42,340 nt of DNA from Candidatus Saccharimonadota bacterium (GTDB lineage Bacteria; Patescibacteriota; Saccharimonadia; Saccharimonadales; Saccharimonadaceae), in assembly GCA_017645955.1 (NCBI GenBank), contig JAGCNM010000024.1, positions 1-42,340 of the forward strand, given 5' to 3'. Position numbers and translations under genes: made by a program. How positions within the stretch are numbered: the first letter of the stretch is position 1; each line of letters opens with the position of its first letter. Shown piece by piece: positions 1 through 42,340 of this stretch. The notes beneath the pieces are model-generated. The model was not told the DNA's origin and searched no databases. It worked only from the letters and a program-made list of their open reading frames with translations.

Positions 1-1
1 C

Positions 2-30
2 TTGAAAAAAGAGAATAAGTATGGTAAAAT
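2..30 (+). promoter_or_regulatory. rplS promoter
   Basis: A TTGAAA box (2-7) and a TAAAAT box (25-30) lie exactly 17 bases apart, a near-consensus sigma-70 type promoter. It would start transcription around 37 and drive rplS and the overlapping downstream rnhB-yraN gene. Confidence 0.7.
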
Positions 31-62
31 AGTGCGTAATCGTTAAATATAAAAGGTTAAAT

Positions 63-554
63 ATGAGTTTTTCTATTCTAAAGCAAATTGGTGACGCGCA
101 GAAAAAGAAGGCTGTGGTTGATGTTCGCCCGGGTGATACTGTTCGCGTGACGCAAAAAATTAAGGAAGGTGGGAAATTTAGACTTCAGACTTTTGAAGGT
201 GTTGTAATTCGTGCGGATCGAAAAGAATCGCATACGGCGCGTATCGTGGTTCGTAAAGTTACTTCCGGAGTTGGGGTTGAGAAGTCGTATCTCATTCATT
301 CGCCACTAGTTGAGAAAATCGTGATTACAAAGCGTTCGAAAGTGCGCCGCAATAATCTTTCTTATCTGCGTGAGCGTTCGGGTAAGTCGGCAAGACTTCT
401 TGGTAAGGACTTTGACCGTGCAGCGGTTAACGATGTAACGGTTGAAGAAGAGCCGGCTGAGGAAGTTAAAGAAGAACCAGCTGAAGCGGAAGAAGTTGAA
501 GAAGTAAAGGAAGAGCCGAAAGAAGAAGCTAAAGCTGAAGAAGAAAAAGCTTAA
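63..554 (+). CDS. rplS: 50S ribosomal protein L19 with acidic C-terminal tail
   Basis: Ribosomal protein L19, a large-subunit protein at the interface with the 30S subunit. Residues 1 to about 115 match the family along their length, including the VRPGDTVRV and FEGVVI blocks. The protein has 163 residues where L19 is usually near 115. The extra 40 or so residues from about position 124 are a low-complexity tail of Glu, Lys, Pro and Ala, unusual for a basic ribosomal protein. The ATG at 63 follows a short AAAAGG-containing leader. The stop codon shares one base with the next start (TAATG), so translation is probably coupled to the RNase HII fusion gene, the gene order seen in many bacteria. 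Identity is firm; the role of the tail is unknown. Confidence 0.95.
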   Translation: MSFSILKQIGDAQKKKAVVDVRPGDTVRVTQKIKEGGKFRLQTFEGVVIRADRKESHTARIVVRKVTSGVGVEKSYLIHSPLVEKIVITKRSKVRRNNLSYLRERSGKSARLLGKDFDRAAVNDVTVEEEPAEEVKEEPAEAEEVEEVKEEPKEEAKAEEEKA

Positions 555-1564
555 TGGCGATTCTCGGAATTGATGAAGTTGGACGCGGACCCTTAGCGGG
601 TCCGCTTGTTGTTGGGGCGGTGGTTTTACCGGATGAGAAACCGGAATGGGTTTTAGAACTAAAGGATTCGAAAAAGTTGAGCGCAAAGAAGCGGGAAAAG
701 TTAAATGAGGTGATTTTAGAGGGAGCGCTTGCGACGGGACTCGGCTGGGTTTCTGCTTCGGAACTAGATGAGTTCGGGATTTCGGAGGCGCTTCGAGTCG
801 CGACGAGAAGGGCTGTGAAGTCAGTTCAGAGCCTTCACGCGAGTTTTTCACAGATAGTGATTGATGGAAAAGTGAATTTTTTGAAGGGAACGGCGTTAGA
901 AAAATATGTTTCGACGATGCCGAAGGCAGATGATCTAGTAAAGGAAGTTTCGGCGGCGTCGATTATCGCAAAAGTGGCGAGGGATAGATATATGGTAGAG
1001 CTTTCGGAGCTTTATCCGGAGTATGGGTTTAATAGTCATGTTGGGTATGGAACGGCAAAGCATATAGCGGCGATTCGGGAATTTGGAATTACGCCGGAGC
1101 ATCGGAAGAGTTTTGAGCCGATTCGGAGTATGGTTGGGTTTGATCGAAATGGGGATGGGGTGAAAGACGTCGTCGACCAGAGGTCGTTCGCGTCCCAAGG
1201 GGCGGTAAATAATGTTGTAAAAAATACAACAATGATTGGAATGAAAGGCGAAGCGGCGGTTTGTGAATACTTAGAAAAGCTAGGGCATAGAATTATTGCG
1301 CGGAATTTTAAAACGAAGTTTTGCGAGATTGATATTGTTTCGGTTTTAGACGATAAAATTTATTTTACGGAAGTAAAGACGCGAAAAGATGGGGCGCGCG
1401 GCGGAGGGTTATATGCGGTTGATAAGAAGAAACTTCAAAAAATGAAGTTTGCAGTGGAGGTGTTTTTAAAAGTGCGGAAGGACTTTGTCAGTTTTAATCC
1501 GCAGTTAGCAGTGGCGGTTGTGGACGGTAATTATAATGTAAAAGATTGGATTAGATTAGATTAA
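554..1564 (+). CDS. rnhB: Ribonuclease HII fused to YraN (UPF0102) nuclease-like domain
   Basis: A two-domain protein. Residues 1-195 are RNase HII, which cuts the RNA strand of RNA-DNA hybrids and starts removal of ribonucleotides from DNA: the DEVGRGP motif (D7, E8), D104 in VIDGK and D126 give the D-E-D-D active site, and SHVGYGT is also present. Residues 228-336 are a YraN/UPF0102 domain with the PD-(D/E)XK-like pattern E232, E258-x-D260, E273-x-K275. The two are normally separate neighbouring genes (rnhB, yraN). The linker (about 196-227) contains DRNGDGVKD, which has the spacing of an EF-hand or dockerin calcium loop. The gene overlaps rplS by one base, and its stop overlaps the convergent ychF stop by four bases. 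The domain calls are firm; a functional reason for the fusion is inference. Confidence 0.93.
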   Translation: MAILGIDEVGRGPLAGPLVVGAVVLPDEKPEWVLELKDSKKLSAKKREKLNEVILEGALATGLGWVSASELDEFGISEALRVATRRAVKSVQSLHASFSQIVIDGKVNFLKGTALEKYVSTMPKADDLVKEVSAASIIAKVARDRYMVELSELYPEYGFNSHVGYGTAKHIAAIREFGITPEHRKSFEPIRSMVGFDRNGDGVKDVVDQRSFASQGAVNNVVKNTTMIGMKGEAAVCEYLEKLGHRIIARNFKTKFCEIDIVSVLDDKIYFTEVKTRKDGARGGGLYAVDKKKLQKMKFAVEVFLKVRKDFVSFNPQLAVAVVDGNYNVKDWIRLD

Positions 1565-2550
1565 ACATTGAATTTAAATTCGACAACGTCGCCGTCTTGC
1601 ATGACGTAGGTTTTTCCTTCGGTGCGGAGTTTACCGGCTTCGCGGACGGCTTTTTCGGAACCGTATTGTTTAAGGTCGTCGTAGTTACAAATTTGAGCCG
1701 CGATGAAACCACGTTCAAAGTCGGTATGTATTGTTCCGGCAGCTTCGGGGGCGGTGGCGCCCTTTTTAATCGTCCAGGCGCGACATTCTTTTTTCCCGGC
1801 AGTGAGGAAAGATTGAAGGCCGAGTGTTTTATAAGCGGCTTTAATAAGTTCGCCGAGGGCATCCTCTTTTACACCGTAAGATTCGAGGAATTCTTTTCTT
1901 TCTTCGCGGTTCATGTCGGACATTTCTTCTTCTAGTTTAGCGTTAACAAAAATTGCTTCGGCGGGTTTAACTAAATCTTTTAGTTTTGACTGAAAACTTT
2001 TATCGGTAAGGCCGGTTTCGTCGACATTAAACATATAAATAACGGGTTTTTCGGTTAAGTAAGGAATGTTTTCGTCGGCAGGATCTTTTTTCCGTTTTGC
2101 TTCGACTTTTTGTTTTGTTTCATCGTCGGCGAGTTGTAATTCTAGATTAATGATGTCGATATCGTCTTTAGCTTGTTTTAGAATGTCGTCTTCGGGTTTA
2201 TTATCGGCGCGAACGATATCGTCGTTTTTAAAGGCACGGACGACGTGGCAGATAGCTTGACATTCGCGGATGTGGGCAAGAAATTTATTGCCAAGACCTT
2301 CGCCTTTTGACGCGCCTTGTACTAGGCCAGCAATATCGACGAACTCTACCGTAGCGGGAACAACTTTATCGGTTTCATACATTTTTGCGAGAACATCTAG
2401 GCGTTCGTCAGGAACGGGAACGATACCAACATTTGGTTCGATGGTAGCAAAAGGATAGTTCGCGGCGAGTGCGCCAGCGTTTGTTAAAGCATTGAACAAT
2501 GTAGATTTGCCGACATTAGGTAAGCCGACGATGCCGATTTTTAAATTCAT
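1561..2550 (-). CDS. ychF: YchF/Obg-family ribosome-associated ATPase/GTPase
   Basis: YchF (OLA1-type) P-loop NTPase that binds ribosomes and favours ATP over GTP. The G1 loop GLPNVGKST is at residues 9-17, the NYPFATIEPN switch I block and DIAGLVQGASKGEGLG follow, and the usual NKxD motif is replaced by NVDE, as expected for this ATP-binding subfamily. The C-terminal TGS-like domain carries the family block DFERGFI. I start at the ATG at 2550, which has AAAGG six bases upstream, rather than a TTG two codons earlier; this gives 329 residues. It converges with rnhB-yraN, overlapping by four bases, and diverges from the gene at 2611. Parts of its 5' end and promoter recur as degenerate repeats downstream of 3660. 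Confidence 0.95.
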   Translation of the reverse strand: MNLKIGIVGLPNVGKSTLFNALTNAGALAANYPFATIEPNVGIVPVPDERLDVLAKMYETDKVVPATVEFVDIAGLVQGASKGEGLGNKFLAHIRECQAICHVVRAFKNDDIVRADNKPEDDILKQAKDDIDIINLELQLADDETKQKVEAKRKKDPADENIPYLTEKPVIYMFNVDETGLTDKSFQSKLKDLVKPAEAIFVNAKLEEEMSDMNREERKEFLESYGVKEDALGELIKAAYKTLGLQSFLTAGKKECRAWTIKKGATAPEAAGTIHTDFERGFIAAQICNYDDLKQYGSEKAVREAGKLRTEGKTYVMQDGDVVEFKFNV

Positions 2551-2579
2551 AACCAACCTTTCGTCAATTCTTATCTGTT

Positions 2580-2588
2580 ATTATATCA
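2580..2588 (-). promoter_or_regulatory. ychF extended -10 promoter
   Basis: Read on the minus strand this is TGATATAAT, an extended -10 box, about 30 bases before the ychF start. It shares a 60-bp intergenic space with the divergent promoter at 2595-2603. No good -35 box is visible. Confidence 0.6.
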
Positions 2589-2594
2589 TATTTT

Positions 2595-2603
2595 TGCTAT
2601 AAT
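2595..2603 (+). promoter_or_regulatory. Extended -10 promoter giving a leaderless mRNA
   Basis: TGCTATAAT is a perfect extended -10 box. Only seven bases separate it from the ATG at 2611, so transcription should start at or next to the A of the start codon. Confidence 0.65.
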
Positions 2604-2610
2604 ATATGGT

Positions 2611-3078
2611 ATGACGTTTGATGATTTGCTGAATAAAGTAAAAAGTGACAATCCCATTACGATAATTATAAAGAATAGAGCGAGAAAGACTGTTTTTGTG
2701 GCAAGTTACTATACAGAGCATTATCCAGATGAAGAATATTTTAAAATCTTTTTTAGCGACGGTACTATATTGGAGATAATGCCAAAAACCGAAGATTTGT
2801 ATTTTTGCGATGATAAGCGGAGAATAATTGACCGAGATTTAATTACGGATTTTGATGAATATTTAAATATTGACAGCAAGCAATACCTGCTAGTAAGTAG
2901 TGAAGATAAGCAATTTTTGAGGAAAATATATTATGGTAATATTGAGGACGGAGAAGGCGGATGTGTCTTTAGTGACTACGGTTTTGCCGATGAAATCTGG
3001 AGCTTGGCGGTACTAGATGATGGTGAGATTTCCGATGTGCATGTAAAAAAGATTAGTTTAAAAGACGTTGAGATTTAG
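2611..3078 (+). CDS. Uncharacterised soluble protein
   Basis: I do not recognise this 155-residue protein. It is acidic, has no signal peptide or membrane segment, and alternates short beta-prone stretches (ITIIIKN, TVFVASYY, YFKIFFSDG) with acidic turns, suggesting a small all-beta fold. The C-terminal half holds GGCVFSDYGFADEIWSLAV, then DDGEISDVHVKKI. The start is fixed by an extended -10 box seven bases upstream, leaving no room for a Shine-Dalgarno site. It begins the accessory island after ychF and faces the toxin-like nuclease gene at 3158, with a shared stem-loop terminator region between them. An immunity or partner role is possible but rests only on position. Confidence 0.7.
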   Translation: MTFDDLLNKVKSDNPITIIIKNRARKTVFVASYYTEHYPDEEYFKIFFSDGTILEIMPKTEDLYFCDDKRRIIDRDLITDFDEYLNIDSKQYLLVSSEDKQFLRKIYYGNIEDGEGGCVFSDYGFADEIWSLAVLDDGEISDVHVKKISLKDVEI

Positions 3079-3085
3079 TTGAGCT

Positions 3086-3139
3086 AAAAAAGAAAGCCCC
3101 GAACCTACGCAATCCAGCGTTGCCTGACGGACTTTCGAT
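3086..3139 (-). terminator. Repeated multi-stem terminator, copy 1
   Basis: On the minus strand GAAAGTCC and GGGGCTTTC pair around an inner stem (TTGC/GCAA on the plus strand, loop of seven) and are followed by six T. This fits an intrinsic terminator for the minus-strand gene ending at 3158. A second copy about 91% identical lies at 4349-4401, with changes that are all transitions. Confidence 0.55.
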
Positions 3140-3157
3140 AATTTTATTATATTACAC

Positions 3158-3547
3158 TTACCGAGGAATTTCAACTACATTTTTCTGCTTATCAATCAGA
3201 AGTAATCGTTTTATATTTTTAGAATGTTTAAATTGATAGTTTAGTTCATTTTTTATCTTATTGATATGAATTTTTGAGAATCTAGCGTCAATTATAATGT
3301 TCTCTGATTGTTTAGCTGCATTTCGGAGCGCGTGCTGAAGATTATATTTGCCATTGCCAGTCGGAGATTTTAACTCCCAATATTTTCCTTTTATTAAGAA
3401 GTCTGGAGTTTTATTATCATTTCTAACCACGAATTTTATATCAGAATTGAAGAAGTCAATTAAAATATAAGCAGCAGTCATTTCCCGATTTGATGGTTTA
3501 GGATAGAGTCCCCTTGGAACTATAACTGAATAATTTGATTTTGGCAT
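3158..3547 (-). CDS. Putative PD-(D/E)XK nuclease domain, CdiA-CT/toxin-like
   Basis: A 129-residue protein that looks like a free-standing PD-(D/E)XK nuclease domain. E22, then PD at 48-49 in TPDFLIKG, then WELK with E58 and K60, and Q80 in a helix ending AAKQSENIII, match the order E-x-PD-x-ExK-x-Q. The pattern PDF..G..wElK with a following A..Q helix recalls tRNase toxin domains at the C-termini of contact-dependent inhibition proteins and of some phage or conjugative-element proteins. I chose the ATG at 3547 because TATAAT ends six bases upstream, implying a leaderless mRNA; a TTG at 3580 would add 11 residues. No secretion signal is present. Nuclease fold is likely; toxin function is inference and no clear immunity gene is identified. 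Confidence 0.6.
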   Translation of the reverse strand: MPKSNYSVIVPRGLYPKPSNREMTAAYILIDFFNSDIKFVVRNDNKTPDFLIKGKYWELKSPTGNGKYNLQHALRNAAKQSENIIIDARFSKIHINKIKNELNYQFKHSKNIKRLLLIDKQKNVVEIPR

Positions 3548-3553
3548 GAAATA

Positions 3554-3559
3554 ATTATA
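3554..3559 (-). promoter_or_regulatory. -10 box placed for a leaderless start
   Basis: TATAAT on the minus strand ends six bases before the ATG at 3547, so the transcript should begin at the start codon. Confidence 0.5.
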
Positions 3560-3587
3560 AATCATTTGACTCGGGAACAAAAATTGT

Positions 3588-3730
3588 TATGTTTTTCCAT
3601 TTTGGTTTTGGGAGACGGATTTTAGTGGTAAATGGAATATAAAAATCAGGTTGGTTTAGAAATTCAAGATTCCGATTTTTAAATTCATAACCAACCTTTC
3701 TTGTTTTTATGTCTGTTATTGTATCATTTT
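3588..3730. repeat. Degenerate repeat unit B with ychF 5' remnant
   Basis: The right part (about 3668-3730) copies the ychF 5' end and upstream region. About 33 bases match with one mismatch, and the minus strand reads MNLKIGI, the first residues of YchF, then a stop after LNF. The left part (3588-3660) matches 4648-4725. On the minus strand both left parts still encode YIPF..KIRLPKPKWKNI, pointing to decayed coding sequence. GGTTGGTTT and AACCAACC also form an inverted pair here. Confidence 0.6.
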
Positions 3731-3774
3731 TCAACAGGAAATACTAGAATATTGATGAAATATATAGTACGAAA

Positions 3775-4332
3775 CTAGCGCATTATGAGCATGAGCATTA
3801 TTATTAGTATAAAACCAATAGGCTTTATGGTTAAACTAGCGATGGCTATATTTCTTTTCTTGGATTTAAGACCGAAAATTCCACAAATGAGCCAAACAAA
3901 AAAGAGTGGTATTCCGATAGTCCAGTAATAAATGACCAAAATCCATCCAGATTGATCTGTGTTTGAGCTTCTGTTAGACATAGAAGAAAGAAATGTAATA
4001 AATAATAGTAGGAGTGGGATAATCGCACAAATTAGCGATACGACGGAATTGGCTGAGTTGTTTTTCGGTACATGTGTAGGTTGTTGTTTGGGCTGATTCT
4101 GTAGGGTGTTTGTAAGTGATTTTTTAGCCTTTGAATAATTCGCAGTTTGATTAATTGCTACAATAAACGAACATAGACAAGCTAGAATTGATATGACCAT
4201 GGGCCAACCCTGGAGTATCCGATTAGGATACCAGCTCATTTGCATTATGATGGCAGAAACAAAAATCATAATAAAACTGACTATGCAAATTGTCCAAGTA
4301 ATGTTTTTCTGTTTTTTTCTGAGCTTTTCCAT
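3775..4332 (-). CDS. Small multi-pass membrane protein, uncharacterised
   Basis: A 185-residue integral membrane protein of unknown function. Hydrophobic segments lie at about 11-31, 43-60, 94-115, 130-153 and 164-183. A polar linker rich in Gln, Asn and Lys (about 65-92) separates the first pair from the rest. The layout recalls small Gram-positive DUF4190/DUF4064-type proteins, but no motif secures that. The start is well defined: TGCTATAAT lies six bases upstream of the ATG, so the mRNA is predicted to be leaderless. It sits between two degenerate repeat units in the accessory island, and a copy of the repeated terminator lies just upstream of its promoter. Confidence 0.65.
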   Translation of the reverse strand: MEKLRKKQKNITWTICIVSFIMIFVSAIIMQMSWYPNRILQGWPMVISILACLCSFIVAINQTANYSKAKKSLTNTLQNQPKQQPTHVPKNNSANSVVSLICAIIPLLLLFITFLSSMSNRSSNTDQSGWILVIYYWTIGIPLFFVWLICGIFGLKSKKRNIAIASLTIKPIGFILIIMLMLIMR

Positions 4333-4338
4333 AATTTA

Positions 4339-4347
4339 ATTATAGCA
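4339..4347 (-). promoter_or_regulatory. Extended -10 promoter giving a leaderless mRNA
   Basis: TGCTATAAT on the minus strand is followed by six bases and then the ATG at 4332. Confidence 0.65.
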
Positions 4348-4348
4348 T

Positions 4349-4401
4349 AAAAAGAAAGTCCCGAACCTGTGCAATCCAGTGTTGCCTGACGGGCTTTCGA
4401 T
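4349..4401 (-). terminator. Repeated multi-stem terminator, copy 2
   Basis: This copy differs from 3086-3139 at about five of 53 positions, all transitions. The outer stem is kept, with one position changed to a wobble pair, and the inner GCAA/TTGC stem is unchanged. On the minus strand a T-run follows the stem, directly before the promoter of the gene starting at 4332, so it would insulate that gene from transcripts arriving from the right. Confidence 0.5.
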
Positions 4402-4554
4402 GTCTACGTCATATCATATTGTGGGTAGGGGTTGAAAAATTGAGACGGATAAGAATGCACCAAACTAAGGCTCTTTCAAATATTAATCATTATTTTACGA
4501 GTCATCGTAGTAAGATTTGCCATTTGATTGTTATAACGAAATCCGAAGAAATCC

Positions 4555-4583
4555 TTGAAATGTTTTAGGAAGTTTAGTATAAT
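4555..4583 (+). promoter_or_regulatory. Consensus promoter of small RNA candidate
   Basis: TTGAAA (4555-4560) and TATAAT (4578-4583) are separated by exactly 17 bases, one of the best promoter matches in the window, with no protein gene directly downstream. Confidence 0.65.
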
Positions 4584-4589
4584 ATTGGC

Positions 4590-4636
4590 TATAAAAGATG
4601 CCCAAGATATTGAACTATATCAAGCGCGTCTTTTTT
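4590..4636 (+). ncRNA. Candidate small RNA of about 47 nt
   Basis: The predicted start near 4590 runs straight into a two-part hairpin. AAAAGATGC pairs with GCGTCTTTT (one wobble) around an inner GATAT/ATATC stem, and six T follow at 4631-4636. Promoter, hairpin and terminator make a complete unit with nothing coding inside. It may be a very short sRNA or an abortive leader; its target is unknown. The next gene, at 4814, has its own promoter. Confidence 0.5.
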
Positions 4637-4647
4637 GTTTGATATTG

Positions 4648-4790
4648 ATATTTTTCCATTTTGGTTTTGGTAAACGGATTTTAACAGAGAATGGTATATA
4701 TGGAGTCATTGGTTGGTTTAAATATTTAAGATTCCTACTCCCAGTTCAAAACCAACCTTTCTATCTGTTATTATAGGTACAATTATAACA
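4648..4790. repeat. Degenerate repeat unit C
   Basis: This unit aligns with 3588-3730 over about 140 bases. It shares TTTTTCCATTTTGGTTTTGG, the inverted pair GGTTGGTTTA and AACCAACC, and the CTATCTGTTATTATA piece of the ychF upstream region. The ychF start codon has decayed here. Most of the KIRLPKPKWKNI frame survives on the minus strand. Confidence 0.55.
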
Positions 4791-4800
4791 TATTTTAGTA

Positions 4801-4806
4801 TATAAT
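4801..4806 (+). promoter_or_regulatory. -10 box placed for a leaderless start
   Basis: TATAAT ends seven bases before the ATG at 4814. No ribosome binding site can fit between the expected start of transcription and the start codon. Confidence 0.55.
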
Positions 4807-4813
4807 ATAAAGT

Positions 4814-6736
4814 ATGAGTAGTGGCGAAAAACCAAAAGAAAGTATCGAAGCAAATGTGAATGGGTGGTCCGAACTTGAAGAATTGTCGGAAGATGATTAT
4901 GTGGATAGTGGTATAAACAGAACCGCAGAAGAAGAGACACTAGAAGAAAGACAAGAAAAGGTTTCTCAAGCTAAAGCCAAAGTGGAGGAGTCGTATAGAA
5001 AAAGTAATGTCGGAAAATCTACTTCTACAGGAACAGAAATCGTTGAAGATGAATCTTCATCTCAAGAACAATTGCCCTCAACGGCGAAAAGAAAATTGAG
5101 CTTCACAAAAACTGTCAGGCTAATTGCTGATAAGTTAGGAATAAAGACCAAGAGAAGTGAAGAACGACGCGAAAGAGAAGCTATGCACGTTGCTCTAAGT
5201 GAATATCACGAAGAAGAAGCCGCTAGAAGAAAAGCTATAGAAGAAAGAGAGAAAGCTGAAGCGCTTGAAAGAGAAAGACGAAATGCCGAAAAAGAGGCTG
5301 AAAAAGCTAGGAAAGAAAAAGAAGCTCTTGAAAGAGACATGGCAACAGCTAGAGACGTATTAAATTACAACAAACACGATAGATTAGAGAAGCAAGGGAT
5401 TCAGGAAATAGTAGAGCGTGATTTGAACTCTAATTTGTTAAAGGTTGATGATTTAGAAACAGAAGCTATTTCGGAGAATCCAGAAGTCCAAAAACGTTTA
5501 GTCTCTTTTGAAGAAGTAGATATACCAGTCTATGATTTAAGAGGATTTCCTTTCTCGCTGCTTTCGACGACCATAGATTATAGAAGAGCGAATAAACCTG
5601 GCGAAATTGGGACTGAGACTTTTAGAAGAGTTTTAGATGACCCATCTATCTGGACCGAGCGACGCGACGAAGCAGAAAAAGCGAGTGGATTCGGCACAAG
5701 AAATGGTAATGCTAGGGGGAACACAATATCAACATCTTATTGGAATTCTGAACGAAATATCGATAGTCATGTGTCTGGTAATTTGATTTATGGGTTTGAA
5801 AGCGTTCGAGCAGATTCTATTATTTCGGTTTCTAATGGCGATGGTGGTACTAGTAATATGGCTGGCAATGCGGAGACGACTTTATCAAGCCCTGACGCTA
5901 TAAAGCAACTTGAGGGCGCAGGTGGAATGAACAATTATAATGAAGTATTGCTAAGACGTTATACTGAAAATGGTATTCCTAAGAAGCCAGATTATATTAT
6001 TGTCGAAAACGGAAGATTCACTGAAGAATCGCTTCGTCATGCTAAGTATTTCGGTATACCAATAATCAATGTTGAACGGTCAATTTATACAGAAAAAGCA
6101 GAGAAAAAAGGTGAGGAACTGCTTGCTTCGATAAGCGAAGATGATACGTATGAGGAAATGGATGAAAAAATAGTAGGGCTTTTAAGCATGTCGAGATATA
6201 AAGGCGCTTTTCGAACGCTTGATGGCATTGGGCGTAATTATGATATACCACATCAAATTAACCCGACTCCACTAGAAAAAAGATGTCTTGAAGTTTCGCA
6301 AATGGAGCAACTTAAACGCTTGGATTATATAAAAAGCGCACTAGAAAAAGCTATTAATAATATAGAGTCTGCTACGGAAAAAGGTTTATCGGCAGAACAA
6401 AACCTTCCTGGATTTGATTTTTTTGCTATTAGTATTGAAGATGTACAAAATCAGTTGAGGCGTACAAAATTTAGTGACACAATGGACTCTGTTCTTAGCA
6501 TGCCCGGTAATTGTAATTCAATAGTTATAGATTTTAGACTAAAAGGCAGTTCTCGTAATGTAGGAACACATGTCTACGATGGTAAAAGAATTTATAAAGC
6601 TGAAGAAGCTTTAGCAAAAGGGATTAGAACAAAGGAAGACATAGAAAATGCAGATAGTAGTTTTTATGATGCTCTTGAGCCTGTAGTATTAAGGTATTTT
6701 GAAGCAACTCGTAAAAATCAACAGCTTAGAAAATAG
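4814..6736 (+). CDS. Large uncharacterised coiled-coil protein
   Basis: I cannot assign this 640-residue protein. Residues 1-110 are acidic and low complexity. About 120-185 form a long charged helix rich in Glu, Arg, Lys and Ala, a likely coiled coil. From about 235 onward it looks globular, with blocks such as GFPFSLLSTTIDYRRANKPG, LIYGFESVRADSIISVS, NYNEVLLRRY, KPDYIIVENG and AKYFGIPIINVERSIY. The KPDYIIV...ES...AK.FGIPII run has an alternating strand-helix look like a small Rossmann-type unit. There is no signal peptide or membrane segment. The protein is placed in the accessory island and begins with a leaderless-type promoter. An effector or toxin role is conceivable for an epibiont, but nothing in the sequence proves it. 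Confidence 0.75.
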   Translation: MSSGEKPKESIEANVNGWSELEELSEDDYVDSGINRTAEEETLEERQEKVSQAKAKVEESYRKSNVGKSTSTGTEIVEDESSSQEQLPSTAKRKLSFTKTVRLIADKLGIKTKRSEERREREAMHVALSEYHEEEAARRKAIEEREKAEALERERRNAEKEAEKARKEKEALERDMATARDVLNYNKHDRLEKQGIQEIVERDLNSNLLKVDDLETEAISENPEVQKRLVSFEEVDIPVYDLRGFPFSLLSTTIDYRRANKPGEIGTETFRRVLDDPSIWTERRDEAEKASGFGTRNGNARGNTISTSYWNSERNIDSHVSGNLIYGFESVRADSIISVSNGDGGTSNMAGNAETTLSSPDAIKQLEGAGGMNNYNEVLLRRYTENGIPKKPDYIIVENGRFTEESLRHAKYFGIPIINVERSIYTEKAEKKGEELLASISEDDTYEEMDEKIVGLLSMSRYKGAFRTLDGIGRNYDIPHQINPTPLEKRCLEVSQMEQLKRLDYIKSALEKAINNIESATEKGLSAEQNLPGFDFFAISIEDVQNQLRRTKFSDTMDSVLSMPGNCNSIVIDFRLKGSSRNVGTHVYDGKRIYKAEEALAKGIRTKEDIENADSSFYDALEPVVLRYFEATRKNQQLRK

Positions 6737-6747
6737 TATAATTGGGT

Positions 6748-6753
6748 TATAAT
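6748..6753 (+). promoter_or_regulatory. -10 box of the zinc-ribbon gene
   Basis: TATAAT lies one base before an in-frame ATG at 6755, so that ATG would not be in the transcript. Expected transcription start is near 6760, which supports the later ATG at 6782. Confidence 0.5.
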
Positions 6754-6781
6754 TATGGTAAAGAATAATAGAAAGGATTGT

Positions 6782-7075
6782 ATGTCTTCACTTGATAAAA
6801 TGTTGGATAACAATATGGATACTTTAAAGAGAATGCAGAAGAAAATGCTTGATATGCAGGAAGAAATATATGCTGAGAATGGTGAGCAAATTGAACGGCT
6901 AAATAAAAAGTCGGCAGAGCTTAGCGCGGCGGGGACAAAGGTTCATTATAAGGCAGCAGCTAGTGGATTAAAAGAAGGGCTAGATGATGAGCCGAAAAAG
7001 TATTGTCACGAATGCGGGAAAGAGATTAACGCGTCGGCGAAGTTTTGCAGTGAATGCGGAACAAAACAAAAGTAG
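6782..7075 (+). CDS. Small coiled-coil protein with C-terminal zinc ribbon
   Basis: A 97-residue protein. Residues 5-50 are a charged helix with repeated Met and Leu, likely a coiled coil. The C-terminus is a zinc ribbon: C75-x-x-C78 and C89-x-x-C92 in the pattern CHECGKEI...FCSECG. Such ribbons often tether adaptor-like proteins, but the partner is unknown. I use the ATG at 6782, which has GAAAGGA six bases upstream, rather than the in-frame ATG at 6755, which overlaps the promoter -10 region. It follows the 640-residue protein by 45 bases and is probably expressed from its own promoter. Confidence 0.75.
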   Translation: MSSLDKMLDNNMDTLKRMQKKMLDMQEEIYAENGEQIERLNKKSAELSAAGTKVHYKAAASGLKEGLDDEPKKYCHECGKEINASAKFCSECGTKQK

Positions 7076-7098
7076 GGTTGGTTAGAACTCTTATGAGT

Positions 7099-7443
7099 TT
7101 ACACTAACATAAAAGCATCTAAGAGTATAGCGAGGGTCATTAAAGTGCTAGTTAGTATTGGTAATAATAGCGCTGAGGTTGCAAGTTTTTTGCTATTATA
7201 ATATAGTTTCTTATTTTTATGATATTTTGCATATGTTATTATTCCAAAAATTATGCTTAATAATGCCGGTATAGTTCCTAAGACAATTAGTACTACTACA
7301 TATAAAGAATAACCAAATTGCGTTTGCCTACCGATGCCGGTTAGCATACTAAATAAAAGTATAATTGAAGGAATACCTACTAATGCCGATAAAGTTATAG
7401 TTGTAATTCCAAAAGTTTTTATTTGTTTTGTTTTATTGATCAT
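7099..7443 (-). CDS. Small membrane protein, uncharacterised
   Basis: A 114-residue membrane protein with three hydrophobic segments (about 12-35, 45-70 and 88-112) and few polar residues between them. I recognise no family motif. The start is supported by TGCTACAAT ending six bases before the ATG, again the leaderless arrangement. It converges with the zinc-ribbon gene and is followed upstream by another membrane protein on the same strand, but its own promoter suggests separate transcription. Confidence 0.6.
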   Translation of the reverse strand: MINKTKQIKTFGITTITLSALVGIPSIILLFSMLTGIGRQTQFGYSLYVVVLIVLGTIPALLSIIFGIITYAKYHKNKKLYYNSKKLATSALLLPILTSTLMTLAILLDAFMLV

Positions 7444-7449
7444 GTTTTT

Positions 7450-7458
7450 ATTGTAGCA
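7450..7458 (-). promoter_or_regulatory. Extended -10 promoter giving a leaderless mRNA
   Basis: TGCTACAAT on the minus strand, six bases before the ATG at 7443. Confidence 0.55.
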
Positions 7459-7489
7459 TAGAAAAGAAAGGTTTTATGCGAGAGATTGT

Positions 7490-8341
7490 TTATTGGTCGC
7501 GTTTTGGATATAGTTTTAATGAGCAATACTCTATTTTTTCGTCTGAGGATTTAGATGCAACGAACTTGTCTGGGCAAAGTGTAGCCTGATCGCTTCCTGT
7601 CATGAGGATTCTAAAATGAACAGTATCTTTGTCCCCTAATTGTATTTCTTTTTCAAGTATTAAATCATCGATTTGTGATTCTATAAGATCAAACTCTGTA
7701 CTATTGATATTCTCTGAGCCGACTGTTTCATAATCTGCATCGATATATATATCCTTTCTGGCCCAACTGTATGTTTTACTGTTTTCAATATCACTAATAA
7801 CTTGTTCGAAGGAAGTTTGTTTTTCACTCGAATTAAAATATGGATAGATAGTGTCTACGGATATACTATATTTATAAGGAATAAGGTCTTCAAAGTATTT
7901 GCCGTATTTTTCGTAATAATGTTCATTTAATTCGTCTTTGTATTTTACTAGATAGTATTGGTCTGAGAATGTTTCGTTGTTGTGTTTGTCGGCTCTTACT
8001 TCGAAAGAATCATTAAACGAATCGGAAGAAAAATCTTTAGTGATAAAACCGGCGTTAAACCATACGCTATAAGTGCTGTCCTCGACATAATAAAACTTTT
8101 CGCCTTCGTATTTGGTGGTTAAATAAGCTATGAAATCAGATGTTGATGGGCCGGTCAAATCATTGCGTATTGTTTTAACTATAGGGATGATAATTACGAA
8201 AAGAAACGAAATGCTTAGTACAATTACCGATACTATTCCTAGCATCTTCATATTCTTTTTATTCTTTTTCTCTTCTTGGAAAGGCGGATTAAGACTGTTT
8301 GGTATTTCGTTTATATTATTGTTTATATTATCTTGTTCCAT
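7490..8341 (-). CDS. Single-pass membrane protein with extracytoplasmic domain
   Basis: A 283-residue protein of unknown function. A polar Asn/Lys-rich N-terminus is followed by a transmembrane segment at about 32-56 and then a 225-residue domain that should lie outside the membrane. That domain is rich in Asp, Ser and Tyr and contains IAYLTTKYEGEKFYYVE near its start. No catalytic motif is visible, and there are two cysteines near the C-terminus (TLCPDKF and EYCSL). A weak TATAAG lies eight bases before the ATG, so the mRNA may have almost no leader. It is placed directly downstream of the gene for the metallo-beta-lactamase-fold protein on the same strand and may work with it, though nothing beyond position suggests this. 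Confidence 0.65.
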   Translation of the reverse strand: MEQDNINNNINEIPNSLNPPFQEEKKNKKNMKMLGIVSVIVLSISFLFVIIIPIVKTIRNDLTGPSTSDFIAYLTTKYEGEKFYYVEDSTYSVWFNAGFITKDFSSDSFNDSFEVRADKHNNETFSDQYYLVKYKDELNEHYYEKYGKYFEDLIPYKYSISVDTIYPYFNSSEKQTSFEQVISDIENSKTYSWARKDIYIDADYETVGSENINSTEFDLIESQIDDLILEKEIQLGDKDTVHFRILMTGSDQATLCPDKFVASKSSDEKIEYCSLKLYPKRDQ

Positions 8342-8391
8342 ATATATGCCTTATAGATTATGTTGATGCTAGAATGAAAAGTTGATTTGTA

Positions 8392-10536
8392 TTAACTCGG
8401 ATAGATAATTTCGTATTGTGTGCAGATTGTTGTGCCGATTGTATTAATAGTACAGTTTACGCCGTCTTTAGTATTGTCGCCAACTCGGATTTTATTTTCG
8501 GCCGGAAGATTGCCTAATGTGTACCAGTAGGTTTTTGCTGCATTAAAGCTGGCGGTTGTTGGCATATTGGTTCCGCCTTCTTCAATGGCATAAATGCCAC
8601 TAGCGCGGTTAATGTTTAGTTTCCAAACGGCTTTTTCGCTATTGTTGTGGCCGTGATGAGATTCTTGGTAGATAACGATATTGTTGAGTAGATCATTGAC
8701 TGTTACGCCGAGCGAGCTAGCGTCGGAGGCTAATTTATTATAAATAGCGGTGGCGGTATCGTCTTCGGATGGAATAGAGTAAGGAGTAACATTATGAATA
8801 AACTCGCCATTTTCGAAGTCTAAATCTTCAAAGAGGGCTGAAGAATTTGCGCCACTTGATAGCATGCTGTAACCGGCGTTTTCGAGATCGCCAGGGAAAT
8901 ACATGTACTTCTTTAATCCAGTAGTAGTAACTTCGGCTAGAATACCAAAGGCGTTTGGGTTGGATTGACAAATGCTATGTGAACCCGAGTCGACAGCATA
9001 AAAGTATCTATTCATACCGCTGCCGTTTTCTTTTGCGACGAGATTAGAAGTAGTTTTAAGAGTAACGTCTGCGTAAGGATATTTACTACTAGTTAAAGCG
9101 AATTCGCCATTTTGTTTAGTTTCGTACTCACTACCATCAAAGTAGATATATTTATCATCGCTAGTTTTGATGTAATTAGACGAGCTGGTGCTTGCGGTCC
9201 AACTAATTTTATGACCGCTTGGACAGTCTTTGCCTTGATACACGTCGGAAGTATTAAAGAAATCTAGTTTGAGATACTTACCTATATTAAGAACCATACC
9301 TTCGCTGATTTTATCATAATCGGTTACGCCGATACTTTCTAAATACTCTCGAGTTTGACCGTCGCCACTCGTAATAATGTTTACATTATTATTCGCAGCG
9401 GCTTCTGTAATGTTTGAAAACGCAGTTTCTTTACTTCTTTCGTGTTTTAGCACTACGTTTCTTATAGTTATGTTTTCGTTATTAATAAATCTAGTGGCGT
9501 TGGCGTAGTGGTCGCTGTCTAAATGCGAAATAATAAGGTAATCAATGATTACCTCAGGGTTATCTTGTATTTTTACTAGAGTATTATATATAACATTTCT
9601 AACGTCTTCTGTGTTTGGACCGGTATCCATTAAGACATATTTATTATCAAGAGTTTTTAAGATGATGGCGTTTCCGGGCGCTTGGCCATCGCGATCTTGA
9701 ACTTTATTATTATAGATATTCGGGAAGGCTATTTGAACGACTTCTTGAGGGTTTGAAGTATCCGGAATTGCCGAAATATTAGCACCAATTATGGTTATTT
9801 CAAGTTTAGTGGATTTTGCGTAAGTGCTGATTGCGGTTCCGCTAATTATGAGTATTAAAACAATTGATGTGATTTTGTTAAATTGAACACGGTGTCGTTT
9901 TGATTTTGGCATAACGGTAATGATAACCGAAATTGATATAACACATATAATAATATATGGTAAGACTTGGTTATGAGTTTTTTCGGAAGATGTTTTTAAG
10001 TATTTTGAAGAGTTAGTGAATGAACCAGTGTTTGGGGTGTTTGTTGGAGTATTTGCTGGAGTTACTTCGCTTTCTTCTTTTGAACCATCTTCGACATCGA
10101 TTGAAATGTGGATGTCTCGGAGATTTAGTTCGTCACCAAATGGTAGATAAGAGCTGTAAGAAAGTTTAATGAGCACCGGTTTTTCGTTACTATTTTTTTC
10201 GTGACTATACTCGTAGGATGTAGTTACATATTGATTCGTGTTGTCGTCGGTAATACTTTTGATTTGGAAAGGTGTTTGGTCTGGATCGGAGAGAATAACT
10301 TTGTAAGTGATTGAGCTTTCTGTTTGATTAAAAACTAGTGCGGGCGTAATGGTTAAACCATTTATTGTGTTGTTATTAACAGTAATATTTCCATTAGTTT
10401 CTGAAACGGTAATTGCGCTGTATTTAACTGCGGTTGCAATTTTAAAACCACAAAATATGATTGCCACAAAAGCGGCGAACCCAGCTATAATTCGAACAAG
10501 ATGGGCATTGTTTTTTCTCAAAATAGTTTTGCTCAT
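8392..10536 (-). CDS. Membrane-anchored metallo-beta-lactamase-fold protein (ComEC-like MBL domain)
   Basis: A 714-residue composite protein. Membrane segment 1 lies at about 14-38, a beta-rich extracytoplasmic domain at 40-155, and a Thr/Pro/Asn linker ends in NTPNTG (166-171). Then come a second membrane segment (about 191-209), a basic stretch KSKRHR, a third (about 224-240), and from 245 an MBL-fold domain. The MBL metal motif HLDSDH is at 338-343, with MDTGPN before it and SHHGHNNS near 635. This resembles the extracellular hydrolase part of ComEC-related DNA-uptake proteins and other secreted MBL hydrolases; no ComEC channel is present. The NTPNTG-membrane-basic pattern looks like a sortase signal, as if two surface proteins had fused. 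The substrate is unknown. Confidence 0.8.
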   Translation of the reverse strand: MSKTILRKNNAHLVRIIAGFAAFVAIIFCGFKIATAVKYSAITVSETNGNITVNNNTINGLTITPALVFNQTESSITYKVILSDPDQTPFQIKSITDDNTNQYVTTSYEYSHEKNSNEKPVLIKLSYSSYLPFGDELNLRDIHISIDVEDGSKEESEVTPANTPTNTPNTGSFTNSSKYLKTSSEKTHNQVLPYIIICVISISVIITVMPKSKRHRVQFNKITSIVLILIISGTAISTYAKSTKLEITIIGANISAIPDTSNPQEVVQIAFPNIYNNKVQDRDGQAPGNAIILKTLDNKYVLMDTGPNTEDVRNVIYNTLVKIQDNPEVIIDYLIISHLDSDHYANATRFINNENITIRNVVLKHERSKETAFSNITEAAANNNVNIITSGDGQTREYLESIGVTDYDKISEGMVLNIGKYLKLDFFNTSDVYQGKDCPSGHKISWTASTSSSNYIKTSDDKYIYFDGSEYETKQNGEFALTSSKYPYADVTLKTTSNLVAKENGSGMNRYFYAVDSGSHSICQSNPNAFGILAEVTTTGLKKYMYFPGDLENAGYSMLSSGANSSALFEDLDFENGEFIHNVTPYSIPSEDDTATAIYNKLASDASSLGVTVNDLLNNIVIYQESHHGHNNSEKAVWKLNINRASGIYAIEEGGTNMPTTASFNAAKTYWYTLGNLPAENKIRVGDNTKDGVNCTINTIGTTICTQYEIIYPS

Positions 10537-10574
10537 TTTTATTTTACCTGTGTGTTTTGACCTTTTGTGGTTTT

Positions 10575-10583
10575 ATAATAGCA
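10575..10583 (-). promoter_or_regulatory. Extended -10 promoter of the MBL gene
   Basis: TGCTATTAT on the minus strand, about 38 bases before the ATG at 10536. It leaves a short leader with an AGG-containing weak ribosome binding site. Confidence 0.45.
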
Positions 10584-10608
10584 CTAATGGCCAAAAAAAG
10601 CAAGAGCT

Positions 10609-11085
10609 CTATAAACTATCGGTCCAGGATTTGATTTTTGCTACTGGGGCGTCTTGGTAAAAACGAATGCCTTCTTGCCAATCGCCGGCGTTTGCATCGT
10701 CTTTTAGCAATAAATCGCTATCACCGAGTCCGGAGGAATGGGAGACACAAAATGGAAGGACAGTTTTATTAGTCCAGTCTTTTGATTTGACAAAAGAGTT
10801 GACTGGCCAGGCGGCAATGCCCCACCAAATCGGATAACCAATGATAATACGTTCGTATTCATCCCAATTCGGGATATCTAGGTTTTTTAGTTCAATATTT
10901 CTTAGCTCAGGATTGTCGTTTTCTTTAGAAGCGCGGGAATCGGAATTGGTCCAATCTAAATCTTCTTTTGTGTAAGGTTTTTCTGGCTCAATTTCGTAAA
11001 TATTTGCTTCTAGATTTTTAGCAATTTCTTCGGCAATTTTTTTCGTATGCCCCTCAGCTGAAAAATAACAAACTAAAGTTTTCAT
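10609..11085 (-). CDS. Flavodoxin family protein
   Basis: A 158-residue flavodoxin-like protein that should bind FMN and act as an electron carrier or small NAD(P)H-linked oxidoreductase. The N-terminal CYFSAEGHTKKIAEEIA is the phosphate-binding loop, and IIIGYPIWWGIAAWPVNSF is the family's isoalloxazine-binding block. SHSSGLGDS near 130 is also typical of the flavodoxin_4 group. I start at the ATG at 11085, with AAGGAG nine bases upstream; an upstream in-frame ATG at 11112 has no ribosome site. It lies 40 bases downstream of the proline tRNA cluster on the same strand, with no obvious promoter between, so it may be cotranscribed with the tRNAs. Confidence 0.88.
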   Translation of the reverse strand: MKTLVCYFSAEGHTKKIAEEIAKNLEANIYEIEPEKPYTKEDLDWTNSDSRASKENDNPELRNIELKNLDIPNWDEYERIIIGYPIWWGIAAWPVNSFVKSKDWTNKTVLPFCVSHSSGLGDSDLLLKDDANAGDWQEGIRFYQDAPVAKIKSWTDSL

Positions 11086-11125
11086 TTTATCTCCTTTTAA
11101 CTTTCTTCTCACTCGGCTCCTTGTT

Positions 11126-11201
11126 TGGTCAGGGTGATCAGACTTGAACTGACGACCTCAGCGTCCCGAACGCTGCGCGCTACCAACTGCGCCACACCCT
11201 G
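11126..11201 (-). tRNA. tRNA-Pro (anticodon CGG)
   Basis: The acceptor arms CAGGGTG and CACCCTG pair over seven bases, with discriminator A and an encoded CCA. The anticodon loop TTCGGGA on a five-base CAGCG/CGCTG stem gives CGG. D and T arms are normal. It is the last tRNA in a minus-strand proline cluster, just before the flavodoxin gene. Confidence 0.92.
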
Positions 11202-11206
11202 ATAAT

Positions 11207-11278
11207 GTTAAAGATCAGACTTGAACTGACGACCTCAGCGTCCCTACGCTAAAGCGCTACCAACTGCGCCACACCCTG
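11207..11278 (-). pseudogene. Damaged tRNA-Pro copy
   Basis: The 5' half, D arm and T arm are nearly identical to the tRNA-Pro(CGG) gene next to it. The anticodon loop has only six bases (TAGGGA), and the 3' acceptor strand is replaced by CTTTAAC, which cannot pair with the 5' CAGGGTG. There is no CCA. It is best read as a partial duplication that has lost function. Confidence 0.7.
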
Positions 11279-11288
11279 AAATATAAGG

Positions 11289-11365
11289 TGGTCTGGGATA
11301 GGAGATTTGAACTCCTGACCTCACGCACCCCATGCGTGCGCGCTACCGGGCTGCGCCAATCCCAG
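11289..11365 (-). tRNA. tRNA-Pro (anticodon GGG)
   Basis: The acceptor arms CTGGGAT and ATCCCAG pair fully, with discriminator A and encoded CCA. The anticodon loop ATGGGGT on a CACGC/GCGTG stem gives GGG. Confidence 0.92.
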
Positions 11366-11381
11366 GACTGGTTATAAAAAA

Positions 11382-11457
11382 TGGTCTGGGTGACTGGACT
11401 TGAACCAGCGGCCTCGACTTCCCAAAAGTCGCGCGCTACCAACTGCGCCACACCCAG
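11382..11457 (-). tRNA. tRNA-Pro (anticodon TGG)
   Basis: The acceptor arms CTGGGTG and CACCCAG pair fully, with discriminator A and encoded CCA. The anticodon loop TTTGGGA on a CGACT/AGTCG stem gives TGG. It is the first gene of the cluster, about 10 bases from an extended -10 box. Confidence 0.92.
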
Positions 11458-11467
11458 ACGTACTTTA

Positions 11468-11476
11468 ATTATATCA
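11468..11476 (-). promoter_or_regulatory. Promoter of the proline tRNA cluster
   Basis: TGATATAAT on the minus strand, an extended -10 box placed to start transcription a few bases before tRNA-Pro(TGG). Confidence 0.6.
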
Positions 11477-11499
11477 CATATCTTAATAAATGGATATTA

Positions 11500-11508
11500 T
11501 GTTATAAT
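11500..11508 (+). promoter_or_regulatory. Extended -10 promoter of the HAD phosphatase gene
   Basis: TGTTATAAT, divergent from the tRNA promoter. It is followed by an AAGGAGG ribosome binding site at 11515-11521 and the ATG at 11527. Confidence 0.6.
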
Positions 11509-11526
11509 TTTAGAAAAGGAGGATTA

Positions 11527-12738
11527 ATGAACCCTGAAAGGAAACAAGAGGAGAGTTCGAATAATGGCGCTGAGTGGACGAAGACCGATTTCCCGCCATT
11601 CCAGCCAGAAGTTAATGAAAAAAACATAAGAGCCGAAGAAGATAAAAAATATTTTGAGGCGTTCGAAAAGTTTAGGTTTGATGGCTCGGCGATATTTACT
11701 GATATTGATGGGACTTTGACTGATAATAGTGGGGATTTTGATGAAAGAGCAATCGAACATATAAAAGAATATCGTGAAAATGGCGGGACATTTGTTCCGG
11801 TAACCGGAAGAGCAAGGTTTGAGTCGGTAAGAAAAATTGTAGAAGAATTAAAGTTGCCATTTATTGTAATTAATAATGGTGCGGAAATATTTAATGGCGA
11901 AGGTGAAAGAATTTATGGAAGTGAAATTCCAGAAGAACAAGTTCAGCAAGCTTTTGATATTGCAAAGAAGAATGGTTTAACGTGGATGCAAAATAAGAAA
12001 GATCCGGTGAGCGGTGAAGAACATTTATATTCGAACTTTACGGAAGAATCTGAACAAGCCATGTTAAATGTCGGGATTGTTGATACTGTGCATAATGAGG
12101 AGGGAAGAATTGGTTTAACCGCGAAACAAGCAACGGCTGAAGAAGTAATGGCGATTCCGGGGCAAAATTATAAGATTCAAATGATGAGTCCGGATGCGGA
12201 TGCGGTTCAAGCGGCTTATGATGAGTTTCAAAGACTTGGGATTCCTTGTATGTTAAATATGCAAAGTAAGGAGACTGGTCGTTTCCATTGGGTAGAAGTT
12301 ATTAAAGGAACAAAAATTAGTGGAATTCAATGGTTGATTGATAGTGGTTTAGTGGGAGATATTAAGACCGCACGAGTTGTTGGGGATGGTGGGAATGATT
12401 TGACGATGTTTAAGGAGCTTCATAACCGCGAAGGTGAGCGCATAGTTAATACTTATACAGCGGTAGCGAATGCTTGTGATAGGTTAAAAGCTGCATCGCA
12501 TCAGATTTTGCAATCTAGTTACGATGCGGGTCCGCGAGAGATTGGTAAAGGTGGGGCGATGGTGGAAATTTTTGAAGACGAGACGAGAGCGCGGGAAGTT
12601 TGGGCGCTCGTTAGTATTGCTGAACAGTTAATGAGGAAGAAAGTATTAGATAAGAGGCAGTTTGTTGATAAGGTACGCTCGGTAAGAGGTAATGATAAAG
12701 TTAGAGACTTCAATATTGAAAAGTATCCGGCGGCGTAA
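11527..12738 (+). CDS. HAD-superfamily hydrolase, Cof-like (IIB) phosphatase
   Basis: A haloacid dehalogenase-fold phosphatase of 403 residues. The nucleophile motif is TDIDGT with D59 and D61, motif II is VTGR near 92, the conserved lysine lies around 260-263, and motif IV is GDGGND with D287 and D291. A cap domain sits between motifs II and III, as in the Cof/IIB group, whose members hydrolyse sugar phosphates and other small phosphates. It has about 50 extra polar residues at the N-terminus and about 60 at the C-terminus compared with the usual 270. The start has a strong AAGGAGG site. It precedes ftsH on the same strand by 35 bases. The substrate cannot be told from sequence. Confidence 0.88.
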   Translation: MNPERKQEESSNNGAEWTKTDFPPFQPEVNEKNIRAEEDKKYFEAFEKFRFDGSAIFTDIDGTLTDNSGDFDERAIEHIKEYRENGGTFVPVTGRARFESVRKIVEELKLPFIVINNGAEIFNGEGERIYGSEIPEEQVQQAFDIAKKNGLTWMQNKKDPVSGEEHLYSNFTEESEQAMLNVGIVDTVHNEEGRIGLTAKQATAEEVMAIPGQNYKIQMMSPDADAVQAAYDEFQRLGIPCMLNMQSKETGRFHWVEVIKGTKISGIQWLIDSGLVGDIKTARVVGDGGNDLTMFKELHNREGERIVNTYTAVANACDRLKAASHQILQSSYDAGPREIGKGGAMVEIFEDETRAREVWALVSIAEQLMRKKVLDKRQFVDKVRSVRGNDKVRDFNIEKYPAA

Positions 12739-12773
12739 GTGTGATAGAATTAATACATTAAGGAGAAAAAATA

Positions 12774-14699
12774 GTGGCAGATAAAATGACAAATAAAACT
12801 GTTGGAAAGCCTGGTGCAAACAATAAATCGAATTCAGTTAGAAGCTTTTTGTTTACATTCTTATTGATTTGCTTCGGGGTGTTATTAATTGCTAACTTAA
12901 ATCAGGGTACAACCGAAAAAACTGAGGTGCCGATTTCGGAAGTGATTCAGCGCGCGAATGATCCGGAAGGCAATATAAAGAAAATTACGGTAATCGGAAA
13001 TGATTTAGAAATAACTTTGAAGGACAAGGACCAACCGACGGAAATTTCTCGAAAAGATGGTTCAGGGACGTTATATGATCAAGGTTTGGTAAATAATTGC
13101 GAAGGTTTAATTTCAGAAGAGCTGGCGGAATGTCAGAAAGATTATCCGATTATTGAATACAAAGAAGCAGTTGATGTGACCGGAATTATATTAGATGTTT
13201 TGTTGACGGTATTGCCAATTATTGCAATTGTCATCTTTTTCTCCTGGATGATTAAACAAGCTAATGCGGCGAATAATCAGTCGATGGGATTCGGAAAATC
13301 TCGCGCGAGGCTCTACGGGCCGGATAAGAAAAAAGTAACATTTAAAGATGTGGCTGGCAATGAATCGGCGAAACAAGATTTAACGGAGATTGTCGACTTC
13401 TTGAAGAGCCCGAAGAAATATGAAAAACTAGGTGCAAAGATTCCGCGAGGCGTGTTGCTTGCTGGAGACCCGGGTACTGGTAAAACTTTGATGGCACGTG
13501 CGGTAGCGGGCGAAGCGAATGTACCATTCTTCTCGATTTCGGGTTCGGAATTTGCGGAAATGTTTGTTGGCGTTGGTGCATCGAGAGTGAGAGATCTTTT
13601 CTCAAAGGCGAAGAAGAATGCACCGTCGATTATCTTTATTGATGAGATTGATGCGGTAGCGCATAAGCGTGATGCAAGAGGGGGCGCGGGGCGTGAAGAT
13701 GAACAGACTTTGAACCAGATTCTTGTCGAGATGGATGGGTTTGATAACGATTCTGGCGTGATTGTGATGGCGGCGACGAACCGAGTTGATATGCTTGATA
13801 AAGCTTTACTTCGTCCGGGGCGATTTGACCGACATGTAAATGTTACTCTTCCAGAAAGAAAAGACCGATTAGAGATTTTGAAAGTACATTTTAAAGGAAA
13901 ACCAATTGAAGAAAATGTTGACCTTGAGGCTTTGGCGAAGAAAACGGCGGGTTCTTCGGGGGCGGATTTAGCTAATATTGCAAATGAGGCGGCAATTACA
14001 GCGGCGCGCGAAGGGCATAAAGCGATTTCAAACAAGGATGTAACGGAAGCGTTTGAGCGGGTGGCGATTGGACCGGAGAGAAAATCGAAAGTGATGAACG
14101 AAAAAGAACGTAAAATCACAGCTTATCATGAAGCTGGACATGCGATTGTTGGACATGTACTTCCGGATTCAGACCCAGTACATAAGGTAACAATTATTCC
14201 GCGAGGCCAGACCGGAGGTGTGACTTGGTTCTTGCCGCCAGAAGACAGAAGCTATAAGAATATTTATGAACTTAAGGACATTTTAGCGCGAGCAATGGGC
14301 GGTAGGGTTGCGGAGAAACTCATTTTTGGTAAAGATGCAGTCACTACGGGAGCTTCTTCGGACCTTAAGAATGTTGCGGAATTATCGAAGTCGATGATTG
14401 TCGAAGAAGGAATGGGCGACGGAACGAGAAATCTTGTATTCCCTTCAGAAGCGACAGGTTATTATACAATTACGACCGGTAAACCATATTCGGAAAAGAC
14501 AGCAGAAATAATTGATGCGGAAATAAAGAAGCTGTCGGACGAAGCGGCAAGGCGAGCGGAAGAAGTTTTGAAAGCTAATAAAGCGACGCTAGATAAATTG
14601 GCGGAAGAATTGTTAGCACATGAAACTCTCGAAGAAAAAGAATTAGAGCCGATTTTAAAGGGGTCTAAATTGCCTGAATCTGCGAAGCTATATAAGTAA
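12774..14699 (+). CDS. ftsH: ATP-dependent zinc metalloprotease FtsH
   Basis: Membrane-bound AAA+ protease that extracts and degrades membrane and short-lived cytosolic proteins. Two membrane segments (about 24-42 and 136-160) flank an extracytoplasmic domain. The Walker A loop GDPGTGKT is at 231-238, with Asp where most FtsH have Pro. Walker B IIFIDE is at 286-291, the second region of homology ends in LLRPGRFDR, and the zinc site HEAGH is at 452-456. The 641 residues are normal for the family, and the sequence stays intact to the C-terminus. It starts with GTG, with AAGGAG nine bases upstream. A long open frame on the opposite strand is only a shadow. Confidence 0.97.
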   Translation: MADKMTNKTVGKPGANNKSNSVRSFLFTFLLICFGVLLIANLNQGTTEKTEVPISEVIQRANDPEGNIKKITVIGNDLEITLKDKDQPTEISRKDGSGTLYDQGLVNNCEGLISEELAECQKDYPIIEYKEAVDVTGIILDVLLTVLPIIAIVIFFSWMIKQANAANNQSMGFGKSRARLYGPDKKKVTFKDVAGNESAKQDLTEIVDFLKSPKKYEKLGAKIPRGVLLAGDPGTGKTLMARAVAGEANVPFFSISGSEFAEMFVGVGASRVRDLFSKAKKNAPSIIFIDEIDAVAHKRDARGGAGREDEQTLNQILVEMDGFDNDSGVIVMAATNRVDMLDKALLRPGRFDRHVNVTLPERKDRLEILKVHFKGKPIEENVDLEALAKKTAGSSGADLANIANEAAITAAREGHKAISNKDVTEAFERVAIGPERKSKVMNEKERKITAYHEAGHAIVGHVLPDSDPVHKVTIIPRGQTGGVTWFLPPEDRSYKNIYELKDILARAMGGRVAEKLIFGKDAVTTGASSDLKNVAELSKSMIVEEGMGDGTRNLVFPSEATGYYTITTGKPYSEKTAEIIDAEIKKLSDEAARRAEEVLKANKATLDKLAEELLAHETLEEKELEPILKGSKLPESAKLYK

Positions 14700-14719
14700 T
14701 TTAATAAGTGGAGGTGAAT

Positions 14720-17278
14720 GTGGAGAGATTATTAGATTATTTTGTACCAGAGAAATACGTCTTAGATTTATTGATTGATAAGCATGCAAAGACGATTTTA
14801 GGGAGAGTTGAGGTTTTTGGTAAGAGTAAGGCTGAAAATATTAAGTTTCACGCAGTTGCTTTATCTGTTGATGAGGTAATCGTAAATGGTAAAAAGACGG
14901 ATTTTGAAGTTAAAGATGGCATTTTAACGCTTTTTAAGGTACCTAGGAGTGATTTAGGGGTCGAAATAAGGTACCACGGCTCTCTTAATGAAAATATGGA
15001 AGGGGCGTATCTGTCGACTTATGAATATAATGGCAAAACTGAGACAATTGTCGCAACGCAGTTTGAAAGCCATTATGCAAGAGAAGCGTTTCCGTGTATT
15101 GATGAACCAGAAGCGAAAGCAGTATTCGAACTATCGATATCTATACCGGAGGATTCGGAAGATTTAGTTCTATCTAATATGCCAGAAGCCAAAGTTCAGT
15201 CTGGCGCGCTCCGTAATGCGCCGAATCAAAAGATTTTGCCTAATACGCCAGAACTAAAGTTTGATTCGGCGCCGCGTCGCTCGCGCCCGTCGCCACGGGG
15301 CGAGCGCGCTAATACTCGCGCTGGCGCGCTCCGTAATGCGCCGAATCAAACTTTAGCTTCTGACTTTAGGACAACTTTTTTCGAGCCGACGCCGAGGATG
15401 TCGACATATTTACTCGCGTTTGTAATTGGAAAATTTCATGGGAAGACGATTAAAAATGCGCATGGGGTGGAGATTACGACGTATTGTGCTTTGAATCAGG
15501 ATGTCGATTCGGTGGATTTTGCAAATGAAATTGCAGCGAAGTCACTAGAATTTTATGATGATAATTTTAAGATTCCGTATCCGTTAACAAAATTAGATCA
15601 AGTGGCTCTGCCGGATTTTGAGGCGGGGGCAATGGAAAACTGGGGGTTGGTGACTTACCGAGAATCAATGCTTCTTATCGGGAAGGCAGCGACACTTGGT
15701 GCTAAAAAAGCGGTGGCAATTACAGTCGCACACGAACTTTCGCATCAATGGTTTGGAGATTTAGTGACGATGAAGTGGTGGGATGATTTGTGGCTAAATG
15801 AGTCGTTTGCGAGCGTAATGGAATATTATGCGGTAGATGCAATTCATCCGGAATATAAGATTTTTGAGAGTTTTTTCACGTCGGATTGCTATGCGGCGTT
15901 ACTTAGAGATGCGCATCTCGGGGTACAGTCAGTACACCAAGATGTTAAGACGCCGGAAGAAATCGCGACGTTGTTCGACGGCGCGATTGTGTATGCAAAG
16001 GGGGCGAGACTGATACTCATGACAATCCGATTAATGGGTTGGGAGAATTTCTGTAAAGGAATTGCTGATTATTTTGAAAAGTTTAAGTATCAAAATACAG
16101 TCGGAGATGATTTGTGGGACAGTTTAAGGCCTTATGCGAATTTTGAACCGAAAGAACTAATTCATGCGTTTATCGATAAACCAGGTTATCCGGTTATTAC
16201 GAATGAAGGAGAGAATTTTAAGCAGTTTACCCAAAAAAGGTTTTTATTAGATGGGGAGCCGATTGAAGGGGAATCTTGGCCAATTCCGGAAGTGAAAGAG
16301 GATATGTCGGGGCATTACGTTTTGAATTTAAGCGAAGCAGAGTTTAAAGAAAGATTGGAAAAGTTTAGTGAATTAGGATTAGAAGAAAAGTTAAGACTTT
16401 TAATTGACCGAGACTTAATTACACAATCTGGGTTACAGAGTGCGGCGTCGCTTGTGCCGCTCGCTTTAGAGTTTAAAAATGAGGATGCGCCGGCGGTTTG
16501 GAATAAAATTTCGTCTCTGATTGGAAATTTGAAGATGTATTTTGATAGCGAGTCGGACGAAGAAAAGATGTTGAAGGAATATACATTTAAATTAGTTGAC
16601 CAGAAATTAAAAGAAGTGGGCATTAAGACAAGAGAAAATGATGATGAGGACACGATTCGTTTAAGAGCGAATTTGATGGGGCTAGATTACTTTGCGGAGG
16701 ATGTGGAACGATTTAAGGAACTGGCGAAAATGTATGATGCGGAGGCGGAAAAAATGGAGCCGGAAATACGGGAGGATATCTTAAGCGCGAAAATTTATTT
16801 AGAGCCGGAGATTACGGATGAATATATTGGAAAATATAAAACTGTGACAGACCCGGATATCAAGTTTGATTATTTGGCCTCAGTGTCATTAGTGAGGGAT
16901 GAAAAACAGTTAGCTAAAGTTGAAGCATTGCTGGGTGATTTAGAAACCGTAAAGTCACAGGATCAGCTATATCTATTTATCTATCTTTATCGAAACCCGA
17001 AATCTAAAGCGAGGGTTTTTGATTGGATGACGAAGAATTGGGATTTGATTAAAGAGAAGGGCGGAGAAAAAACGCTTAATGATTATCCGATGTTTACGGC
17101 TAGGCTTGCGCGAACAGAGGAAGAGTTAAAGAAATATGTTGAGTTTTTCGGGCCGATGAAAGACGAGCCGGTGGTTTCAAGAGCGATTTTGATTGGTGAG
17201 AATGAGATAAAGGCAAGAATAAAAATGATTAAAAAATACCGCAATGCGGTAGCTAACGAACTGAAGAAATATGTTTAA
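14720..17278 (+). CDS. M1-family zinc aminopeptidase with in-frame palindromic insert
   Basis: A gluzincin aminopeptidase that removes N-terminal residues from peptides, probably to use scavenged peptides. GAMENWG lies near 303-309 and the zinc site is HELSH at 338-342 with second ligand E361 in WLNES. The ERAP1-like C-terminal helical region follows, giving 852 residues, near normal for PepN-type enzymes. Around residues 157-212 an extra GC-rich stretch separates LSNMPEAK from the FEPTPRMSTYLLAF block; it contains GALRNAPNQ twice and is encoded by a palindromic element at 15200-15361. I use GTG at 14720 because GGAGG sits five bases upstream; GTG at 14708 is the alternative. It follows ftsH by 20 bases and ends three bases before tRNA-Leu. 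Confidence 0.92.
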   Translation: MERLLDYFVPEKYVLDLLIDKHAKTILGRVEVFGKSKAENIKFHAVALSVDEVIVNGKKTDFEVKDGILTLFKVPRSDLGVEIRYHGSLNENMEGAYLSTYEYNGKTETIVATQFESHYAREAFPCIDEPEAKAVFELSISIPEDSEDLVLSNMPEAKVQSGALRNAPNQKILPNTPELKFDSAPRRSRPSPRGERANTRAGALRNAPNQTLASDFRTTFFEPTPRMSTYLLAFVIGKFHGKTIKNAHGVEITTYCALNQDVDSVDFANEIAAKSLEFYDDNFKIPYPLTKLDQVALPDFEAGAMENWGLVTYRESMLLIGKAATLGAKKAVAITVAHELSHQWFGDLVTMKWWDDLWLNESFASVMEYYAVDAIHPEYKIFESFFTSDCYAALLRDAHLGVQSVHQDVKTPEEIATLFDGAIVYAKGARLILMTIRLMGWENFCKGIADYFEKFKYQNTVGDDLWDSLRPYANFEPKELIHAFIDKPGYPVITNEGENFKQFTQKRFLLDGEPIEGESWPIPEVKEDMSGHYVLNLSEAEFKERLEKFSELGLEEKLRLLIDRDLITQSGLQSAASLVPLALEFKNEDAPAVWNKISSLIGNLKMYFDSESDEEKMLKEYTFKLVDQKLKEVGIKTRENDDEDTIRLRANLMGLDYFAEDVERFKELAKMYDAEAEKMEPEIREDILSAKIYLEPEITDEYIGKYKTVTDPDIKFDYLASVSLVRDEKQLAKVEALLGDLETVKSQDQLYLFIYLYRNPKSKARVFDWMTKNWDLIKEKGGEKTLNDYPMFTARLARTEEELKKYVEFFGPMKDEPVVSRAILIGENEIKARIKMIKKYRNAVANELKKYV
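15200..15361. repeat. In-frame palindromic element inside the aminopeptidase gene
   Basis: A 30-bp direct repeat occurs at about 15200-15229 and 15322-15351. A 19-bp perfect inverted pair starts at about 15255 (CTAAAGTTTGATTCGGCGC) and 15338. Between them lies a GC-rich hairpin with CGCTCG and CGAGCG arms. The reading frame passes through without a stop. The base composition is unlike the AT-rich flanks, so it looks like a small inserted element. Confidence 0.75.
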
Positions 17279-17280
17279 TG

Positions 17281-17367
17281 TGGTCCCCGAGACAGGGGTT
17301 GAACCTGCACGATAATAATATCACTAGCACCTGAAGCTAGCGCGTCTGCCAATTCCGCCACTCGGGG
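17281..17367 (-). tRNA. tRNA-Leu (anticodon CAG)
   Basis: A class II tRNA of 87 nt including CCA. Acceptor arms CCCCGAG and CTCGGGG pair fully, the discriminator is A and CCA is encoded. The anticodon loop TTCAGGT on a CTAGC/GCTAG stem gives CAG. A long variable arm is present, as leucine tRNAs require. It ends three bases from the stop of the convergent aminopeptidase gene. Confidence 0.93.
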
Positions 17368-17385
17368 ATAACCGTATTATAACAT

Positions 17386-17417
17386 AAAAAATCCCCCGGC
17401 GAAGAAACCGCCGGGGG
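17386..17417 (-). terminator. Intrinsic terminator of the 17541 gene
   Basis: A perfect nine-base stem (CCCCCGGCG with CGCCGGGGG) and a seven-base loop, followed on the minus strand by six T broken by one A. It ends the minus-strand gene above, about 125 bases past its stop. I see nothing coding in 17418-17540. Confidence 0.8.
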
Positions 17418-17540
17418 CAAAATTGAGAGAAGAGGGAAAGCCGCCGATATTCCTAAGGAGGATGGTGGGGTGAAACAGACAGACAAGAACTCGTAGTGTG
17501 ATGAGCCTTCGTTTATATAGAAACCTAGTAGAGAGGGCGA

Positions 17541-17861
17541 CTAGGGGCGCGGGGTGCCTGAATCATCAGGCTTTTGCTGCTTATAAAAGAATTCACGGAT
17601 ACCACGGACAGCTTCTCTATTCTCCAATTTTCCACGATTGATTCCCATTTCCTCAAGGGATTTTTCTCCATTATAGATGCAAACGAAGCCATTATATTCT
17701 TCGTCCTCATTGAGGAAGATGAGATTGCTTAGTTCTTCATCTTCGGGAGTAAACTTCTTGAGAAGGGAATTCACTTTGTAAATTGCGAAACCATTCTTTC
17801 TCAGGGTTTCTCTGATGTCCCTGGAATGGTTTAGGGTTAAATATAGGCTAATTTGTCTCAT
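17541..17861 (-). CDS. Uncharacterised small protein
   Basis: A 106-residue soluble protein I do not recognise. It begins MRQISLYLTLNHSRDIRET, continues with a Lys/Glu-rich middle and ends in a polar Pro-rich tail (KPDDSGTPRP). There is no signal peptide, membrane segment or cysteine. The start is supported by GGGGGAG six bases upstream and a good promoter (TTGCTT, 17 bases, TAAAAT). It has its own strong terminator, so it is a single-gene unit between tRNA-Leu and the pgi-arc block. Divergent promoters with pgi share a 120-bp region, which could allow joint control. Confidence 0.7.
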   Translation of the reverse strand: MRQISLYLTLNHSRDIRETLRKNGFAIYKVNSLLKKFTPEDEELSNLIFLNEDEEYNGFVCIYNGEKSLEEMGINRGKLENREAVRGIREFFYKQQKPDDSGTPRP

Positions 17862-17902
17862 TTTTTACTCCCCCCAATCATGAACAAAGCCTTTATTCTT
17901 AT

Positions 17903-17931
17903 ATTTTATCATACTTTCTTAAAAAAAGCAA
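17903..17931 (-). promoter_or_regulatory. Promoter of the 17541 gene
   Basis: On the minus strand TTGCTT (17926-17931) and TAAAAT (17903-17908) are 17 bases apart. The promoter is back to back with the pgi promoter. Confidence 0.6.
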
Positions 17932-17951
17932 GTATTTTCTAGGAAATAATT

Positions 17952-17960
17952 TGATATAAT
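17952..17960 (+). promoter_or_regulatory. pgi-arcC promoter
   Basis: TGATATAAT, an extended -10 box, precedes an AGGAGG ribosome binding site and the pgi ATG at 17983. No consensus -35 box is present. Confidence 0.6.
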
Positions 17961-17982
17961 GAAAAGATAAGAGGAGGAAAAG

Positions 17983-19116
17983 ATGATTAGCGTAAATTGT
18001 AGCCCAGAGGTGAAGGAAGATGACCTCGCGAGGATTTTGAAGGAGATTCGAAAAGATGAAATGGGGGGATGGATGGAGCTGCCGCGAAAGATTGATATGG
18101 GGGAGTTTGTGCGAATTAAAGAGGCTGCGAAAAAGATTAGAGATGAGAGTGAGTATTTAGTTTGTATTGGGATTGGCGGATCATATCTTGGACATAAGGC
18201 GATTATTGAGGCTTTGAGGCCTACATCTGAAACGAAAATTATTTACGCTGGGAACTCTTTATCGCGACGTGAATTAGACATGGCTTTAGCGGAAGTAGGA
18301 GACCATGATTTTTCAGTAAATGTAATATCAAAATCGGGGACAACTTTAGAGCCCGCTATTGCGTTTAGTGAGTTTAAGAAGAAATTGATTGAAAAATATG
18401 GCGAAGAGGGGGCATATCAGAGAGTTTACGCGACGACGGATGCTAAGAAGGGTGCTTTGCATGACGAAGCGGTTGCAAATAAATATGAAAGATTTGTAGT
18501 TCCGGATAATATTGGTGGTCGCTATTCAGTTTTGACGGCGGTAGGACTGTTACCGTTAGCGGTAGCTGGAGTAGACGTTGATAAACTGCTTGAGGGGGCA
18601 GCGGAGGCGACTGACATAGTAGTTGAACCGGCTTCGAAATATGCATTTATGCGATATGAGTTAGGTAAGAAAGGCTACGATACGGAGGTTTTTGCGAGCT
18701 TTGAGCCGGCGACGATGTATTTTAATGAATGGTTAAAACAACTATTCGGAGAGTCGGAAGGAAAGAATAAACAGGGAATATTCCCGGCATCGGTGATTTA
18801 TTCGACTGATTTACATTCGCTTGGCCAGTTTATGCAGGATGGAAGAAGAAATCTTTACGAAACAATTATCGATTTTCCGACAGATAAGTTGAACGCTAAG
18901 GTTGTTCAGGCTGTAAGAGTTGCACATACAGAAGGCGGGATTCCGGTGCTTAACATTACAGTTTCAGATTTTAACGAAAAAGGATTTGGTGAGTTAATCT
19001 ATTTCTTTGAGCTTTCTTGTGCGATTTCGGCGAAGCTGTTCGGAGTTAATCCGTTCGATCAGCCGGGCGTTGAGGCGTATAAGAATGAGTTGAAAAAACT
19101 AATGGCGGAGGAATAA
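17983..19116 (+). CDS. pgi: Glucose-6-phosphate isomerase
   Basis: Interconverts glucose 6-phosphate and fructose 6-phosphate in glycolysis. Sugar-phosphate motif ISKSGTT is at 115-121, the family signature GGRYSVLTAVGLLP starts at 178, the catalytic glutamate block FGESEGK is at 255-261, and PFDQPGVEAYK at 357-367 is the second signature with its catalytic lysine. At 377 residues it is shorter than the usual 440-450 of the Bacillus-type enzyme, having lost N-terminal sequence rather than active-site parts. The start has a strong AGGAGG site. Its TAA shares a base with the arcC ATG (TAATG), linking a glycolytic gene to arginine catabolism in one transcript. Confidence 0.95.
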   Translation: MISVNCSPEVKEDDLARILKEIRKDEMGGWMELPRKIDMGEFVRIKEAAKKIRDESEYLVCIGIGGSYLGHKAIIEALRPTSETKIIYAGNSLSRRELDMALAEVGDHDFSVNVISKSGTTLEPAIAFSEFKKKLIEKYGEEGAYQRVYATTDAKKGALHDEAVANKYERFVVPDNIGGRYSVLTAVGLLPLAVAGVDVDKLLEGAAEATDIVVEPASKYAFMRYELGKKGYDTEVFASFEPATMYFNEWLKQLFGESEGKNKQGIFPASVIYSTDLHSLGQFMQDGRRNLYETIIDFPTDKLNAKVVQAVRVAHTEGGIPVLNITVSDFNEKGFGELIYFFELSCAISAKLFGVNPFDQPGVEAYKNELKKLMAEE

Positions 19117-20054
19117 TGAAGAAAAGGGTGGTTTTAGCGCTGGGGGGAAATGCTTTACAAAAAAATGGTGAAAAAACGGCAGAGGCGCAAAAAGCCGTAG
19201 CGGCGGATGTTGGGGAAATAGTCGCAGATTTAGCTGGAAAATATGAGATTATTGTTGCGCACGGGAACGGACCGCAAGTTGGAAATATTTTGATTCATGA
19301 GGAAACGGCGGCAACAGAAGGTGCACCGGCAATGCCGCTTGAGACCGCAGTAGCGATGAGCCAAGGTCAAATCGGATATTGGTTAACACAGGCGATTAAT
19401 AATGCGTTTTTAAAAAGGGGTAAGAATGCGAAAGTTGTAACTGTTGTTTCGCAGGTTGTAGTTGACAAGAATGATGCGGCTTTCCGAAATCCGACGAAGC
19501 CAATCGGACAGTTCTATAGCGAGAAAGAAGCGAAGAAATTAGCTAAAGAAAAGGGGTGGGTCGTAAAAGAAGATGCGGGGCGAGGATATAGAAGAGTGGT
19601 TGCGTCGCCGAAGCCGATTGATATTGTCGAAAAGAAGGCGATTTTAGATTTAGTTTCGGACGGGGCAATTGTGGTTGCGGCTGGCGGGGGCGGTATTCCA
19701 GTTTATCGAACGAAGATTCTTAAACGCCTAAAAGGAATTGATGCGGTGATTGATAAAGATTTTGCGGCGGAGAAACTAGCGGAATTGGTTAAGGCAGACA
19801 TTTTCGTTTCAGTGACGGCGGTACCGAATGTTTATATTAATTACGGCTTGCCGGAACAAAAGGCTTTAGAAAATGTTTCAGTTAATGAAATAACTTCGCT
19901 AAAGAAATATGGATATTTTAAGGCTGGTTCGATGCTCCCGAAGGTTGAAGCGGCGGCAAGTTTTGCGAAAAAAGGTGGAGTGGGGATCATTACGGACATT
20001 GATAGTTTGAAGATGGCACTTGCGGAAAAAGCCGGAACAATCGTGAAAAAATAG
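19116..20054 (+). CDS. arcC: Carbamate kinase
   Basis: Last enzyme of the arginine deiminase pathway: transfers the phosphate of carbamoyl phosphate to ADP, giving ATP, CO2 and ammonia. The N-terminal VVLALGGNALQ block, AHGNGPQVGN near 48-57, the MSQGQIGYWL block and GGGGIPVY near 200 are those of the amino-acid kinase fold carbamate kinases. Its 312 residues are the usual length. Translation is probably coupled to pgi through the TAATG overlap. It is followed 64 bases later by the ornithine carbamoyltransferase gene, which has its own promoter. Confidence 0.96.
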   Translation: MKKRVVLALGGNALQKNGEKTAEAQKAVAADVGEIVADLAGKYEIIVAHGNGPQVGNILIHEETAATEGAPAMPLETAVAMSQGQIGYWLTQAINNAFLKRGKNAKVVTVVSQVVVDKNDAAFRNPTKPIGQFYSEKEAKKLAKEKGWVVKEDAGRGYRRVVASPKPIDIVEKKAILDLVSDGAIVVAAGGGGIPVYRTKILKRLKGIDAVIDKDFAAEKLAELVKADIFVSVTAVPNVYINYGLPEQKALENVSVNEITSLKKYGYFKAGSMLPKVEAAASFAKKGGVGIITDIDSLKMALAEKAGTIVKK

Positions 20055-20066
20055 TGTGTTAAATGC

Positions 20067-20095
20067 TTGTGCTTAAGAAATAAGTAGCGTATAAT
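20067..20095 (+). promoter_or_regulatory. Promoter of argF/arcB-arcA-antiporter
   Basis: TTGTGC and TATAAT are 17 bases apart in the only sizeable gap of the arc block, just before a GGAAGGG ribosome site and the ATG at 20119. Confidence 0.55.
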
Positions 20096-20118
20096 TAAAT
20101 CATAAAAGGAAGGGCAAA

Positions 20119-21141
20119 ATGAATTTTTATGGGCGAGATTTCTTAAGAATTCTAGACTTTAGCGAAGAAGAACTTCGCTATATGTTGGAAACGGCAAAAA
20201 CCCTTAAAAGGTTTAAGCACAAAAAGAAAAATCACAAAATATTTCCAAATAATAATATCGCAATTATATTTGAGAAGACTTCGACAAGAACGAGGTGTTC
20301 GTTTGAGGTTGCGGCATATGATTTAGGGATGGGGGTAACCTATCTTGATCCGACTGGCTCTCAGATGGGACATAAGGAATCGATTGCGGATACAGCGCGA
20401 GTTTTGTCGCGTTTTTATGATGGGATTGAGTTTAGAGGTTTTAAACAGGAAACAGTTAATACGTTAGCCGAGTATGCTGATGTGCCGGTTTGGAATGGTT
20501 TAACTGACGAATGTCATCCAACGCAAGTCCTAGCGGACTTTATGACAATTGAAGAGCATTTCGGACACTTAAAGGGCCTAACTTTGGCGTTTGTAGGTGA
20601 TTCGAGGAACAATGTGGCGAATTCGTTAATGGCGATGAGCGCAAAGATGGGGGTGAACTTTATTTCGTGCGGACCAAGAGCGCTTCGTCCTGCGGATGAT
20701 TTAGTTGAAGAATGTCGTGCAATTGCGAGAAAAAATGGTTCGACAATCGTAGTGACGGACGATTTAAGAGATTTGGAAGGTAAAGTTGACGCGGTATATG
20801 CGGATGTGTGGCTATCGATGGGTGAGGATAAGGAAAAATGGGGTGAAAGAATTCAACAGTTAAAGCCATATCAGGTCACGATGCAATTGATGGACCGATT
20901 AAAGCCGAATGCAGTCTTTTTGAAATCGGAGCCAATTTTCCTTCACGCTTTACCATCCTTCCATAACTTGGAAACTTCAATCGCCCAAGAAGTTTACGAG
21001 AAATATGGAGTAAAGGAAATGGAAGTGACGGATGAAGTGTTCGAATCGGATCGTTCACTTGTATTCGAGGAAGCCGAAAATAGGATGCATACAATTAAAG
21101 CAGTAATGTTCTTAACATTATATAAAAAGGAGAAAAAATAA
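20119..21141 (+). CDS. arcB: Ornithine carbamoyltransferase, catabolic
   Basis: Splits citrulline with phosphate into ornithine and carbamoyl phosphate in the arginine deiminase pathway. The carbamoyl-phosphate loop STRTR is at 55-59, HPTQ at 133-136, and the SMG loop in DVWLSMGE at 229-236. The ornithine-binding motif usually read as HCLP is HALP here (276-279), so the conserved cysteine is an alanine. Length (340) is normal. The gene context (arcC, arcA, antiporter) argues for the catabolic direction; argF is the alternative name. Its stop overlaps the arcA start by one base. Confidence 0.95.
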   Translation: MNFYGRDFLRILDFSEEELRYMLETAKTLKRFKHKKKNHKIFPNNNIAIIFEKTSTRTRCSFEVAAYDLGMGVTYLDPTGSQMGHKESIADTARVLSRFYDGIEFRGFKQETVNTLAEYADVPVWNGLTDECHPTQVLADFMTIEEHFGHLKGLTLAFVGDSRNNVANSLMAMSAKMGVNFISCGPRALRPADDLVEECRAIARKNGSTIVVTDDLRDLEGKVDAVYADVWLSMGEDKEKWGERIQQLKPYQVTMQLMDRLKPNAVFLKSEPIFLHALPSFHNLETSIAQEVYEKYGVKEMEVTDEVFESDRSLVFEEAENRMHTIKAVMFLTLYKKEKK

Positions 21142-22376
21142 TGAAAAGTTCGATTTGCAACTTTAGCGAAATCGCTCCAGTAAAAAAGGTGTTGTTACAT
21201 CGACCGGGGGACGAGTTCTCAAACTTAACGCCAAATTCATTAAATAGGTTGTTATTTGATGAAATTCCGTATTTAAAAGTGGCTCAACAAGAACATGATG
21301 CGTTTGCGAATGCCTTAAGAGCAGAAGGCGTAGAAGTCGTTTATGTGACGGATTTGGTTGCCGAAGCTTTAGATGCTGGCGGTAGGACTGTGAGGAAGAA
21401 ATTTATTGAACAGTTTGTTGCTGAAGCTGGAGTAACGTCGGCAAAATTAGCAAAGTATTGTTTCGAATACTTAAATAGTTTTAAAGATAACCGTGACTTA
21501 GTAAAGAAATGTATTGCTGGTACGGATATTACTGAGTTAAAAAAGATTCGTAATATTTCTGGTTTTTATGCAACAAGAGATATTGGTAGAATGATTTTGG
21601 ATCCAATTCCAAACATCTATTGTCCACGAGATCCAATCGCAACGATTGGTCATGGTGCAACTTTACATCATATGTGGGCTGCAACGAGGAATCGTGAATC
21701 GATGTTCTTTGATTATGTATTCAAATATCATCCGTTTTACGATGACGTAAAGCTTTATTACGATCGCACTGAACCGTATTCAATAGAAGGTGGCGATGTA
21801 CAAGTATTGTCGAGAGAAGTAATAGCAATTGGAATTTCACAAAGGACAGAACCAGATGCAATTGCGACATTTGCAAAGAATCTCTTTAAGGATAAAAACA
21901 ATACCTTTAAATATGTACTTGCAATTGACATTCCGGACGAAAGAAGCTTTATGCATCTTGATACCGTGATGACTAGAATAGATGTAGATAAATTTGCTGT
22001 GCAAGATGCGATTATGGACATCTCGACGATTTATGAGATTACGAAGGGCACTGGCGGAGAATTAGACATTGTTGAAATTCATCAAAGTCTACAGAAGGTA
22101 TTAGAAAAGTACTTACATTTGAATAAGGTTGAGTTAATTAAATGCGGTAATGGACGTAGAATTGATGCTGAAAGAGAACAATGGAGCGATGGTGTGAACT
22201 TGTTCTGTGTGAAGCCGGGCGTAGTGACTGCTTATGATCGAAACTTTGTGACAAATGAGGCTCTCCGAAAGCACGGAATTAGAGTAATCGAGATTCCAAG
22301 TTCTGAGTTATCTAGGGGTCGTGGCGGAACGCATTGTATGACGATGGCGCTCGTCAGAGAGGAGGAAGAGCGATAG
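21141..22376 (+). CDS. arcA: Arginine deiminase
   Basis: Hydrolyses arginine to citrulline and ammonia, the first step of the pathway. Catalytic parts are all visible: the substrate aspartate in PRDP, EGGD in IEGGDVQV, the His-Asp pair in FMHLDTVMT, and the nucleophile C399 in GGTHCMTMAL. Two residues before RDP read CP, where FTRDP or YTRDP is common. The 411-residue length is normal. The gene is coupled to arcB by TAATG and lies 44 bases before the antiporter. For an organism without amino-acid biosynthesis this pathway yields ATP and ammonia from host arginine. Confidence 0.97.
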   Translation: MKSSICNFSEIAPVKKVLLHRPGDEFSNLTPNSLNRLLFDEIPYLKVAQQEHDAFANALRAEGVEVVYVTDLVAEALDAGGRTVRKKFIEQFVAEAGVTSAKLAKYCFEYLNSFKDNRDLVKKCIAGTDITELKKIRNISGFYATRDIGRMILDPIPNIYCPRDPIATIGHGATLHHMWAATRNRESMFFDYVFKYHPFYDDVKLYYDRTEPYSIEGGDVQVLSREVIAIGISQRTEPDAIATFAKNLFKDKNNTFKYVLAIDIPDERSFMHLDTVMTRIDVDKFAVQDAIMDISTIYEITKGTGGELDIVEIHQSLQKVLEKYLHLNKVELIKCGNGRRIDAEREQWSDGVNLFCVKPGVVTAYDRNFVTNEALRKHGIRVIEIPSSELSRGRGGTHCMTMALVREEEER

Positions 22377-22420
22377 ACGGGTTTTAGGGGGCAATAATAA
22401 TAAACTAAAGAGGAAAAGAA

Positions 22421-24157
22421 ATGTTTAGAAAGAAAAATCGAGGGAAGAAGCGCAGCCGAGCGATGCTGTCTGCGTATTCGATTATTATGATTCTAATCAT
22501 TCTTCTCGGTATCGTATCTCATGTTTTGCCAAAGCCGCAATATACTGCAGCTGTAGACGAAGCGGAAGTAAGCGAGGAAGTTGAGCTTACTGAGTCTGAG
22601 GATGCGGTACTAACGGAAGGTTTAGAATCAGAAGCGTCTGACGAGGAAGAAGCGGTTGATGAAGAATCGGTCGAGGTCCTCGCAGCTGAAGAAGAGGTAC
22701 TAGCATCTGAAAATGAAGAAAAGCTAACAGTTGGCGAAGAAATCTTAGCTGAAGGTGAATTGGCGATAGTCGAAGCTGAGACCTATGATACACTCGAAGC
22801 CTGTGAAGAAGTTTACGGCGAAGAGGGGTGTGCTATGGTTGATGGTTCTGGCGTGATTGGCGCGGAGCTTTATCAGATTTTAATGGCACCTATTTTAGGC
22901 TTTGCTGATGCTATTGATGTTTGTATCTTCGTAATGGTTCTCGGTGGGTTCTTAGCTATTATGGCTAAGACTAAAGCTCTTGAGACAAGCATCAAGATTT
23001 TAGTAAGGAAAATGCATGGCAAAGAATACTTATTGATTCTTTTGCTTATGTTCATATTCTCGATACTTGGTACTACTTACGGGTTCCTCGAGGAGAGCGT
23101 TGGCTTCTATGTATTGATTGCGGCAACTATGTATGCTGCCGGAATGGATCCACTAGTGGGCGTAGCGACTATCCTTCTCGGTGCAGGCTCGGGTGTATTA
23201 GGTTCGACTATTAACCCATTTGCTACGGGTGTAGCTGTTTCTGCAATGAAAGACGCTGGAATTGAGTTTAATCAAGGTACAGTGATTTTAATCGCCACAA
23301 TTCTATGGTTAACTACGTTAGCGATTTCAGCATTCTTTGTTGTAAAATATGCAAAGAAAGTTCAGCGCGATAAAGGTTCAACTTTCCTTAGCTTGCGCGA
23401 ACAAGCAATAGCTGAAAAGAAATATGCACATTTCCTTGAAGGAAAAGAAGAAACTGAAAAACTTACTGGTAGACAAATTGCCTCTCTTATTGTGTTTGGC
23501 CTAACTTTCCTCGTGATGATTGTTGGGTTTATTCCTTGGGGCGACTTTGGAATTACCTTCTTTGATTCATGGACGGGATGGTTGACGGGTTCACCGCTAG
23601 GTTTGTGGTGGTTCTATGAGGCGGCCCTCTGGTTCTTAATCGCTTCGATTATTCTGTCAATTATTAATCGTCAAGGTGAGCACGGTTTTGTCGATACATT
23701 TATCGATGGTGCGGATGATATGATTGGCGTAGTTTTGATTATTGCCGTAGCGCGTGGTGCATCGGTATTAATGGCTGAGACTGCGCTTGATAACTATATT
23801 ATCTATAACGCTTCGAATTTCTTGGCTACATTACCAGAAATGGCGTTTGTACCTTTGAACTACTTACTCCATATTGTATTGTCAATCTTAGTACCGTCAT
23901 CCTCTGGTCTTGCAACGCTTTCGACGCCAATTATTGCGCCGGTTGCAGCAAACTTAGGTTACAGTACTGATGTTGCAGCAATGACAATTGTAGCAGCGAA
24001 TGGTCTTGTTAACTTAATTACACCAACTTGTGGTGCAATTATGGCGGGTCTTGCGCTTGCGAAAGTCGACTACTCGACTTGGTTTAAGTGGGGGATTAGA
24101 GTTGTAGCTTGTATTGCGGTGATAAACATCGTAGTACTTTGTCTATTCTCGCTATAA
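22421..24157 (+). CDS. arcD: YfcC-family arginine/ornithine antiporter with acidic extracytoplasmic insert
   Basis: A 578-residue membrane transporter of the YfcC/DcuC-related group, which contains arginine-ornithine exchangers. After a basic N-terminus (RKKNRGKKRSR) and a first membrane segment (about 20-38) there is a stretch of roughly 95 residues (44-138) dominated by Glu, Asp, Ala and Val, with a Cys pair in ACEEVYGEEGC. It should face the outside if the basic N-terminus is cytoplasmic. Then come 10 or more hydrophobic segments, with family blocks TTYGFLEESVGFY, GAGSGVLGSTINPFATG and PSSSGLATLSTPI. Its place after arcA and the pathway context support arginine/ornithine exchange. The symbol is by role; ArcD proper belongs to another family. 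Confidence 0.85.
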   Translation: MFRKKNRGKKRSRAMLSAYSIIMILIILLGIVSHVLPKPQYTAAVDEAEVSEEVELTESEDAVLTEGLESEASDEEEAVDEESVEVLAAEEEVLASENEEKLTVGEEILAEGELAIVEAETYDTLEACEEVYGEEGCAMVDGSGVIGAELYQILMAPILGFADAIDVCIFVMVLGGFLAIMAKTKALETSIKILVRKMHGKEYLLILLLMFIFSILGTTYGFLEESVGFYVLIAATMYAAGMDPLVGVATILLGAGSGVLGSTINPFATGVAVSAMKDAGIEFNQGTVILIATILWLTTLAISAFFVVKYAKKVQRDKGSTFLSLREQAIAEKKYAHFLEGKEETEKLTGRQIASLIVFGLTFLVMIVGFIPWGDFGITFFDSWTGWLTGSPLGLWWFYEAALWFLIASIILSIINRQGEHGFVDTFIDGADDMIGVVLIIAVARGASVLMAETALDNYIIYNASNFLATLPEMAFVPLNYLLHIVLSILVPSSSGLATLSTPIIAPVAANLGYSTDVAAMTIVAANGLVNLITPTCGAIMAGLALAKVDYSTWFKWGIRVVACIAVINIVVLCLFSL

Positions 24158-24169
24158 AACAAACAAATC

Positions 24170-24197
24170 AAAAAATAGCCCCTCGGGGCTATTTTTT
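24170..24197. terminator. Intrinsic terminator after the arc operon
   Basis: A perfect 13-base stem (AAAAAATAGCCCC with GGGGCTATTTTTT) and a two-base loop, ending in T6. It can work in both directions. The gpmI promoter follows at once. Confidence 0.85.
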
Positions 24198-24198
24198 G

Positions 24199-24207
24199 TG
24201 TTATAAT
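24199..24207 (+). promoter_or_regulatory. gpmI promoter for a leaderless mRNA
   Basis: TGTTATAAT begins two bases after the terminator and ends six bases before the ATG at 24214. Confidence 0.65.
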
Positions 24208-24213
24208 AAGCTT

Positions 24214-25806
24214 ATGGATAAACTACAGTATGATGGGCCTGTGGTCCTTGCAGTTCTTGATGGGGTTGGGCTTGCGCCGGATGGGCCGGGCAATGCGGTC
24301 TCAAAGGCAAGAACACCATTTTTAGGAAGAGCAACGAGGGATTATATACATGTTGCGTTAAATGCTTCTGGGGATGCGGTTGGGCTTTTGCCAGATCAGA
24401 TGGGAAATTCAGAAGTTGGGCATAATACGATGGGGGCTGGTCGGAGTATAAAGCAAGGAATCGCACATATTGAAGAGGCGTTTTCTACGGGTTTAGTTTA
24501 CGATTCTGCTGCTTGGAAGGAAGCAATTAAACGAGTATCGGAAAAAAACGATGCAGTTTTGCACTTCTCGGGAATTTTTTCCGATGGTGGCGTGCATAGT
24601 CATATTTCATATCTTGAGCAAATGGTTGAACAAGCTTATATTGACGGAATTAGAAAAATGCGAGTGCATGCGATTTTTGACGGACGTGATGTACCGCCGC
24701 AATCTGAACCAAAATTCATTAAGCGATTTGAAGAGTTTGTGTCAAGATTCCAAGATGCGGATATTAAAATAGCTTCGGGTGGTGGACGAATGACAACGGT
24801 TGCGGATCGATATGAGAATGATTGGTCAGTAGTAGCAAGAGGATGGGATATGATGATGAACGGGGAGGCAGATTACTATTTTAAATCTGCTGAGGAAGGG
24901 ATTAGTGTCTTAAGAAGAATTAATCCGGATGTTCAGGATCAGGACTTGCCAGCTTTCGTAATAGTAGATAGTGATGAAAAACCAGTTGGGAAGATAAAAG
25001 AAGGCGATTCGTTAATATATTTTGATTTTAGAGCGGACCGAGCAATTGAAATTGCGATGGCGTTTACATATTGGGACTTCCCGTATTTCAATCGAGGCTC
25101 TTATACGCCGGAAGATGTCTATTTTGTTGGCATGACAGAGTATAATTCTGACACACATGTTCCGGAGCATCGTTTAGTGGAGCCGATTTATATTACTAAG
25201 ACTTTGAATCAGTTTTTGAGTCAGCATGATATTTCGGATTTGGCGATTTCGGAGACGGTTAAGTTCGGGCATATTACATATTACTTTAATGGCAATAGTT
25301 ACGAGAAAGCTTCGGGAGAAGAGCATGTTGAGATTAGTTCCGATATGGAGCCGTTTGAGACGCGTCCATGGATGAAGTCGGCGGAAATAACCGATGAAGT
25401 TATAAGACGTTTGCCGGATTATAAGTTTATTCGAATTAATTTTCCGGGCGGAGATATGGTTGGACATACGGCAGATATGGAAGCGACGGTGATTGCTATG
25501 GAGTCGATTGACCTTTGTTTAGCGAGAATCGCAAAAGAAGTTGATAAATTAGGCGGAGTGTTGGTGGTTGTAGCTGACCATGGAAATGCGGAAGAATTGA
25601 TTGATAAAAATGGAGCGAAGAAGACTGCGCATACAACAAATAAAGTTCCATGTATTATATATGACAACACGATTAATCGTGGGCGCTATCGTTTAGCTGG
25701 GGTTGTCAATCCTGGGCTTTCTAGTATAGCTGCAACGATGGCGGTATTACTTGGTCAAGATGATTATCCGAGTGAGTGGGATGCCCCGCTAATTTCTATG
25801 ATATAA
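24214..25806 (+). CDS. gpmI: 2,3-bisphosphoglycerate-independent phosphoglycerate mutase
   Basis: Interconverts 3- and 2-phosphoglycerate in lower glycolysis, using two Mn ions. The metal aspartate D16 in VLDGVGL, the phospho-acceptor S66 in GNSEVGHNTMGAGR, the GGRMTTVADRY block and the C-terminal VADHGNAEE metal site are present. From the ATG at 24214 it has 530 residues, a little over the usual 510. The reading frame extends 35 codons further upstream, but that part crosses the arc terminator and promoter, so I exclude it. The start has no ribosome site and the mRNA is predicted to be leaderless. Confidence 0.94.
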   Translation: MDKLQYDGPVVLAVLDGVGLAPDGPGNAVSKARTPFLGRATRDYIHVALNASGDAVGLLPDQMGNSEVGHNTMGAGRSIKQGIAHIEEAFSTGLVYDSAAWKEAIKRVSEKNDAVLHFSGIFSDGGVHSHISYLEQMVEQAYIDGIRKMRVHAIFDGRDVPPQSEPKFIKRFEEFVSRFQDADIKIASGGGRMTTVADRYENDWSVVARGWDMMMNGEADYYFKSAEEGISVLRRINPDVQDQDLPAFVIVDSDEKPVGKIKEGDSLIYFDFRADRAIEIAMAFTYWDFPYFNRGSYTPEDVYFVGMTEYNSDTHVPEHRLVEPIYITKTLNQFLSQHDISDLAISETVKFGHITYYFNGNSYEKASGEEHVEISSDMEPFETRPWMKSAEITDEVIRRLPDYKFIRINFPGGDMVGHTADMEATVIAMESIDLCLARIAKEVDKLGGVLVVVADHGNAEELIDKNGAKKTAHTTNKVPCIIYDNTINRGRYRLAGVVNPGLSSIAATMAVLLGQDDYPSEWDAPLISMI

Positions 25807-25807
25807 T
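25799..25807 (+). promoter_or_regulatory. Promoter of the galU-like gene inside the gpmI stop
   Basis: TGATATAAT overlaps the last codons and stop of gpmI. Nine bases separate it from the ATG at 25817, leaving a leader of only two or three bases. Confidence 0.5.
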
Positions 25808-25816
25808 CGGGTTATT

Positions 25817-26641
25817 ATGATAACGAAAGCGATTATTCCGGTCGCCGGCTGGGGGACGAGGCGGCTACCGATTACTAAAATTATAGAAAAATCAATGTTA
25901 CCGGTTGGGAATCGGCCACTGGTGGATTATTCTGTGCAAGATTTGATTAAGGCTGGGGTGAAGGATATCTATATGGTAATTGGGAACGCGGAGCCTTGTC
26001 AGGTTAAGGAATTTTACCGAGACAATTTAGCTTTAAATCAGTATTTAGTCGAACGGGGGAAGGAAGATAAGTTAGAACTAGCAAAAACCTTGCCGGATGA
26101 CGTAACGATTCATTATACGATTCAAGACCCGTCAGGGAAATATGGAACAGCGGTACCGATTGCGATGGTGGTTGAAGAGTATAAGATTGATGAGCCGGTT
26201 TTAGTCTTTATGGGTGATGATTTTGTATGGAATCCGGGTGGAGAATCGGCATCAGAAGCTTTAATTAAGGCGGCTAAAGACGGAGATTCGGCGATACTCG
26301 GGGTTGAAATCGATAAGGAAAGAGTTGAGAAGTACGGAGTGCTTTCGGAGAAAGACGGAAAACTTGTCGGGGTGGTAGAAAAACCGAAGCCGGAGGAAGC
26401 GCCGTCTAATTTGATTAATGTTTCAAAATATATTATGACGCCGGAACTATTACAGAGAATTGTGAAATATGTCGAAGAAAATGATTTCGGACCTAAAGAT
26501 CAGGAATATATGGTAACCGATCCGATTGACGAGTTTATTAAGGATGGCGGAGTGATGAGAGTAGCACCGACGAATGGTGAATACTTAGACGGGGGTTCAG
26601 TTGAAGGATGGCTTCACGCAAATAACGTAGTCTGTGGCTAA
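25817..26641 (+). CDS. galU: UTP-glucose-1-phosphate uridylyltransferase (GalU-like)
   Basis: A nucleotidyltransferase that would make UDP-glucose from UTP and glucose 1-phosphate for glycans or glycolipids. The N-terminal AGWGTRRLPITK, with KSMLPVGNRPLVDY after it, is the nucleotide-binding block of GalU (consensus AGxGTRxLPxTK...KEMLP). YGTAVPIA, VFMGDDF and GVVEKPKPEEAPSN also match. Its 274 residues are slightly short of the usual 290. Close relatives acting on other nucleotide sugars cannot be excluded. It follows gpmI by 10 bases and overlaps the convergent AMP-ligase gene by four bases at the stop codons. Confidence 0.88.
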   Translation: MITKAIIPVAGWGTRRLPITKIIEKSMLPVGNRPLVDYSVQDLIKAGVKDIYMVIGNAEPCQVKEFYRDNLALNQYLVERGKEDKLELAKTLPDDVTIHYTIQDPSGKYGTAVPIAMVVEEYKIDEPVLVFMGDDFVWNPGGESASEALIKAAKDGDSAILGVEIDKERVEKYGVLSEKDGKLVGVVEKPKPEEAPSNLINVSKYIMTPELLQRIVKYVEENDFGPKDQEYMVTDPIDEFIKDGGVMRVAPTNGEYLDGGSVEGWLHANNVVCG

Positions 26642-28359
26642 GCTTTTTCAGCTTCTTCAGCTAGTTCTTTTGCCATGCGTTCGAGTTTTCTGAAATCGGT
26701 TTTATTCGCGCGGGTTAAGGGGAGTTCATCAAGGAAGACAACTTTCCTAGGAATTTCGTATTCTTTTAAGACAACGCGGCGTTTACCGATATAGAATGGT
26801 TCGGTAGATTCTTTTGCTATTTTGCGACGAGTTTCGTTATTTTTCCCGACGCCTTCATTTAAGACGACAAAGGCGCAAGAAGCCCAGCCGAGCTTTTTAT
26901 CGGGCATTTTAACGACATAACAGCTTTTTACAACTTCGTTTCTCGCGATTGAGGCGCGGACGATTTCGTAATAGACTTTCGCTGGGACGGTGTTAATAAA
27001 GAATGTAGCACGTCCGACTAAAGTAATAAAACCGGTTTCGGAGACGGTGGCGAGGTCACCGGTGTTAATAAAGGTATGACCTTTGACTCGGATGGTTTTT
27101 TCTTCGGTTAATTCCGGGCGATTGTAATAGCGTTTTAAGATGTGTTTTCCAGTAACATAGAGAAGACCAGTTTTTCCGAAATCGAGTTCTTCGTTAGTTT
27201 CGGGGTCTAGGACCATAACATGAGCACCGGGAACGACTCTACCGACGGTGTCTGGATGATATGTTGAGCCGACGGCGACAGTAATAGAACCAAGACATTC
27301 GCCGACGCCGTAGCCGTTACACATTTTAACTTCGGCGCCGTGTTCTCTAAAGTATTCAGCGATATCGAGAGAAGCCTGTTTTTCGAGACGTTCGCCGCCG
27401 GAAATACACATTTTAACGGAAGATAAATCTATGTCTTCGGGGAGAACTTTCGGTAGGTTTTCATAAAAAAGCGGGACAGTCTGGAGAACACTGATGTCTT
27501 TACTAAGATAATAGGGAAAATTTTCGTCGTTTAAGTCGGGAGTGAGAATGACTGAGCTACCGCCGATGATTGGGGTTAAAACCGAGGTCCAAAAACCGTA
27601 GGGGCAGTCAAATTTAACGAAAGAAAACCAAGTTTTTACGACTTTATCCCACATTTTAATGCCGGAAGCGGCTTTAGAAAAGAGGGCAGCAGCAATGAGG
27701 GCTTTATTCGTAAAGACCATTGGTTTTGGACCGGAAGTTGAGCCGGAAGTAAAGGTAATAATGGCTTCGTTATTGCCGCCAAAGATATTTTTTGGTACAT
27801 GGCCTTTATGTTTTTTTGCGACTTCGCGAATAGTTTGATGACCAATCCACATATGATCTAGGACGGACATTTCGATATCTTCTTCTTGTTCCTCATCGAT
27901 ATCGCCGTCGTCGATTAGTTTGCCATCCAAGTTAATAACAGTTTTAATGGTTTTAGTATCGTGTTTTAATTCTTTAATGCGTTTATCATTATATTTATAA
28001 GTTACGACGACTTTTGAATTAAAATCTTCGATGTAATGAAGCAAAGTTTCACGCGGAGTTTTTTCGTCTAGAAAACTCACAACAGCGCCGATTTTATTGG
28101 CGGCGAGAAAGATAAGGACGTTATCATACATGCTACGGCCGGTTGCGACAAGAATGATATCGCCTTTTTTGATACCAAAAGAAAGGAGCGCTTTCGCGAC
28201 GATTTTGCGGTCGGATTTTAATTCGCGACGAGTGAAGTCGAACTCCTTCTGGTTGACGACGACCTGATTCCAGTGACGGAAGCTTGATAGATTATAGAGT
28301 GCCGAGATGCTGAGCGGCGGAACAAACGGGTCTCTTTTCTGTCCTTTGATTTTTAACAT
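26638..28359 (-). CDS. AMP-dependent synthetase/ligase (acyl-CoA synthetase family)
   Basis: An adenylate-forming enzyme of 573 residues that activates a carboxylic acid as acyl-AMP. The phosphate loop TSGSTSGPKP, NGYGVGECLGS, the FINTGDLATV aspartate motif, VGRATF and the C-terminal lysine region LTRANKTDFRKLERM are in family order. The closest roles are fatty acyl-CoA ligase or a ligase loading a carrier protein; the substrate cannot be fixed. Lineages of this type lack fatty acid synthesis, so use of host fatty acids is plausible (inference). It starts at an ATG with a GCGAGG site, about 23 bases after an extended -10 box, and its stop overlaps that of the galU-like gene. Confidence 0.9.
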   Translation of the reverse strand: MLKIKGQKRDPFVPPLSISALYNLSSFRHWNQVVVNQKEFDFTRRELKSDRKIVAKALLSFGIKKGDIILVATGRSMYDNVLIFLAANKIGAVVSFLDEKTPRETLLHYIEDFNSKVVVTYKYNDKRIKELKHDTKTIKTVINLDGKLIDDGDIDEEQEEDIEMSVLDHMWIGHQTIREVAKKHKGHVPKNIFGGNNEAIITFTSGSTSGPKPMVFTNKALIAAALFSKAASGIKMWDKVVKTWFSFVKFDCPYGFWTSVLTPIIGGSSVILTPDLNDENFPYYLSKDISVLQTVPLFYENLPKVLPEDIDLSSVKMCISGGERLEKQASLDIAEYFREHGAEVKMCNGYGVGECLGSITVAVGSTYHPDTVGRVVPGAHVMVLDPETNEELDFGKTGLLYVTGKHILKRYYNRPELTEEKTIRVKGHTFINTGDLATVSETGFITLVGRATFFINTVPAKVYYEIVRASIARNEVVKSCYVVKMPDKKLGWASCAFVVLNEGVGKNNETRRKIAKESTEPFYIGKRRVVLKEYEIPRKVVFLDELPLTRANKTDFRKLERMAKELAEEAEKA

Positions 28360-28382
28360 ATTACCTCGCTTTAACTAAGCTC

Positions 28383-28391
28383 ATTATAGCA
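28383..28391 (-). promoter_or_regulatory. Extended -10 promoter of the AMP-ligase gene
   Basis: TGCTATAAT on the minus strand, about 23 bases before the ATG at 28359. Confidence 0.6.
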
Positions 28392-28397
28392 TAACTG

Positions 28398-28406
28398 TGT
28401 TATAAT
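28398..28406 (+). promoter_or_regulatory. Extended -10 promoter of the 28441 gene
   Basis: TGTTATAAT, only six bases from the opposite-facing -10 box at 28383-28391. The two promoters cannot both be occupied by polymerase. Confidence 0.55.
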
Positions 28407-28440
28407 AAAAGCATAAGCATAATTTTTTGAAAGGAAAAAA

Positions 28441-29199
28441 ATGGAAGACAATATGGTCCCTGAAGAACCAAAAGTCGAGACGGCTGTAGAAGAGACTCCT
28501 ACTGTGGAGACGCAGCCGGTAGTTAATGAAGTACCGAAGAATGACATAGTATTTAATGACAAGCCGAAAAAGAATAGTGGAATGATGATGGGGATGATTG
28601 TACTTTTGATTTTGGCGATTGGCGGAATTGGATTTGGTATTTGGGGGATGATGGGAAAGGACCAGGCGGAAAAGGATTTGGCAATTAGAGTTAGGGAAGC
28701 TAGTGGAACAGTAACTGAGGTTGAGACGGATAAAATTGTAAGGACGGATGAAGATGGGAATGTAACAGAGATTACGGATAAAAATGCAGTTGATTCGGAG
28801 GATTATATTTATGTAGGGGAGTGGGGGATGAAAATTAAGATTCCAGAAGGGTTAGAGTTTGTAACTTATAAGTTGGACTATAACGATAATATGTCGCAGG
28901 CATTATTTGTTTCTGGTGCGACTACGGATGGGCAAGCGGTGCCCGATTTTGGTAGAGTGTCTAAATGCGATGGACTTGGAGTTGTAACTAGATATTCGGA
29001 ACAAAGGGTGCAGGCAGGCGCTTACCCTGGGCATTATGGTGATAAAAGTTGGTTCATGATAAAAGATGGTTATTACTATCATTTTGATGCGAGTCAAGCA
29101 TTATGTACTCAAGAAGAAGGCAATGGACAGTGGGAAGACGATTCGCGTAGTTTGATAATGAATATGCTTTCGCATTCGGAGAATTATTCGAAAATCTAG
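28441..29199 (+). CDS. Single-pass membrane protein, uncharacterised
   Basis: A 252-residue protein: an acidic Pro/Val/Glu-rich cytoplasmic tail (1-35), KPKKNSG, one membrane segment (about 47-69, rich in Met and Gly), and a 180-residue extracytoplasmic domain. That domain starts with a VREASGTVTEVETDKIVRTD stretch, then YVGEWGMKIKIPEG, and contains two cysteines (SKCDGLG and ALCTQEE) that could form a disulfide. The pattern MKIKIPEGLEFVTY resembles the opening of many secreted lipoprotein-like domains, but I cannot name a family. The start has GAAAGGA six bases upstream. It lies before the CIRCE-controlled clpC gene but is outside that operator. Confidence 0.7.
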   Translation: MEDNMVPEEPKVETAVEETPTVETQPVVNEVPKNDIVFNDKPKKNSGMMMGMIVLLILAIGGIGFGIWGMMGKDQAEKDLAIRVREASGTVTEVETDKIVRTDEDGNVTEITDKNAVDSEDYIYVGEWGMKIKIPEGLEFVTYKLDYNDNMSQALFVSGATTDGQAVPDFGRVSKCDGLGVVTRYSEQRVQAGAYPGHYGDKSWFMIKDGYYYHFDASQALCTQEEGNGQWEDDSRSLIMNMLSHSENYSKI

Positions 29200-29225
29200 T
29201 TAAAAACAGATTAAAAATAAGTAAA

Positions 29226-29252
29226 TTAGCACTCTTGACTCATGAGTGCTAA
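29226..29252 (+). promoter_or_regulatory. CIRCE operator (HrcA site)
   Basis: TTAGCACTC, nine bases, GAGTGCTAA: an exact match to the CIRCE consensus, the binding site of the heat-shock repressor HrcA. Its spacer holds the -35 box of the clpC promoter, so HrcA binding would block polymerase. Heat or unfolded protein should relieve repression. Confidence 0.95.
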
Positions 29253-29263
29253 TTTGCTATGAT
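29235..29263 (+). promoter_or_regulatory. clpC-clpP promoter overlapping CIRCE
   Basis: TTGACT (29235-29240) and TATGAT (29258-29263) are 17 bases apart, with TGC before the -10 box. The -10 box ends six bases before the ATG at 29270, so the mRNA should be leaderless. Confidence 0.8.
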
Positions 29264-29269
29264 AGGGGT

Positions 29270-31738
29270 ATGCAAGCTGAATTTAGTGAGATTATGAATA
29301 AGTTGTCCGAAAATGCAAGGTTTGCCTTACAGAAAGCGGATTTTTATAGCAAAAGATATAATAATGGTTATATGGGAACTGAGCATCTTTTGCTTGGGAT
29401 TCTTGCGATTGATACTTCAACAGGCGCAAAGATTATAAGAGACCAAGGTGTGACCTTAGAGGAGGTTGAAAAAGCATTAAATAAGGTCGCGGTCGAGGTT
29501 CCGGGTTCCAACATGGCGATGATGTCGCTCTCTGAGGCAGTTATTCTAACTTTAAGGATGGCACAAAACTTTACGAGTGAAGAGGGCTTATCAGTTATTG
29601 GGACGGAACATTTATTATATGCACTTTTGTCGCAACCAAATTCAAGGGCAGCTCTAATCCTAATCGGTCTTAAAGTCGATCTTGAAAAAGTTGTAAACGA
29701 GATTGAAGATTTAGTAGAGGAACAGACGAAAGATGAGAGATTAAAAGCGGAAAAAGCGAAATATTTAAAGAAGACACCTTTAAAGTTCTTAGGGCGCTAC
29801 GGAAAGGATTTAACTGAGGAAGCGAAGGCGGGGAAATTGGATGCGGTGATTGGACGTGAGAGTGAAATTGAAAGAGTTGTAACAGTACTATCGCGAAGGA
29901 CAAAATCCAATCCGGTATTAATTGGTGAGGCGGGAGTCGGGAAAACGGCGATTGTTGAGGGGCTCGCAACGAGGATATCGAAAAACGAAGTGCCAGGAAA
30001 TTTAATTGGAAAACATATTTATCAGGTAGATTTATCGTCCGTGGTTGCGGGAACGAAATTTAGAGGCGAGTTCGAAGAAAGGATAAAGGGGATTATTGAC
30101 GAAGCGACGGGGGATGAGTCGATTCTACTCTTTATTGATGAAATTCATTTACTTTGCGGAGCGGGTTCTTCCGAGGGTTCAATGGACGCGGCGAATATTT
30201 TAAAGCCGGCGCTCGCGCGAAATTCGATTAATTTAATCGGGGCGACAACTTTAGACGAGTATCGAAAGACAATTGAAAAGGACAAGGCGCTTTCGAGGCG
30301 GTTCCAGACTGTGATGGTTGAGGAGCCTTCGGCGACTGTGACGCTGAGGATTTTGAAAGGAATAAAGAGTCATTATGAGAAGCATCATGGCGTTATCATT
30401 CCCGATTCGATTCTAGAGACGGCGATTACAATGTCTCAAAGATATATTAATGATCGGTTTATGCCGGATAAAGTGATTGATATTATTGATGAGGCTTCAG
30501 CAATTTGTAAGGTAGCGGCGGATAAAAAGGGCGGAAGTAAATATAAAAAGATGAAGATTGAAAAGTCGACGCTCGAGAATAAAATTACAGAGGCGGCGGA
30601 GAAAGAAGATTACGAGAAGGCGGCGAATTATAAGACGGAGCTCGCAAAATTAGAACAAGAGATAAAGAAATTAGAAAAGGCGGGAGTAAAGAAAACGGAG
30701 AATCCGAAACTGACCGAAGAAAACCTTGCGACGGCGGTGTCTTTAAAGACTGGAATTCCAGTTTCGAAAGTACACGGTTCCGAGATGAAGATGTTACTTG
30801 GGCTTGAAGACGAGTTAAAGAAGTCAATTATTGGACAAGATGAAGCAATCAAGGCAGTTTCGAAAGCGATTCGAAGAGGGCGAAGCGGAATTGCGGATTC
30901 GAGGAGGCCGATTGGTTCATTTATCTTTATGGGGCCGACTGGTGTAGGAAAAACTGAACTTGCGCGCGTAATTGCGAGAGAGGTTTTCGGGGGCGAGAAT
31001 GCGCTAGTTAAAATCGACATGAGCGAGTTTGGTGAGAAACATAATGTTTCTCGACTTGTCGGTGCACCGGCGGGATATATTGGATATGATGATGGCGGGA
31101 AGTTGACTGAGGCGGTAAGAAGGAAGCCGTATTCCGTGATTCTTTTCGACGAAATTGAGAAGGCGCATCCGGATGTATTTAATATATTGTTACAGATTTT
31201 AGAAGACGGGGTTTTAACCGATGGACAGGGTAATAAGATAAAGTTTAATAATACAATTGTAATTCTAACTTCGAATCTCGGTTCGGCGGATATGTATAGA
31301 GAGTCGGAACTTGGATTTACGGCGAAGACGGCGAAAGATAAAAAGGCGCTAGCCGAAGAATACGAAGAGAATAAGTCTTATGCGATGAAGGCGTTAAAGA
31401 AGACGATGCGACCGGAGCTAATTAACCGATTAGATAATATTGTGGTATTCCATGCGTTAACGAAGAAAGATGTTGAGAAGATATTTGATAATCTAATTGA
31501 TGATTTAAGGAAGCGCCTCGCGACAAAGGGGATTGGTATTAAGATTGACGAAAAAGCGAAACAACAGCTAATTAAGGAAGGTTACGATCCGAAGAACGGA
31601 GCGAGACCGCTTCGAAGAAAGATTGAAGACGAGGTTGAATCGCTACTTAGCGAGGAGATAATTGCTGGGAAATTGGTAAAAGGTGATATTCCGACGCTTA
31701 AGTATGTTAATAAGAAATATAAGTTAGTAAAGGAGTAA
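29270..31738 (+). CDS. clpC: ATP-dependent Clp protease ATP-binding subunit ClpC
   Basis: A class I Hsp100 unfoldase that feeds proteins to ClpP. Two Clp N-terminal repeats (from about 8 and 80) are followed by the first AAA module with Walker A GEAGVGKT (219-226) and Walker B LLFIDEIH. The middle has a UVR-type motif (about 434-470, ending [13 protein letters not shown]), a ClpC feature absent from ClpB. The second AAA module has GPTGVGKT at 555-562, and the C-terminal block [13 protein letters not shown] is present. From the ATG at 29270 it has 822 residues. The promoter and CIRCE operator fix this start. clpP follows with its own AAGGAG site, so protease and unfoldase are coexpressed under HrcA control. 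Confidence 0.95.
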
Positions 31739-31739
31739 A

Positions 31740-32321
31740 ATGAAAGATTATTTAGTACCGACGGTGGTCGAAGAAACAAATAAGGGGGAGAGAGCTTACG
31801 ATATTTATTCGAGACTTTTAAATGACCGAATTGTATTTTTAGGTGAAGACGTAAATTCGCATACGGCGAATTTAGTAATTGCGCAATTATTGTATTTAGC
31901 GCATGAAGATAGTAAAAAGCCGATTAAGTTATACATCAACTCGCCTGGGGGTTCGGTTTATGATGGGCTTGCGATTATTGATACGATGAATTATATTGAG
32001 CCGGATGTGGAGACGATTGGAATTGGCTTACAGGCGAGCATGGGGGCGATGCTTCTTTCTTCCGGCGCAAAGGGAAAGAGATATTGTCTCCCGAATGCGA
32101 GGATTATGATCCATCAGCCGTCTTCGGGAACGGAAGGAAAAATCACGGATCAGGAGATTATGCTTCGCGAAGGGGTATTTCTAAAGAAGCGGCTAGCAGA
32201 GATTTTCGCGAAGAATACGGGAAAATCTTTAGCGCAAGTTGAGAAAGATATGGACCGCGATAATTGGATGAGCGCTGAAGAAGCGATGAAATATGGCATA
32301 ATCGACAAGATAATTAAGTAA
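31740..32321 (+). CDS. clpP: ATP-dependent Clp protease proteolytic subunit
   Basis: Serine protease forming the tetradecameric chamber that degrades proteins unfolded by ClpC. The catalytic triad is S100 in [10 protein letters not shown]125 in MIHQPSSG and D174 in [12 protein letters not shown], with the family's normal spacing. Its 193 residues are typical. It starts two bases after the clpC stop, with AAGGAG inside the end of clpC, so the two genes form an operon. Its synthesis should rise with clpC when HrcA leaves the CIRCE operator. Confidence 0.97.
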
Positions 32322-32339
32322 ATGTGATACACTTAAAGT

Positions 32340-33302
32340 GTGAAACGTTTAAAGATTTTTTCTTGGATTATATTTATTGCACTGGCGATTGTAATCGCGC
32401 TAAATTATCAGTTTATATTTGATTTTACGAGGGGATTGTTTTATTCGCCGTCTCCGGAGATGGCGAGTATTAGAGAGAGTTTGGATTTAAGCTCGCGAGG
32501 AGAGATTCTTTTTAATGCCTCGATGCCGGAACTGAATTCCGAGGAAGAGTTTAACGAAAATTGTCATTCTTATGATGAGGTTGAGACGATTCTAGGTTGC
32601 TATACGATGCAGAAGATTTACGTTTACGATATAAAAGATAAAGAATTAAACGGGATTGTTGAGCTAACTTCGGCACACGAACTATTACATGCGGTTTATG
32701 AGAGGATGTCGATTTCTGAGAGAGATGGGCTAAGAGAGTTGCTAGAAGCGGTTTATAAGGATAATTTAGAGACTTTGGAGGATGAAATAGGCGCGTACGA
32801 ATCTGCCGAACAATTAGAGGAAATATATGTAAGGGCGGGGACGGAGATTAAGAAACTCCCGGAGGAGCTTGAGGCACATTACGGAAAAATCTTCAATGAC
32901 CGAAAAAAGGTTGTGAAGTATTATGAGGGGTATAATGGGGTGTTTAAGAAGTATGAAGCGGAGATGACGAATATTAAGGCGAAATTAGATGAGCTAGGCG
33001 GAGTGATTAATGAGAAAAATGAGGAATATGCGAGGAAAGTTGACGAACTAAATGCTCGTATAGACGCTTTTAATAATTGTGCAGATTCGCCGGGATGTTT
33101 TAGTACTGATACGGAGTTTTATAATAAGCGAGAGGAGCTTTTAAGAGAGGTAATTTTGATTGATTCGCTTTATGATGAGATTGACGGCTTAATAGAACAA
33201 TATAATGTGAACGTTGATGACTATAATGATAATGTGTTGATTATCGAGAGGTTTCAAGATATCATTAATTCGCATGTTAGAGTAGAAGATATTAATAACT
33301 AA
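32340..33302 (+). CDS. Membrane-anchored coiled-coil protein with HELLH motif
   Basis: A 320-residue protein with an N-terminal membrane segment (about 7-24) and the rest probably outside. HELLH at 113-117 (in LTSAHELLHAVYER) fits a zinc metalloprotease HExxH site, and a glutamate in EEIYVRAGTE (about 160-169), some 45 residues later, could be the third ligand as in gluzincins. A region of long charged helices follows (about 190-310, likely coiled coil), with two cysteines in NNCADSPGC. I know no characterised relative. It starts with GTG at 32340; a TGATACACT sequence six bases before suggests a leaderless mRNA. It opens a run of envelope genes ending at 36137. Confidence 0.7.
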   Translation: MKRLKIFSWIIFIALAIVIALNYQFIFDFTRGLFYSPSPEMASIRESLDLSSRGEILFNASMPELNSEEEFNENCHSYDEVETILGCYTMQKIYVYDIKDKELNGIVELTSAHELLHAVYERMSISERDGLRELLEAVYKDNLETLEDEIGAYESAEQLEEIYVRAGTEIKKLPEELEAHYGKIFNDRKKVVKYYEGYNGVFKKYEAEMTNIKAKLDELGGVINEKNEEYARKVDELNARIDAFNNCADSPGCFSTDTEFYNKREELLREVILIDSLYDEIDGLIEQYNVNVDDYNDNVLIIERFQDIINSHVRVEDINN

Positions 33303-33313
33303 AGGAGGTAAAA

Positions 33314-34183
33314 ATGTACGACGATGCATTAGACAACGGTTTTGAAAGAATGCCGGGTACGACGCCAGGAGAGGTTTCCGCGGAACAGATGGCAAAAGCG
33401 GAACAATGGGAGGATTCGATGGGGACTGGAGTGCCGGAGTTTTCAGGAGACCAATTCGGAAATGCGAACGAGAGCAATGAATACTACGGAGAGGCGGCGA
33501 AAGCGGAGGCTGAGTCGGGCGAAGCGTATGACAAGGGAATTTCGGATGCAGCGGCGTTAATTAATTATGGTTTAGATGCGGCGGCGCGAGAAAAAGGGGT
33601 TGAGTTTGTTGTTCAGACGATAAAGACTTTTAATGCAAGCGGAAAAGAGGACCCGATTGGAGACTTATTTAATGCGATGGGGATTGATACGCCGACCGAG
33701 GCGAAAGATGTCCGAAATGAGGCTTTAGCGGCAAGGGATAATGTGAATGAATTCCGTGAAGGCGTTAATCAGCCTTCACAAAAAAGATCGCTAGAGGGGG
33801 CGTTTAAGGCGATTGAAGATATGAAAGAGTTAATCCTAGAGGTAGAAGGGGCAGACCCGAGATACGAAGAGCTAAGAGCGGGGGCGAGAGCGGCCGGAAA
33901 AGGATATTTTGAATATGCGGTAAATAGCTATGGGACAAGAGGATTAACGGAGCTCTTTAGAGTACTGGCGATGCAAAGAGAAATGAGTGAGGCGAAGGAA
34001 GAGGAGCCGGAGAAGGAAGAAGCGAAAGTAGAGATGTTAGACGAAGGGATACTCGGGGGAGATTCAATCGCAACAGAAGAAGGGGAAGAAGAGAAGAAGC
34101 CGGAGGAGGAAGTTATAAAGCGAGAGGAGCATCTCGGTACAGAAACTTTAAACCCGGAGATTCTAAAGAAGGATGCGTCTTAG
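33314..34183 (+). CDS. Acidic uncharacterised protein
   Basis: A 289-residue acidic protein without signal peptide or membrane segment. The N-terminus (1-75) is polar and Gly/Glu-rich. The centre (about 76-220) is predicted helical, including GVEFVVQTIKTFNASG and GYFEYAVNSYGTRGLTELFR. The last 65 residues are a Glu/Lys-rich low-complexity tail. No family is recognised. The start has a strong AAAGGAGG site six bases upstream. Its 3' end overlaps the start of the nuclease gene at 34173 by 11 bases, so the two are translationally linked, and a shared function with the membrane nuclease is possible. Confidence 0.7.
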   Translation: MYDDALDNGFERMPGTTPGEVSAEQMAKAEQWEDSMGTGVPEFSGDQFGNANESNEYYGEAAKAEAESGEAYDKGISDAAALINYGLDAAAREKGVEFVVQTIKTFNASGKEDPIGDLFNAMGIDTPTEAKDVRNEALAARDNVNEFREGVNQPSQKRSLEGAFKAIEDMKELILEVEGADPRYEELRAGARAAGKGYFEYAVNSYGTRGLTELFRVLAMQREMSEAKEEEPEKEEAKVEMLDEGILGGDSIATEEGEEEKKPEEEVIKREEHLGTETLNPEILKKDAS

Positions 34184-34865
34184 AAGACGACGAATTTCGG
34201 TTATTATTGCGGCGTTAATTGCGGCGGCGGTATGGTTATTTTTGAACCCGAATAGCTACGAGGAGGTTTTTACGCCGATTTCTGATACTGGGGCGGAAGC
34301 CTCGGTGATGCCTGCGCTAAAGGTTCTCGAGGAACTAGAAGTTAAGGGGCGAGCGCCGAAGAAGGGCTACAGTCGGGAGGAGTTTTATGATGGGTGGCCG
34401 CTAGTAGACGGATGTAGTTTAAGGCAGAAGATTTTAAAGCGGGAACTTGGGGAGACGGCGGTTTTAGAGGGATGTAATGTTGTCGCTGGCGAGTTTGATG
34501 AGCCTTATACGGGCGAACACATAGTTTTAAGAAATAAGACAAATGTCGCACAAATCCAAATTGACCATGTTGTGGCATTATCGGACGCTTGGCAAAAAGG
34601 CGCGCAATATTTAGATTATGAGACGAGAAATAAGATTGCGACGGATCCGTTAAACTTACTAGCGGTAGATGGAGAGGCGAATGAACGAAAATCAGATGGA
34701 GATGCGGCGACGTGGCTGCCGAAGAATAAAAAGTTTAGGTGCCAGTATGTTGCAAGGCAAGTTTCGGTAAAATTTAAATATGGTTTATGGGTTACCGAAG
34801 CGGAAAAAGAAGCAATTTCAAGAGTATTACAAAATTGTCCAAATGAACCCGTTATAGGTATTTAA
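34173..34865 (+). CDS. Membrane-anchored DUF1524 (GmrSD-type HNH) nuclease
   Basis: A 230-residue protein with a basic N-terminus (RLRRRR), one membrane segment or signal anchor (about 8-24) and a DUF1524 HNH-type nuclease domain outside the cell. The motif IDHVVAL has the catalytic D131-H132, followed by DPLNLLAV (N161) and NERKSDGDAATWLP (N170, K173), the conserved order of secreted actinobacterial HNH endonuclease family proteins. C81, C101 and C190 may form disulfides. It starts inside the end of the upstream acidic gene. An external nuclease would suit an organism that needs nucleotides from outside (inference); attack on competing DNA is another reading. Confidence 0.85.
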   Translation: MRLRRRRISVIIAALIAAAVWLFLNPNSYEEVFTPISDTGAEASVMPALKVLEELEVKGRAPKKGYSREEFYDGWPLVDGCSLRQKILKRELGETAVLEGCNVVAGEFDEPYTGEHIVLRNKTNVAQIQIDHVVALSDAWQKGAQYLDYETRNKIATDPLNLLAVDGEANERKSDGDAATWLPKNKKFRCQYVARQVSVKFKYGLWVTEAEKEAISRVLQNCPNEPVIGI

Positions 34866-34929
34866 TAATTAACTATTTTTTCAAATTTTCAGCCTAGAAA
34901 TGACAAGCTTAAAAAGGTTGATTATTATA

Positions 34930-34938
34930 TGTTATAAT
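34930..34938 (+). promoter_or_regulatory. Extended -10 promoter of the rhodanese-like gene
   Basis: TGTTATAAT, about 25 bases before the ATG at 34964, in the only promoter-sized gap of this gene run. Confidence 0.55.
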
Positions 34939-34963
34939 AGTTACAAGTAAAGTGGAGAAGAAT

Positions 34964-35644
34964 ATGAAAAAGTATATTTGGTGGACCGGAATTATCGCGG
35001 TAGCGTTGATAATTGCGGCGTTTTTTGTTGGAAAACAGGCGGGAAACGAGTTAGCTAGTTTGCCAGCGCCAGAACTTTCGGAGGGACAAAGGGGCGAGCT
35101 CGGAATTGATAAAAACGTTAATGAGGCGACGATTGATCGGTATTTAAATCGTTCAGACGCAGTTTATAGGGATATGAGGATGTTAAAGGATCCGGGAAAT
35201 TATGAGGCGATTGGCGGAGATTCGTATTTATCGGGGTTTGTAAAAGGGTTTGAGCTCGTTTCGTTTCCGTATATCGTAAACGTAAAGGGTTTACCTGAAG
35301 CGGTCGGGGAGACTTATACTGGGAAGACGCTATTTAGACAGCATTCAGACGGAAGCTATACGGCGAACTATGAGGAATCGGAAGAGATTTTAGAGGCTTT
35401 ATTCCCGAAAGACAAGGTAATCTTCTTGATGTGTGGGGGCGGAGGATATTCCGGGATGATGAAGAATTTACTGGTTGAGTTCGGATGGGACGGAGATAAG
35501 ATTTATGATGTTGGCGGGTACTGGTTCTATGAAGGGGAGAATAATGTAGAAGTTAAGCGAGAAAAAGAAGACGGAACGGTAGTTTATGACTTCTATAAGG
35601 TACCGGTACATGAGATTACGTTTGATAATTTAACGGAGAAATAG
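34964..35644 (+). CDS. Membrane-anchored rhodanese-like protein
   Basis: A 226-residue protein with one N-terminal membrane segment (about 5-22) and an extracytoplasmic domain resembling rhodanese. DMR at 70-72 fits the D-x-R motif before the fold. KVIFLMCGGGGYSGMMKNLL has the catalytic-loop cysteine C157 after a beta strand, and VGGYWFYEG matches the terminal GG-x-x-W/Y region. Rhodaneses transfer sulfur or sense redox state through that cysteine. I use the ATG at 34964, with GGAG seven bases upstream; a GTG at 34952 is an alternative. It is followed by a single-cysteine thioredoxin-like protein, suggesting a thiol-related function at the envelope (inference). Confidence 0.65.
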   Translation: MKKYIWWTGIIAVALIIAAFFVGKQAGNELASLPAPELSEGQRGELGIDKNVNEATIDRYLNRSDAVYRDMRMLKDPGNYEAIGGDSYLSGFVKGFELVSFPYIVNVKGLPEAVGETYTGKTLFRQHSDGSYTANYEESEEILEALFPKDKVIFLMCGGGGYSGMMKNLLVEFGWDGDKIYDVGGYWFYEGENNVEVKREKEDGTVVYDFYKVPVHEITFDNLTEK

Positions 35645-35645
35645 G

Positions 35646-36137
35646 GTGGTTAAGAAAGATAAGAAAAAACAAGGGAGGATTGTTGGGTGCATTATTGCGT
35701 TTATAGTGGTTTTGATTGGGCTTATGGTCGTTGGCGGGGCGATGAACGGATGGTTTGAGGATGAGAAAGTTATTCTAAGCGAAGAGTATATCGGCGAGTT
35801 TACGGAGTTTAAAACTATTTCGGTGGCGGAATATGAGGAATTAATTAATAAGAAGGATTCGTTCATTTTGCTTGTTGATCAGAACGGATGTGATACGGCG
35901 GATAAGGTAAGGGGATTTGCGGAGAATTGGGGAAAAGAAGAGGGAGTGAAGGTGCTTAGAATTATGTTTGCGGAGATGAGAGAAACGTCTTTACATAACG
36001 AAATAAAGTATTATCCGTCGGTAGCGGTAATTTCTAAAGGTAGGGTCTTAGGCTTTTTAAGAGCGGATAGTGATGAGGACGCGGAAAAGTTTAATAGTTA
36101 CGAGGTGTTTAAGGGGTGGATGGAAGGGTATATATAA
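35646..36137 (+). CDS. Membrane-anchored thioredoxin-like protein with one active-site-like cysteine
   Basis: A 163-residue protein with a basic N-terminus, a membrane segment (about 11-33) and an extracytoplasmic domain with a thioredoxin-like pattern. A strand SFILLVDQ leads into NGCDTADKV, placing C82 where thioredoxins have CxxC, and YYPSVAVISKGRVLGFLRAD gives the cis-proline and the following strands. Only one cysteine sits at the site, so it would not be a classical disulfide oxidoreductase. It starts with GTG one base after the previous stop, with GGAG inside the end of that gene, so it is coupled to the rhodanese-like protein. Confidence 0.65.
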   Translation: MVKKDKKKQGRIVGCIIAFIVVLIGLMVVGGAMNGWFEDEKVILSEEYIGEFTEFKTISVAEYEELINKKDSFILLVDQNGCDTADKVRGFAENWGKEEGVKVLRIMFAEMRETSLHNEIKYYPSVAVISKGRVLGFLRADSDEDAEKFNSYEVFKGWMEGYI

Positions 36138-36138
36138 T
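36133..36138 (+). promoter_or_regulatory. -10 box of the recombinase gene
   Basis: TATAAT lies inside the end of the preceding gene and would start transcription near 36145, ten bases before the hairpin that overlaps the recombinase ribosome site. Confidence 0.45.
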
Positions 36139-36154
36139 ACATATAAGGTAAGAT

Positions 36155-36179
36155 AGACTCTAGAAAAGGAGTCTTTTTT
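36155..36179 (+). terminator. Terminator-like hairpin overlapping the recombinase ribosome site
   Basis: AGACTC and GAGTCT form a six-base stem with an eight-base loop, followed by a run of six T, one base before the recombinase ATG at 36181. The AAAAGGAG ribosome site (36164-36171) lies in the loop and 3' arm. The hairpin could end transcription from the upstream operon and also hold down translation of the recombinase. Confidence 0.65.
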
Positions 36180-36180
36180 G

Positions 36181-37017
36181 ATGAAAAAAATTGAAAAACA
36201 GGTTAAATCATATCTTTATTATTGTGAGAGAGTCAGGAGGATGTCGGAAACGACAATTAATTTTAAAGAATATGTAATAAATGAATTTATAAGAGTTTCT
36301 AGGTTAGGAGATTTGAGAAGGCTGAATAATAAGACTTTTGATAAATGGGTTTCATACGAGATGAGGAAAGGGGTTTCGGCGCGCTCTGTAAACACTTATA
36401 AGGCGATTGTTTTGGCGATGGTGCGATATTTTGAAGATACCGGGATGAAAGTCCCTTTGAATTTTAAGTTGGTTCAAAGCTTAAATGAGGGGGAATTGAC
36501 AAGAAAATTTTACACAAAAGAAGACATTGAAAAGGTAATACGCTATGCGGATTTGATGACGGAATTAATGATTCGGATTATGTTCGAGACAGGGATGAGG
36601 ATTGCGGAGTTAACGAGGCTTAGAGTTTCAAATTTCGAGGGAAGAAAGGTAAAGTTTATTGGAAAGGGGCGGAAAGCGAGAGAGGCATATATTAGCGAGG
36701 AGACGCATAATGCATTAGAAATTTTTATAGGCAACTACAATATCCGGGATTATTTGTGGGGGTTTCAGGCTATGAACGGAGAGCCGCCTACAACTAATAC
36801 GATTAGGAATCGGTTAAAAACTGCGTTTGGGGAGGCTGGGTTTGAGGGGTTTTATCCGCATGCTTTAAGGCATTCTTTCGCGACAAATTTACAAATAAAG
36901 GGAGCGTCGGTAGTAGAGATAAAAGAAATGATGGGGCATGAATCAATTGCGACGACCGAAAGGTATCTACACGGATTCGATGGGAGGTTAGAAGAGTTAT
37001 TCGAAAAATATCGTTAA
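36181..37017 (+). CDS. Tyrosine recombinase (Xer/integrase family)
   Basis: A 278-residue site-specific recombinase. An N-terminal SAM-like core-binding domain (1-100) is followed by the catalytic domain with all six residues: R140 in GMRIAEL, K162 in GKGRK, H227 and R230 in HALRHSF, H253 in MMGHESI and the nucleophile Y262 in TERYLH. Length and form are close to XerC/XerD/XerA, so it could be the chromosome-dimer resolvase. It could instead act locally, since it adjoins two surface cassettes with a 51-bp inverted repeat between them. I start at ATG 36181; a TTG just before is less likely. Its stop overlaps the convergent DUF916-like gene by four bases. Confidence 0.9.
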   Translation: MKKIEKQVKSYLYYCERVRRMSETTINFKEYVINEFIRVSRLGDLRRLNNKTFDKWVSYEMRKGVSARSVNTYKAIVLAMVRYFEDTGMKVPLNFKLVQSLNEGELTRKFYTKEDIEKVIRYADLMTELMIRIMFETGMRIAELTRLRVSNFEGRKVKFIGKGRKAREAYISEETHNALEIFIGNYNIRDYLWGFQAMNGEPPTTNTIRNRLKTAFGEAGFEGFYPHALRHSFATNLQIKGASVVEIKEMMGHESIATTERYLHGFDGRLEELFEKYR

Positions 37018-37958
37018 TTATCCCTTTTGCGAGCTTTAAAACGAGTAATGAGCCAGAATATGATTAATACTAGGGCAAAGATGATGACGAAGAGTAGCCA
37101 GAGTGGGCACATGATAATGGTTTTTTCGATAATTGAGGTTTCGCCGAAGATTCTAACTATTTGTTTGGCGCGGAAGATGCCGACTGAAGGTAATTCACAG
37201 GTTTGAACATGGTATCTCTCGGTTTCCGGTAAGATTAAACTAGTTTCGGGCTTTTCTTCATTTGTACAGATCTCTTCATCGTTAAAGAGTGGCCAAACTT
37301 GGAAGATATATTCAGCGTCGGTATGTACGTTGCCATTATTTTTAACCATAGAAGAAGCCTGGAGCGGTCCGTTTAGGATGAATGAGGGAATGTTGTTCTC
37401 AGTGATGGTGCCTTCTTCGCGAGTCTCACCGGCGACTTCGGCGTAAATAATGGAGGCGAATTGGAATTTTTGATCAATAGATATACTTCCTTCTACCGGT
37501 TGGTTGCTTGTGGTTTCGTCGATAACTAGAATAGTTGCGTATTGACCGCCGCCGGGGGCATCTTCTGGGACTTCGATAGAGTAACCGATAGTTGTTTTTT
37601 CGCCTGGGGCTAAGGTACCGCCAGTATTGTCGAGCTTAATCCAGTTCATGATTTGATTGTAGCTTGTGACATTAATGTGACTAATAGAACCATAATCATC
37701 GTTTGATTCTTCGGTTTTAGATTGACTAAAGGAGCCGATTTCTACTGAGTATTTTAAATCGCGTGTGCTGTTGGTTGAGTTTGATACTAAAAGAGAATTA
37801 TTGTAGGTTTCGCCAGGCATGAGGATTATTTTTTGGTATGGGGGAGAGACTGTCATTGAGTTTGAATCGGCAAAGGTAATTCCGTTAATAATTCCTAGAT
37901 TAAGACAGATGGTTAGTATTCCGAATACTAGGGTTTTAATAAAGTGATTGTTTTTCAT
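37014..37958 (-). CDS. DUF916-like cell-surface protein, left cassette gene 3
   Basis: A 314-residue secreted protein kept in the membrane by its C-terminus. A signal peptide (1-30, ending ITFA) is followed by MTVSPPYQKIILMPGETYNN, Ig-like beta domains with APGEKTTIGYSIEVPEDAPGGGQYATI, and a second domain with VKNNGNVHTDAEYIFQVWPLF. A C-terminal membrane segment follows (about 284-306, in CPLWLLFVIIFAL) with a basic tail. This layout matches DUF916/DUF3324 proteins found with WxL surface proteins in Gram-positive bacteria. It is a paralogue of the protein at 41016. It starts with AAAAGGAGG a few bases upstream and follows the 190-residue gene by 25 bases. Confidence 0.82.
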   Translation of the reverse strand: MKNNHFIKTLVFGILTICLNLGIINGITFADSNSMTVSPPYQKIILMPGETYNNSLLVSNSTNSTRDLKYSVEIGSFSQSKTEESNDDYGSISHINVTSYNQIMNWIKLDNTGGTLAPGEKTTIGYSIEVPEDAPGGGQYATILVIDETTSNQPVEGSISIDQKFQFASIIYAEVAGETREEGTITENNIPSFILNGPLQASSMVKNNGNVHTDAEYIFQVWPLFNDEEICTNEEKPETSLILPETERYHVQTCELPSVGIFRAKQIVRIFGETSIIEKTIIMCPLWLLFVIIFALVLIIFWLITRFKARKRDN

Positions 37959-37983
37959 TGACCTCCTTTTAATGTCATTTTAT

Positions 37984-38556
37984 TTAATCATGGTTTTTAC
38001 AAGAAAAACCTTTTAATTCGTAAAACTTCTTAAAATCTTCTAAGGTAAAATCGCCGGTTTTTTTATATTCGTCGTCATTGATAAAAAATAATTTTGCGAC
38101 GGTTTGGTTAATCTTTTTCGTTTCAGCGTAAAGTGATATTACAAGTTTACTTTTATGAGATGAGAAGACGGGATTGAGTGTTTCTTGATATACTCCATTG
38201 GCGCTCATGTATTTATTGTAATCGGCGTGCATGGCAGCTTTTGCGCTTTCGGCGGCATCGTCAGAATTAAAAGTCCCGTCATAGCGATAAGACATTTCTT
38301 TAACTTTTTTATCTGTAAACATTATTTTAATGCTATGCGTGAATCTCTGTGCAGTTTTAGATGTGAAGAAAGGGCTGTTTGGGCTAGAAGAAGAGCATTC
38401 AAGAGACTCGTAATCGTTTGCTTTTGATTGGGTTGTTGTATAGGATTCTTTTTTAGAGGTTAAAAACCAAACGATTATTAGAATAATACCAACGATTAAT
38501 ATTAAAGAAATCGTTTCGACGATATACTTATGATTCTTTTTTCTTTTTTCAGACAT
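37984..38556 (-). CDS. Small membrane-anchored protein, left cassette gene 2
   Basis: A 190-residue protein with a basic N-terminus, a membrane segment (about 13-32) and an extracytoplasmic domain of about 150 residues. There is one cysteine near the start of the domain (LECSSS) and one at the C-terminus (GFSCKNHD). The protein at 40422 has the same layout and ends NFSCEITN, with shared features such as a helix AAESAKAAMHADY against SSEAKQAEAYAQADY, so the two are diverged paralogues. The two cysteines may form a disulfide. The function is unknown. A strong terminator separates it from the surface-protein gene upstream, so it should be expressed at a lower level. Confidence 0.7.
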   Translation of the reverse strand: MSEKRKKNHKYIVETISLILIVGIILIIVWFLTSKKESYTTTQSKANDYESLECSSSSPNSPFFTSKTAQRFTHSIKIMFTDKKVKEMSYRYDGTFNSDDAAESAKAAMHADYNKYMSANGVYQETLNPVFSSHKSKLVISLYAETKKINQTVAKLFFINDDEYKKTGDFTLEDFKKFYELKGFSCKNHD

Positions 38557-38588
38557 TTGATTTTACCTTATCTCTATTGTTTTTCTAT

Positions 38589-38619
38589 AAGAAAATCCCG
38601 GCCTACCCGGGATTTTCTT
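38589..38619. terminator. Intracassette terminator, left cassette
   Basis: A perfect 13-base stem (AAGAAAATCCCGG with CCGGGATTTTCTT) and five-base loop between genes 1 and 2 of the left cassette. It probably limits read-through from the surface-protein gene into the two anchored-protein genes. Confidence 0.8.
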
Positions 38620-38637
38620 ATTTTTAAATAACTTTCT

Positions 38638-39306
38638 TTAGCTGGCTGGGTTATAAAGGGTGTATTTAACAGCACCAGTATAAGTACCAGTATCCTGAGT
38701 TTGGTCTACATATACCTGATAGGTAATTGTGAAGGCATTAGCGAGGCTACCAGAACCAGTTACAATGTCAGCCTCAGTAGAAGGAACCGCTGCGTAGGCA
38801 TTGCTATAACCGGTAGCATAAGAAGCACCAGAAGCCGTAGCAATCTTGAATGCCCAGTTAGAAGTAGGACCACTTGTAGCTGTACCAGCGACGATTTGGT
38901 CAGTAGCATTAGCATTATAGAGATCATTATTGTTAGCACCAGCACCCGCGCCAACAGCAGTTAACTTCCAACCAGCTTCAGCACCAGCCCCAGCACCAGT
39001 GTTACAAGACACGTCGATGCTGTTATCAGCAGTTGTACCAGAAGTTTGATCAGCAGTACCACCAATATCAGTCCTAAGCTCACCGTTGTGCATTTCTACA
39101 GTGTAGCTGTTGGTAAGATGTGGAGCCGATCCATTACCACCAGTCGTAGAGTTGTTGTTTACGATTGTACAACCAGCTGGAATGTTGACATTTAATGTGT
39201 CAGTGATATCGCCAGCTGGAGTTGCTGCTGCAAATACTCCTGCGAATGGCAAAACTGCTAAACCAAGAGCCGCTACGCCCGCGCCAGCAATTATTGATTT
39301 TTTCAT
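38638..39306 (-). CDS. Secreted WxL-like surface protein, left cassette gene 1
   Basis: A 222-residue secreted protein with a clear signal peptide (AGVAALGLAVLPFAGVFA, cleavage near 26). The mature part is rich in Thr, Ala, Asn and Gly. It opens with DTLNVNIPAGCTI, has a second cysteine (DVSCNTG), and ends DTGTYTGAVKYTL, which resembles the end of WxL domains with YTL in place of WxL. No membrane anchor is present, so it may be held to the wall by partners such as the DUF916-like protein. It is a paralogue of the protein at 39732. Start and AGAGGAG site lie within the 51-bp conserved leader. Confidence 0.8.
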   Translation of the reverse strand: MKKSIIAGAGVAALGLAVLPFAGVFAAATPAGDITDTLNVNIPAGCTIVNNNSTTGGNGSAPHLTNSYTVEMHNGELRTDIGGTADQTSGTTADNSIDVSCNTGAGAGAEAGWKLTAVGAGAGANNNDLYNANATDQIVAGTATSGPTSNWAFKIATASGASYATGYSNAYAAVPSTEADIVTGSGSLANAFTITYQVYVDQTQDTGTYTGAVKYTLYNPAS

Positions 39307-39312
39307 ATTGAT

Positions 39313-39363
39313 TTTTTCTCCTCTGCAGTTTTAAGCAGAATTAATTTATATTTTGTGTTAAAT
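39313..39363 (-). repeat. 51-bp inverted repeat, left copy (conserved leader)
   Basis: It is 49/51 identical, in inverted orientation, to 39677-39727. It holds the last part of the left leader: ATTTAACACAAAATATAAAT, then a TCTGC/GCAGA hairpin (outer pair weaker in this copy) and the GAGGAG ribosome site. Confidence 0.9.
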
Positions 39364-39395
39364 ATAAAACGCTCTTTTGCATTAGAGATTTTCGT

Positions 39396-39401
39396 ATTAT
39401 A
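39396..39401 (-). promoter_or_regulatory. -10 box of the left surface-protein gene
   Basis: TATAAT on the minus strand, about 90 bases before the ATG at 39306. The -35 region is poor, so it looks weaker than the opposite promoter. Confidence 0.5.
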
Positions 39402-39455
39402 GGTAGGTTTAAAAGACTAGGTCTATATAGTTATAAAAACAGGGGAATGGATAAT

Positions 39456-39478
39456 AAAAAAACACCTATAAGTAGGTG
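39456..39478 (-). terminator. Terminator of the structured RNA
   Basis: CACCTA and TAGGTG form a six-base stem with a four-base loop, followed by seven T on the minus strand. Confidence 0.7.
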
Positions 39479-39545
39479 ATTTTGAGTGCTTGCTTCCAGA
39501 CTTAGGAGAATCCATGGTCGGTTTTAGAGTAAACCCTACAAGCAC
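39456..39545 (-). ncRNA. Candidate structured RNA or attenuator between the cassettes
   Basis: A minus-strand unit of about 90 nt. It begins at 39545 with GTGCTTG, which pairs with CAAGCAC (39487-39493 on the plus strand) to close a junction. Inside are a GGTTT/AAACC hairpin and a second irregular arm. It ends in a terminator at 39456-39478. GTAGG, just after the first strand of the closing stem, is complementary to CCTAC in the terminator's 5' arm, so an alternative antiterminator is possible. It may be a free sRNA or a riboswitch-like leader of the left cassette. I recognise no known RNA class. Confidence 0.5.
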
Positions 39546-39551
39546 ATTTAT

Positions 39552-39560
39552 ATCATATCA
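39552..39560 (-). promoter_or_regulatory. Extended -10 promoter of the structured RNA
   Basis: TGATATGAT on the minus strand ends six bases before the G that opens the closing stem of the candidate RNA, so the predicted transcript begins exactly with that stem. Confidence 0.5.
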
Positions 39561-39626
39561 AAGATGCAGCATAAGATAATGGTTGTGGAAAAGTTTAGAA
39601 AAAACTTAAATAAACATAAAAAATAC

Positions 39627-39655
39627 TTGACAATGTTATTGTGCTTATGTAAAAT
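39627..39655 (+). promoter_or_regulatory. Strong promoter of the right surface-protein gene
   Basis: A consensus TTGACA (39627-39632) and TAAAAT (39650-39655) are exactly 17 bases apart, driving a leader of about 70 bases before the ATG at 39732. Confidence 0.8.
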
Positions 39656-39676
39656 GGGAAATGTTAAAGGTTATAC

Positions 39677-39727
39677 ATTTAACACAAAATATAAATAATT
39701 TCTGCTTAAAACTGCAGAGGAGAAAAA
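39677..39727 (+). repeat. 51-bp inverted repeat, right copy (conserved leader)
   Basis: Inverted partner of 39313-39363, with two mismatches in 51. It contains TCTGC and GCAGA arms with an eight-base spacer, directly before the GAGGAG ribosome site. This could be an RNA hairpin near the ribosome site or a recombinase core site in DNA. Confidence 0.9.
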
Positions 39728-39731
39728 TAAT

Positions 39732-40325
39732 ATGAAAAAAATATTAGCAGGTGCCGGCGCGGTGGCTTTGGCTGCTTTGCCAATGGCTGGTGTATTTGCT
39801 CAAGATTTGAATGTGACTGATACTCTTCAGATCACTGTTAATTCGGCTTGTACGATAACGGAAGGAAGTACTACCGATGGACTTGACAACAAGGATACTA
39901 CTTATGCTGCTACGGTAGCGAACGGTGCGGAGGCAGATTTTAGTAGTACACATACTGGTACTCACGCTTTCCATGTAAATTGTAACAGCCAGGGTGGTTG
40001 GTCTTTCTCGGCTACGCCACAAAACCTTACTGGTTATGTCGCTGCCAATGACTCAACGACTAATGGTGATAACATTAACTTTGTAGCTTCGGGTAGTTAT
40101 GAGGCCAGTGGTGCTACTGGTATGTGGACTGCTGAGATTACGGCGCCAAGTGGTATTACGGTTACACAACCTTCTACGGCTGGAACTGCTAACACGGTGA
40201 TTAATGCTACTAACGCTCAGGCTGCTAATGTTGAAATCACCTCAGAATACCATGCCTATGTAGGTACCCAAACTACAGCAGGTTACTATGAAGGTACGAT
40301 TGCCTATACTTTGGCTGCTCTCTAA
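39732..40325 (+). CDS. Secreted WxL-like surface protein, right cassette gene 1
   Basis: A 197-residue secreted protein. The signal peptide (AGAGAVALAALPMAGVFA, cleavage near 23) is almost that of the left paralogue. The mature protein begins DLNVTDTLQITVNSACTI, has a second cysteine in HVNCNSQGGWSFS, is rich in Thr, Ala, Asn and Gly, and ends TAGYYEGTIAYTL. Conserved ends and a diverged middle suggest the two proteins share attachment and differ in what they show to the outside. It is driven by the strongest promoter of the region and followed by a stem-loop before gene 2. A major surface protein role is inference. Confidence 0.8.
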   Translation: MKKILAGAGAVALAALPMAGVFAQDLNVTDTLQITVNSACTITEGSTTDGLDNKDTTYAATVANGAEADFSSTHTGTHAFHVNCNSQGGWSFSATPQNLTGYVAANDSTTNGDNINFVASGSYEASGATGMWTAEITAPSGITVTQPSTAGTANTVINATNAQAANVEITSEYHAYVGTQTTAGYYEGTIAYTLAAL

Positions 40326-40345
40326 TCTTAATTGATTAGTATTAG

Positions 40346-40370
40346 TAATCCCCCTTTAACAGGGGGATTA
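40346..40370 (+). terminator. Intracassette stem-loop, right cassette
   Basis: TAATCCCCC and GGGGGATTA form a nine-base stem with a seven-base loop, in the same place as the left cassette terminator. The T-run is poor, so it may attenuate or protect the mRNA 3' end more than stop transcription. Confidence 0.6.
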
Positions 40371-40421
40371 TTGGTATGGTTTTTGTTGTGAAGCTATGTT
40401 ATCATTGAAGAAAGGAGATGA

Positions 40422-40982
40422 ATGGACAGTGAGAAGAAAAAAAGAATAAACTATGTTGTTTGTTTTCTTATTTTGATAATTGTTATAGTGTTATTGTTTT
40501 TGTTTTTATTGTTTAGTGGGAGAGAATCGGATGATATCAAGGTATCTTGGGAAGAAAAGAAGATAGGTTTAAAGTGCACTGATTCAACATTATTACATCC
40601 AGCTTTACGGGATTATACCCCAAAGTCACATACTAATACAATTATGGCGAATTTTGTTGACGACAAACTATCGGCTATTACTTTATACTATGTTGGGAAT
40701 TATAGTTCGTCATCAGAAGCAAAACAGGCAGAGGCATATGCTCAAGCAGATTATGGATTAATCTTAGCTAAAGAATACGGCGTCGATACAGAATCTTTCT
40801 CGCATTCTTTCATGATTGATGGAAACATAGTGAGCTTAACCATTACGGCAGAAAATGGTGATATTAGTGATAGGACGGCGCCGTATTTCTTATTGGAACA
40901 GAACAGATCTTTTCCGAAGAGCATGGATGGCGTAAAGCAACGGTATGAAGAGAGGAATTTCTCTTGTGAAATAACTAACTAG
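40422..40982 (+). CDS. Small membrane-anchored protein, right cassette gene 2
   Basis: A 186-residue protein with a basic N-terminus (SEKKKRIN), a very hydrophobic membrane segment (about 10-31) and an extracytoplasmic domain. It has one cysteine early in the domain (LKCTDST) and one at the C-terminus (NFSCEITN), as in the left paralogue. The middle contains ALRDYTPKSHTNTIMANF and SSSEAKQAEAYAQADYG. No enzyme motif is visible. The start has an AAAGGAG site. It overlaps no neighbour; gene 3 starts 33 bases downstream. A structural or assembly role with the surface and DUF916-like proteins is likely from conserved order only. Confidence 0.7.
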   Translation: MDSEKKKRINYVVCFLILIIVIVLLFLFLLFSGRESDDIKVSWEEKKIGLKCTDSTLLHPALRDYTPKSHTNTIMANFVDDKLSAITLYYVGNYSSSSEAKQAEAYAQADYGLILAKEYGVDTESFSHSFMIDGNIVSLTITAENGDISDRTAPYFLLEQNRSFPKSMDGVKQRYEERNFSCEITN

Positions 40983-41015
40983 ATGATACAATTAATATTA
41001 AATAAAGGAGGTAAA

Positions 41016-41975
41016 ATGACTTCGTTTAGAAGAGTCTTGTATGGATTGGTGGGGACGATAATAATGATGATTGGGGTATTTTTGTCTCAGGAACCGGTTT
41101 TGGCTTTTTCGGTGTCACCTATGAAACAGACTGTGTCTTTAGTTCCTGGTCAAACCTACTCAAATAGAGTAATAACTTCTTTGCCGCTAGACGCTGGCAA
41201 AGATATGCATTATGAGGTTTCGGTAGTACCATTTAAGGTGAATGACAAAGATAATAACTATAGTATTGACTTAAGTGGTGCAGATGAGCGGAATGAAATA
41301 GTTAAGTGGGTTTCGTTATCTGATGGAGTAAACACAGTAAAGAGCGGGGATGTCTTGACTGGGGAATTAGCTCCTGGGAAAAAGATTGATTTTATTTATA
41401 CCATTAATGTTCCTGAGTCCGTAATGGGTGGTGGTCAATACTTTGCAGTTTTAGTTAAATCAATTCCTAATTCGTCTGATGATGGTGACGAAAACTTAAT
41501 AATATCGGAGACATATTCAATTGCGTCTGTGGTGTATGCAGAATTACCTGGTGAAATTAAAATGGACGGGGCTTTAAAGGAGAATAATATAAATGGTTTT
41601 CTTCTTAACCCGCCAATAACAACGTCGTTTGTTGCTGAGAATACTGGGAATACGCATTTTGCTGTTACTTATTATTTGCAGGTTTATCCTCTGTTTTCTG
41701 ATGAGGAAATCTATACTAATGAAGAAAAGCCTTCAATGGATTATGTATTGCCTGAGACGTCGAGATACATTTCTCAAACCTGGGATGAAGCGCCGTCAAT
41801 CGGTATTTTTAAAGTAAGACAGACCGCTTATTATGATTTTGCAGAAGACAAACAAAGTGTAACGGAAAGAATTGTGATTATTTGCCCATTATGGCTATTA
41901 TTTATAGTTATTTTTGCGATAACGATGTTTGTTATGTGGCTGATTGCTAGGCTAAGAGCGCGCCGTAAAGAGTAG
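41016..41975 (+). CDS. DUF916-like cell-surface protein, right cassette gene 3
   Basis: A 319-residue secreted, C-terminally anchored protein, paralogue of the protein at 37014. A signal peptide (about 1-30, ending PVLAFS) is followed by VSPMKQTVSLVPGQTYSN, then LAPGKKIDFIYTINVPES and MGGGQYFAVLV, then FVAENTGNTHFAVTYYLQVYPLF. The C-terminal membrane segment starts at CPLWLLFIVIFAI, with a basic tail (RLRARRKE). The family match is DUF916/DUF3324 of WxL loci. I start at the ATG at 41016, which has AAAGGAGGT five bases upstream; an in-frame ATG at 40983 overlaps the end of gene 2's region and has no such site. Confidence 0.82.
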   Translation: MTSFRRVLYGLVGTIIMMIGVFLSQEPVLAFSVSPMKQTVSLVPGQTYSNRVITSLPLDAGKDMHYEVSVVPFKVNDKDNNYSIDLSGADERNEIVKWVSLSDGVNTVKSGDVLTGELAPGKKIDFIYTINVPESVMGGGQYFAVLVKSIPNSSDDGDENLIISETYSIASVVYAELPGEIKMDGALKENNINGFLLNPPITTSFVAENTGNTHFAVTYYLQVYPLFSDEEIYTNEEKPSMDYVLPETSRYISQTWDEAPSIGIFKVRQTAYYDFAEDKQSVTERIVIICPLWLLFIVIFAITMFVMWLIARLRARRKE

Positions 41976-41995
41976 GGCTAAGCGAAGGAAGGATG

Positions 41996-42022
41996 AAAAA
42001 CCGCCGAAAAAGGCGGTTTTTT
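41996..42022 (+). terminator. Intrinsic terminator of the right cassette
   Basis: AAAAACCGCC and GGCGGTTTTT form a stem with a six-base loop, followed by a T-run. It isolates the cassette from the rRNA promoter just downstream. Confidence 0.85.
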
Positions 42023-42053
42023 GGTGATTTTTGAAAAAAGTTGAAAAAAGGTG

Positions 42054-42082
42054 TTGATTTTTTAGAACTTGTTTGATATAAT
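42054..42082 (+). promoter_or_regulatory. 23S rRNA promoter
   Basis: TTGATT (42054-42059) and TATAAT (42077-42082) are exactly 17 bases apart, between the cassette terminator and the rRNA leader. Confidence 0.8.
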
Positions 42083-42276
42083 AGGGGAAGTTTAAGCAAG
42101 TCGGCTTTTCCGACCTCTACAAAAAAAGATAAAGAAGAAAGCGAGGAATCTTTTGAGGCCGCTTTGACGACTTCAAATCTTCTTTAAGACTCTTCTGATT
42201 AACAATTTGGACAACGATAAAGATTTTAAAGACGACATTAGTAATCGAACTTCGATTGCTAGTTAAGTCAATGCAT
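42083..42276 (+). promoter_or_regulatory. 23S rRNA leader with boxA-like site
   Basis: An untranslated leader of about 190 bases. GATTAACAATTTGGACAA (around 42198-42215) resembles the boxA antitermination region of rRNA operons. AAATCTT and AAGATTT flank it and could form a processing stem. No tRNA or 16S sequence is present. Confidence 0.55.
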
Positions 42277-42340
42277 AAAAAGGTAATTAAGGGCACTGAT
42301 AGTGGATGCCTTGACAATCAATACCGATGAAGGCCGTAGA
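42276..42340 (+). rRNA. rrl: 23S ribosomal RNA, 5' end (partial)
   Basis: The sequence AGTGGATGCCTTGACAATCA, followed by CCGATGAAGGCCGTAGA, is the conserved 5' end of 23S rRNA (GGTGGATGCC...GAGGCGATGAAGGACG in E. coli). The exact 5' base is uncertain by several positions. The gene runs off the end of the window. It directly follows its own promoter and leader and is not downstream of a 16S gene. Confidence 0.9.

Follow-up and report, generated by a model that had tools for sequence, protein, structure and literature searches.

A 52-codon insert in an M1-family aminopeptidase gene of a Saccharibacteria genome probably belongs to a family of dispersed palindromic elements, non-coding in nature, that move or are copied around one Saccharibacteria genus. 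In this model, which we consider probable though by no means settled, the element is a dispersed palindrome resembling the Rickettsia palindromic elements (RPE), with a core of ~88 nt and with arms that fold-back template switching creates and keeps up. The stretch of DNA analysed (the window; 42,340 nucleotides) corresponds to contig 42 in a genome of 0.91 Mb that consists of 60 contigs.

The insert-bearing gene (positions 14708 to 17278, + strand) is an ORF of 856 codons with 1z1w, ERAP1 and others as homologues in the PDB. In the alignment to Tricorn-interacting factor F3 (PDB 1z1w), which is the nearest solved homologue and insert-free, residues 165-216 are extra. They correspond to 15200 to 15355 on the + strand (156 bp; SGALRNAPNQKILPNTPELKFDSAPRRSRPSPRGERANTRAGALRNAPNQTL) and fall between the adjacent residues 143 and 144 of 1z1w. 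A sequence-only reading of this DNA had described a GC-rich insert of about 50 residues that keeps the frame and contains GALRNAPNQ twice. This description is borne out: the frame is open throughout all 856 codons, GC content is 0.60 locally as opposed to ~0.35-0.45 nearby, and both occurrences of the peptide are present, although the bounds given there, 15180-15365, were too wide. The same reading held that the insert interrupts a conserved part of the enzyme; more precisely, the insertion site lies directly after the conserved SNMP motif in a loop of variable length, where aligned relatives have 0 to ~30 residues. The alignment with relatives, which that reading had proposed as a check, shows that the insert is absent in most of them. 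The named relatives are Saccharibacteria whose assemblies stem mostly from the gut of sheep, goats and cattle. Among the relatives, only L057 and L062 (68% and 62% identity) have the same kind of element at this site, in both cases in the opposite orientation to the window copy. The predicted RNA fold of the insert region has a free energy of -86.2 kcal/mol (z = -6.6 relative to dinucleotide shuffles).

The window copy is built from nested repeats, all given here on the + strand. The three structures named in the sequence-only reading were all recovered: a 30-bp direct repeat (15201 to 15230 and 15321 to 15350; 100% identical), a 19-bp perfect inverted repeat (left arm 15254 to 15272, right arm 15338 to 15356) and a GC-rich inner hairpin, P2 (15274 to 15309), with two bulged bases and a 4-nt loop, as indicated by the fold and by covarying pairs in the own-genome alignment. 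Both repeats exceed the codon-shuffled controls, in which the longest direct and inverted repeats among 300 shuffles of the region were 13 and 16, respectively. The covariance model R1 matches the core over 88 positions (15261 to 15348; 93.4 bits, E 1.7e-21), including a short hairpin, P3 (GCGC TGGC GCGC; 15318 to 15329). In local alignments, the host stretch encoding the SNMP motif (15165 to 15199) matches 15230-15272 as well as the reverse complement of 15338-15380, and judged from these alignments it is likely the parent of both other arm copies. A second, diverged direct copy of this stretch forms the outer left arm (15230 to 15259), and an inverted copy forms the outer right arm (15351 to 15380), which extends up to the conserved FEPTPRMSTYL segment and is likewise arranged in L057 and L062. 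Compared with these two relatives, the first copy of the 30-bp repeat is the right end of the element fused to the left arm with the core missing, and the second is the right end of the complete core. Because the first repeat thus combines a right end with a left arm, and because another left arm and then a complete core come after it, the window copy appears to have been rearranged by a partial tandem duplication, the first unit of which would have lost its core; this inference rests on the copy's own sequence and on the comparison with L062.

The core is repeated and structurally conserved. A BLAST search identified ~10 further copies in the own genome, and ten own-genome cores, the window copy among them, share a consensus of 88 positions that comprises an outer stem, the long hairpin P2 with its two bulged bases and the short hairpin P3; the stretches TAATACTC and CTCCGTAAT of this consensus are conserved. 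Both sides have changed in 14 of the 25 core pairs in this alignment, and GC content is 0.75 in the core compared to 0.43 in the flanks. With R1, 14 copies were scored in the own 0.91-Mb genome, and 89 of 99 sampled genomes of this genus of ruminant-gut Saccharibacteria have copies, with a maximum of 37 per genome. The sequence-only reading had likened the insert to the in-frame palindromic elements of Rickettsia and had stated that an ordinary loop without other copies would refute this; these counts, together with the insert-free relatives, support the likeness. The core was found in only three of 122 genera of the order, all in one family, and is rare in the two genera other than the host's own. 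Genomes were searched with R1 within this phylum only; strong matches in the phylum sample were confined to that one family, and matches at E ~1e-5 in three distant families may be due to chance. The absence of a link to any known family, also stated in that reading, agrees with Rfam 15: a known structured RNA or ribozyme was rejected for the insert in the window, which has no match at the gathering score, and among the other core copies there was one chance hit only (E 0.21). Spread on phages or plasmids was rejected because there was no match in phage or plasmid records; three pattern matches to viral contigs are at the level of chance (13-14 bits). In another genus of the family (g8), R1-like elements occur as inverted pairs, at most a few hundred bp apart, and each element of these pairs has its own long stem (L350-L353).

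In 51/76 of the copies examined, the surrounding frame stays open over 150 bp in either direction, and the core copies show a preference for one reading frame. The host genes in the own genome, named from sequence motifs, encode, among others, IscS, TGT, TatD, TruB, TrmD and MnmA, while a related variant core is present in LeuRS and at a second site in MnmA; intergenic copies include those after rplL and before infA. In insert-bearing IscS and TGT genes, the frame is open through the insert with zero internal stops, and an intron, intein or translational bypass element was therefore rejected. Presumably, the insert is translated as a spacer peptide. The element would be tolerated in essential genes when it is located in a surface loop of the protein with the frame kept; surface exposure is inferred here without a structure model. 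Depending on the species, the TGT, IscS and infA sites have unrelated cores or none. A second palindromic core family, of the TCGCTCGCGCCCGTCGTTACGGGGCTCGC type and likewise with locus-specific arms, is present in TGT (L214, L220 and L221) and IscS (L183 and L184), and in the own genome cores of this type are present in MnmA and LeuRS (L017 and L019). At least three more unrelated cores occur at those shared sites, e.g. L189, L193 and L218.

Core copies form the tip of a long stem, with a complementary extension of median ~45 bp in 75 copies and a median complementarity score of 16 compared to a null mean of 1.7, where the null includes some orthologous pairs. Identical cores carry unrelated arms: in 471 non-orthologous pairs with a core identity of >=0.9, arm identity was 0.53/0.52, i.e. 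at the random baseline of 0.52/0.53. Therefore, core and arms do not travel together. Instead, wherever their origin can be traced, the arms are flanking host DNA copied in inverted orientation. In the aminopeptidase gene, the right arm is such a copy of the SNMP-encoding stretch, of which a second direct copy lies inside the insert. Before infA, the hairpin is located between the stop codon of the upstream gene and the -35 box, and at most of the 19 filled sites the last codon of the upstream gene, its stop codon and the following bases recur in inverted form as the right arm. This inverted copy is in register and tracks the local codon; arm and flank share on average 13.0/16 matches versus 9.5 in cross-genome pairs, and 0/2000 permutations reached the observed value. 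Three infA sites (L311, L331 and L333) match the inverted flank poorly. In two sister genomes, the IscS site is empty in G060 and filled in G044, and the left arm of the filled site is homologous to the empty site. As far as the accessible parts of the compared literature allow us to say, such locus-specific, host-derived arms are a new feature. Two infA leaders, L329 and L282, have core-less 11-bp inverted duplications that resemble newborn or remnant hairpins.

In principle, the arms could be the target rather than the product if the core inserted only into pre-existing palindromes. A mini-hairpin is present at some empty sites, for instance L282 at infA and L249 in IscS, but these are equally well explained as remnants, most empty sites have no hairpin, and the arm pair in the window derives from one conserved coding motif. 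We regard this explanation as highly improbable. More difficult to set aside is transposition with a new footprint, in which a recombinase or polymerase inserts the core plus an inverted copy of the target flank in one event, such that later template switching would not be needed for creating the arms. Identical cores with wholly different arms from the inner boundary outward are as expected from such an event, and common machinery would also account for several unrelated cores behaving alike at shared sites. However, no candidate enzyme was found, with Y1/RAYT in only 2/60 genomes and not in the own genome; moreover, arm length varies widely between copies, and at L329, an infA site, an inverted duplication is present without any core. 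All in all, we judge one-event transposition unlikely. The related idea that the inverted flank copy is made during insertion by a dedicated mechanism common to unrelated cores, which would amount to an inverted target-site duplication and a new mode of mobility, remains doubtful but conceivable. A miniature inverted-repeat element (MITE) of a DNA transposon was rejected, since only 4-8 bp of the ends are common to copies while the outer arms are unique, and since the flanking duplication is inverted and not direct.

Between species, the arms at one site have diverged, yet within each species they remain complementary. At the orthologous insertion in IscS, 93.9% of cells are paired across eight species despite their differing arms, compared to 80.2% in shuffled and 33-49% in slid controls; arm covariation is 0.429 versus 0.189 when shuffled. 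Such upkeep could also be brought about by selection on RNA, which would keep the hairpins as terminators in intergenic regions and as mRNA structure within genes, with the arms evolving by ordinary compensatory substitution. The covarying core pairs are compatible with this, as are the intergenic copies after rplL and before infA, in which A-rich left and U-rich right arms resemble intrinsic terminators. By contrast, terminators would be harmful in IscS, TGT or LeuRS, and the copying of a neighbour's stop codon in register is left unexplained. Also, sense-strand arm mispairs in 46 coding copies comprise 75 G.U and 87 A.C; because G.U would be expected to be the more frequent mispair if an RNA stem were under selection, the lack of a G.U excess suggests that the arms are equalised as DNA. 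On this evidence, we consider RNA selection quite unlikely. Nevertheless, in intergenic regions, for instance before infA, A/T-rich complementary arms could also be favoured by selection for a terminator hairpin, and this counts against the fold-back model.

Known effects of template switching are the formation and upkeep of hairpins (PMC8794818) and the inversion of spacers (PMC8604942). The opposite orientations of the element at the same site in L057, L062 and L187 fit such a spacer flip (PMC8604942). The criteria for inverted repeats made by template switching are met in that one arm is the inverted adjacent ancestral sequence and the arms are homogenised. In the fold-back model, a replicating strand would fold back at the hairpin as soon as a site has a core whose short ends are complementary. 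The folded-back strand would then copy one flank, and the other flank would become its inverted copy; through repeated events of this kind, the structure is inferred to become longer and more homogeneous and, occasionally, to flip. Without the hairpin nuclease SbcD, such long palindromes can probably persist: SbcD belongs to the complex by which hairpins of this type are removed in E. coli (PMC3733652), and no match over the cut-off was detected in any of 60 genomes of the genus (0/60). RNase III is near-universal in the same sample (57/60), though both DNA and mRNA often contain long hairpins. Thus, absence of RNase III was rejected as the cause of tolerated long mRNA stems; with the enzyme present, these stems should be costly, and the model does not address this cost. 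The weakest part of the fold-back model is the step that brings the core to a new site, which is unexplained. A Y1/RAYT transposase was rejected as the mobiliser because PF01797 is absent from the own genome, although it was detected in control genomes. No insertion event was caught at the strain level; therefore, it is difficult to tell for a particular site whether an element was gained or lost, and in L197 the IscS site could be empty as a result of precise excision.

In-frame palindromes in essential genes have so far been an oddity of Rickettsia and Wolbachia, and their mechanism is unsettled. According to the accessible parts of the sources, RPE-1 to RPE-3 and the Wolbachia elements (WPE) are palindromic repeats of 100-150 bp in reduced genomes, inserted in frame at solvent-exposed sites in unrelated housekeeping genes including tRNA-related enzymes (PMC10969869, PMC3767692). 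The Saccharibacteria insert is similar in size (156 bp), in having many copies per genome (14 in its own, up to 37), in being in frame in genes (51/76 open frames) and in its position, a gap between adjacent 1z1w residues with inferred surface exposure. It differs in its phylum and in that the mobile part is the ~88-nt core, the outer arms being locus-specific inverted host copies, a feature not described for RPE in those parts of the sources. Overall, the Saccharibacteria element works like RPE, but kinship to RPE is not shown.

REP and CGTC-tagged REP are also short repeated palindromes, some of which are intragenic and in frame; CGTC-tagged families have no dedicated transposase, and some REP dimers lie inside longer palindromes (PMC3733652). 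The Saccharibacteria element shares these traits insofar as it is a short repeated palindrome, in frame in genes, for which no dedicated transposase was found. However, CGTC-tagged REP are defined by an 8-9 bp stem starting with A-T pairs, a 4-5 nt loop and a CCA tail (PMC3733652), whereas the Saccharibacteria core is larger and three-stem, with neither such a stem nor a CCA tail. Also, the palindromes surrounding REP have a fixed consensus while those here are unique per locus, and unlike REP with RAYT (REPtron), there is no IS200/IS605-type Y1 transposase in the own genome. The likeness to template-switch (quasipalindrome) mutations lies in inverted repeats taken from neighbouring DNA, homogenised arms and a flipped spacer (PMC8794818, PMC8604942). 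However, these mutations are known as sporadic and small, whereas in Saccharibacteria they would have occurred repeatedly around a dispersed family, with arms of tens of bp and in essential genes. Finally, in Nematomorpha mitochondria, long inverted repeats similarly lie inside translated genes and both arms are translated, but the arms themselves encode conserved protein sequence and the available parts of the source do not mention a dispersed core (PMC6649704).

The same phenomenon is now seen in an unrelated phylum, in which 99 genomes provide several hundred copies, and orthologous sites are filled in some genomes and empty in others. Because the arms record what was copied, the origin and spread of palindromes in coding DNA become testable by comparative genomics. 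The finding also reveals a route for turning host-derived DNA into new, presumably translated peptide loops in housekeeping enzymes.

Elsewhere in the window, a single ORF at 554-1564 is an apparent fusion of RNase HII and a YraN-like nuclease domain. The region 37014-41975 contains two mirrored, divergent and apparently paralogous three-gene cassettes (37014-39306, - strand; 39732-41975, + strand).

Follow-up and report, generated by a model that had tools for sequence, protein, structure and literature searches.

The two mirror-image surface-protein cassettes of a Saccharibacteria contig very probably form a site-specific DNA-inversion (phase-variation) switch, a reading drawn from the DNA sequence of this genome and its relatives. 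The window, i.e., the whole stretch of DNA that was analysed (42,340 nucleotides, positions 1-42340 of contig C42), belongs to a genome of 912 kb in 60 contigs, in agreement with the reduced CPR-type host supposed in an earlier note on this DNA. Each cassette (Table 1) would provide a secreted pilin/WxL-like protein (gene 1), a two-cysteine membrane protein (gene 2) and a membrane-anchored WxLIP-like protein (gene 3) that probably binds and holds the gene 1 product. According to the proposed mechanism, only one gene 1 would carry a promoter, placed between inverted repeats that double as 5′ leaders, and the adjacent tyrosine recombinase would cross these repeats at the core TTRACACAAA(A)TATAA, turning a promoter segment of about 300 bp and shifting transcription from the right cassette to the left one, and back. 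Since a complete leader with its ribosome site would be restored at each crossover, the left and the right cassette could each be expressed normally, and relatives with extra gene 1 copies, some of them flipped, could shuffle more than two variants. Two key elements, the one conserved promoter inside the inverted repeat and the recombinase, were missing from the earlier note.

Table 1. Positions in the window of the cassette genes, the proposed switch elements and the recombinase.
Feature	Position	Strand	Remarks
Tyrosine recombinase of 279 aa, candidate invertase	36178..37017	+	PF00589 E 2e-29
Left gene 3, WxLIP-like (DUF916-like), two Ig domains, signal peptide, C-terminal TM helix	37014..37958	-	Fold from the paralog's model
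Left gene 2, small membrane-anchored protein, two conserved cysteines	37984..38556	-	
Stem-loop between left gene 1 and gene 2, terminator/attenuator-like	38587..38621	-	
Left gene 1, secreted pilin-like subunit	38638..39306	-	Fold from the paralog's model; cassette presumably OFF in this assembly
Left repeat arm, leader of left gene 1	39313..39370	-	Core motif TTAACACAAAATATAA at 39346-39361
Spacer separating the repeat arms, proposed to invert	39371..39669	.	
Single conserved promoter TTGACA-17-TAAAAT, towards the right cassette	39627..39655	+	Best match of the region, 11/12
Right repeat arm, leader of right gene 1	39670..39727	+	Core motif at 39679-39694
Right gene 1, secreted pilin-like subunit	39732..40325	+	Cassette presumably ON in this assembly
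Stem-loop between right gene 1 and gene 2	40339..40377	+	
Right gene 2, small membrane-anchored two-cysteine protein	40422..40982	+	
Right gene 3, WxLIP-like anchored protein	41016..41975	+	ORF opens at 40983

Cassettes and their products

Two three-gene cassettes, in the order gene 1-gene 2-gene 3, diverge from a 425-bp intergenic region (39.3-39.7 kb), with the ORFs where the earlier note had placed them; for the right gene 3 the start at 41016, behind GGAGG, is more likely than that at 40983. The paralogy between the trios that it had proposed is significant, beyond chance, for all three gene pairs, left and right copies sharing 38% identity in gene 3 (E 1e-75), 27% in gene 2 (E 8e-10) and 30% in gene 1 (E 7e-12). 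The word "duplicated" holds in this sense only: the gene 3 tree places the left and the right copy in separate deep clades, which rules out a simple recent duplication of the cassette, and the same is usual across loci, with L088 and L093 as exceptions. Behind gene 1 each cassette has a stem-loop, as had also been remarked, and such a structure was found in 32 of 37 gaps between gene 1 and gene 2 in the window and its relatives; by holding back read-through it would probably lead to an excess of the gene 1 product.

Searches of the six window proteins against Pfam and NCBIfam gave no convincing match, and none at all to WxLIP. Within the gene 3 family, nevertheless, 29 of 43 members matched PF06030 at E ≤ 0.1 (best 3e-5), and a paralog on contig C49 reached 21 bits vs. 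a cut-off of 27.3. The AF2 model of gene 3 (pLDDT 90.8; strands 43-300, helix 303-329) shows two Ig-like domains in tandem with a TM helix behind them, which is the WxLIP build, and its best solved structure is the E. faecium WxLIP (9i25/9i1y; VIA Z 13.3 over 230 residues, Foldseek 4e-11); it also resembles PapD-like chaperones, with Z about 11. The proposal of a DUF916-like protein is therefore borne out by both family matches and structure, at a distance: gene 3 is a distant WxLIP-like protein that stays below the Pfam cut-off and so is not filed as a member.

The WxL half of the earlier interpretation was not supported for gene 1. None of 41 members has two WxL motifs, no PF13731 match was obtained, and the last 20 residues contain no WxL, ending instead in a C-terminal Y-x-L/V type; the Pfam search returned no family for this protein. 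Its model (pLDDT 84.6) has a pilin-type Ig fold resembling the chaperone-usher pilin domains CfaB/CfaE/Csu/Fim with modest scores (Z 6-8), the best likeness reaching Z 8.1 over 116 residues and a Foldseek E of 1.5e-3. Profiles of gene 1 and gene 3 found nothing significant in a sequence search of solved structures, and E. faecium WxL is absent among the matches listed for the gene 1 model, an absence that does not speak against homology. For the E. faecium proteins, AlphaFold2 predicts a WxLIP hairpin to become a strand parallel to a WxL strand (PMC10599100), and gene 3 may likewise bind gene 1 through an added strand.

In a contig search, the relatives of gene 3 were labelled Saccharibacteria, apart from one "uncultured bacterium", and most came from ruminant gut or rumen samples. 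Of 394 family genomes, 240 contain members of the gene 3 family, and WxLIP-like proteins thus occur well outside Firmicutes. A paired copy had been thought unusual, and a single cassette is indeed the usual state; mirror pairs nonetheless recur in other species, and a subset of genomes has such pairs or extra, sometimes flipped, gene 1 copies (L075, L081 and L091 have extra copies, some of them flipped). No relatives were found in viral contigs, giving no sign of a phage-borne cassette.

A single conserved promoter between inverted leaders

The leaders of the two gene 1 copies form an inverted repeat with arms of 58 nt that are 93% complementary and lie 299 nt apart. The two leaders are 89% alike in the window, and the DNA directly upstream of the arms is unrelated (52%). 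The earlier note had considered leaders and signal peptides more alike than the mature surface proteins; this applies to the leaders (mature gene 1 products sharing 36% amino acid identity), whereas the likeness of the signal peptides is weak in the window (61% of nucleotides) but strong, at 86-100%, in the majority of the relatives. On average, identity within and between loci was respectively 90 and 76% for leaders, 86 and 69% for signal-peptide DNA, and 57 and 54% for mature gene 1 DNA, the last without homogenisation. The best reading of this pattern is that the switch ends are homogenised in connection with recombination, and that cassettes are replaced as well. Loci L082 and L090 have flanks that are 89-96% identical around cassettes of 34-44% identity, and this combination of near-identical flanks and unrelated cassettes implies that cassettes get replaced.

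Thirteen recombinase loci hold at least two gene 1 copies, and in every one of them exactly one copy has TTGACA-17-TA(A/T)AAT, 99-108 nt ahead of the start codon, the others being without it. The conserved promoter is followed by GTTAAA and then by an AGGTYAT-type leader sequence, and the promoterless copies are preceded by unrelated DNA until likeness begins abruptly at TTTAACACAAA(A)TATAA. Single-type loci have the promoter in 17 of 19 leaders, with the stretch usually reading TAACAT or TAACAA, not TAACAC. The motif TTAACACAAA(N)TATAA occurs in 19 of 20 recombinase-clade genomes vs. 7 of 374 others (two cases in unrelated genes, five at gene 1 leaders), and the association with the recombinase (Fisher p 1e-25) is descriptive, the genomes being related and the motif having been picked after viewing the recombinase loci. 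Locus L082 has a private change, TTGACAC, in both leaders, though the rest of its promoterless leader has diverged, a shared change that leaves about 20 nt as the likely core of the crossover.

The cassette unlinked to the promoter is presumably silent. Upstream of the left leader, however, lies a weaker promoter-like site, TAGACC-18-TATAAT (39425-39396, 10/12), from which some expression of the left cassette may persist; such sites are common by chance, with 20 found vs. 15.6 expected.

Nine copies of the motif lie at most 150 nt from a contig end, and in genome G388 one contig stops exactly at the end of a 22-nt block common to the other leader. Contig ends near the motif could point to mixed orientations, but repeats also break assemblies, and we take these ends only as a hint.

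The recombinase, promoter orientation in relatives and competing explanations

The recombinase has the catalytic residues R141, K163, H228, R231, H254 and Y263, none of which varies among the window copy and 20 relatives. The protein is XerA/XerC-like, yet it scores below the cut-offs of those equivalogs, and the host genome has another tyrosine recombinase, on contig C5, with a better PF00589 match. Among the loci retrieved through gene 3, the recombinase is linked in eight relatives, which are exactly those with mirrored or flipped gene 1 copies (mirrored or multiple copies vs. recombinase in this first locus set, Fisher p 2e-7). For a second linkage test the 394 genomes were searched with the recombinase alone and matches of at least 49% identity were kept. 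Twelve further genomes were found, eight of them with gene 1 on the same contig; two of the other four have the leader motif at the end of their contig, and in the remaining two the contig breaks off no more than about 300 nt from the recombinase. Matches of at most 48% identity lie mostly elsewhere. In four loci (L083, L087, L088, L093) the recombinase sits between two gene 1 leaders, inside the segment that would invert; L094 has the recombinase with one promoterless cassette, and in G216 a recombinase of 49% identity stands at a contig edge without the motif. We infer that the adjacent recombinase performs the inversion.

Promoter orientation was compared with the recombinase turned to the left in every locus. 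The promoter-bearing half of the window segment matches L086 (80% over 150 nt) and L090 (76%) in inverted orientation, and L082, L085 and L077 directly. The upstream genes are the same in the window, L086, L082, L085 and L090 (47-96% identity). The right cassettes of the window and L086 are orthologous (63-73% identical), and the left ones share 35-50% identity, so that only the right side is clearly orthologous; the promoter faces the right cassette in the window and points away from it in L086. Opposite promoter orientations therefore occur in the same gene context, in species that are related but different. In L090 the reading frame of the recombinase is interrupted by two nonsense codons. 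Gene 2 and gene 3 are broken in the right cassette of this locus, which lacks the promoter, whereas gene 1 and gene 3 on the promoter side are intact. Such decay would be expected if unexpressed cassettes were kept only by switching, although this is one case in which a draft-assembly error is possible.

The similarity of the leaders could alternatively reflect a static divergent pair, formed by an old inverted duplication or by acquisition of a cassette, in which one copy lost its promoter and the leaders were kept alike by constraints on translation or mRNA stability. Leader stem-loops and promoter are indeed conserved also in single-cassette loci without the recombinase, so part of the leader similarity is constraint. 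Constraint of this kind fits poorly with leaders that are more alike within than between loci even though the cassettes of a locus come from different clades, and neither one promoter in 13 of 13 loci, nor two orientations in one context, nor linkage to a recombinase would be expected of a static pair, whose silent copy should decay as in L090 with its dead recombinase; we consider this explanation very unlikely. Co-expression of the divergent cassettes for dose control, with both subunit types entering a single mixed filament or platform, deserves very little credence. It would account for the intact state of both cassettes in the window and most relatives, and the weak promoter-like site near the left leader could serve it, but each of the 13 loci has the conserved promoter on a single side, and single-cassette genomes manage without a second cassette.

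The unrelated cassettes between the near-identical flanks of L082 and L090, and the existence of arrays of extra gene 1 copies, are also what would be left by an integrase of a mobile element that adds or swaps whole cassettes at a hot spot; the pair would then be a captured array and not a switch. This is unlikely, given the single, correctly placed promoter, the inverted and not direct repeats of the mirror pairs, and a recombinase of XerA/XerC-like size beside which we recognised no mobile genes. Cassette exchange and inversion may nevertheless both occur, and a promoter-inversion switch is the reading that we retain.

To our knowledge, variation of the surface that touches host, phage or animal has hardly been described in Patescibacteria, a group with very small genomes whose members live on other bacteria. 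The benefit of the proposed switch would be antigenic or adhesive variation, directed towards the bacterial host, phages or animal immunity. Type IV pili already serve host binding in Saccharibacteria (PMC12206443), and the cassettes therefore need not be the main attachment device. A bolder extension, possible but rather doubtful, is that recombinase-driven promoter inversion lets the ultrasmall episymbiont swap donor-strand filaments, built from the pilin-like gene 1 product and held by a membrane-anchored PapD/WxLIP-like chaperone, as a one-membrane relative of chaperone-usher systems, and in this way alters recognition by bacterial host or phage. Among the 394 family genomes that were searched, about 5% have the switch locus. 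That a genome of less than 1 Mb keeps two complete, alternative sets of surface genes implies strong selection for surface change, and the switch offers a testable entry point for questions of host range and phage escape.

Comparison with known systems

In the S-layer system sap of Campylobacter fetus, an invertible segment holds the only promoter between divergent surface-protein genes with conserved 5′ ends. The layout proposed here similarly has an invertible lone promoter between divergent surface genes with common 5′ ends, but it pairs a linked tyrosine recombinase with short repeats, in contrast to the RecA-type homologous recombination of sap. In the fimS/FimB-FimE system of E. coli, promoter inversion by site-specific recombination turns one gene or operon for a surface structure ON or OFF. 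The invertible promoters of mpl in Mycoplasma penetrans (PMC2268961) likewise act as ON/OFF controls of one surface gene or operon; unlike both, one promoter would here serve either of two cassettes.

As regards the cargo, gene 1 resembles pilin domains and gene 3 PapD-like chaperones in their models, as in chaperone-usher systems, from which the cassettes differ in that no usher was seen and no sequence similarity exists. With the WxL/WxLIP clusters of Firmicutes (PMC10599100) they share the two-Ig and TM build of gene 3 and a small secreted partner in the same operon, but gene 1 is without the dual WxL motif, a two-cysteine gene 2 is added, the cassette holds no large WxL protein and the phylum is another one.

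The closest layout is that of vpma in Mycoplasma agalactiae and vsp in M. bovis, of the Xer1 type, sap being less close: a unique promoter, silent surface genes with a common 5′ leader, an adjacent tyrosine recombinase and a reduced genome (PMC2268961). In vpma, a putative recombination site lies within -1 to -72 of each start codon (PMC2268961). Vpma and vsp are lipoprotein gene clusters, whereas here three-gene WxLIP-like cassettes are found in a patescibacterium, mostly as two facing alternatives. A search of open-access papers gave nothing relevant joining Saccharibacteria or Patescibacteria/CPR with WxL, an invertible promoter or DNA inversion. This is apparently the first report of a probable inversion switch in Patescibacteria, a parallel with mycoplasmas as another reduced-genome group, in which a known layout appears in a new phylum and with a different cargo.

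Surface cassettes in related loci

In two close genomes (loci L082 and L090) the upstream genes are 89-96% identical, whereas the surface cassettes that follow are unrelated, and from these sequences the locus appears to be a hot spot where cassettes are replaced. Two other related loci carry tandem arrays of gene 1 (the secreted pilin-like subunit) ahead of g2-g3, and lack the tyrosine recombinase. Three further loci encode larger gene-1-like proteins (330-381 aa) that seem to be anchored in the membrane by their C-terminus; in two of these loci (L028 and L033) they are encoded within the segment bounded by the gene-1 leaders.

Beyond the window, its genome holds two more paralogs of gene 3 (the WxLIP-like anchored protein). 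In L040, L041 and L043 a 287-aa gene-3 relative lies in a conserved locus with proteins of 731 and 1070 aa.

Features of the window and of related loci
Feature	Location	Remark
Cassettes compared	L082 5706-8524; L090 5788-8610	
Gene-1 array	L037 3729-11734	up to five copies
Gene-1 arrays	L117 3662-10863	three + three copies
Larger gene-1-like proteins	L028 3830-4822; L033 5403-6548; L030 4378-5463	
Gene-3 paralog	G000:C49:6292-7158	other contig
Gene-3 paralog	G000:C43:26081-26917	other contig
tRNA-Pro x3, consecutive	window 11126-11457	anticodons CGG, GGG, TGG
23S rRNA-like start	window ~42286-42340	by eye
Arginine deiminase-type cluster	window 19116-24157	from translations

Other genes of the window

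Shortly 3' of the right cassette, the window ends in what looks like the 5' part of a 23S rRNA gene. Elsewhere in the window, the translations point to an arginine deiminase-type cluster that encodes carbamate kinase, ornithine carbamoyltransferase, arginine deiminase and a large membrane transporter; clusters of this type are known from animal-associated Saccharibacteria.

Follow-up and report, generated by a model that had tools for sequence, protein, structure and literature searches.

Could a promoter that lies between two divergent sets of surface-protein genes be turned from one set to the other by recombination at a short inverted repeat? Saccharibacteria are tiny, reduced bacteria of a parasitic lineage, ultrasmall and probably episymbiotic. 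Surface variation in ultrasmall bacteria bears on the hosts that they hold and the phages that they admit, and remains a largely open question. The locus described here, from a gut member of this group, carries an inverted repeat, a promoter and a recombinase gene, and we have compared it across 174 genomes of its genus.

Layout of the locus and its surface cassettes

The window, i.e. the whole 42,340-nt stretch that was analysed, is one complete contig (C42) of a 912-kb genome in 60 contigs, whose nearest named relatives are Candidatus Saccharibacteria from goat duodenum and from another metagenome. Its features run in the order U0-U1-U2-U3 (32340-36137), the recombinase gene REC (plus strand), C-B-A (minus strand), a loop, and A′-B′-C′ (plus strand), with coordinates collected in Table 1. 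The left arm of the 51-bp inverted repeat matches the reverse complement of the right arm at 49/51 positions (58 nt at 93% when extended) and the two enclose a loop of 313 bp (39364-39676), as first described. The chance expectation for such an inverted pair in the window is ~4e-18. The repeats had also been predicted to fall within the leaders of a divergent pair of surface-protein genes, and this too holds. The A-B-C operons that flank the loop (37014-39306, minus; 39732-41975, plus) are divergent paralogues.

Table 1 Features of the proposed switch locus, in window coordinates
Feature	Position	Strand	Remarks
REC, Xer-like tyrosine recombinase, 279 aa, proposed invertase	36178..37017	+	PF00589 E=2.4e-29
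C (proximal cassette), membrane-anchored WxLIP-like protein, 314 aa	37014..37958	-	
B (proximal cassette), single-TM protein, 190 aa	37984..38556	-	two invariant Cys in family
A (proximal cassette), secreted surface protein, 222 aa	38638..39306	-	signal peptide, two conserved Cys
Left inverted-repeat arm	39313..39363	-	5′ leader of A; includes hairpin and RBS
Left recombination core AACACAAAATATAAATTAAT	39340..39359	-	genus-wide pattern
Small structured RNA and intrinsic terminator	39463..39546	-	homologues in G027, G072
Conserved TTGTGGAAAAG element upstream of -35 box	39583..39593	+	DnaA-box-like on other strand
Only recognisable promoter, TTGACA-17-TAAAAT	39627..39655	+	11/12 match; faces distal cassette
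Right inverted-repeat arm	39677..39727	+	5′ leader of A′
Right recombination core AACACAAAATATAAATAAT	39681..39699	+	genus-wide pattern
A′ (distal cassette), secreted surface protein, 197 aa	39732..40325	+	inferred ON in this assembly
B′ (distal cassette), single-TM protein, 186 aa	40422..40982	+	
C′ (distal cassette), WxLIP-like membrane-anchored protein, 330 aa	40983..41975	+	

Both C and C′ open with a signal or TM segment, contain two beta domains and finish with a TM helix at the C terminus. The family PF06030 (WxLIP_PGBD) is matched weakly by 11 of 25 C-family members (best E=3.1e-5), the window's C′ not being among them, and the best PDB folds for the AlphaFold model of C′ (pLDDT 71) are the E. 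faecium WxLIP structures 9i1y and 9i25 (E=2e-10, TM ~0.4). These family matches and the modelled fold point to a WxLIP-like assembly at the cell surface as the probable product of the operons. Conservation in the A family, examined in 32 members, is confined to two cysteines (C40 and C84 of A′) and the signal peptide; otherwise the proteins diverge, with 31% mean column identity. None of the 32 A proteins gave a match to the WxL domain PF13731, and A-family profiles matched no solved structure; the AlphaFold model of A′ (pLDDT 36) was left out. No relative was found for B. In G005:C17, G024:C7, L119 and L160, tandem arrays of 4-6 A genes replace inverted pairs, and such arrays are putatively another route to A diversity.

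The loop also contains the terminated RNA unit that was noted at the outset, and which proved to be real, running on the minus strand from about 39546 to 39463. Its fold (z=-2.4) is predicted to consist of a ~64-nt three-way junction followed by the terminator, and Rfam has no family for it, the best matches being far below gathering scores. Homologues at 89% and 81% identity occur in only two other genomes out of the 174 (L010:1511-1575; L096:1520-1583), where they sit elsewhere, each with its own promoter and each adjoining a gene of 131-138 aa that was not found in the source genome; one of these genes has a sub-threshold LPD3 match. The patchy distribution and high conservation suggest a mobile or toxin-linked RNA, which is probably a passenger unrelated to switching.

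Promoter, recombination core and segment orientation

The original prediction placed a strong right-facing and a weaker left-facing promoter in the loop. The right-facing one is real, and its position is kept in relatives. The left-facing one (10/12 at 39425-39396) was rejected as a conserved weak opposing promoter, since its score is within shuffle range (5% of shuffles reach it) and it has no counterpart upstream of the promoterless core copies in relatives. No promoter clearly above background was seen upstream of the proximal A, which we infer to be OFF in this assembly.

Inside the arms lies a core of ~20 bp with the strict consensus AACACAAA(A)TATAAn(n)TAAT. It is not an obvious symmetric Xer site, its length differs by 1 bp among genomes, and in the source genome it is present only at this locus. 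Promoters were scored for the 39 core copies at REC-containing loci that have scorable upstream sequence. A -35/-10 pair matching 11-12 of 12 positions was found 24-26 bp upstream of the core in 17 copies, and the other 22 gave a mean score of 7.9, equal to the shuffled background. Among REC-containing loci with scorable flanks, there were never two promoter-bearing copies per genome. Having a single promoter-bearing copy, with the rest at background, indicates that one operon is ON and that the other is without a recognisable promoter. The state of the locus is thus read as an ON/OFF choice between two operons, not one between strong and weak expression, although the silence of the other operon is inferred.

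An upstream element, TTGTGGAAAA, precedes the -35 box at 35 of 38 promoters in the genus, at a distance of 25-61 bp that is mostly 34-37 or 43-48 bp. The two main positions are ~11 bp apart, about one helical turn, and the spacing resembles that for a helically phased activator site. The element at 39583..39593 in the window flips together with the promoter. We also see that a larger A-like protein (330-403 aa) is often encoded just upstream of the promoter and codirectionally with it (L138, L123, L128, L129, L115, L127, L159).

Comparing orientation among related genomes had been proposed as a check, and this comparison revealed a reversed segment in two pairs. REC, C-B-A and A′-B′-C′ follow one another in JAFQXV010000007 (L004; the same stretch as G077) as they do in the window. 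The distal operons of the two are orthologues (A′ 73%, B′ 63%, C′ 73%), and the proximal C of JAFQXV010000007 resembles the proximal C of the window most (50% vs 37%). Its promoter block, however, faces the proximal operon, with an alignment score against the window of 155 when reversed and 78 forward. The second pair, G118 and G072, are sisters by the REC tree (support 99/91), and here the inter-site segment holds a large A-like gene and the promoter; over >1 kb this segment is reversed between the two, in alignments of 684 bp (74%) and 343 bp (75%), with the flanking leaders in place. With the U genes as reference, the promoter points to the far operon in the window, G166, G097, G136, G007, G092, G164, G080 and G086, and to the near operon in G077, G072 and G175. 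The two near-facing cases with intact REC require two separate changes on the REC tree. Both orientations were found between related species only, and stray contigs of G083 and G081 contained no inverted state in the same species, only allelic cassette variation.

The recombinase and the distribution of its putative sites

A complete tyrosine recombinase gene beside the left cassette was part of the original prediction, and REC fits this description, although its start codon is uncertain (TTG at 36178). The catalytic residues R, K, HxxR, H and Y are kept across the locus-bound REC clade. The source genome contains only two PF00589 genes, REC and a housekeeping-type Xer on C5, and REC falls below the curated NCBIfam XerC/XerA cut-offs (120 bits vs 335 for XerC). 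A separate REC-like clade is found away from the locus in G128, G085, G154, G168, G133, G083, G073 and G116 (L147, L148, L151-L157), with no inverted repeats nearby at the five loci checked.

The strict core occurs in 22 of the 174 genomes, and opposed pairs or triples occur in 15, all of which have REC (in G175 as a pseudogene) in the same genomic place or on a matching contig. Opposed pairs are found in 0 of the 154 genomes counted as lacking REC (Fisher 9e-18; 1e-15 if G175 is counted as lacking it), and a control pattern, the reversed core, had 0 matches in any genome. Tyrosine-recombinase inversion systems are expected to have inverted recombination sites that bound the promoter segment, and an intact tyrosine recombinase that accompanies these sites; both are present here, the latter as judged by the catalytic R-K-HxxR-H-Y set and by co-occurrence, and assignment to this general kind rests on such anatomical features. 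The remaining REC-containing genomes are not clean negatives for paired cores. G164 has a variant core (GACACAAATATAA) that is identical in both copies, G009 and G132 have one site each, <150 bp from a contig end, the G177 contig stops ~85 bp past REC, and the core copies of G081 are on separate short contigs. Cores in G083 are only found on two short contigs (L110 and L111, i.e. G083:C11 and C5). One matches G092 at 99.8% identity and the second has 141 identical nt in common with G034; both were treated as likely contamination from other species of the genus. L191 (G081:C20) likewise appears to belong to another species of the genus. Genomes without REC in which the locus was read have U3, one leader and one operon (or tandem A genes), with no inverted partner. 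Among 24 genera sampled from the same order, none matched the leader DNA or the A protein, so that on this sample the switch system looks restricted to the genus. Scanning IMG/VR for a pattern of core and leader together also gave no match.

In G136, G092, G007 and G072 (L116, L112, L104, L127), REC lies within the segment between opposed sites, so that its own orientation would flip. The case of G175 counts against a switch, as paired, opposed sites persist there although REC (L113, G175:C9, 3274-4107) is a pseudogene with in-frame stops. The two leader hairpins of G175 have diverged (0.85), and this locus is possibly a locked switch. For 9 of 41 core sites a contig end is no more than 150 bp away, vs 0.7 expected, as when a sample contains mixed orientations; repeats alone also contribute to such breaks, and could account for them.

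Leaders within a genome resemble each other closely. From core to ATG, median identity is 0.98 within genomes vs 0.81 between, and the same comparison gives 0.56 for mature coding sequence and 0.51 for the 60 nt upstream of the core. The best match of a leader is in its own genome for 27 of 34, vs 1.3 expected (permutation maximum 8 in 2000). The two G166 leaders have different hairpins and spacing and yet the same ATTTAACACAAAATATAAA, and the exchange is therefore placed within this sequence. Inversion by itself does not produce the identity downstream of the core, for which gene conversion, a recent duplication or A-gene exchange is required; that either of the first two could underlie leader similarity outside the core is a reservation about the inversion reading.

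Some loci have additional sites. A third is present in G080 and G118, where two convergent A genes lie between inverted sites, and in G086 two whole convergent operons do so. Flipping these three-site segments would change the protein that stands at the promoter. When L191 (G081:C20) is compared with L112 (G092:C20), the flank, core, leader and signal sequence are common to both (140 nt at 100%) and the downstream flank is 98.75% identical, yet a different A-containing cassette lies between. On this sequence evidence, cassettes vary between strains of the G092 species, and one of the junctions falls in the leader and signal sequence.

Inversion weighed against its alternatives

The reading that we hold with considerable confidence, short of certainty, is that the locus is a site-specific promoter-inversion switch operated by the adjacent tyrosine recombinase. 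REC would recombine the two opposed ~20-bp cores in the 5′ leaders of the divergent A-B-C operons, and this exchange would flip the 313-bp loop with its sole recognisable promoter, which stands 24-26 bp upstream of the core. Either A′B′C′ (as assembled) or ABC would then be transcribed, the other being silent, and the RBS and coding regions would be unaltered in either state because the core lies in the untranslated leader. The population would show one or the other WxLIP-type surface assembly, and cells very probably switch the surface that they display, as far as can be judged without expression data. The identity of REC as the enzyme, its activity, the reversibility of the flip within a strain, and expression that follows orientation, with the off-promoter operon silent, are all inferred. 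The inversion first predicted is strongly supported by the reversed segment, the co-occurrence of REC and sites, the single promoter and the co-modified core, far more so than by the window on its own, but the predicted exchange of promoter strengths gives way to an ON/OFF choice.

Because the repeat falls on the leader, the RBS and the beginning of paralogous genes, and because REC-less genomes have recognisably similar leaders, it could be argued that the repeat is merely the shared 5′ leader of duplicated divergent operons, kept for translation or regulation, with no recombination at all. We find this scarcely credible given that the promoter block is reversed between relatives and that each locus has a single promoter. 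In addition, the strict core is missing from most REC-less leaders and is never paired there, and the G166 leaders diverge outside the core, not inside it. Were inversion instead due to RecA-type homologous recombination between the leaders, with REC having another role, one would point to the identity of leader and signal peptide, which exceeds the core (e.g. 1.00/1.00 in G072) and offers 60-130 bp of homology. However, opposed cores co-occur tightly with REC, which is located at the locus and sometimes inside the loop, and the contiguous shared stretch in G166 is ~20 bp, which is short for RecA, making this explanation very improbable.

A further possibility, partly overlapping the inversion switch, is that REC is mainly a cassette exchanger acting at the leader core, through which operons would be acquired, lost or swapped, with inverted pairs as a by-product. 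The different A cassettes found between common flanks and leader in G081:C20 and G092:C20 would fit this, as would the three-site loci with convergent operons. We nevertheless consider it unlikely, since most REC-containing loci have two opposed sites around one promoter, an arrangement that leads to inversion and not excision, and since swaps are also possible by ordinary homologous recombination between strains.

Returning to the promoter-inversion switch, we can offer only tentatively, and with less than even confidence, the broader idea that the locus is a surface-diversification engine that combines a promoter flip between operons, shuffling of convergent A genes or whole operons by means of extra sites, and between-strain cassette exchange at the leader. 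If this is true, a cell lineage could vary what its bacterial host, or phages, encounter at the surface. About one in nine genomes of the genus have a site, a recombinase and a promoter that are all defined, which makes the question of how these bacteria vary their surface testable using existing metagenome reads, and the genus offers clean pairs of species with and without REC.

Comparison with known systems

No report of promoter inversion in Saccharibacteria was found in the open-access full-text literature, subscription papers being outside the search. In the sap system of Campylobacter fetus, a single promoter sits on an invertible 6-kb segment and can drive one or the other of two divergent surface-protein genes with a common conserved 5′ region; inversion is RecA-dependent, involving long homology. 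The present locus is similar in its single promoter and its two divergent surface genes with a conserved 5′ region, but differs in having a short core and a dedicated tyrosine recombinase. As to the products, the operons are similar to the WxL/WxLIP systems of Firmicutes in that the C family has weak WxLIP_PGBD matches and a modelled fold nearest to E. faecium WxLIP, and a small secreted partner is encoded beside it, and differ from them in that A has no WxL domain match and no relative of B was found.

Bacteroides, to which the locus was originally likened, has invertible promoters (Mpi/Tsr) whose recombinases act on several dispersed loci, each switching ON/OFF (PMC2268961). That parallel remains apt in so far as a promoter of surface genes would invert between short inverted repeats; however, the recombinase here is local, the core is confined to a single locus in the source genome, and the choice is between two operons. 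The vpma type is nearer. In Mycoplasma agalactiae, Xer1 inverts segments and thereby brings silent vpma genes under one promoter, acting at sites from -1 to -72 of each gene in which a 21-bp block at -51 to -72 is invariant (PMC2268961). Whole A-B-C operons of secreted and WxLIP-like proteins take the place of the lipoprotein genes found there, and the locus usually has two divergent operons and a small promoter loop, in a different phylum; descent of REC from Xer1 has not been shown. The likenesses are one promoter, silent surface genes, a tyrosine recombinase gene at the locus, a site in the leader near the start codon, with the 21-bp block resembling the core at the 5′ end of our leaders, and several sites that allow shuffling. 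The marks of this type that can be read from DNA, a site in the 5′ leader and a single promoter, are both present, with silence of the paralogues inferred. By analogy, and with respect to mechanism only, vpma/Xer1, together with vsp of M. bovis and vsa of M. pulmonis, is the closest counterpart of the proposed switch.
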